Shown here piece by piece: positions 1 to 29,205 of a stretch of 29,205 bases of DNA. The first letter of the stretch is position 1; every line of letters starts with the position of its first letter. Both the position numbers and the translations under genes were made by a program. This stretch comes from a virus. The notes below the pieces were generated by a model. That model saw only the letters and a program-made list of their open reading frames with translations. It had not been told where the DNA came from and did no database searches. The stretch spans positions 1 to 29,205 of the IMG/VR virus record IMGVR_UViG_3300039412_000167. One strand, 5' to 3'.

Positions 1-243
1 CTCTGGATTTGTCTCTAAGGTCGTCTCTGGATTTGTCTCTAAGGTCGTCTCTGGATTTGTCTCTAAGGTCGTCTCTGGGGTCGTCTCTGGAGTCGTCTCT
101 AAGGTCGTCTCTGTGGTCGTCTCTGGGGTCGTCTCTGGGGTCGTCTCTGGTGTCGTCTCTGTGGTCGTCTCTGGGGTCGTCTCTGGGGTCGTCTCTGGTG
201 TCGTCTCTGGATTTGTCTCTAAGGTCGTCTCTGGAGTCGTCTT
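1..243 (+). repeat. 12-bp tandem repeat, about 20 units, continuing off the left edge
   Basis: Units of the form GTCTCT plus six variable bases (mostly GGGGTC, GGATTT, AAGGTC, GTGGTC) run without a break to about base 243. A 48-bp block at 113-160 is repeated exactly at 161-208, and a 24-bp double unit is repeated near the left edge, so copies have been gained by duplication. The period is a multiple of three, so the frame of the following gene stays open through it and would read as a four-residue Ser-Leu-x-Ser repeat. The unit count is open on the left because the window starts inside the array. Whether it is translated, acts as an iteron, or is a neutral expansion cannot be told from sequence alone. 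Confidence 0.95.
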
Positions 244-287
244 ATTGGGGGCAGCAGGAACAATACTGGATTGGATTTTATCGTTTC

Positions 288-1019
288 ATGGAACTTACGT
301 TGAAGATTTCTTATGATCCAGAAAAATCAATACATCTTGGCTGGTGGCAGGATATAGCGGAATCAGCGAATTGGTGGTTTCCCTATGAAGGATTTTGCTT
401 TGTCAGTGAGCGTCCTATCTGTTGTACCATAGACGATCAACGGCAACTTCATCACGATACAAAAGCCGCCATGGAGTTCAAGGACGGCTGGAAGGTCTAC
501 TCCTATCATGGAACCTTGGTTCCTGCGCAGGTAATTGAATCTCCAGAAACCATCACCGTCGAGCAAATTAAGAATGAACAAAACGCAGAGGTTCGACGGT
601 GCATGGTCGAAAGGATGGGATGGGCAAAGTTCGTAGAGATTTCAGAGATGAAAGTGTTGCACACCGACACTCTAAAATCACATTTCCCATCGTTATCCAA
701 GTCAGAATTGGTTGACAACTCCGACCCCGCAGCGTTTGATTATGTTGATGGAATAGAGCAGGCTGATTTAATGGAGTCTGCTCTCCTCCGCGATTTTGAG
801 GATCGACCATTAAAGTTCGTGCGGCTCACTTGCCCAAGCACTGGGAGGCAGTATATTCAGCGCGTGGCGCATGATGAAACACGAGTCTATGCCGCAGTGG
901 CCAGAAGTTTTGGCATGACGGAGCAAGAATATAAGAGCGGAAAATACATCCGCCAAGGCGACGTTCTCATGTGGGCGCTTGATCAATCAGACGAGCGCAT
1001 TGTTCAACAACACAGCTAA
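288..1019 (+). CDS. DUF6745-like protein
   Basis: This is a 243-residue soluble protein of unknown function. The first third has the pattern I associate with DUF6745: an aromatic patch (WWFPYEGFCFVSERP), then a short segment around DGWKVYSYHGTLVP, then an ITVEQI..E.N.EVRR..VERMG stretch. The C-terminal half carries a second part rich in charged residues with RQYIQRV. I chose the ATG at 288 because it begins the family-like sequence; no good ribosome binding site precedes it. The frame is open back through the 12-bp repeat to the window edge, so a longer product with a Ser-Leu repeat N-terminus is possible. It is followed 19 bases later by a small gene often seen beside this family, so the two probably form an operon. 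Confidence 0.7.
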   Translation: MELTLKISYDPEKSIHLGWWQDIAESANWWFPYEGFCFVSERPICCTIDDQRQLHHDTKAAMEFKDGWKVYSYHGTLVPAQVIESPETITVEQIKNEQNAEVRRCMVERMGWAKFVEISEMKVLHTDTLKSHFPSLSKSELVDNSDPAAFDYVDGIEQADLMESALLRDFEDRPLKFVRLTCPSTGRQYIQRVAHDETRVYAAVARSFGMTEQEYKSGKYIRQGDVLMWALDQSDERIVQQHS

Positions 1020-1038
1020 CCGAGGAGGGAGAACTAAA

Positions 1039-1311
1039 ATGAAGCGGATTCCGAAAGATGCAAAGAAGATTCCTATGCGCCCACTGGCGTTAGGTGAAGC
1101 AACAGGTCATCATCATTCGCTTGTATGCGAAGAAGTTGATGCCGTGGAAATGTACGAGAAGGACGGCGAAACCTACGTGAGGATCGTGGGCGATGGCGCA
1201 GCGGTTCAACATCAAGAACACAAACCCTCAACTGTTCCGGCCAGCACAGAGTGGGGCATTCGCATTGCGACCGAAGTAAATGACTGGGGACGTGCCCCTG
1301 TGAGGGACTAA
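1039..1311 (+). CDS. Small hypothetical protein, partner of the DUF6745-like gene
   Basis: This 90-residue protein starts at an ATG with a strong ribosome binding site (GAGGAGGG, 9 bases upstream). It contains GEATGHHHSL near residue 20 and VQHQEHKPSTVP near residue 57, matching a pattern (His-rich turn, then H-x-E-H-x-P before a proline) that I recall in small proteins encoded next to DUF6745 genes. The role is unknown. No signal peptide or membrane segment is visible. The 19-base gap to the upstream gene and the 1-base gap to the next start support a single plus-strand operon ending at the hairpin at 1760. Confidence 0.75.
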   Translation: MKRIPKDAKKIPMRPLALGEATGHHHSLVCEEVDAVEMYEKDGETYVRIVGDGAAVQHQEHKPSTVPASTEWGIRIATEVNDWGRAPVRD

Positions 1312-1312
1312 C

Positions 1313-1390
1313 ATGGAGTGGCGGTATTCCGCGAGAGTGCTGCCACGCCGCTACCCCAACGCCGATATACCGGGAGAGGAAAAACAATGA
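1313..1390 (+). CDS. Micro-ORF of 25 residues, coupled to the next gene
   Basis: An ATG at 1313 follows the previous stop by one base and has a GAGGG element about 6 bases upstream. It encodes a basic 25-residue peptide (MEWRYSARVLPRR...) and its TGA overlaps the next ATG as ATGA at 1387-1390. The spacing, binding site and overlap are what a translated coupling or leader ORF would show. No homologue is recognised, and such a short ORF can arise by chance; the start and the overlap are the only support. Confidence 0.45.
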   Translation: MEWRYSARVLPRRYPNADIPGEEKQ

Positions 1391-1761
1391 ATGGGCTAAC
1401 TTTACCAAAAGACTTTCAAGACCTATCCGCATTAGATGCTCTGGTCCGAGCCTCAACTATTTCCGTTGGTCAGGGGATGGTAATCCCAAAAGGATGCTAC
1501 CGCTACGTGAAGATCAACCGCTGGCACGACAAGCGCATCGTTGTCGGACAGGTCATGTTCTTGAAGGACCCAGAAACGTGGGAGGTAACTGGCAAGCCAG
1601 TCCACATGCTTCCTGTCGGCTTGGCACTCAACAACCACCGCTATCACTGGTGGGAATACGCACTCTGGCTTCTCACGCGCATGATTCGATTCAGCCCGGT
1701 TCGCTACGTATTCATTCAAGAATCAGGTTATGTCAGCGCCGATGCGGGAACAAATCCGTAG
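1387..1761 (+). CDS. Hypothetical phage protein
   Basis: This 124-residue protein starts at an ATG preceded by GGGAGAGG at 6 to 13 bases. It has a mixed composition with an aromatic stretch near residues 81-99 (HRYHWWEYALWLLTRMIRF), which could be an amphipathic or weak membrane segment but is interrupted by charged residues. I do not recognise the family. It is the last gene of the short plus-strand operon. Its end overlaps the 3' end of the convergent nuclease-like gene by 34 bases, and the terminator hairpin begins at its stop codon. Confidence 0.65.
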   Translation: MNGLTLPKDFQDLSALDALVRASTISVGQGMVIPKGCYRYVKINRWHDKRIVVGQVMFLKDPETWEVTGKPVHMLPVGLALNNHRYHWWEYALWLLTRMIRFSPVRYVFIQESGYVSADAGTNP

Positions 1762-2663
1762 CGCCCACTCGGCGCTTTTTCTCCAGCATGGCACGGCGCA
1801 ATAAATTGGCAGCGGGTGGGCCAGAAACAGCCCGTGTAGTTTTCGTCTGGCGTCGATGTCACCTTCTCTATCCGATCCAGTTTTCTCGCAGCCACCTCCA
1901 ATACGTGTTTTCTTGCGCTCTCCTCTGGTACATTGACGGTCACCGAAAAGCAAGAATCCTCTAAAACTCCATCAGAGTACATCGTTTGAAGCCACTGAGA
2001 CGTTGGAATATCATCGTAATCCTCTCTAAAAATAGTAATCCAAGTGCTTTTGAACGATGTACTTGTGTCGTTTTTTTTGCGAAATCTCAACCCTTTATTG
2101 ATCGGGTGTCGGTACCCTCTTGAAAAGTATCCGTACCGCTTGCCGTCCCTCACTTGGCCCAAAACGCAAATAGCCAACTGCATCGGCATGGCATAGGCGC
2201 ACACATTGCCGATTGTCTCCCACGACCGGCAGAAGCTAAAATGTTTGTCTTTTGACCAGTTTGAGACGATGGCAATCCTTCTTAAAGAGGCTCCTGACGG
2301 CGATAGGAGGCTACTGGAACGCCAGATGTGCCCGGAGGGTAGGGTAACAGGCTCAGGGAGCCTCCAAGGCTCGTCTACGGCCTTCCTGAGAGCACAAGAT
2401 AGGATGTCTGCGAGGCTGGCCGTGTGGATGACCTGATCGTAGACGTTGGCGTAGTCTGTGGTCAGTTCCCTACGGCTGGCGATTTCGACTACCTTTTCTC
2501 CAGCCGATTCCCCATAGTCGAGTCTTGACGAAAATAGTCCTTCGCGAACTCCCTCCAAGAGCAGGGCGTTAGGAGTGATCCGCATCTTTTCCCAACCAAG
2601 ACCCCAATACGCAGATTTTTCGCATATTTCAAGTGCCGTTAAGAGTTCGTCAGTATTTAGCAT
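1728..2663 (-). CDS. Putative PD-(D/E)XK-like protein with AddB/Cas4-type cysteine arrangement
   Basis: The protein has 311 residues from an ATG with GGGAGA 6 bases upstream. Its N-terminus (TDELLTALEICEKSAYWG) looks like the opening helix of AddB/Cas4-type nucleases, with one Cys at residue 14. At the other end three Cys at 279, 285 and 291 (GCFWPTRCQFIAPCH) complete the one-plus-three layout that holds a 4Fe-4S cluster in those families, although their spacing is usually Cx2Cx5C rather than Cx5Cx5C. I cannot identify a clean catalytic D...ExK set, so it may be inactive, divergent or another fold. The middle holds a conserved-looking RSWETIG...MPMQLAICVLGQ segment and HPINKGLRF. It lies downstream of the pentamer array and the RAMP-like gene. 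Exonuclease of a recombination pair is one alternative role. Confidence 0.5.
   Translation of the reverse strand: MLNTDELLTALEICEKSAYWGLGWEKMRITPNALLLEGVREGLFSSRLDYGESAGEKVVEIASRRELTTDYANVYDQVIHTASLADILSCALRKAVDEPWRLPEPVTLPSGHIWRSSSLLSPSGASLRRIAIVSNWSKDKHFSFCRSWETIGNVCAYAMPMQLAICVLGQVRDGKRYGYFSRGYRHPINKGLRFRKKNDTSTSFKSTWITIFREDYDDIPTSQWLQTMYSDGVLEDSCFSVTVNVPEESARKHVLEVAARKLDRIEKVTSTPDENYTGCFWPTRCQFIAPCHAGEKAPSGRYGFVPASALT
1760..1781 (+). terminator. Rho-independent terminator of the plus-strand operon
   Basis: A perfect 6-bp stem (AGCGCC and GGCGCT) with a 5-base loop (CACTC) is followed at once by TTTTTCT in the plus direction. It overlaps the stop codon of the last plus gene and lies inside the 3' end of the convergent minus gene. 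The short stem makes it modest in strength. Confidence 0.7.
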
Positions 2664-2683
2664 CTGTCTCCCAAAGCGGAAAT

Positions 2684-2701
2684 GGCGATCCGAAGATCGC
2701 C
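2684..2701 (-). promoter_or_regulatory. Perfect hairpin upstream of the Cys-cluster gene
   Basis: GGCGATC and GATCGCC form a perfect 7-bp stem around a CGAA tetraloop, the minus-strand loop being TTCG, an unusually stable RNA tetraloop. It sits 20 bases upstream of the minus-strand start at 2663, just ahead of that gene's ribosome binding site, and directly abuts the pentamer array. There is no T-run, so it is more likely an mRNA processing or stabilising hairpin than a terminator. Confidence 0.6.
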
Positions 2702-2845
2702 ACCCCGACCATGCCGTACCGTGCCCAACCGGACCCCGCCTGACCAAGCCTTACCCCTGCTCGCCCGACCTGACCGCACCCCGCCAGACCACGCCACACC
2801 ACACCCCGCCATGGCTTGCCATGCCGGACCATGCCCCGCCAAGCC
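2701..2845 (-). repeat. Pentamer array, 29 units of GGYNN on the minus strand
   Basis: Read on the plus strand in steps of five from 2701, 27 of 29 units have a purine at position 3 and 27 of 29 end in CC (consensus NNRCC; exceptions include CCTGC and ATGGC). On the minus strand, which is the coding strand of both neighbours, this is GGYNN repeated. The array fills the whole gap between the stop codon of the RAMP-like gene (2845-2847) and the hairpin at 2684. The other positions are nearly free, so the conserved feature is the GG spacing, not a unit sequence. Frames through it are largely free of stops as a by-product, giving spurious Gly-rich ORFs. GG every five bases fits a two-tetrad G-quadruplex pattern with 3-base loops. 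Confidence 0.95.
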
Positions 2846-3465
2846 TATTTTAATTCAATGACCTTGAATCCGGTTATCTGGAATCTACCGAACGAAGGCC
2901 GGAAATCCCCAACACCGACGATCCTTCCTGCGTACTGAAGGGTGTCGTTCATCAGTTGCGGGTTGATGTATTCGGGGAGAAGAATTTGGAAACTCACGCT
3001 ACACTTCCAGCCCGCCGCCATTGCTGGCCTAACGCGGGTGATTCCGTTCCGCTGCACAACCACTCTGCGCCGATCCATGTAGTCGGGTTCTTTGACGCCG
3101 AAGGAACACAGTTCGCCCAGAGTCGCAATTCCGGCTTTGAAGAGGTCCATCGCGCTTTTTCTTGGACTGCGCGGGTCCTGCTTAAATTTAGCTGCGGAAA
3201 TGACCGATTGCCGGAAATACTCGGATGGAATCGCAATAAGGCCCTTTTCATCTCTGTAGAGAAAGGACTCTGTGTTGTCGCTCTTCTTCGCCGCTGATCC
3301 CTTGGCTGCTTTTGATTTTTCCTCAATTGCCTCACAAGACCAACGATGGAAGAGCATCGGCGCTGCGCCCTCAATCTGACACTCAACCATGTACGGCGTT
3401 TGAATTTCGATGTCCAGTTTCGCGTCATTCGACACATTGCTCAGAGCAGTCACTTCCGTGGCCAT
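2845..3465 (-). CDS. Conserved-looking phage protein with RAMP-like motifs
   Basis: This 206-residue protein starts at an ATG with AGGAAG 4 to 9 bases upstream. Three elements stand out: an opening strand ending in EGAAPMLFHRWS (residues 32-43), IPSEYFRQSVISAAKF around 79-94, and GVGDFRPSFGRFQITGF near the C-terminus (about 184-200). The order (substrate-like strand, a P-S-x-x-[FL]-[RK] helix start, a late Gly-rich loop before a strand) recalls the RAMP fold of Cas7-type proteins, but similarity is by eye only and the true identity is unknown. It sits between a zinc-ribbon gene and the pentamer array, with the Cys-cluster gene beyond. A single-strand annealing protein paired with an exonuclease is the main alternative reading. 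Confidence 0.6.
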   Translation of the reverse strand: MATEVTALSNVSNDAKLDIEIQTPYMVECQIEGAAPMLFHRWSCEAIEEKSKAAKGSAAKKSDNTESFLYRDEKGLIAIPSEYFRQSVISAAKFKQDPRSPRKSAMDLFKAGIATLGELCSFGVKEPDYMDRRRVVVQRNGITRVRPAMAAGWKCSVSFQILLPEYINPQLMNDTLQYAGRIVGVGDFRPSFGRFQITGFKVIELK

Positions 3466-3489
3466 TTTCTTCCTCGATATGCCAGTGGA

Positions 3490-3633
3490 TTAGCGGGGAG
3501 GCTTAGGTTCTCTGTCCCAGTAGGGGCTTTTGCACTTGGCGCAGCATATCGGCTTTTTGCCGTCTTTGCTTGTCCATTCGTGCTTGCAGCGGCTACAGAC
3601 CCAGATCGTCTTTTTCTCGGTTCGCTGTGGCAT
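3490..3633 (-). CDS. Small zinc-ribbon protein (47 residues)
   Basis: The frame from ATG 3633 to TAA encodes a basic 47-residue protein with two CxxC knuckles, C13-x2-C16 (WVCSRCKHEW) and C31-x2-C34 (CAKCKSPYWD), the classic zinc-ribbon layout. The tail is proline-rich and basic (REPKPPR). The ribosome binding site is weak (ACGAG). Small zinc ribbons ending in C-K-S-P-Y-W-D are common in phages and prokaryotes, with nucleic-acid binding as the usual assumption. It lies 24 bases upstream of the RAMP-like gene on the same strand, so it is probably in the same transcript. Confidence 0.75.
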   Translation of the reverse strand: MPQRTEKKTIWVCSRCKHEWTSKDGKKPICCAKCKSPYWDREPKPPR

Positions 3634-3676
3634 ACTCGTAGTCTATACCAATGGTTACGAATGTCAAGTAAACCCT

Positions 3677-4006
3677 CTAGGCTCCCATCAACTCTTCAAA
3701 CGTCCTCCGCCGCCTCTTGGTTGGAAACCGCTTGAACGTGTGGAGCACCTGTCCTCCGCCCCGCTCGGCGCTGCGAAACAGCCGCATCCTAGTTTCCGGC
3801 TCCAAATCCCACCACCTTTCACACCAGAGCTTCCAACGCCGCGTCATAATGCCGCCCATCTCCTGACAAGTCCTTTGTGGGAGTTCCTTGGCCGATAGGA
3901 TGAGCCACATGCGCTCGGTGCGCTTGCCGATGTTCGATTGGAGAAGGTCGCCGCGCTTGGGGGCAGGATGGTCGTCGGAGTAAGGGATATGGTAGGTCGT
4001 CCTCAC
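3677..4006 (-). CDS. Hypothetical phage protein, Trp/Arg-rich
   Basis: This 109-residue basic protein begins at a GTG (4006) nine bases after the upstream stop, with GAGGAG about 11 bases upstream; no earlier in-frame ATG exists. It opens with RTTYHIPYSDDHPAPKRGDL and continues with several Trp residues (WKLWCERWWDLE) and a C-terminal KRRRRTFEELMG. I do not recognise the family. Its gene order, behind two acidic or mixed small hypothetical genes, suggests the same transcript. Confidence 0.65.
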   Translation of the reverse strand: MRTTYHIPYSDDHPAPKRGDLLQSNIGKRTERMWLILSAKELPQRTCQEMGGIMTRRWKLWCERWWDLEPETRMRLFRSAERGGGQVLHTFKRFPTKRRRRTFEELMGA

Positions 4007-4014
4007 TCCATCAT

Positions 4015-4446
4015 CTACTCCTCTACCTTTACAGAAACACTGGTAGCTTTTCTAAGTTTTAGTTTCTGGTCGTCCTTCCACTGCCCATCCATGACCCCAC
4101 GCCAGAAGAAGACGTTGCTCTTTTCCTCTTTATATGTCTGCTCTCTCAGAATGACATTCACGGTCTTTTGTGCCAATAATCCACGAGTCCATTCGAGCGT
4201 ACAATCAGTAAAATCACCAAAGTTGTGGTTCGGCGAGTCCCCCCAAAGCAGGTGCTCATTTAAGTTTTCCACTTGTTCAGGAGTTAAACCAATCCTCTCC
4301 GACACTTGTTCGACCGTCCCGTTTTCCAGTCGGAGAGCACTAGAGAGCGCAGATATTGGGTTTGTGCAATCGCTTTTCATCTTTTTCCCGACAGCGTAAG
4401 TAAGCCACAAAGGCGCAGAATTTGCAAGGACTATTTTCTGTACCAC
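4015..4446 (-). CDS. Hypothetical phage protein
   Basis: Up to 143 residues from a GTG at 4446 that overlaps the upstream gene by 16 bases. A second candidate, the ATG at 4380 (MKSDCTNPISALSS), has GGGAAAAAG just upstream and would give 121 residues. The middle contains a helical region (ENGTVEQVSERIGLTPEQVENLNEHLL) with the look of a small helix-turn-helix or helical bundle, and the C-terminal part is Lys-rich. No family is recognised. The stop lies just before the GTG of the next gene. Confidence 0.6.
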   Translation of the reverse strand: MVQKIVLANSAPLWLTYAVGKKMKSDCTNPISALSSALRLENGTVEQVSERIGLTPEQVENLNEHLLWGDSPNHNFGDFTDCTLEWTRGLLAQKTVNVILREQTYKEEKSNVFFWRGVMDGQWKDDQKLKLRKATSVSVKVEE

Positions 4447-4718
4447 GCCTCACCGTCGCACTCTGTATTCGGCTCCTGATTCTTTTCCTCATCGCCCTCA
4501 GGCTCCGCGTTCTCGTCCTCTTCCTCTGGTTCCTGATCGCTCTTTTCGCGTTCGTCATTTATCGCTTCCGCGACTTCTTCGGCTGGGTAGTCCAAAACCA
4601 TTCCTTCCGTTGCCGCCTGCCCGGTAACCCAAAGTGAGCAGGATTTGTCGTCGATCTTCTTGATGGCCGTCACCGACCAAATATCCAACCATAAATCGTC
4701 GAGAATTTGAATCAGCAT
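4431..4718 (-). CDS. Small protein with very acidic C-terminus
   Basis: This 95-residue protein starts at an ATG four bases after the stop of the large ejection-type gene. The first half (IQILDDLWLDIWSVTAIKK) looks like a small beta domain with conserved hydrophobics; the second half is strongly acidic (EPEEEDENAEPEGDEEKNQ). No clear ribosome binding site is present, so translation is probably coupled to the upstream gene. Function is unknown; acidic tails of this type are seen in DNA-mimic or packaging-related phage proteins, but nothing specific supports that here. Confidence 0.65.
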   Translation of the reverse strand: MLIQILDDLWLDIWSVTAIKKIDDKSCSLWVTGQAATEGMVLDYPAEEVAEAINDEREKSDQEPEEEDENAEPEGDEEKNQEPNTECDGEAWYRK

Positions 4719-4722
4719 GGGA

Positions 4723-7629
4723 TTATGCTACCACTGGTTGGCGCAGCTTTTCAGCTTCCGCAATAATTCTTCTCAGATTGTCCAACGGGATCGCAGCCTC
4801 CGGTCCGGGCGGCGCTGGAGGAGGCGGAGCGGGAGCCTGTGGGGGAGCAGGAGCCGGTTGAGTCGGCTGCGAGGCACCTTGTAGTTCCTGTGCTCGTTTC
4901 TTAATTTCGTCCATCGTCACCTGCCGCGATGCTCCTGCGCCCAAGAGAAATCTTGCAACAGTCGGGTCAAGAGAGCTTGGCAGAGTAGCCACCTTACGTG
5001 ACAATTCATCGGAGGCCATGACGACGAGAGCTTGACGTAAGCGTGCTGCATCTTCAGGAGGCAGCGAGTCGATCAACTTGATTTGCTCGGCTCCCGGCTT
5101 GGCGAGCCATTCAACAACACTCGGCCTACGCAGTGCGTCCGTCAGAATTGAAACGGCTGTCTGGCCGATCAGCATCGTGCTACCAAACGCAGCTACCGAA
5201 CCCCCCAAGACGTGCAACGCTGTGCCGCCGATGAGCATCCTCAATACCCACGGTCCAACCGCTCCATAATCGCGCAGTTTGCGATAGATAAACTTTTGCG
5301 TCTCAGGGAGAAGTTTCGTTCCGTCTGGATAGGAAAGTTCCGGGGGTCTGTCTGGACCAAGATCGCGCTCTGGCTCCTTTACGCTTTCACGTGCCTGTGC
5401 CTCTGCATTCACGGGAGTAGGAAGTTCCTTCAACCTAAAAGCTGGCCCCCTCAGATCGTTTACTGTGGGCGGAGCAGGAATTTCCTGACGCTTCTTTTCA
5501 AGAGCCTCTGGAGTCGGCATTTTGTCTAGCCGCTCGCGCTCGGCTCGAATGCGACGATGCTCAGCGGCTAATTGAGGATTACGGGCCTCTATTGCTTGCA
5601 GATGGCTTTCATCCTCTTGCTGCTTAATGTAATCGGGATTGGTCCGCTTTTCTGTTTCCGAAAGCGTCGTTTTTGGATCATTGAATTCACGGCCAAAAGC
5701 TTCATTGTATTCAACCGTTTCGTTTCTGGCGTCCAACCATTCATTGAACGCGCCTGCGGCCTTCGACCACTGAGCCTCCTGATCTTCAAAAGCGTCGGCA
5801 AGTTGATCTGCCTCTCCAGCCTCCGGTCCTCTATTGGCACGACGCAACTCTATGGAATGACGGCGTAGTACGGATTTTGCGCGATGGAGTTCATCGAGTG
5901 TTACCGTACCGCCACTTTGCAGATTCAGCGAGATACTCGGCGGCTGAATGCCAAGACGCTTCATTTCCGCATCCACGAAATCTTTCTGAATGGGGTTTAA
6001 GACGCCGTAATCGTACACGCCCGGACCATTGGATGGAAGGTTCATCTTGTCAATGATCGCTTGCCGCGCCAACGTGTAGGCAGAAATTCCTGAAAGCGAG
6101 CTTGGGTCTTCTTTCACTTGTGCCAGAAGCCTTTTCACTTCGGCTGCGGTAGACCCCCACTTTTCAATTGCTTGAATCAACACATCGGCAGGTCCGCGAA
6201 ACTGACCCGCCTTCGTTCTCCACGCTGCCCATGCGGTATTTTCTGATTTCTTCTTATCTATACGCTCTTGTTCATCCGCATCAAACAGTTTCTGCGTATC
6301 GTCAGCGATCTGCTTTTCAAGAGTTTGGCGCTCCTGTAGCTGCCGGTCAATGTCAGCGTTGGCCTCTTGCGCCTTTTTTACGGTGTCTTGGTACTTGGCG
6401 GTTACGCGCTGATTAAAGTTATTCGTAGCTTCCGTAGCCTTGCGGTGCTTTTCCTCAAGTTCAGTTTTCTTGCTTCCTACTTCCTGCTCATGCGCCAATT
6501 CATTGCCGCGTGTTGCATGTGCAGCTTCGGCGCTCTTCTCAAGATGCTTTTGTGTCGCATCCTCCTCTTTCTTTCTTACGTCCTCAGATTCTTTGGCAAA
6601 TTTGTCAATCAATCCTTCTTGCTCAGACCCCACCTTCAAGCTGTTCCGCATCGTTTCGCGTGCGCCTTCAGGAAGATGCTCAAGACCCTTGGCCAAAAGC
6701 GCTCCAGCAGGAGCTTTTAGGTGCGGAGCAACATAGAGGATTGCATTTCCTGCAAAGGTTCCTGCGGCTCCGCGCGGGTTTCCTTCGCCTAACTGCTCAC
6801 TGATTTTTTCTCCCGCTTGTGCTGCCCAAGGCCCCACGCCGGGTACGACAGCAGCTAATCCGTGGGCAAGAGAAAGCTCTCTATGTTTTTGTGCATCGCT
6901 ACCAGGTTTTGGCTTTTCCGTCCAAGGAATTCCTGCCGCTTGAAACTCTTCTTTTGCTTTTTGCGCCTCACTTATCTGTGCTTCGGCCAACCTTTCTAGC
7001 AGGTACATGCCCGGAATCGCGTTATCGTAGATATACCCAAGCGTTCCAGATTTTTCGCTGCGCTCTTTCTCTTCGGGCGTTGCTCTTGGGTCAAGAAACT
7101 TTCCAAATCCTTTGATTCCTTGTTTGAGCGCTTCGCCTGTTGCACTCCAGAATCCTTCCTGTGGAGGTGTTTCCGGGCCGTATATTGGCTCGCCTGCGGA
7201 ATTCCTTCCGAAGACTGCGACTCCGGGAGTTGGCGATAGCTTCTTCAGGTTCGGATCGGCGGCAGCGTTCTTGACGTAGGTAATCCTGTCGGCTGGCGTC
7301 ATGACAAAGCCGAGTTTAGCGGCGCTCCGTACAAGGCTGTACGGAACTGGAACAGTGCCGCTTGGACCTTCCATTTTGAAGGTTCCTTCGCCAGTGTGGA
7401 TTGTCAGATCGGATGGGTTCGCGATGTAGCCGTCAACGTCCAGAAACTCCTTTACGCGCTTTTGCGGCACCCAATGCTGCTTCCCGCTCGGCGCATTAAA
7501 CAAGATGGCGCGTTGACCGCGAGCGCCAAGATATTTGTCAACCTGCGAGGAAGGAACATCATAGAGCGTTTTGGCATCGGGACCAAAAAGCGGTATCGTC
7601 TGTCCGTTTTGATCATTTTGCCCCGCCAT
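4723..7629 (-). CDS. Large internal virion / DNA-ejection-type protein
   Basis: A 968-residue protein starting at an ATG that overlaps the upstream stop (TAATG), with GGGAGC 6 bases upstream. The first ~80 residues have the pattern ...PSGKQHWVPQKRVKEFLD, a short repeat-like module (N-x-P-x-G-x-x-x-x-V-P-x-x-x-V) seen at the N-termini of phage structural proteins. From roughly 340 to 470 it is long charged coiled coil. A hydrophobic Gly-rich stretch at about 790-830 (RMLIGGTALHVLGGSVAAFG) could be membrane-inserting. The C-terminus is Pro/Ala-rich. Size, order and composition resemble internal core proteins that form a conduit during DNA ejection; no lytic domain is visible. Assignment is from architecture, not homology. 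Confidence 0.7.
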   Translation of the reverse strand: MAGQNDQNGQTIPLFGPDAKTLYDVPSSQVDKYLGARGQRAILFNAPSGKQHWVPQKRVKEFLDVDGYIANPSDLTIHTGEGTFKMEGPSGTVPVPYSLVRSAAKLGFVMTPADRITYVKNAAADPNLKKLSPTPGVAVFGRNSAGEPIYGPETPPQEGFWSATGEALKQGIKGFGKFLDPRATPEEKERSEKSGTLGYIYDNAIPGMYLLERLAEAQISEAQKAKEEFQAAGIPWTEKPKPGSDAQKHRELSLAHGLAAVVPGVGPWAAQAGEKISEQLGEGNPRGAAGTFAGNAILYVAPHLKAPAGALLAKGLEHLPEGARETMRNSLKVGSEQEGLIDKFAKESEDVRKKEEDATQKHLEKSAEAAHATRGNELAHEQEVGSKKTELEEKHRKATEATNNFNQRVTAKYQDTVKKAQEANADIDRQLQERQTLEKQIADDTQKLFDADEQERIDKKKSENTAWAAWRTKAGQFRGPADVLIQAIEKWGSTAAEVKRLLAQVKEDPSSLSGISAYTLARQAIIDKMNLPSNGPGVYDYGVLNPIQKDFVDAEMKRLGIQPPSISLNLQSGGTVTLDELHRAKSVLRRHSIELRRANRGPEAGEADQLADAFEDQEAQWSKAAGAFNEWLDARNETVEYNEAFGREFNDPKTTLSETEKRTNPDYIKQQEDESHLQAIEARNPQLAAEHRRIRAERERLDKMPTPEALEKKRQEIPAPPTVNDLRGPAFRLKELPTPVNAEAQARESVKEPERDLGPDRPPELSYPDGTKLLPETQKFIYRKLRDYGAVGPWVLRMLIGGTALHVLGGSVAAFGSTMLIGQTAVSILTDALRRPSVVEWLAKPGAEQIKLIDSLPPEDAARLRQALVVMASDELSRKVATLPSSLDPTVARFLLGAGASRQVTMDEIKKRAQELQGASQPTQPAPAPPQAPAPPPPAPPGPEAAIPLDNLRRIIAEAEKLRQPVVA

Positions 7630-9149
7630 TACCGTGCTCCCTTGTGCTCTGGAACTTGCGACCAAATATCACCGGACGTTCCTGCTCCTCCGCCCTGCGA
7701 ACCGCTCATATCGTCAAGAACTTGTTTCGCCGCTTCTTTTTGCAGATGCACGAAATCAACTAACTGTTGGCGTAGCTCGGGAGCTAGTTCACCAGTCTCC
7801 AGATTCGACATGGCTCTTGATATAAATGTCTCCGCACCGCCAGCGGTCATCATCATCTGGATTTCCTGCTGGTTGACGCGTCCGGCCTCAGAGCGAATCA
7901 AAGCAAGAACAAAGTTTCTGTCTGCTTCAGAACTTGTGTTCTGAATCCACTTGTCAGCCAGGATCGCGATGCGGTCTGCGTCGTTGTACGTGTTCTTGGC
8001 CTTCGTATAATCCGGCGTTGACTTTTTGAAGTTGAGAACAATGTCCTGCTTCTTTGGAGTCGCTTTTGGAGGCGGTGGATTGAGCGAATTGGCCTGCTTT
8101 TTTACCGCTTCCGGCGTTGGTGCTCCCGATGTTCCTCCTGCTGCCTTTTGCGGAGAGCCGACTTCAACCGGGCCTGATGTCCCTGAAAGGTCAACGATAT
8201 GGACGTTTCCTTCGCGGTCGGTAACCGCCACTTGGTGATTTGAAGAGCGGCGTGCGAGTCCGTTCTTGTAAAGTTCAAAACCCGCTCTTTGTTGAGGAGT
8301 CAACGATTCCCAAGCCGTGCCATACGGTAGACCCATCGATGCCAAGTACGAATCTTGCAAGAGTTGCGCGGCGGTCATTTTCTCTGGCTTCGGCGGTGGG
8401 GGGGTATATCCTTCCGGCTCATCCGACCAGCGTTTCTCCCCTTTTTTGTTCACCTGTTCGATCCGATATTTTCCTGATCCCTTCGGATACTCCTCTGGAA
8501 CAGCGCCTTTTACATCTGTCCAATACTCGTCCTGCTCCTTTGGCTGGATCGGCTTAATTCCTTCACCGTAGTCTTCGATTCTTTCGTTTCTGTACTCCTC
8601 ACGTGCCTGTTTTTCTTCCGGAGTGGCATCAGGACCAACAGCATGAGGATTCTCCTTGTCGTAAAAGGCCATGTCGGAATCGAACGCTGCCAACCTTTCT
8701 GCTGCGCCCCCACGTACCTTAACTTGCGCTTGCTCCTCCGGGGATAGTGGCGCGGCGGATGCAAGTCCCTCTGCCGTCTGCAAATCCGATTGCGCTCCTG
8801 CCGCTCTCGCCGCACCGGCCTTTTTAATCCTCTCTTTCGGATTCGTGAGATGGAGCGCGTCAGTCAGAATATGCCCAAAGCGCGCAATGGCCCCTGGATT
8901 CTTGTCGGGATGGTAGAGTTCCCTGAGTTGGTGCGCGGTCTGGGTAAGCGATGCCATCGCATCGTTGTAGTCGGGGCTCCCCTTTTCAAAGTTGGCGATC
9001 TTTGATTGCAGGTTCGTTAGATTCCCGACAAGCATTTCCGCCTTCATCTGGAATTCCTGATCGGATAAGGCTTGCTTGTGGGCGCGTTGCTCCCCACGAC
9101 GCTCGATCCCTTGCTCGTACCCAGTCTCAAAAACGCCTACATCAGCCAC
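7629..9149 (-). CDS. Virion-type protein with a J-domain-like HPD motif
   Basis: A 506-residue protein beginning at GTG 9149 with AAAGGGG 7 bases upstream; the ATG two bases earlier is out of frame. Residues 60-112 contain YHPDKNPG (79-86) followed by ARFGHILTDALHL and NPKERIKK, the same order as helix II, HPD loop and helix III of a DnaJ J-domain (F..I..A...L..P..R). Helix I with the usual Y-x-x-L-G start is not evident. The rest is low-complexity linkers (PPPPKPEK, NPPPPKATPKK) and charged helices. The N-terminus MADVGVFETGYEQG resembles that of the next gene (MADVDTFNEGFDLG). Position beside other ejection-type genes suggests an internal virion protein. Confidence 0.7.
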   Translation of the reverse strand: MADVGVFETGYEQGIERRGEQRAHKQALSDQEFQMKAEMLVGNLTNLQSKIANFEKGSPDYNDAMASLTQTAHQLRELYHPDKNPGAIARFGHILTDALHLTNPKERIKKAGAARAAGAQSDLQTAEGLASAAPLSPEEQAQVKVRGGAAERLAAFDSDMAFYDKENPHAVGPDATPEEKQAREEYRNERIEDYGEGIKPIQPKEQDEYWTDVKGAVPEEYPKGSGKYRIEQVNKKGEKRWSDEPEGYTPPPPKPEKMTAAQLLQDSYLASMGLPYGTAWESLTPQQRAGFELYKNGLARRSSNHQVAVTDREGNVHIVDLSGTSGPVEVGSPQKAAGGTSGAPTPEAVKKQANSLNPPPPKATPKKQDIVLNFKKSTPDYTKAKNTYNDADRIAILADKWIQNTSSEADRNFVLALIRSEAGRVNQQEIQMMMTAGGAETFISRAMSNLETGELAPELRQQLVDFVHLQKEAAKQVLDDMSGSQGGGAGTSGDIWSQVPEHKGAR

Positions 9150-9152
9150 ATG

Positions 9153-9410
9153 CTACCCCTTTGACGAGACTTTCTTCCGCCCGGTCTTTTTGAAGTGCTT
9201 CTTTGCCTGTGCTTTAGTCAGGACCAGTTCGCCGCGATGGACGCGGGCATAACCGCTCCTCTTCACCGTGCCGCCCTTCTTGTAGGACCGAGGGATCGCG
9301 GCGACTCCTCCAAGGCCGATTTTCTCTGCTTCCTTCGCAGCCTTCTTCTTAGGGTGCTTCTTCGCTAAACCCAAATCGAAACCTTCGTTAAACGTATCCA
9401 CATCTGCCAT
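9153..9410 (-). CDS. Small basic virion-type protein
   Basis: An 85-residue Lys-rich protein starting at ATG 9410, two bases after the upstream stop. The N-terminal MADVDTFNEGFDLGLAKK matches the start of the 506-residue neighbour (M-A-D-V-x-x-F-x-x-G). Residues 44-66 (KKGGTVKRSGYARVHRGELV) match a motif I know from many phage structural genes, K-G-G-x-V-x-x-x-G-x-A-x-V-H-x-G-E-x-V. The C-terminus (KKHFKKTGRKK) is DNA-binding-like. A DNA-associated minor virion protein is likely. Its TAG lies inside the ribosome-binding region of the following gene, so the two are probably coupled. Confidence 0.75.
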   Translation of the reverse strand: MADVDTFNEGFDLGLAKKHPKKKAAKEAEKIGLGGVAAIPRSYKKGGTVKRSGYARVHRGELVLTKAQAKKHFKKTGRKKVSSKG

Positions 9411-9412
9411 TT

Positions 9413-9922
9413 TTATGCTCCCAAAACTGCGCCTAGTCCAAAACCTGCGGCCTTCGTGATTCCAAGCCCAAGTAGAGAATGGTGCCAGTTTTCCATCTGT
9501 TGCTGAGAAAGTTTAGCCTGTTCGTCATACGCGGCTACTCCTTGACTCAGAGCGCTGCTTCCTGTAGACGCTAGATCACTCGCCGAGCTTCCCGTGAGGT
9601 TGCCAATCAGATCGGCGATATACCCGTGAATCTTGTCAGACGCCGCCGCGTTGGAGGCGGCAGTGCCCCCAGAACGAGGGCTAAACATCGTCCTCGCCTT
9701 AATGTCCTCTGCGGTCGAAGTTTTTGCAGCGTTGATGGGTGCCGCGAGAGCTTGGCTGGTTTTGGAACTATCTCCATTCATTATCGAGTTCCAAAAGTCG
9801 GAGGCTGAGGAAAGATTCCTTTCCCCGAGGTTCGTTGCGAAACCCCCGATTTGTCCCATTTCGCCAATATTTGTAGAGAGATTTGAGTTTTTGCCTGTGA
9901 ATAACGAAGAGAACCAGGAAAT
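9413..9922 (-). CDS. Small virion-type protein with an apparent ATT start
   Basis: The conventional start, ATG 9859, has no ribosome binding site and cuts off coding-like sequence. In the same frame the reading continues upstream as SWFSSLFTGKNSNLSTNIGE, and the only plausible initiator is an ATT at 9922-9920, seven bases after GAAGGGGGG, giving 169 residues. Phage proteins of this type commonly open with M-S-W-[FL]. No ATG, GTG, TTG or CTG is available in frame. The body is Ser/Ala/Gly-rich with short helices, and the last 30 residues are a hydrophobic Gly-rich segment (GITKAAGFGLGAVLGA). It leads the ejection-type cluster, so a virion or injection role is likely. If ATT is wrong, the gene is 9413-9859. 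Confidence 0.65.
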   Translation of the reverse strand: MSWFSSLFTGKNSNLSTNIGEMGQIGGFATNLGERNLSSASDFWNSIMNGDSSKTSQALAAPINAAKTSTAEDIKARTMFSPRSGGTAASNAAASDKIHGYIADLIGNLTGSSASDLASTGSSALSQGVAAYDEQAKLSQQQMENWHHSLLGLGITKAAGFGLGAVLGA

Positions 9923-9973
9923 GGCACACCCCCCTTCGGGATGCCGCTCCCGGTCAGCATTCCTTGTAAATCT

Positions 9974-10009
9974 ATGGTACCATTGAGGGTGTCGAGTTGA
10001 CAGACTCGA
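9974..10009. promoter_or_regulatory. Dyad elements in the divergent intergenic region
   Basis: Between the minus-strand ejection cluster and the plus-strand nuclease are two perfect palindromic elements: ATGGTACCAT (9974-9983) and TCGAGT-TGACAG-ACTCGA (9992-10009). The second overlaps TTGACA but no TATAAT-like box follows at the right distance on the plus strand, and minus-strand candidates are weak. A further short hairpin (CGGGA/TCCCG) lies at 9938-9953, just upstream of the ATT start. They could be operators or mRNA leader hairpins; the sequence does not decide. Confidence 0.4.
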
Positions 10010-10037
10010 TTCTCACCTCATCGCTGAAAGGAGCGAC

Positions 10038-11036
10038 ATGGCACCCTCATCAGCCACATTATACCCTCTTCCGTTACCATCACAAGAAGATTTTGAGAAG
10101 AAGGTTTGCAATACATGCTACCAAAGGCTCCCGGTCACAGAATTCGAAAAAGCAAACCACGGAACCTCCCTGCAAGGGGATTGCAAAGCGTGTAGGCGAT
10201 CAAAAAGAAGAAAAGGGTATCAGAAACCAGTTTTTCTGGCCCCGCCGACATCTAAAATCTGCGCTAAATGCGGAACTGAAAAGTTGGCGAGCGAATTTAC
10301 CCACGTTGCCGCGAATCCTAGCGGTCTACATTCATACTGTAAAGAATGCAAGCGAATAGTCGAGCGAACTCGCGTAGACACAAGAGCAGAGAATAAGAGA
10401 AAGGCACTTCGCGCCCAATACGAGAAGATGGCTCCTAGCGATAGACCACTTCCAAAAATATGTGGTAGCGATAATTGTCTTCTGTATAAAGAATTACAAC
10501 CTCCAGAAAATTTCGATAAAAGTCCGCTCAATCCTTCTGGACTGCGCATGGATTGCCGACTTTGTGAACTGAATCGGAGACGTAAGAATCCGAAGGAATC
10601 ATCTAAGGCTTATCACAACAGGTGGTATGAAGAGCACAAGGAGGCAATAAACAAGCAGACAAAGGCATGGCGAGAGGCGAACCCGCAGGAGTGTCGGCGT
10701 CTTCATATCGAGCGTCGCTTTCGTCAATATGGGGTCACTCAAGAATGGTACGATAAGACCCTTGCTGAGCAAGGTGGCAGATGCGCGATGTGCGGGTCAA
10801 ATGATCCTCAAAATGAATGGAACACATTTCATGTAGACCACGATCATTCATGCTGTTCCAAATCCTGTCACGCTTGCGATAATTGCCGCCGTGGATTGCT
10901 GTGTAGTGTCTGCAATACAAAACTAGGGGTTTTTGAAAAATCAAAGTGGGTCAAGCTGGCCAAGGCTTACCTCGCTAAGTACAAGCGCAAGGACGCGGCA
11001 GGCGACGATCAGCCCTCACTTTTTGACGAGTTTTGA
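10038..11036 (+). CDS. Endonuclease VII-type HNH nuclease with three N-terminal zinc knuckles
   Basis: A 332-residue protein with AAGGAG 6 bases before the ATG. The C-terminal ~100 residues match the recombination endonuclease VII family (Pfam Endonuclease_7): YGVTQEWYDKTLAEQGGRCA, then C249/C252, HVDHDH (265-270) and RGLLCSVCNTKLG with C289/C292, giving the His-Me fold and its zinc site. The first 180 residues carry three divergent CxxC...CxxC modules: C24/C27-C49/C52, C75/C78-C101/C104 and C142/C147-C173/C176, each with a [PF]-x-x-x-F...N-x-S/G-L-x-x-x-C pattern. T4 endonuclease VII resolves branched DNA before packaging; many family members in phages act as homing-like or freestanding nucleases. 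The opposite orientation to its neighbours fits a later insertion. Confidence 0.88.
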   Translation: MAPSSATLYPLPLPSQEDFEKKVCNTCYQRLPVTEFEKANHGTSLQGDCKACRRSKRRKGYQKPVFLAPPTSKICAKCGTEKLASEFTHVAANPSGLHSYCKECKRIVERTRVDTRAENKRKALRAQYEKMAPSDRPLPKICGSDNCLLYKELQPPENFDKSPLNPSGLRMDCRLCELNRRRKNPKESSKAYHNRWYEEHKEAINKQTKAWREANPQECRRLHIERRFRQYGVTQEWYDKTLAEQGGRCAMCGSNDPQNEWNTFHVDHDHSCCSKSCHACDNCRRGLLCSVCNTKLGVFEKSKWVKLAKAYLAKYKRKDAAGDDQPSLFDEF

Positions 11037-11153
11037 GGATTTTTTCTGCCTCTTGGCCCACAACACGCATGTCTGGCACAGGCCTCCCGGAACAACAGCG
11101 CGTTGCGGAACTCCACACCGCTTGCACCGCCTTGGCGTAACAGGATTTTTCAT
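11016..11153 (-). CDS. Small zinc-knuckle protein (45 residues)
   Basis: The start ATG overlaps the stop of the methyltransferase gene as ATGA (11153-11150), implying coupling. It encodes a strongly basic 45-residue protein with C10-x2-C13 (RRCKRCG) and C26-x2-C29 (LCQTCVLW), a zinc-knuckle pair, and a Lys-rich tail (KRQKKSSKLVKK). Its last 21 bases run convergently into the 3' end of the endonuclease gene. No family is recognised beyond the zinc-binding pattern; nucleic-acid binding is the usual role for such proteins. Confidence 0.75.
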   Translation of the reverse strand: MKNPVTPRRCKRCGVPQRAVVPGGLCQTCVLWAKRQKKSSKLVKK

Positions 11154-12370
11154 CTACCTATTCCCTTTCCTAAAAAGATTTTCTCAGGTCGCTTCGCGCC
11201 CTCGGTCTTAACGCGCATCTTTTCGATAATCTTCGGATCGACCAAGTCGGGATGAACGTACCAGTCCTCAAAATTCTCGTAGCCATCCGCAGCGATGTCC
11301 CCCACCACCATGACATAGCCGTGTGATTGTAGATAGCGGCGGCTGCGTGCTTCGGCCTCGGGGCACTTGAAGCCTTCATGCTCGAAGGTGATGACGGCGA
11401 ATTTGTGCTTTTCAAGTGGGAGTTTAAGCAACACGGTAAGCGACTGTAAGGCCGGTTCGATGTCAATCTGGAGATAGTCGTAGTCGTGTTCGATCAGCGC
11501 GTCGTAGTCAAGCGTCTGTGCGTCGGCGGTGATGACCTTGGCCTTCCGCTGGCCCCCCCACTTCGCCGTCATTTGCGCGTCCCTGTCGATGGAGATTCCG
11601 GTCCATCCCCATTCCTCAAGCAGCTTCGTGTTGTTGAGGTCGGAGGGGTCGTTGCAGCCGATCTCCAAGAATGTCCCGCCGCGCTTCCCGTTAAGCATCG
11701 TCAGCACGAACATATCCTGGTAGACCTGCGAGTAGTTCCGCTTGACACTGCGTGCGCCGGGGAACTTCACACGCAGCCGCTCGTACATGTCATGCTCGTA
11801 AAAGCGCGGCTCGCGGTAGACCGATCCTTCCAAGCGTTGCAGGTTATTTTGAACAGACGCTGTATGGATCGGCAGCATGGCTGGGTTTTTTCTGAGTTGG
11901 CGCATGAGGTGCAGGCTCTCATCATACAACCCGATCCACCATGCGGACACAGCCTGCTCAAAAACCAGAGCGTAGCGGCCCGGATAATCGACGTTGGTGC
12001 GAAGGCATGGCGCTGGGTCTGGTAGCCGCTGTCCCATGACCGCGAAGGTGTAGGACTCCTGCCACGCTTTGTCTTCCTCATAAAGGCGACTGAGCAGGAA
12101 GTACGCCTCGGGCCGGTCAGGCAGGAGGGATATGGCGCGAAGCAGAATCCCCTTGCACATGTAGACCCGGCCACCCAGTTTGGAGAAACAGTTGGCTAGG
12201 CGCAGGAGGGATTCGTAGGACAGAAGATCATCATCGGCGTGGACAGCGGCACGCAGATAGAACCCGGCTGCGGCTGCGAGGTGGCCTTCGCGGTCATACG
12301 CGAGCGCAAGATCGAAGTTGTAGGACGGATTCCTACTATCGTTGATGTAGTTAAGAAGTGCTTCCATCAT
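11150..12370 (-). CDS. TPR plus FkbM-type methyltransferase
   Basis: A 406-residue protein whose ATG overlaps the upstream stop by four bases. Residues ~15-120 are TPR-like helical repeats (FDLALAYDREGHLAAAAGFY; EAYFLLSRLYEEDKAWQES). From ~210 to 340 there is the FkbM/Methyltransf_21 signature: SQVYQDMFVLTMLNGKRGGT, then FLEIGCNDPSDLNNTKLLEE (SAM-binding motif I), GWTGISID (acidic motif II end) and DYLQIDIEPALQSL. FkbM enzymes methylate sugars or small metabolites, and TPR fusions are common in glycan modification clusters. It sits between the GH130-like gene and a zinc-knuckle gene, so the likely target is a surface or virion glycan. Substrate cannot be told. Confidence 0.85.
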   Translation of the reverse strand: MMEALLNYINDSRNPSYNFDLALAYDREGHLAAAAGFYLRAAVHADDDLLSYESLLRLANCFSKLGGRVYMCKGILLRAISLLPDRPEAYFLLSRLYEEDKAWQESYTFAVMGQRLPDPAPCLRTNVDYPGRYALVFEQAVSAWWIGLYDESLHLMRQLRKNPAMLPIHTASVQNNLQRLEGSVYREPRFYEHDMYERLRVKFPGARSVKRNYSQVYQDMFVLTMLNGKRGGTFLEIGCNDPSDLNNTKLLEEWGWTGISIDRDAQMTAKWGGQRKAKVITADAQTLDYDALIEHDYDYLQIDIEPALQSLTVLLKLPLEKHKFAVITFEHEGFKCPEAEARSRRYLQSHGYVMVVGDIAADGYENFEDWYVHPDLVDPKIIEKMRVKTEGAKRPEKIFLGKGIGR

Positions 12371-13362
12371 GCGTCCTTGCCAAGAATCTCTGGGAACATG
12401 CCTGACGGTATCCGGCACACATAGCTGCAATTGTCCTGAAACGCGAAGGTGACTAAAAGATCATCCTGCCACAGCGCCATGCCACAACAGAACTCGATCT
12501 CTCCGTCCATAAAAGAGAAGGCGTCGCCAATCCACGGATTTTCAAAATTATGGTCGAGGGTCACGACCCTATGGCGATACGTCGCATTTTTTTGTCCGAT
12601 TCTATTCTGTTTCATGATACATTCGTGGACGATGTAAACGTAAGAATCACGCCAGCGAACCACCTGAGACCCTCCGCGCAGATCGGGCAATCCGCCTATC
12701 TTCCCTGCCTCGTCTACTGGACGTACCTGCTTGGCTTCGAGAGTTGCCAAATCGACCTCTACCAGTTCAAGCGGATTGGTCCATTTGATGAATCGGTAAG
12801 GCTGGTCGAGTACCGGAACCCAGTTCTTCTCGCAGTAGGAAGTCTTGTCTGGCGGCTCGATGCGGTAGCGGCCAATTTCCTTCACCGCGTCCGCGCTCAC
12901 TTCAAGCTCCGAGAATTCCATCCTCCCCTGTCCGTTCGGCTGCGTGTCGCGCCGCACCCCGATTCCATACAAATGCCCGTTCCAACGCACCAGCCGCGCA
13001 TCCTCCAAGCCGACAAACTCCCAGACCTCCTCCTTGTCCAACGCGCTGGTGTCGATCTTCCAATAATGTTCAATGTCAAGATCAGGCGTCAGCTTGCACA
13101 GGTAGTTGGTCGTTCGCAGGTGTTGGTCGTGCTCCGGGTTCAAATAGGACAACGGCCCCCAACGGTTGTTGAACAATTCTCCGGTTTCACAGTGGTAGAG
13201 AACATAGTTCACGTGTCGCAGGATCGCCCAGATTTCGCCGTTATCGACATAGACTGACGGATTGCAGAAGGGCAGGCCCCCGGAGACCGAAGCGGGTAGG
13301 ATCAGCGGCTTGAAACTGCCGCCCTGGGATAGTACCGAACGGACAAAATTGTGGTTGTTCAT
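12367..13362 (-). CDS. GH130-like five-bladed propeller protein
   Basis: A 331-residue protein with CAGGAAA just before its ATG, which overlaps the upstream stop as ATGA. It has repeated blade-like strands with the landmarks FVGLEDARLVRWNGHLYGIG (about 116-135), EKNWVPVLDQPYRFIKW (178-194), GLPDLRGGSQVVRW and, near the end, EIEFCCGMALWQDDLLVTFA. These match the GH130/GH43-type propeller used by mannoside phosphorylases and by glycosyltransferase-associated proteins (the G-[LI]-E-D-x-R and C/G-G-M-A-L motifs). Catalytic residues cannot be assigned with confidence. It forms a glycan-directed unit with the methyltransferase that follows. A truncated relative of its N-terminus lies at 13742-13828. 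Confidence 0.75.
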   Translation of the reverse strand: MNNHNFVRSVLSQGGSFKPLILPASVSGGLPFCNPSVYVDNGEIWAILRHVNYVLYHCETGELFNNRWGPLSYLNPEHDQHLRTTNYLCKLTPDLDIEHYWKIDTSALDKEEVWEFVGLEDARLVRWNGHLYGIGVRRDTQPNGQGRMEFSELEVSADAVKEIGRYRIEPPDKTSYCEKNWVPVLDQPYRFIKWTNPLELVEVDLATLEAKQVRPVDEAGKIGGLPDLRGGSQVVRWRDSYVYIVHECIMKQNRIGQKNATYRHRVVTLDHNFENPWIGDAFSFMDGEIEFCCGMALWQDDLLVTFAFQDNCSYVCRIPSGMFPEILGKDA

Positions 13363-13535
13363 TTTCCTGTCACTACCAACACGTCCGGCACAAAAATCCC
13401 AGAATTAAGATGGTCGTCACGGTCGAACCATTGACAGGACACCGTAACCGGGCTTGAGTTGTTAAATATGTTTGCGACGACCATCGTGGGGCCACCCGTT
13501 TTGAGTTCAACAACATCAGAAACTTTTAATTTCAT
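13359..13535 (-). CDS. YodC/DUF2158-like small protein
   Basis: A 58-residue protein from ATG 13535, chosen over the GTG six bases upstream because GAGGAG lies 8 bases away. It reads KVSDVVELKTGGPTMVV followed by VSCQWFDRDDHLNSGIF, matching DUF2158 (YodC family): V-G-D-V-V-x-L-x-S/T-G-G-P-x-M-T-V, then C-Q-W-F-D. These are small SH3-like proteins of unknown function, common in bacteria and phages. Its TGA overlaps the next start as ATGA. Confidence 0.85.
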   Translation of the reverse strand: MKLKVSDVVELKTGGPTMVVANIFNNSSPVTVSCQWFDRDDHLNSGIFVPDVLVVTGK

Positions 13536-13537
13536 TT

Positions 13538-13702
13538 TCACTTCTCCTCATAACGCAATTTTTGTCGGCGGCTGCGCTTGCGTGCGCATTTCCGGCAAAG
13601 TGTTAGATTGGCCCGATCCGGCTCTCGCTTGTCGCCGCAGGTCGCGCACTTGCCTTCGCTCACGCGCTTCGATTGCCAAACGGCTTGTCGTGTCGGACTC
13701 AT
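13538..13702 (-). CDS. Small zinc-knuckle protein (54 residues)
   Basis: From ATG 13702 the frame encodes a very basic protein with C19-x2-C22 (GKCATCGDKRE) and C36-x2-C39 (LCRKCARKRSRRQK), a single treble-clef or zinc-knuckle pair. The TGA falls two bases before the start of the DUF2158-like gene, whose ribosome binding site is inside this gene's end. Its own start has almost no leader: the promoter -10 box lies about 14 bases upstream, so the transcript may be nearly leaderless. A longer overlapping frame on the same strand exists but lacks such motifs. Confidence 0.75.
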   Translation of the reverse strand: MSPTRQAVWQSKRVSEGKCATCGDKREPDRANLTLCRKCARKRSRRQKLRYEEK

Positions 13703-13716
13703 GCCAATCTGAAAAC

Positions 13717-13747
13717 ACCATACGCTTTGTTCCTTGACGTGTCAAGG
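13717..13747 (-). promoter_or_regulatory. Sigma70-like promoter overlapped by a perfect palindrome
   Basis: On the minus strand TTGACA (13745-13740) is followed by a 17-base spacer and TATGGT (13722-13717, 4 of 6 to consensus). The palindrome CCTTGACGTGTCAAGG (13732-13747; 7-bp arms, 2-base centre) covers the -35 box, as an operator would. The first gene downstream is the zinc-knuckle gene at 13702, followed by the glycan genes. The -35 overlaps the stop codon of the truncated gene copy. Promoter is by consensus match only. Confidence 0.55.
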
Positions 13748-13828
13748 ACTAAATGAAAAGAATTTCCCCGATGACTTCAGACTGCCGCCCTCTGCCAACA
13801 CTGAACGAACAAGATTGCGATTATTCAT
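13742..13828 (-). pseudogene. Truncated N-terminal copy of the GH130-like gene
   Basis: A 28-residue ORF starts at an ATG overlapping the stop of the fibre gene (ATGA) and begins MNNRNLVRSVLAEGGSLK, which matches 13 of 18 residues with the start of the GH130-like protein (MNNHNFVRSVLSQGGSFK). At DNA level 11 of 18 codons differ and six of these are silent, so the two copies diverged while still coding, before this one lost its body. It now ends in SSGKFFSFSP and a stop inside the promoter -35 box. It may be a relic of a duplicated glycan gene or a spare module for recombination. Confidence 0.75.
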
Positions 13829-15318
13829 TGCGGTGACACCGTCACATACTGTTGGTAGCAGTTATTGTAAGTAGTACCAGCGCCAAAGGTGCTTGGAAAT
13901 GTCGTGCTTCCCGGTGAAACATAGACAGAATAAAGCGAGGTTCCGGGGCAGTGCGCGGGGTTAGTAAACCCATTCTCGTAACTCTGTGAGGTGATCGCCG
14001 CAGCCCAGTATTGGGTAAGCGGAGAAAGCGTACCGCATCCAGTCGGGGTGAGAGAGTTTATCCCGCCTGTTGGCGTAGAGGTTGAAATTGTTGAGCAAAT
14101 CTTCGTGTTTGGGGCATTGGAAGAGTCGGTATAAAGAGCCAGCCCCCAATTTCCCGCCGTAATTGATCCACCCCACCAAACATTGAGAACTTCATTGGCA
14201 TAACCATAAGGATCACTGCCGGTAATAAAAGGGGTAGCCATGACCAGATTATTATTCCCGCTGTCTGTTGCGGTTTGGGTGGTCAGCCCGTAGTTCACCG
14301 TGGCTGCTGTAGCGGGACTGGCAAGACCGTTCCAATAGCTAATGTCCCCAGAAACGGTGCCGATAGTGACTCCATTCCATTTTGACAGCTTAACAGGCGC
14401 ACTTACCGCCGTTTTCAGGCTAACCATAATTGTGCCACCTATATCTCCTCCAGTCCACGTCTGTCCTAATGTCTGCGCTGATCCGTAGTAAGAAGCTATC
14501 TTGCAAAATACAGTGTTCCCGGGAGAGTATGTGCCGCTGGCTCCTGCCCACATGATTGTGCCGCCGTTTGATGCGCTTAGAATTTCATCGTTGGCTGTGC
14601 CGCCAAGGGCGCAGACGAGTTCATTGGTATACCGCGTGATCCCGGAAGTGACTGTCAGCGAAGTAGCACTCATGCTATTGTTGCTGTTATTAGCTCCCTG
14701 ATCGTAGCACGCACTGGATGAAGTCGTGCATCCTCCTGTGAACTCAGTGAGAAACACGCTAATATATCCGCAGTTCGATGCAGCAACGTAGCTGGACGAT
14801 GAACTGCTGCACACCAGATTCACGCTGCCAGCGGCTAAGGTGCTGGAGATACTTGGAATGTACCAAGCGTAGTTGCAGTATAGCGTTGCACCGGCCTGGT
14901 TTGTTAACCCGCAAGTTTGCGAACCGCCTCCGCCGGGGCCGATCCCCTGAAGGCCTGCCTGATAAAGCGGAGTCTTGAATATAGGGTCACCGGCAGCAGA
15001 ACAGGTCGAATTGGCGCAAACAAATAAATAGGTTAAAGAAGTTGCGGGCGATGCACAGCCTCCTGAGTTTGGGTAGCATTGATAACCGAAAATCAACAAG
15101 CTGTCGCCAGCGGTCAGCCCTCCTCCGTCTGACCCCGTAGCTAGATAAGACAACGTGTTGCTATTTCCAGCATTCCCCCAACACTGGATAATCGTCACGC
15201 CGCTGCCCATGCTGATCGGTTGCGCGGTGCCGCTCGTACCGCATCCGTAGTCGGTTATAGCGTGCGCCAACGGAGAACAGAACAGCAGTAGCGAGAGTAA
15301 CCACAATAATCTTCTCAT
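13825..15318 (-). CDS. Exported fibre-like protein, cysteine-rich
   Basis: A 497-residue protein from ATG 15318, which overlaps the upstream stop as ATGA. It opens with a typical Sec signal peptide: MRR, a leucine-rich core (LLWLLSLLLFC) and SPLAHA before the likely cut. The mature part is Gly/Ser/Thr-rich beta sequence with many cysteines (CASPATSLTYLFVCANSTCS), then a second half with repeated WNG/WGG patches (SKWNGVTIGTVSG; NVWWGGSITAG). The content suggests a beta-sandwich or fibre-like adhesin held by disulfides. A signal peptide is unusual for a virion protein; it could also be a secreted phage-encoded effector. It follows two similar exported genes. Confidence 0.75.
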   Translation of the reverse strand: MRRLLWLLSLLLFCSPLAHAITDYGCGTSGTAQPISMGSGVTIIQCWGNAGNSNTLSYLATGSDGGGLTAGDSLLIFGYQCYPNSGGCASPATSLTYLFVCANSTCSAAGDPIFKTPLYQAGLQGIGPGGGGSQTCGLTNQAGATLYCNYAWYIPSISSTLAAGSVNLVCSSSSSSYVAASNCGYISVFLTEFTGGCTTSSSACYDQGANNSNNSMSATSLTVTSGITRYTNELVCALGGTANDEILSASNGGTIMWAGASGTYSPGNTVFCKIASYYGSAQTLGQTWTGGDIGGTIMVSLKTAVSAPVKLSKWNGVTIGTVSGDISYWNGLASPATAATVNYGLTTQTATDSGNNNLVMATPFITGSDPYGYANEVLNVWWGGSITAGNWGLALYTDSSNAPNTKICSTISTSTPTGGINSLTPTGCGTLSPLTQYWAAAITSQSYENGFTNPAHCPGTSLYSVYVSPGSTTFPSTFGAGTTYNNCYQQYVTVSPQ

Positions 15319-16571
15319 GGCGTGACTCCGTTCCATCCGGCCCATGTTGGCGTGATGGTGTACGCCGCTGTGATGGTGCTGCCGTCGAGGTAGTGTGTGC
15401 CACCGGCTATGCAGGTCAGAGTGTGCGTTCCTGTCGGAATCGTTAGCGCCCCTGAGTAGAGAGTCCCCGTGGTGCATCCGGTCGTGCCGTTCGTCGCGGG
15501 GGTCGTAGTGAAGCTGCAACATACGGTCGGTGCGCCTCCCGCCTCGGTGACAGTGGTGGTCTTGGGCAAGCTGGTAGTGTAAGTTCCCGGTGCAAGCGTG
15601 ATCGCGGGGGTCGCCGCTGTGAAGGTGAAGTTGGCCGTTTCGGCAGCACTGTTAGCTAAAGCCGCTTGTGTCGCCAGAGTAGTGATACCGTAATATGGCC
15701 CCGTAATGCCGGTGATCGTGCATACGCCACCACTCGATGCAAGCGTCGTTCCACTGGAACATGTACCTGATGTGGTTGAGGCGGGCGCAGGAGACGGTGT
15801 GCAGGCCGATGTGGAGCAGGTATTGTAGCAGCACGTCGCGCCGGTACTCGTCGTGATGTTTAGAGACATAGTGTTGTTCTGGCCTGTGCCGCTAGTGGGG
15901 CTATAGGTGGGATTCGTGTTTGCCGCCGCCAGAAGCTCGAACGTGTCCGACCTCCAGTTTCCAGTTGATCCCGTGCAGGTCTTGCTGGAGTAGGAAGTTA
16001 CTACCCCGTTTGTGTCTAGACCATTTCCGTCGGTCGTCGTTATCTCGCTATGTAAAACTGTTGATGGCGTGCAAACCGCCGCGCTCGAACCCACCGCCGC
16101 CACTATCCAAGACGAGCCGTTGCCGTTGGTGAGAGAGCCGCCCGTGAACGTGATGGCGCTGGTGGTTCCTGACGTTCCTCCGGTTGTCTTGAACCCAATG
16201 CCAGAGGTCACGCAGTTAGCTGTAGACGTTGCCCCAGTCCCACTATAGACCAGGCTGATTACCAAAGTCGCGCTGGTCCATGCGTCGGAATCTGGCGTTG
16301 AACTTGTCAGCACCGCACAGCCGCTTCGCATACTACTGCTCGATGCTAAAGCCGTGGCAATCTGCGTGTAGGAAGAGGGTTTGGGAGGGGCAGACGTGCT
16401 CGACTTGTAGGCGAAGGTGTACTCAAACTGTCCAGCCGCCAGAGTATGCCCACCGACCACCGAGGGTACGCAACTTGTCGCCACCGCCGCACAACTGGCT
16501 ACAAGGACAATCTGTGCGTGTGCCGCTGCCGCGCAGAAGAAGAGAACCGAGATTAGAAACCATTTTCTCAC
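15315..16571 (-). CDS. Exported fibre-like protein with chitobiase C-terminal-type domain
   Basis: A 418-residue protein that starts at a GTG overlapping the upstream stop as GTGA; no ATG is available close by. The N-terminus is a Sec signal peptide ([19 protein letters not shown], cut after AHA). Residues ~20-270 are Ser/Thr/Gly-rich beta sequence with scattered cysteines. The last ~100 residues (ITLAPGTYTTSLPKTTTV; then TGTLYSGALTIPTGTHTLTC and GSTITAAYTIT) match the chitobiase/beta-hexosaminidase C-terminal Ig-like domain pattern: G-x-Y, then L-Y-x-x-x-I-x-[IV], T-L-x-x-I-A and S-x-[IV]-x-x-A-Y-T-I. That domain usually stabilises or presents a catalytic or binding part. Confidence 0.72.
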   Translation of the reverse strand: MRKWFLISVLFFCAAAAHAQIVLVASCAAVATSCVPSVVGGHTLAAGQFEYTFAYKSSTSAPPKPSSYTQIATALASSSSMRSGCAVLTSSTPDSDAWTSATLVISLVYSGTGATSTANCVTSGIGFKTTGGTSGTTSAITFTGGSLTNGNGSSWIVAAVGSSAAVCTPSTVLHSEITTTDGNGLDTNGVVTSYSSKTCTGSTGNWRSDTFELLAAANTNPTYSPTSGTGQNNTMSLNITTSTGATCCYNTCSTSACTPSPAPASTTSGTCSSGTTLASSGGVCTITGITGPYYGITTLATQAALANSAAETANFTFTAATPAITLAPGTYTTSLPKTTTVTEAGGAPTVCCSFTTTPATNGTTGCTTGTLYSGALTIPTGTHTLTCIAGGTHYLDGSTITAAYTITPTWAGWNGVTP

Positions 16572-17053
16572 TGAATCGTACCTACATCCCCTGGACTTAC
16601 TAGGATCGTCGTTGCGGACAAGGCCACGCCAATACGCTGGATGTAGTGCGTGCTGGTCGAAGGCGCTGTCTGAGTCATGGTTCCCGTCACGGAATCCGAA
16701 ACGTATACCGTGCCGCCCACTGTCCACGTCCACGAGCCGTCCGTCACCGTGCCGCCCGCCGTGACGCACTGGCTCGTAGTGGAAGCTATGCATAGCGCAG
16801 GATTGTTCACGAGGTTAATGCTCGAATCGGCTAGAGCCGTGGCAAGCGATCCCCCGGCTGGCATGTAGTAAACATCGTAAGCCGTGAGCGTACCATAGCC
16901 GGAAATCAGCGTAACGCCGAGATTCGCCTTTGCCGCCGCTGCTGTAGACGCACCCGTGCCCCCGTTCGCAACCGGCAAGGTTTCCGCCCACGCCATGCTC
17001 GCTGCCAAGAGCAAGAGAGCTAAATCTCGAACGATGCTCCCAATACGCGCCAT
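16568..17053 (-). CDS. Exported short tail-fibre-like protein
   Basis: A 161-residue protein from ATG 17053, overlapping the collagen-like gene by 34 bases; GGGATGG lies about 9 bases upstream. It opens with a signal peptide ([15 protein letters not shown]) and then [21 protein letters not shown], the standard phage tail-fibre motif (NGGTG followed by an Ala-rich N-L-G turn). The C-terminal half has repeated beta segments ([17 protein letters not shown]). It looks like a tail-fibre module that has gained an export signal. The 34-base overlap means its first residues share DNA with the end of the collagen-like fibre in another frame. Confidence 0.75.
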
Positions 17054-18240
17054 AGTGAACCATCCCAATAAAACATAGACGCTTGCCACTGTGAAAGATT
17101 CCACACGCTTTCATTGTCGATGTTGCCGCTCGAACCCTGTACCCCGCAAGCTCCCGCCCCCACGCTCTTAACCCAGAGATAGGACGCTGTTGCGAACGAA
17201 ACCGGAAGAGTGACATACTGCGCAGAAGAAAAGTTTGCCTGAATGACCTTGCCTATGTCTGCGGTACCTGCCGTGTAGCTCGCCGACTGGGCGTTGATCC
17301 CTAAGAGGAAGGCGTTGCCTGTTGTACCCTGTGTACCTTGAGTTCCGGTAGTTCCCTGACTCCCAGTTGTCCCTGTCGTTCCTTGAGAGCCAGTCGTACC
17401 CGTGGTTCCCTGAGAACCCGTGGTCCCGGTGGTCCCCTGTGCGCCTGTCGATCCTGTCGTTCCCTGGCTGCCTGTTGTACCTGCTGTTCCTTGAGCACCA
17501 GCCGTGCCTGCAGTTCCTTGTGTCCCTGTGGTTCCAGTAGTTCCTTGAGAGCCAGTACCCGTTGTGCCTTGGGCACCAGTAGTCCCCTGCGTGCCGCTGC
17601 CCGTCGTACCCTGTGAGCCAGTTGTTCCTTGCGAACCCGTGCCGGTCGTCCCTTGAATCCCCTGAGTGCCTTGGGTTCCAGTTCCCGTCGTTCCTTGGCT
17701 GCCTGTAGTACCTTGCGAACCAGCGGTTCCAGCCGTCCCCTGAGAACCGGCTGTACCGGCAGTCCCTTGTGATCCAACGGTCCCAGTTGTCCCCTGAGAA
17801 CCAGTAGCCCCTTGAGTTCCTGTGCCTGTAGTGCCCTGATTGCCTTGGGTACCTTGTGTCCCTTGCACGCCCTGCGTGCCTTGGCTACCGCTGCCCGTGG
17901 TACCCTGCGTTCCTGTCGATCCCTGAGAACCTGTGACGCCGGTTGTTCCTTGAGAACCTGTTGTTCCCTGCGGCCCCGTGGAACCTGTCGTTCCCTGCGT
18001 CCCGGTGCCCGTCGTGCCTTGGGTTCCGGTGCCGCCCTGCACGCCTTGTGTGCCAGTGGCCCCTTGCATCCCGGCCCCAGTCGTGCCTTGCGTGCCAGTT
18101 GGCCCCTGAGTCCCAGTTGGTCCCTGAGAACCAGTCGTGCCTTGCATACCCGCACCAGTGGTTCCCTGGAGTCCCTGCACACCCGTCGCGCCTTGCGGCC
18201 CTACGGCTACGCTTGCACCGGGATAGGCTTCTACCGACAT
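17020..18240 (-). CDS. Collagen-like tail fibre protein
   Basis: A 406-residue protein starting at ATG 18240 (TGATG overlap with the upstream stop). Residues 14-308 are about 98 Gly-x-y triplets, mostly G-T-Q, G-T-T and G-S-Q with few prolines; proline-poor triple helices of this kind are common in phage fibres. The last 98 residues form a globular knob-like domain ([20 protein letters not shown] ... [19 protein letters not shown]) with a V-T-L-P strand and W-x-x-x-G turn, typical of phage fibre tips. It probably trimerises and reaches the host receptor. The DNA of the repeat is low-complexity and may be recombination-prone. Confidence 0.9.
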
Positions 18241-18566
18241 CAGGCATTCTCCTGACCGAACAATGAAAATGCGCTGGTTCCGTTGGTTGAGGTCACGTTA
18301 ATCACGTCCGTCGCTGCTATTGTGATCCCAATTGTGATGGTCACTGTCGTGTTCGCAGGCAGCGGCGCAAGATAGAAGAGAAGTTGCTCGTTCGAATCTC
18401 CAGCCCCTCCCACATTGACACGCACGGTAAAAGTATCTGTTGCCGCGCCGAAGTTGCAGATATTCAAAGTGGAGATCACGGTCGAGGTCGTCGCGCAAGT
18501 GTAGAGCGCCGTCTCGACTGCCGCTGTCGGCGCTGCCTGCCCGAGAACTCTGATCGTTACTGCCAT
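18240..18566 (-). CDS. Small tail-associated beta protein
   Basis: A 108-residue protein from ATG 18566, just after the upstream stop with GGGTGCG nearby. The sequence opens [20 protein letters not shown] and ends [17 protein letters not shown], with a Thr/Val-rich middle of alternating strands. This pattern (V-L-G-Q ... L-Y-x-x ... F-G-[QV]-E) is one I recall in small proteins encoded between tail and fibre genes in many phages; the function is not assigned. A jelly-roll or Ig-like fold is likely. It sits directly before the collagen-like fibre and may be part of its base. Confidence 0.7.
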
Positions 18567-18567
18567 C

Positions 18568-19353
18568 TTACGCACCCATCAATTGAAATATCTGGCTAAA
18601 GTCGCTCCCAGACGAAGGACCAGCGCTTCCCGGCGTCCACTTAGCCGTTGTCGAGTTCCACACCGGCACATCGCCATTGCTTACTCCCGCATCCGTCCAA
18701 TCACTGAGGTCTGAGGTTGCAGGCTGCGACTGACCAAAAGCGCCTGTCTCGTTGTTGTAGCTGTTTAGCCAAAGGCTCGTAATTTGAGGTGTGTTCTGTG
18801 GTGGAACCGGAAAAGTTACCCCCCAAAAGTTTTCCCCATCAAAAACCACACTGACTGCATCTCCGGGAGGAATAGGCATAGAGGACGCTGCGGGATTGTT
18901 CGGATAATAGATCGTACCCGAAGCGGGCGTCAGGGTCGCTACAGATGTTCCCGTATTGATGAAGACGGTGGCCCACGGTAGGGTAATCGCCGGGGAAGTG
19001 GAAAATGTGCTCAGCGCGACCGCGATGGGAGACGAAGCGCCTAACAGAATAAAGGTTCCCGCATCGGACGGAAGTGTGGTGTAAGATGTATTTCCAATCT
19101 GGTTGTTTAGGCTCCCATAGGTTGACGACTGGACAACAACCGTCTCGCTGACCGTGCTGATGTTTTCTATTGTCTCAACGGTTGAGGATTTAGCTCCTTC
19201 AACCTTGGAATTTAAGGCTCCTATCGACTGGTAGAGGTCCGTGATCGCATTCCACTGTGTCTTATGAGCTTGCTTAACGCCCTCGGGCTGATCGTCAAGC
19301 TGCGTGCCAAATGCCATTCTGAAACTTGGAGGTGTTAGGGCAGGTGTACTCAT
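18568..19353 (-). CDS. Tail fibre or baseplate-associated protein
   Basis: A 261-residue protein from ATG 19353 with GGGAGGTGAAGG directly upstream; the ATG overlaps the previous stop as ATGA. An N-terminal helical part (QAHKTQWNAITDLYQSIGAL) is followed by a beta-rich domain with S-P-A-I-T-L-P-W, GDAVSVVFDGENFWGVT and, at the end, GDVPVWNSTTAKWTPGSAG, a phage fibre motif (V-P-x-W-N-x-x-T-x-x-W). It is most likely an attachment protein linking the tail hub and the fibres. Confidence 0.7.
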   Translation of the reverse strand: MSTPALTPPSFRMAFGTQLDDQPEGVKQAHKTQWNAITDLYQSIGALNSKVEGAKSSTVETIENISTVSETVVVQSSTYGSLNNQIGNTSYTTLPSDAGTFILLGASSPIAVALSTFSTSPAITLPWATVFINTGTSVATLTPASGTIYYPNNPAASSMPIPPGDAVSVVFDGENFWGVTFPVPPQNTPQITSLWLNSYNNETGAFGQSQPATSDLSDWTDAGVSNGDVPVWNSTTAKWTPGSAGPSSGSDFSQIFQLMGA

Positions 19354-22300
19354 CCTTCACCTCCCGAAGAACTAAATATTCGGACTGGCTGGTACTCGCC
19401 ACTAGACCCCCAACTGCGAATATAAAAGCAGGTACCCTCGAAATTCAATTGGAACGGAGCGGTTGTAGAGAATTGCGCCCAGAGAAGTTTCCACTTGTTA
19501 GCTCCCGGACGGAAGAAGTATTTTGTTACTTGACCGCCAGTGCTAGGCAGTGTAATTGTAGGAGGTCCGTAGCTTCCGTTGCCCACGTCAGCGGCGTAGC
19601 AGTTGAGCGTGATCGTGGAGGTTGAACTGTATTCGATAACCGCTTCTCCCCAATGAGCGAATCCCTTTCCTCCGATTGCAGCCGAAAGTATAATAGCTGT
19701 TGCCGATTCTGTGCCAACACTGGAGAATTGACGCACGCTTCCATCGTCACATCCAACAAGCACGCCTTGCTGGCTTTGTCCCTCATTTGCTGCGTGAATC
19801 GTTGCTGGTGGGGTGATAATATCCCACTCCCATCCCATTGCAGCTTCATCAAACACGAGAGTATGTAGATTTCCGTCAACCCCTTGGTAGTCATAGTACA
19901 TGTAACCATTTTGGTACGAAAGATGTTGTAATTCAGGCAAAGTATCGTCTGGCGGATAGATCGTAACTCCGTTTCTTGTAACGGGAACTGGTTGATCCCC
20001 GGATTCATCCTCACTTTCATGTGAGAATATCGGGTAGAGAGTATCGTCAGTAATTGAGATTGACGATGCGCCTCCACGAGATACATGGAGGCCGTCGTCT
20101 ACGCGGAAATATATATTTCCTCCACCTGAAACACATACGCACCTTGGAATATAGAGTCCTCTGGTAATTGACGATTCCTGCAGCGACCATGTTGAACCTT
20201 CCGTCCCAGTCACAGTCGCAAGCGCGTTGAAGAAGTTCGGCAAAATCAGCCATGCGCGTTTGATTGAAAATACTACACCCAGACCACCACTGATCGCACC
20301 GTTCACAAGCGGCTCACCGGGGTCCGTTAGGTCTTGTTGGTTTGTGTCCGGAGCCGCATCGAGGTTCGATCCTTTGCACCAGTAAAGAGTTCCCGGCCTT
20401 AACGGATCACCTACGCCAAAGGCATAATTGATGTTGTCTGTCGGTCCCCAGATATACGGCAGCGGTTGCGCCGCTAGGATAGGCTCCTCAATCTGGTAGG
20501 CGAGATTAGTTCCATCCGGGACACCTGGAATAATAACCTGTGTCGTCGAAATTGGCCGCGCAACGAATGTGTAAGCCAAAGATGTAGGAGAGCCAATCAA
20601 GATTTCCGTTCCCGCAATCCACCTAGTGTTGAATCCTGTCGCGCTGCCACCTATCGCTCCGCCGGAAATCCAAGTGATTACTCCTTCAGACACGCTGCAA
20701 ATGCCTTTCTGCGGCAAATCAATTGACGGGAACGGTTCGTAGTTATCGTACTGCAATAGCTGTGTACCTAACTCGGTGTCAAGTAGGGAATCGGAGACGG
20801 GGGTATTTGTTCCTCCACCACCAAGATTGTCATTTGGTCCCGTGTTCACATAAGTAAAACTGGAGGTCACGGAGTCGATACGGTAGTAGTCCACCACGTC
20901 TACCTGAGGATCAGGAGACCAAAGCGAAGTAATCGTGTTGGCGGTGACGGGAATGGACTCCGCTGACGATTCGGGAGATGGGTTTGAAGTCGCTCCTGTC
21001 GCCGATGATCTGTAAACATAGCGGTATTGAACTTCCTGCCTCACGTTCAACGGAAGCGGAGGGATGATGGTTGCATGGCTGGCGCTCTGTCCGGCGAGCG
21101 GCGTGCACATCAGCAGCAAAATGCGGCCTGAGTGATACCAGTAGTCGTAGTCGATTTCGATAGGATAGATGCCTGCCGCTGGAACCGACACCACAACTGT
21201 AGTCCGCGCATAATCGCCGCCTTCACCTGATGTATATTGTTGTCTTGGAAGCAGCGGATAACCGCCTACTACGGTGATGGTTTGCCCCACTGTTGAAAGT
21301 TGCACAGTACCACCTTCGCCGCTGCCCGTCGCTGTAGCTGAAACTACTTTTACGCCGCCGCCAATACCCCACATGCAATCATCGTGCGAGGTCAAGATGA
21401 ATGTGTAGTTGCCGGGGCCGGGGAAATAGATGTCTCCCGTCAGGCAGAAATTAAAGTTGGCATATTGCGTATTGTTGGGATAAGTCCTCGTCAGCGGAGA
21501 TGCAAATACCGGGACAGACCCTGTTACTACGCTTTGGGGATTGAGATTAGTCCACATCATCGGCACAGACGGTGATCCGATACCTGGAAGCCCCGGAATA
21601 CCGGAGGGCAATGGCGGTGAAGCTGATGATCCAAAAGAACAGTCGAAAATAAACGAATTTCCATTCGTATTGCCAATCGCACTTGAAGTTGAGCGCGTCG
21701 GTCCTGAGCCGCCCGGATCATCGGGGTTTTTCCAGAGATATGCGGCAACACCCCCAGATGTAGGGGAATCGTCCCAATAGTAGGCAGTGAGGTTGCCAAG
21801 AATCGAAGTGACGGTTGGCAAGGCATTTGTCGTCACATAACCGGAGATCGAGAACGCCCCAGAGTTAAATTTGAAAGTATTGCCGCTTGAGTTGATGCCG
21901 ATTTGAAAGGCCACCGCACCATAGGGAACCGTAATGCCGTTTGTTATGCCAATGACAGCGCCCACATCAACCACGGAGGGAATGAAGAGCGGTGCTTGGC
22001 CCTTTGGAACCACATTGCCGTCGCCATCCGTAAAGCACCCCACCACGACCGATGCGCTCAGTGGAGGCGTATGCCCAGTCCCTATTGCTTGAATAAAGTA
22101 AGCAGGATAAGTGTCAGTCACAGGCCCAGATGAAGTCGGAGTCTTAGTCCCGCCGTTGATTGTGGCGCTGCCGGTCAGAGTGGAGATGGTAATAAAATCG
22201 GCGTTCTGGCAGTTGATGATAAACGGCGCAGTGCCATCATAAGGCGGCACGGCCCCCGGCTGACCGTTATAGGCTTCCGTTTGCCCAAAGTTGTAATCTA

Positions 22301-22919
22301 AGTTAGCCCCGTTGTAGTTGTTCCATGGAATCGTCCTTACAGAAAGGTTATTGGAATGCTGCGCTCCGAAGGGGGCATTTACGTTTGCGGTCGATACTAC
22401 TGGAGCAAGTTGCGGCTCCTCGATGCCCATCTTTTGGCAGATGCCGGAACTGGAAACCTTCATCATGCCATTGGAAACAAAGTTAACTGCATCACCATTG
22501 ATGAGGTATTTTGTGATGAGAGTCGTCTGACCATAGGCCGCGCTATCGCCCACATAGCACCAAGGTTGGACAGAAGTATTAGGCCGGAACGGAATCATCG
22601 ACAATGGGTTTCCACTCAGGCCAGTTGCTACCAGCATTAAGCCAATGTCCGAGTTCCACACATACAGACTTGTCGACGCACCTATCACGAGAGCATAGCC
22701 ACTAGAAGGGCCATTTGGGGTCCCATCGTTGAGGCGGCGTAGGCTGTGGATCGGAGTAGGTAGAGAACTTATCAGCGGATCAGTAAGCAGATTGCGGAGG
22801 TTTACGCCGCCTTTTTGGTAGGCCCTCGTGTTGACTGCTAGATTACAGACGCCCGGACGCAATCTATTAACCGGGTCGGTGAGCGACATGCCCTTGAATT
22901 CAAAGGGACCGAGAGGCAT
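19350..22919 (-). CDS. Large tail hub (gp12-like) protein with PA14 domain
   Basis: The first in-frame GTG is at 22940, but ATG 22919 has AGAAGGTG 7 to 14 bases upstream, so I take 1189 residues. The opening (MPLGPFEFKGMSLTDPVNRL) and the body, with propeller-like strands (RAWLILPNFFNALATVTGTE, YIPRCVCVSGGGNIYFRVDD, GVLVGCDDGSVRQFSS), resemble the tail tubular/nozzle proteins of podoviruses (T7 gp12 type), though much longer. A PA14-like insert occupies about 485-610 (TGDIYFPGPGNYTFILTSHD, then DYDYWYHSG), a carbohydrate-binding fold. It lies just after the smaller tail gene, the usual order of gp11/gp12-type genes. Confidence 0.75.
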   Translation of the reverse strand: MPLGPFEFKGMSLTDPVNRLRPGVCNLAVNTRAYQKGGVNLRNLLTDPLISSLPTPIHSLRRLNDGTPNGPSSGYALVIGASTSLYVWNSDIGLMLVATGLSGNPLSMIPFRPNTSVQPWCYVGDSAAYGQTTLITKYLINGDAVNFVSNGMMKVSSSGICQKMGIEEPQLAPVVSTANVNAPFGAQHSNNLSVRTIPWNNYNGANLDYNFGQTEAYNGQPGAVPPYDGTAPFIINCQNADFITISTLTGSATINGGTKTPTSSGPVTDTYPAYFIQAIGTGHTPPLSASVVVGCFTDGDGNVVPKGQAPLFIPSVVDVGAVIGITNGITVPYGAVAFQIGINSSGNTFKFNSGAFSISGYVTTNALPTVTSILGNLTAYYWDDSPTSGGVAAYLWKNPDDPGGSGPTRSTSSAIGNTNGNSFIFDCSFGSSASPPLPSGIPGLPGIGSPSVPMMWTNLNPQSVVTGSVPVFASPLTRTYPNNTQYANFNFCLTGDIYFPGPGNYTFILTSHDDCMWGIGGGVKVVSATATGSGEGGTVQLSTVGQTITVVGGYPLLPRQQYTSGEGGDYARTTVVVSVPAAGIYPIEIDYDYWYHSGRILLLMCTPLAGQSASHATIIPPLPLNVRQEVQYRYVYRSSATGATSNPSPESSAESIPVTANTITSLWSPDPQVDVVDYYRIDSVTSSFTYVNTGPNDNLGGGGTNTPVSDSLLDTELGTQLLQYDNYEPFPSIDLPQKGICSVSEGVITWISGGAIGGSATGFNTRWIAGTEILIGSPTSLAYTFVARPISTTQVIIPGVPDGTNLAYQIEEPILAAQPLPYIWGPTDNINYAFGVGDPLRPGTLYWCKGSNLDAAPDTNQQDLTDPGEPLVNGAISGGLGVVFSIKRAWLILPNFFNALATVTGTEGSTWSLQESSITRGLYIPRCVCVSGGGNIYFRVDDGLHVSRGGASSISITDDTLYPIFSHESEDESGDQPVPVTRNGVTIYPPDDTLPELQHLSYQNGYMYYDYQGVDGNLHTLVFDEAAMGWEWDIITPPATIHAANEGQSQQGVLVGCDDGSVRQFSSVGTESATAIILSAAIGGKGFAHWGEAVIEYSSTSTITLNCYAADVGNGSYGPPTITLPSTGGQVTKYFFRPGANKWKLLWAQFSTTAPFQLNFEGTCFYIRSWGSSGEYQPVRIFSSSGGEG

Positions 22920-23019
22920 ATATAACACCTTCTCTGCCACGCCACTCCCGGATAGCGCGGGTGATGCCTACAGTTTACATCACTTTTTCAGGGCGAATTC
23001 GCAAATTTAGGCTAATCGA

Positions 23020-24534
23020 TCATTTGTTTTTGTTGGACGCAGTATTAAATCTGTTTTGCGCCCTTTCCTGTGCTTGACCCCGCTGCATAAGGATGTCGCT
23101 GAAAGCACCTGTAGAACGCAGCATCGTGTTCTTGGCTGAACAAAACTGGATTGCCTCAGCCTCCAGAGCAAGAGCCTCTTTGAACGAACTGCCCCCGCAC
23201 TTGAAGAGCGCCCTGCTCTGGGCAAAATTATACATGGTATCAGCATCGCTGGGAGCGATCTGGAGATAGGTGCCGGATGGGTCGGTTATGGGGGCGTTAC
23301 CTAAAACGGTCACCCCCACATTTGAATTTGTTGGCGCAGCCAAAAAATCTATGCCCCCAGTAACGATGACAGGACCAAATCCAGATGGATCGGAATCCCA
23401 ATTGACAGAATAGTTATCCATATCCCTAAGAGAATCGCAACTAACCGCAACGCCATTGACTTTTCCGAGCATAATCCAAGGGGTTTTGAGCATCAATTGC
23501 AGCCCGTCTTGGTAACGGCGCATACAGTATTCTGCACGTTCACGATCTGTTGCTTCGGATTCCCTGCCGAGCAAATCGGCTAGCGCCCCATATTCGAGTA
23601 CAAAAGTTAGATCGTCTGGGATGCCAAGGGGTGTCGGCGTTGGGGGGTTAAACGGCGTGCCTGAGTTGAGCACGACCGCTTCGTAGTTCCCCGGCTGGTT
23701 TGGAGGAATATCGACAATCCACGAAAGTGGAGGCTCGGACGATAGGGAAAACGTTTGTGGGGTTCCTGAAGGCTGCTGGTAAAGGGGAGCCTCGTAGAAC
23801 TCTTGCGCTACTGTATCGTCCCGGTAAAGGGTGCTGGCAGTAAAGAACTGGAGAGTTCCAGAAACCACGCCCGTTGTCGGTTGAGAGATTTGGATCGAAC
23901 CTGATCCTACCCCGCTCACGGTCGTCGGATAGGCGACTCCTGTCCCTGTTACCAGTTGCCCTTGCGCGATGCCAGAAGTCGAACTTACGGTGATCGTGCT
24001 TACGCCGGAGGATGCCGTTCCCGCTGTAGAGAATTGAAGGGGCAAATAGCGAACACGCGCCACGTCGATGTTCGAAGATGGAAGCTTTGTGACGCTTGTG
24101 TTGGGGGTGAGCGGGATGAAATTCAATAGGCTCTGGGCGCAATTCGACACCTGAATCATTTCGTCGCGCCTGCGCTGCAACGCTTGGCTTAGATCGCTGA
24201 TCGAGAACTGGATAGTCCCGGTCCAAGTGCTGCTCAGGTTGCTTGGCTCAAGCAGCATATACTCAAGGTCAGCATAAGCTTGCTGATCGGTGATCGTCCT
24301 AAGCCTTGGACTGCCGGGGAGAGAACCAAGAGAGTTCCACAAACTTGTAGACTGAAAGTTGAACTCCTGCTTCCAGAAGTTCACGAGAACGTTGTACATC
24401 TGGAGGCTACGAACAAGGTAGCTTTGAAGCTCTATATCAGTCCAAAAGGAAGTTGACGACGGCGTAATGTAGAGCCGTTGACCTAGTTCCGCGATGGCGT
24501 CCGCCAATCTGAGCCATGTGTAACTACCAGCCAT
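23020..24534 (-). CDS. Tail/neck structural protein
   Basis: A 504-residue protein whose ATG follows GAGGGGAA. It opens with helices (TWLRLADAIAELGQRLY; FWTDIELQSYLVRSLQMYN), as podovirus head-tail adaptor or tail-tube proteins do, followed by a beta part with a fibre-like insertion (SSTSGIAQGQLVTGTGVA) and a C-terminal helical region (TMYNFAQSRALFKCGGSSFK ... QRGQAQERAQNRFNT). The gene stands immediately upstream of the gp12-like hub gene. The exact counterpart (gp11, adaptor or minor tail) cannot be fixed by eye. The gap before the hub gene (22920-23019) shows no other gene. Confidence 0.7.
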   Translation of the reverse strand: MAGSYTWLRLADAIAELGQRLYITPSSTSFWTDIELQSYLVRSLQMYNVLVNFWKQEFNFQSTSLWNSLGSLPGSPRLRTITDQQAYADLEYMLLEPSNLSSTWTGTIQFSISDLSQALQRRRDEMIQVSNCAQSLLNFIPLTPNTSVTKLPSSNIDVARVRYLPLQFSTAGTASSGVSTITVSSTSGIAQGQLVTGTGVAYPTTVSGVGSGSIQISQPTTGVVSGTLQFFTASTLYRDDTVAQEFYEAPLYQQPSGTPQTFSLSSEPPLSWIVDIPPNQPGNYEAVVLNSGTPFNPPTPTPLGIPDDLTFVLEYGALADLLGRESEATDRERAEYCMRRYQDGLQLMLKTPWIMLGKVNGVAVSCDSLRDMDNYSVNWDSDPSGFGPVIVTGGIDFLAAPTNSNVGVTVLGNAPITDPSGTYLQIAPSDADTMYNFAQSRALFKCGGSSFKEALALEAEAIQFCSAKNTMLRSTGAFSDILMQRGQAQERAQNRFNTASNKNK

Positions 24535-24590
24535 TTCCCCTCACTAAGCCTTTTTGTTTGCAATTTTCTTCCTAGCTGCCCTAAACTTTA

Positions 24591-25163
24591 TTACATTCGA
24601 TACCCATTTACAACCGTTTTCTTTCCCTTTAGACGCCGCGCCGCATCCAGAACTGCATCACGGTCCTTCGGATGTAGCCTTTTCAGCCAAGGAACAATCT
24701 CGTGCCACCAAACTAGCCATTCGTCAGGCTCTTCTTTGCCTGCATACCGATCCGCCGCCGCCAAAATCCGCCACGTTTCTACGTTCAGCGCCGAAGCGAA
24801 TCGTTCAAGATATTTAAGAGTGGGGATGGTTCGGTTCGATCCTAGCGGATTCTCGACCTTGCTCACATAGGTACGCGCTCCAAAATGCCCTAATTCTGTG
24901 ATTTCATTCTGGGTGAGTTTGCGTTTCTTCCTCAGTCTTTTCAATATGAGGCAAACATTATTTTCCAGTCGTTCGACATATTCCTCATGCGAATTGATAA
25001 TTTGTGACTTTTCCGGCTCTTCCTGTGGCGCAGGAGCGGCCTCAACCATCACTAACTCTCGACCGCAGCGAACGCATTTCGTTCTTCCCGGCTTCAAAAA
25101 CTGGACAATCCCGCAACTAGAGCAGTTAATGGACGGTGCAGCCACTTCGCACGAAGCCGCCAA
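24591..25163 (-). CDS. Zinc-ribbon plus XRE-type HTH regulator
   Basis: A 190-residue protein that starts at TTG 25163 with AAGGGGAAG 4 to 12 bases upstream. Residues 14-33 hold a zinc ribbon (CSSC ... CVRC). After a Pro/Glu linker, residues ~65-135 form a Cro/CI-type HTH: LRKKRKLTQNEITELGHFG, then RTYVSKVE and the hydrophobic helix TLKYLERFASALNVETW. The C-terminal 45 residues (WLVWWHEIVPWLKRLHPKDR) are an extra helix. Such HTH proteins repress or activate their own and neighbouring transcripts; the zinc ribbon may contact RNA polymerase or another partner. It lies between a DUF6496-like gene and the tail genes, where a late-gene regulator would fit. Confidence 0.8.
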   Translation of the reverse strand: MAASCEVAAPSINCSSCGIVQFLKPGRTKCVRCGRELVMVEAAPAPQEEPEKSQIINSHEEYVERLENNVCLILKRLRKKRKLTQNEITELGHFGARTYVSKVENPLGSNRTIPTLKYLERFASALNVETWRILAAADRYAGKEEPDEWLVWWHEIVPWLKRLHPKDRDAVLDAARRLKGKKTVVNGYRM

Positions 25164-25175
25164 TGGTCTTCCCCT

Positions 25176-25400
25176 TTATCGCTTTGCGGATACCCGCTTG
25201 CGCTGGACTTTCTTTTTGCCCCTCTTCTTTTGGGGGCCGATCTTGCCTTCTTTTCTCAGATACGAAAGGAAGATCGCTTTCGCTTGCCTTGGGTTACGGA
25301 CGATCTTTCCCTTCTTCCGCTTGCCATTTTTGCCGCGTTTTCCGCGCCCTGAATGCAGCTTTCCAGCCCGGAACAATGGCACGATCTCTTCACTTGGCAT
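25176..25400 (-). CDS. DUF6496-like small basic protein
   Basis: A 74-residue Lys/Arg-rich protein from ATG 25400. Its N-terminal (PSEEIVPLFRAGKLHSG) and the later KIVRNPRQAKAIFLSYL match the DUF6496-type pattern I recall, M-P-S-x-E-I ... F-x-x-G-x-L-H-S-G ... V-x-N-x-x-Q-A-x-A-I-x-L-S, common in phage and bacterial genomes with no known function. The C-terminal half is almost pure Lys/Arg with Gly. It is followed by the regulator 12 bases on. The ribosome binding site is weak. Confidence 0.8.
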   Translation of the reverse strand: MPSEEIVPLFRAGKLHSGRGKRGKNGKRKKGKIVRNPRQAKAIFLSYLRKEGKIGPQKKRGKKKVQRKRVSAKR

Positions 25401-25474
25401 AAGTCATCACCGCGCTTTTCGATAGCCACGCCTAGATGGCATCCCTCCCTCGTTCCAGAAAGTGAAGCCTAACC

Positions 25475-25819
25475 ATGGCAAGCACTGGCCTTTCGGGGCC
25501 TTACACCCTCAGCGGGGATAAAATCCTCACAACTGTAACCAGCAACGGAAATCCTGGCGCATACGCGCTTGGGCACACAAACTCGGACAACACCTTCATC
25601 GTTTCGTATGTTGGCCGTTCGGACACTGACATTGCAGCGCGCCTCCAGCAATGGGTCGGGAGCTACAAGCAATTCAAGTTCGGTTACCTCCCAACAGCAG
25701 AGGCAGCGTTCGCCAAGGAATGCTATCTCTACCACGACTTCAGCCCTGGACTGGATAACACCGTTCACCCGGCTAAGCCGACGGGATCGAAGTCGAATTG
25801 TCCTTGCTGTGGTCAGTGA
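25475..25819 (+). CDS. GIY-YIG-like nuclease-fold protein
   Basis: A 114-residue protein on the plus strand. It has the GIY-YIG landmarks in order: GAY (28-30) in NPGAYALG, YVG (45-47) followed by R48 and RL (56-57), E82 (AKECYLYHDF) and N95 (GLDNTVHP), where GIY-YIG nucleases keep their Tyr, Arg, Glu and Asn. A C-terminal SNCPCCG could bind a metal. The domain is complete but minimal and lacks a DNA-targeting module. No clear ribosome binding site precedes the ATG. Its 3' end overlaps the minus gene that follows. It may be a freestanding nuclease or a derived non-nuclease member. Confidence 0.72.
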   Translation: MASTGLSGPYTLSGDKILTTVTSNGNPGAYALGHTNSDNTFIVSYVGRSDTDIAARLQQWVGSYKQFKFGYLPTAEAAFAKECYLYHDFSPGLDNTVHPAKPTGSKSNCPCCGQ

Positions 25820-26045
25820 TTACAAAGCTGCTCTGACCGCTTATTAACCGCACCGCATCTCGAAGGGCAACCATGTAGCCGTAGTGCCAATATACTCGCT
25901 CTTGGCTGCCCTCTTCGAGATGTAACTGCTTTTCTTCGCAGTCTGGTGCGTTCTCTTTTAACCAAGTTCGAAGCGTATCGCACCGTTTCACAAGCTGTCG
26001 GAATTCACGGCTCTCAGTCGCCATATCAGTTTCGATGCCCTTCAT
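25773..26045 (-). CDS. Small hypothetical protein, partly antisense to the GIY-YIG-like gene
   Basis: I start this at ATG 26045 (90 residues) because the predicted transcript begins near 26060; ATG 26024 (MATESREFRQ...) is an alternative. The protein is helical and charged (REFRQLVKRCDTLRTWLKEN) with a Tyr-rich stretch (VYWHYGYMVALRDAVRLIS). No family is recognised. Its last 47 bases lie opposite the 3' end of the GIY-YIG-like gene, so the two could interfere by antisense pairing. A promoter lies just upstream. Confidence 0.55.
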   Translation of the reverse strand: MKGIETDMATESREFRQLVKRCDTLRTWLKENAPDCEEKQLHLEEGSQERVYWHYGYMVALRDAVRLISGQSSFVITDHSKDNSTSIPSA

Positions 26046-26066
26046 GAGTCGGATAGCTGTCAATTA

Positions 26067-26095
26067 AGAATACACGACATATCACGATGTGACAA
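26067..26095 (-). promoter_or_regulatory. Sigma70-like promoter candidate
   Basis: On the minus strand TTGTCA (26095-26090, 5 of 6) and TATTCT (26072-26067, 4 of 6) are separated by exactly 17 bases. The first downstream gene is the small one at 26045, and a start near 26060 would leave a short leader. Consensus match only. Confidence 0.5.
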
Positions 26096-26145
26096 TAGAA
26101 AATTCGCCGCCCTGTCTATTTCATCAAACTAAAACCATTCTCCAG

Positions 26146-26229
26146 GTGATTGTGGCCTTGATTTTCGTGATCTGGCTCATCTACTTACTGCTCCCGATGG
26201 CCGGAATATCGCATCCTCTGATCCGCTAA
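26146..26229 (+). CDS. Possible 27-residue membrane peptide
   Basis: A plus-strand frame from GTG 26146 encodes VIVALIFVIWLIYLLLP followed by a short polar tail, a complete single-helix membrane peptide. An ATT nine bases earlier is also in frame. Neither has a ribosome binding site, which is the weak point. It ends seven bases before the perfect hairpin at 26237. Small one-helix peptides beside lysis genes are usual in phages, so it could be a lysis or regulatory peptide, but hydrophobic frames arise by chance. Confidence 0.3.
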   Translation: MIVALIFVIWLIYLLLPMAGISHPLIR

Positions 26230-26236
26230 ACGCGAA

Positions 26237-26257
26237 GAGGCCGAATCGCTCGGCCTC
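26237..26257. terminator. Perfect 8-bp hairpin, likely terminator
   Basis: GAGGCCGA and TCGGCCTC form a perfect 8-bp stem around ATCGC. On the minus strand it is followed by TTCGCGTTT, a weak T-run, and it lies 33 bases beyond the lysozyme stop, so it probably ends the lysis-side transcript; on the plus strand no T-run follows. It separates the lysis region from the genes at 25.2-26.1 kb. Confidence 0.6.
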
Positions 26258-26289
26258 CTGCCTGCTCTGGCGCTGTACGCGACCTCCTC

Positions 26290-26724
26290 TCACACAGAAT
26301 TGAACAAATGGACCTCTGCCGCCCGCCGCGCCGTCATGCCCGGTAGCTCTACGAGGATGCCATTGACATGCGCCTTGTTCCAGTGGGGCAGTTGGATCGT
26401 GACCTGTGACCAGCCGTGGCTCAGGAGCTTATGCAGCGCCCCCAGGCCGCATTCATAGGTGAAGTCGATCAAGGCATCGTACTGGTTCTGGGTGCAATCA
26501 GGCGGCACGGACGCGCTCACGCATGGTTCGATCTTCGCCACATCCTCATGCAGCAGGGCCAGCGCCGCTTGCTGCGTGATGCCGTTAGGAAACGACTCGC
26601 CGGGGAGCAGATCGTGACTGTAGCCGATCTTGAGCTTGCCGCCGGTGTCAGGCTTGACAACAGGGATAAAGCTCTCGTTCTGCTCAATCAGCGCGTAGCC
26701 GTTGCTGCTGGTCTGCATGGTCAT
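26290..26724 (-). CDS. Phage lysozyme (endolysin, GH24-like)
   Basis: A 144-residue protein from ATG 26724 with GGAGACC upstream. The catalytic region reads NGYALIEQNESF ... VKPDTGGKLKIGYSHDL: E17 and D26 keep the 9-residue spacing of T4 lysozyme E11 and D20, and GYSH replaces GYGH/GIGH. The position of T4 Thr26 is Lys32 here. The later TQNQYDALIDFTYECGLGAL is the family's second signature. It cleaves peptidoglycan at the end of infection. There is no signal peptide, so it would need a holin; a one-helix membrane protein is encoded at 27660-27785. The ATG overlaps the stop of a micro-ORF. Confidence 0.85.
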   Translation of the reverse strand: MTMQTSSNGYALIEQNESFIPVVKPDTGGKLKIGYSHDLLPGESFPNGITQQAALALLHEDVAKIEPCVSASVPPDCTQNQYDALIDFTYECGLGALHKLLSHGWSQVTIQLPHWNKAHVNGILVELPGMTARRAAEVHLFNSV

Positions 26725-26804
26725 ACAGGGTCTCCAGCCGTTCCTATTCGCATCCCGATACGGCTGCTACGGGGCGCGTTCTCAGGTGGCGTATAGCCGT
26801 ACAC
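26721..26804 (-). CDS. Micro-ORF of 27 residues, coupled to the lysozyme
   Basis: GTG 26804 is preceded by AGGTGA at 6 bases and encodes VYGYTPPENAPRSSRIGMRI and a short end (GTAGDPV). Its TGA overlaps the lysozyme ATG as ATGA (26724-26721). The strong binding site and overlap argue for translation; the peptide is soluble and has no recognised family. A leader that couples lysozyme translation is a reasonable reading. Confidence 0.45.
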   Translation of the reverse strand: MYGYTPPENAPRSSRIGMRIGTAGDPV

Positions 26805-27025
26805 TGCACATCACCTGCCTTTAATGATGGATTGCGCGGGCCGGGCAATTCCGGCTGCCTTAGTGTGTGAAGCAAAGTATGAGGCGTCAATCCGCCCCGC
26901 CGCGCAAACTTTTGGGAGCAGCTAAAGCCTTGTCCGCTGTGCATTGGCCGGGGCCAAAGGAAGAGCCGGTTCCACTGCCGCAATGCTGGTCAGCCACGCG
27001 CTACCCACCCGCTCCCAAACTTAGT
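26805..27025. other. Intergenic region with inverted repeats, no clear gene
   Basis: About 220 bases between the exported-protein gene and the lysozyme micro-ORF. It contains a 9-bp perfect inverted pair, TTTGGGAGC (26911-26919) and GCTCCCAAA (27011-27019), 91 bases apart, and a smaller GCCGG/CCGGC hairpin at about 26837-26852. A 34-codon plus-strand frame (26824-26925) has no ribosome binding site. It may hold a structured leader or small RNA for the lysis genes, but nothing proves expression. Confidence 0.35.
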
Positions 27026-27649
27026 TTACCGCTTCACCGCGTGCTTGATCGCGTACATCGCACGATTGGCCTTTATTGACTTCGCCGATTGCGCATTATT
27101 TCCACCAAACGGTCCGAAGCTTACGCCTGTGGTGCATCCCCAAGCAGCAGGGCTGACCCCAAGCATGTAATCACAACCGAGAGCATTCCAGGTAATCGTG
27201 CCGCTGCTGTTGAGCGCCCACGCCACGGTCCCTCCAACCATACCCGCAACATGCGAATTTCCGATATTCGGGTTGTACGCGCCAACAGTCCCGTTGAACT
27301 CAAGGTGAATTGAATCGGTCGGTACGAGTAGCTTTCCGCCGAGCTTGTTTAGCCACTTTGTCGGTGTGCAATCCACCCCGGCTCCGTAATAGCCCCACGC
27401 AAATGGCGAGGCAGGCACGAAGGCATCGCTGCGAATACCGCAGGTATTGGTGTACCCACTCACATCGGGCGAGGAATTGTAGACGGGAACGATTACCCAA
27501 GACAGGTTAGCAGCGGCTGTTTGACCGTTTTGGTGGGCGACCATTGCCGCCGTGCCGGTTTCAACAGAAATTCCCGTTTGCGCGTTCACCGGCGGAGCGA
27601 GGATCAGCAGCGCCAGCGTGGTCAGTAGTGCGATTGCGAGTTTGTGCAT
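27026..27649 (-). CDS. Exported protein of unknown function
   Basis: A 207-residue protein with AAGGAGA 5 bases before its ATG. It has a clear Sec signal peptide (MHKLAIALLTTLALLILAPP, cut after VNA) and a mature part of beta strands rich in Gly, Asn and Ser with four cysteines (NTCGIR, VDCTPTKW, LGCDYM, WGCTTG), suggesting two disulfides. Segments such as KLLVPTDSIHLEFNGTVGAY and MVGGTVAWALNSSGTITWNA look like strands of a barrel or sandwich. It is encoded between a one-helix membrane protein and the lysozyme, so it may act in the periplasm or outer membrane during lysis or superinfection, but no family is recognised. Confidence 0.75.
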   Translation of the reverse strand: MHKLAIALLTTLALLILAPPVNAQTGISVETGTAAMVAHQNGQTAAANLSWVIVPVYNSSPDVSGYTNTCGIRSDAFVPASPFAWGYYGAGVDCTPTKWLNKLGGKLLVPTDSIHLEFNGTVGAYNPNIGNSHVAGMVGGTVAWALNSSGTITWNALGCDYMLGVSPAAWGCTTGVSFGPFGGNNAQSAKSIKANRAMYAIKHAVKR

Positions 27650-27659
27650 TTGGTTCTCC

Positions 27660-27785
27660 TTAGAAAAACAGATTCATTGCTTTGTCGAGGGCGCCGAATA
27701 AATTTGCCGCCAGACAGGCCACGAAGGCACCTGTCAGGACGATGCCGATTCCTACGCCGATGAAGAAGTCCCGCCAGCTTTTCAT
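27660..27785 (-). CDS. One-helix membrane protein, holin-like
   Basis: A 41-residue protein from ATG 27785 with GAGAGG about 7 bases upstream. It reads MKSWRDFF, then one membrane helix (IGVGIGIVLTGAFVACLAAN), then a short LFGALDKAMNLFF end. Size, N-terminal charge and place between the protease and the exported protein/lysozyme genes suggest a small holin or a lysis accessory membrane protein. Longer frames that overlap it on the same strand are arginine-rich and not convincing. Confidence 0.65.
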   Translation of the reverse strand: MKSWRDFFIGVGIGIVLTGAFVACLAANLFGALDKAMNLFF

Positions 27786-27795
27786 TGTGCGCCTC

Positions 27796-28677
27796 TCACT
27801 TCCATACCTTGCCCAAATGGACCATCCACGCATCACTAACGAACGGCCCATTCGCGGGATCACTCCCGGTGAAGAAGGCATAGGGCATCCAGTAGCACCC
27901 TCCGTCCGTGCGCCCCGGCGCTGAGATTCCCATAGGCCAAATGTCCGATTCGCCCCATGAGTTCTGCACGAGGATGCCGCCTTTGCTGCCGTCTGGAAAC
28001 TTGATGATGTCGTCATAGTCCATGCCGTGCTGCGCGTGACCGCCAAGCAGTTGCTCGGTAGTTGGGTCGGGCATGGGCATGAATCCAGGCTCCGCCCACG
28101 CGCCCTCAAACGAACTGTACACGTTGATGCCGAACCCGAAACTGTAGCCCGAAGCGATACAGCTTTTCATCGTTTGCAGGTCAGGTAACGAGTGGTAGGC
28201 TCCCGGCTTGTAAACCAGACCATCAGCGTATTGCTTATCGGTAGGCGGTGTCGAGTACTGATCGTCACTGTACGGCATCTGCGACTCAAGGCAGACGCCT
28301 TGCCGGTTGAGCGTGATAAATGCGGTGTGGATTGTTGAACCTGCATCTTGGCCGAGATCGCCGTCATAGATCAAGTTCGTCAGGTAAGCAAACTCCGCGC
28401 TGGACTCGAACTGCGCTGCTGGCACAGTCTTGTTTGCTTCATATTGAAACTGGGCGCGGTAGAGCAGATCGCGGATTTCGGCCTTCATCTGCCCAGTGCA
28501 AGAGCCCTCGTTGCCTTGATCGCGAATTGGACCCATAAACTGCGACGTGGAGGCTTTGGACGGCAGGACGATGGTTGGATCGACAGGCAGCGCCAGCAGC
28601 TTCTTGGCTGGCAGGAATGGATTATCTGGGTAGCGCCCATAGCGCCGACCGGCGGGTGAAAGCGGGAGAAAACTCAT
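27796..28677 (-). CDS. Papain-like (C1-type) cysteine protease
   Basis: A 293-residue protein from ATG 28677 with AAAAGGAGC upstream; the ATG overlaps the previous stop as ATGA. It shows the papain triad in order: IRDQGNEGSCTGQ with Q54 and C60, GGHAQHGMDYDD with H214, and VQNSWGESDIW with N239. No signal peptide is present. In phages such enzymes are rare compared with the serine-type prohead proteases; possible roles are processing virion proteins, cutting cell-wall peptides, or counter-defence. The neighbours (coiled protein, one-helix membrane protein, exported protein, lysozyme) suggest a lysis or late-stage setting. Confidence 0.85.
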   Translation of the reverse strand: MSFLPLSPAGRRYGRYPDNPFLPAKKLLALPVDPTIVLPSKASTSQFMGPIRDQGNEGSCTGQMKAEIRDLLYRAQFQYEANKTVPAAQFESSAEFAYLTNLIYDGDLGQDAGSTIHTAFITLNRQGVCLESQMPYSDDQYSTPPTDKQYADGLVYKPGAYHSLPDLQTMKSCIASGYSFGFGINVYSSFEGAWAEPGFMPMPDPTTEQLLGGHAQHGMDYDDIIKFPDGSKGGILVQNSWGESDIWPMGISAPGRTDGGCYWMPYAFFTGSDPANGPFVSDAWMVHLGKVWK

Positions 28678-28874
28678 TGATGCTCCTTTTCTGTTAGCGG
28701 CCAGCTAGCGTGAAGGGTCTTGATGAAAGCGTCCGCGTCCTCGAACATCTGTTGCGCAGCGTCACAAGCAGCAGCAGCCTTTGCCAATGCCGCCTGAGCA
28801 ATCAACTGCGTCTCGTGCAGGTCGTCGGAGGCTTGCTGTAAGGCGGCGTCGGTGCCGGAAATCTGGGTGGTCAT
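28674..28874 (-). CDS. Small Ala-rich coiled protein
   Basis: A 66-residue protein from ATG 28874 with GGGGAT about 7 bases upstream. Nearly the whole length is Ala/Gln/Asp-rich heptad-like helix (ISGTDAALQQASDDLHETQL ... KAAAACDAAQQMFEDADAFI). No membrane segment is seen. Its TGA overlaps the protease ATG. The role is unknown; such small coiled proteins may chaperone or cap the next gene's product. Confidence 0.65.
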   Translation of the reverse strand: MTTQISGTDAALQQASDDLHETQLIAQAALAKAAAACDAAQQMFEDADAFIKTLHASWPLTEKEHQ

Positions 28875-28928
28875 TGAATTATCCCCATGGCAGCAAACCA
28901 ATGCGCGGACTGTCGAAGCTAAAGAATG

Positions 28929-29162
28929 TCAGTCCGGGTACTGATGGTGAAATTCCAGTTGAACAGCTATGCGTAAGCCCAATCCACATTTGCCATCCAC
29001 AGGTAGGACACGAGCCACACTCTTGAGCATCTTGTCCCGACCGCTCCGTAGGTATTCGCGATAAAGAGTTGGGTCAAGGAAAGGGCCGACCACATCGGCA
29101 TGCTCGAGGTCTTCTAGCCATTTCTCGATCGGGAGCAGAGCTATCATTTTGCCCTGCGACAT
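28929..29162 (-). CDS. Hypothetical protein, possibly truncated by the window edge
   Basis: From ATG 29162 the frame gives 77 residues (MSQGKMIALLPIEKWLEDLE; then GPFLDPTLYREYLRSGRDKM). AAGGA lies 12 bases upstream, rather far. The frame stays open to base 29205 with coding-like sequence (DPLGFSEGIEF), so the real start may lie beyond the window. No family is recognised. Confidence 0.55.
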   Translation of the reverse strand: MSQGKMIALLPIEKWLEDLEHADVVGPFLDPTLYREYLRSGRDKMLKSVARVLPVDGKCGLGLRIAVQLEFHHQYPD

Positions 29163-29205
29163 TAGAAATTCGATTCCTTCGCTGAAGCCGAGGGGATCGC
29201 TGGCA

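Follow-up and report, generated by a model that had tools for sequence, protein, structure and literature searches.

A viral GGYNN pentamer array, very probably the vrRNA gene of a VIPR system, with a guide matching homologues of the neighbouring gene

VIPR systems and the locus compared with them

VIPR systems, described in a 2026 preprint (PMC13142463), combine a phage RAMP protein, Vipr, with vrRNAs in which GGY and NN alternate and which end in a structured 3′ tail. These systems recognise double-stranded DNA, with each NN pair being read and one target base skipped; the vrRNAs studied carry 9–16 repeat units each, and some of them are aimed at other VIPRs (PMC13142463). The text of the preprint gives no mechanism for the acquisition of NN pairs (PMC13142463).

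The window analysed here, the whole of a 29,205-nt stretch of viral DNA, contains a tract of 29 GGYNN units that is very probably a vrRNA gene of such a system. VIPR itself has been known since 2026 (PMC13142463); the present locus adds to it a decoded target family, a long guide, and evidence from a distant clade that independently supports the code.

The closest described system is that of the Escherichia phage SUSP1 (type II, PDB 36pp, PMC13142463). Both loci are phage-borne and pair a single-domain RAMP protein with GGY/NN arrays, which lie on the strand of its gene in the flanking intergenic region, and with a structured 3′ tail; both can be decoded with a skip of one base. The two proteins are, however, only 23% identical (BLASTP E-value 1e-8), and SUSP1 carries four separate vrRNAs, whereas the window has one array of 29 units, 22 consecutive units of which are colinear with one target; the guide, at 22 to 29 units, would exceed the 9–16 units of the preprint. 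The tail is a simple tetraloop hairpin in the window and a pseudoknot in SUSP1. The window also lacks vap1, none of the genes neighbouring the array being assigned to the vap1 family phrog_5926, and has a zinc-ribbon gene in its place. Finally, the predicted target is a homologue of a neighbouring phage gene, whereas that of SUSP1 is a satellite.

Class 1 CRISPR-Cas effectors (Cas7/Csm3, types III and VII) share with the locus the RAMP fold, here in a predicted model (Z about 11–12), and the periodic reading of a guide with skipped bases. Unlike them, the region has a single RAMP gene and no direct repeats with unique spacers, and it is the NN pairs, set within a pentamer scaffold, that carry the guide information.

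Architecture of the locus

The features surrounding the array are all on the minus strand and are listed from 5′ to 3′ on that strand:

3640–3667, minus: sigma-70-like promoter (TTGACA-16-TAGACT), upstream of the zinc-ribbon gene
3490–3633, minus: zinc-ribbon-like protein of 47 aa, first gene of a putative operon and candidate accessory (vap) gene
2845–3465, minus: vipr gene, encoding a 206-aa single-domain RAMP (Cas7/Csm3-like) protein, directly upstream of the array
2701–2845, minus: tandem-repeat tract of 29 GGYNN units, very probably a vrRNA (unit 1, 2845–2841; unit 29, 2705–2701)
2684–2701, minus: 3′ tail hairpin GGCGAUC-UUCG-GAUCGCC, with compensatory changes in four close relatives
1728–2660, minus: downstream gene of about 310 aa with four invariant cysteines, the phage's own member of the predicted target family

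Read from 2845 to 2701 on the minus strand, the first position of the array is G in all 29 units, the second is G in 27, and the third is a pyrimidine in 27, with the full GGY present in 26/29; the fourth and fifth positions are nearly free, 13 of the 16 dinucleotides occurring there. This recount agrees with the first-pass annotation, made from the sequence alone, which had reported GG and the pyrimidine as each kept in 27 of 29 pentamers and the last two bases as almost free. The imperfect units are 7 (GCCAT), 18 (GCAGG), and 29 (GGGTG). Identity at lag 5, a check that the same annotation had proposed, is 0.54 against 0.35 ± 0.04 in shuffles (shuffle maximum 0.46). Its caveat that shuffled sequence might give equally regular period-5 runs was not borne out either: the best run of 15 units contains 14 GGY units, against at most nine in 1,000 dinucleotide shuffles. 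The array extends, as had also been claimed, from the stop codon to the hairpin: it begins on the final base of the TAG that closes the 206-aa gene and reaches as far as the UUCG-capped hairpin at 2701–2684. There is no second comparable array anywhere in the window. Rfam and tRNA scans of the window gave no match, nor did PADLOC, and Tandem Repeats Finder detected no CRISPR array of direct repeats and spacers near the gene.

The hairpin has a folding energy of −11.3 kcal/mol (z −4.4) and is 100% paired in a small sample of five sequences (the window and its relatives L002, L003, L004, and L061), across which changes on both sides occur in four of its eight pairs. A T-rich, terminator-like sequence follows it in those relatives; in the window, the T-run is weak.

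The neighbouring gene encodes a Vipr protein

From sequence comparison and a predicted structure, the 206-aa protein is a Vipr protein. It matches phrog_4652 at 2e-15, the family to which SUSP1 Vipr belongs at 1.4e-96, and a profile built from it and 53 relatives (54 in all) has one PDB match only, 36pp_D ('SUSP1 Vipr protein'), with an E-value of 3.5e-12. The AlphaFold model (pLDDT 86) comprises a single RAMP domain, for which the closest structures are type VII Cas7 (Z 12.4) and Csm3 (Z 11.8), the best match extending over 164 residues and the two being tied within the margin of the tool.

Arrays in related phages

Relatives of the Vipr protein were taken from IMG/VR, yielding 62 viral contigs. 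Relatives that keep the gene and lack the array had been named in advance as evidence against the element; instead, arrays adjoin vipr in 56 of the 62, which favours a real element. Nearly all arrays of these relatives (139/142) are on the strand of the vipr gene, and their density is about 90 times higher near it (142 in 108 kb) than far from it in the same loci (6 in 419 kb), with none in a control of 619 kb of other viral loci. Arrays are placed upstream of vipr, downstream of it, or on both sides, and the genes following them differ.

The closest relative, L003 (85% identity), matches the window in its zinc-ribbon gene, promoter (TTGACA-16-TATACT at the equivalent place), and gene order up to the array, and the zinc-ribbon-like gene is common to these two loci only. 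The L003 array consists of 24 units with different NN pairs, GGY being kept, and is likewise followed by a hairpin. Long degenerate arrays occur in L002 (5627–6060), L004 (5802–6361), and L061 (5642–5957), with short hairpins between (e.g., GGGCCGAAAGGCC and GGGTCATTATGACC) that are possibly guide separators. L046 (3081–3641) and L048 (4443–5023) have five arrays each, with a near-identical stretch of 50 bases (GGGCCTTATTGCAAGGAATAGGGCGGCTAAGAACCGCC...) between, and are well suited to the modelling of a tail structure.

GG at every fifth base had first been read as a potential chain of two-tetrad G-quadruplexes, and a structural repeat of this or another kind, in the RNA or the template strand, might control the downstream gene, in whose 5′ leader the array lies. 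This, however, would leave unexplained the conserved pyrimidine, the linkage to the RAMP gene in most relatives, and, above all, NN pairs that can be decoded into a homologous gene (see below). RNAfold with quadruplexes allowed, the prediction that had been suggested as a check, returned the same minimum-energy structure, and the placement of arrays on either or both sides of vipr, before different genes, argues against this explanation as well. We give this explanation almost no credence beside a vrRNA gene.

The decoded guide and its target site

The array was decoded by the published rule, reading every NN pair and passing over a single target base after it, giving the guide TTxGGxATxCCxATxAAxATxGGxGTxGTxGTxCTxGGxGCxCAxCGxGAxGGxAAxTTxCAxGGxCCxTGxACxACxATxCGxTGx. 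The guide was first compared with 706 kb of loci that had been collected for other purposes. Its best match there was in L003, where 13/29 units and 37/58 bases agree, only moderately beyond the maximum of 12 units and 35 bases obtained with 100 shuffled guides in the same 706 kb. This match sits in a homologue of the downstream gene, in its reading frame, and the choice of that gene family came from it. The homologues themselves were retrieved through their homology with the neighbouring gene and not by the guide, and the coincidence of guide and site is therefore not circular.

In each of 15 homologues, the best coding-strand site is the identical codon-aligned place. The mean best score is 35.3/58 bases, compared with 26.3 ± 0.4 for 2,000 shuffled unit orders, none of which exceeded 27.9; the corresponding z of 23 overstates the evidence because the homologues descend from a common ancestor and do not count as independent observations. 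Decoding with 0, 2, or 3 bases skipped gave 25.9–26.3 on the same homologues, without signal, and reversed, complemented, and letter-swapped guides likewise gave none. With one base skipped, the NN pairs translate into a peptide belonging to the downstream gene's family, and the skipped base falls on the wobble position of the target codons. One skip rule and one site make a chance origin of this sequence match implausible. The part of the array concerned is as follows:

2721–2830, minus: units 4–25, 22 units that agree in their NN pairs, colinearly over 66 bp, with the homologous target gene

Matches peak at the most conserved residues of the family, namely P, G, G (18/18), M, V, R, K, H, and W, and unit 18, despite its broken scaffold, still matches an invariant glycine. 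Units 1–3 and 26–29 fit the target family poorly; for units 26–29, a compatible residue is present in none of the 18 sequences, and thus, the last four units before the tail seem to lie outside the guide proper.

The top site is that of L075, with 41/58 bases and 15/29 units, and nine distinct others score 36–38/58; these values for L075 are too few for it to be claimed as the actual target. Exact core patterns of 12 or 9 units of the decoded target had no match in the IMG/VR viral collection, 8-unit cores gave 30 and 12 matches there, all at chance level once the whole guide was scored, and tblastn of the decoded peptide against phage records was negative. As no sequence matching the whole guide was found in the viral collection, the array may have decayed or recombined, its guide matching no existing target any more, and the three imperfect units and the poorly fitting ends would suit such a history. 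Against this, 26 of 29 scaffold units are intact and so are the hairpin and the vipr gene, the units that match coincide with the best-conserved codons, and phages of this kind are sparsely represented in the collection. Decay is thus unlikely, although it deserves more weight than the other alternatives.

The downstream protein matched no Pfam, PDB, or PHROGs family, and its predicted structure (pLDDT 40) is too poor for use. One of its invariant cysteines is N-terminal and three are C-terminal, an arrangement that we take to be reminiscent of Cas4/AddB iron-sulfur nucleases. The family was found in viral contigs only, with no homologues in 84,980 genomes of bacteria and archaea or among phage records and plasmids, and its members in L075 and L078 adjoin large genes with domains of the polyvalent-protein type.

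The array lies directly before the phage's own copy of the target family, 31/58 bases of which match the guide, and regulation of this gene rather than a rival's might be envisaged. The own copy is nevertheless matched fully by only 9/29 units and is a worse match than most distant homologues, which is the opposite of what self-regulation would predict and disfavours it; moreover, the L003 homologue of the gene lies 4 kb away from the array. We consider self-regulation very improbable. Since units 4–25 match, units 26–29 do not, and the own copy is a poor match, the guide is probably aimed at a related phage's version of the downstream gene.

When 101 arrays were decoded against the loci with the one-base skip, the only clear outliers were the guide of the window (12.2) and that of L036 (13.4), shuffled guides reaching at most 10.6. 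The L036 array (4852–4941, minus) matches the vipr gene of L004 (5174–5218) in antisense, with 10 of 11 consecutive NN pairs matching and the skips at wobble positions; its guide would appear to be aimed at another VIPR system, consistent with the preprint (PMC13142463). A further L004 array (4607–4661, minus) has a guide matching an ORF of a related phage (L002, 2935–2973) at 22/26 bases, in frame but only slightly beyond shuffles.

Proposed mode of action

We put a probability of roughly 93% on the joint reading that the locus is a phage VIPR vrRNA gene with its Vipr, that the guide is directed against a related phage's homologue of the downstream gene, and that binding would repress that homologue. 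By analogy with the preprint (PMC13142463), the array would be transcribed as a vrRNA, and, as in the homologous SUSP1 system, Vipr subunits would assemble along the GGY scaffold of the transcript, coating it with a RAMP filament. The first-pass suggestion of an RNA element or protein-binding lattice survives in this form, as an RNA scaffold for repeated Vipr subunits, whereas cis-control gives way to a guide for DNA recognition; the evidence fits such a guide RNA instead of a recombination or priming site, which had also been proposed. Each NN pair would read double-stranded DNA and leave out one base, which according to the decoding is the wobble base of a target codon; DNA binding itself is extrapolated from known VIPRs. 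The 3′ hairpin may serve as tail or terminator. The target would be the homologue in a related, probably competing phage, whose expression guide binding would repress if the function reported in the preprint holds here (PMC13142463), and the own copy would be spared through mismatches at 27/58 guide bases.

More tentatively, with the odds somewhat short of even, long guides may be characteristic of this clade: one vrRNA would read 22–25 consecutive NN pairs (about 66–75 bp of coding sequence) in a rival's counterpart of a gene, with the phage's own copy beside the array and its divergence providing self-immunity.

By sequence alone, this locus supports the one-base-skip wobble code of the preprint (PMC13142463) independently and from a distant Vipr clade, and it offers a concrete target prediction. 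It also suggests that guides can exceed the lengths studied so far and that close phage relatives, not just satellites or prophages, can be targets, and the 62 related loci are a resource on how NN pairs are acquired.

Other features of the window

A 12-bp tandem repeat (consensus GTCTCTGGGGTC, about 19 copies) occupies positions 1–242 and runs off the contig start; it is followed by a DUF6745 gene (276–1019). A recombination endonuclease VII gene (PF02945; 10038–11036, plus strand) is on the strand opposite to its neighbours, and the second half of the window encodes a collagen-like G-X-X repeat protein (GTQGTTG...; 17020–18240, minus strand).
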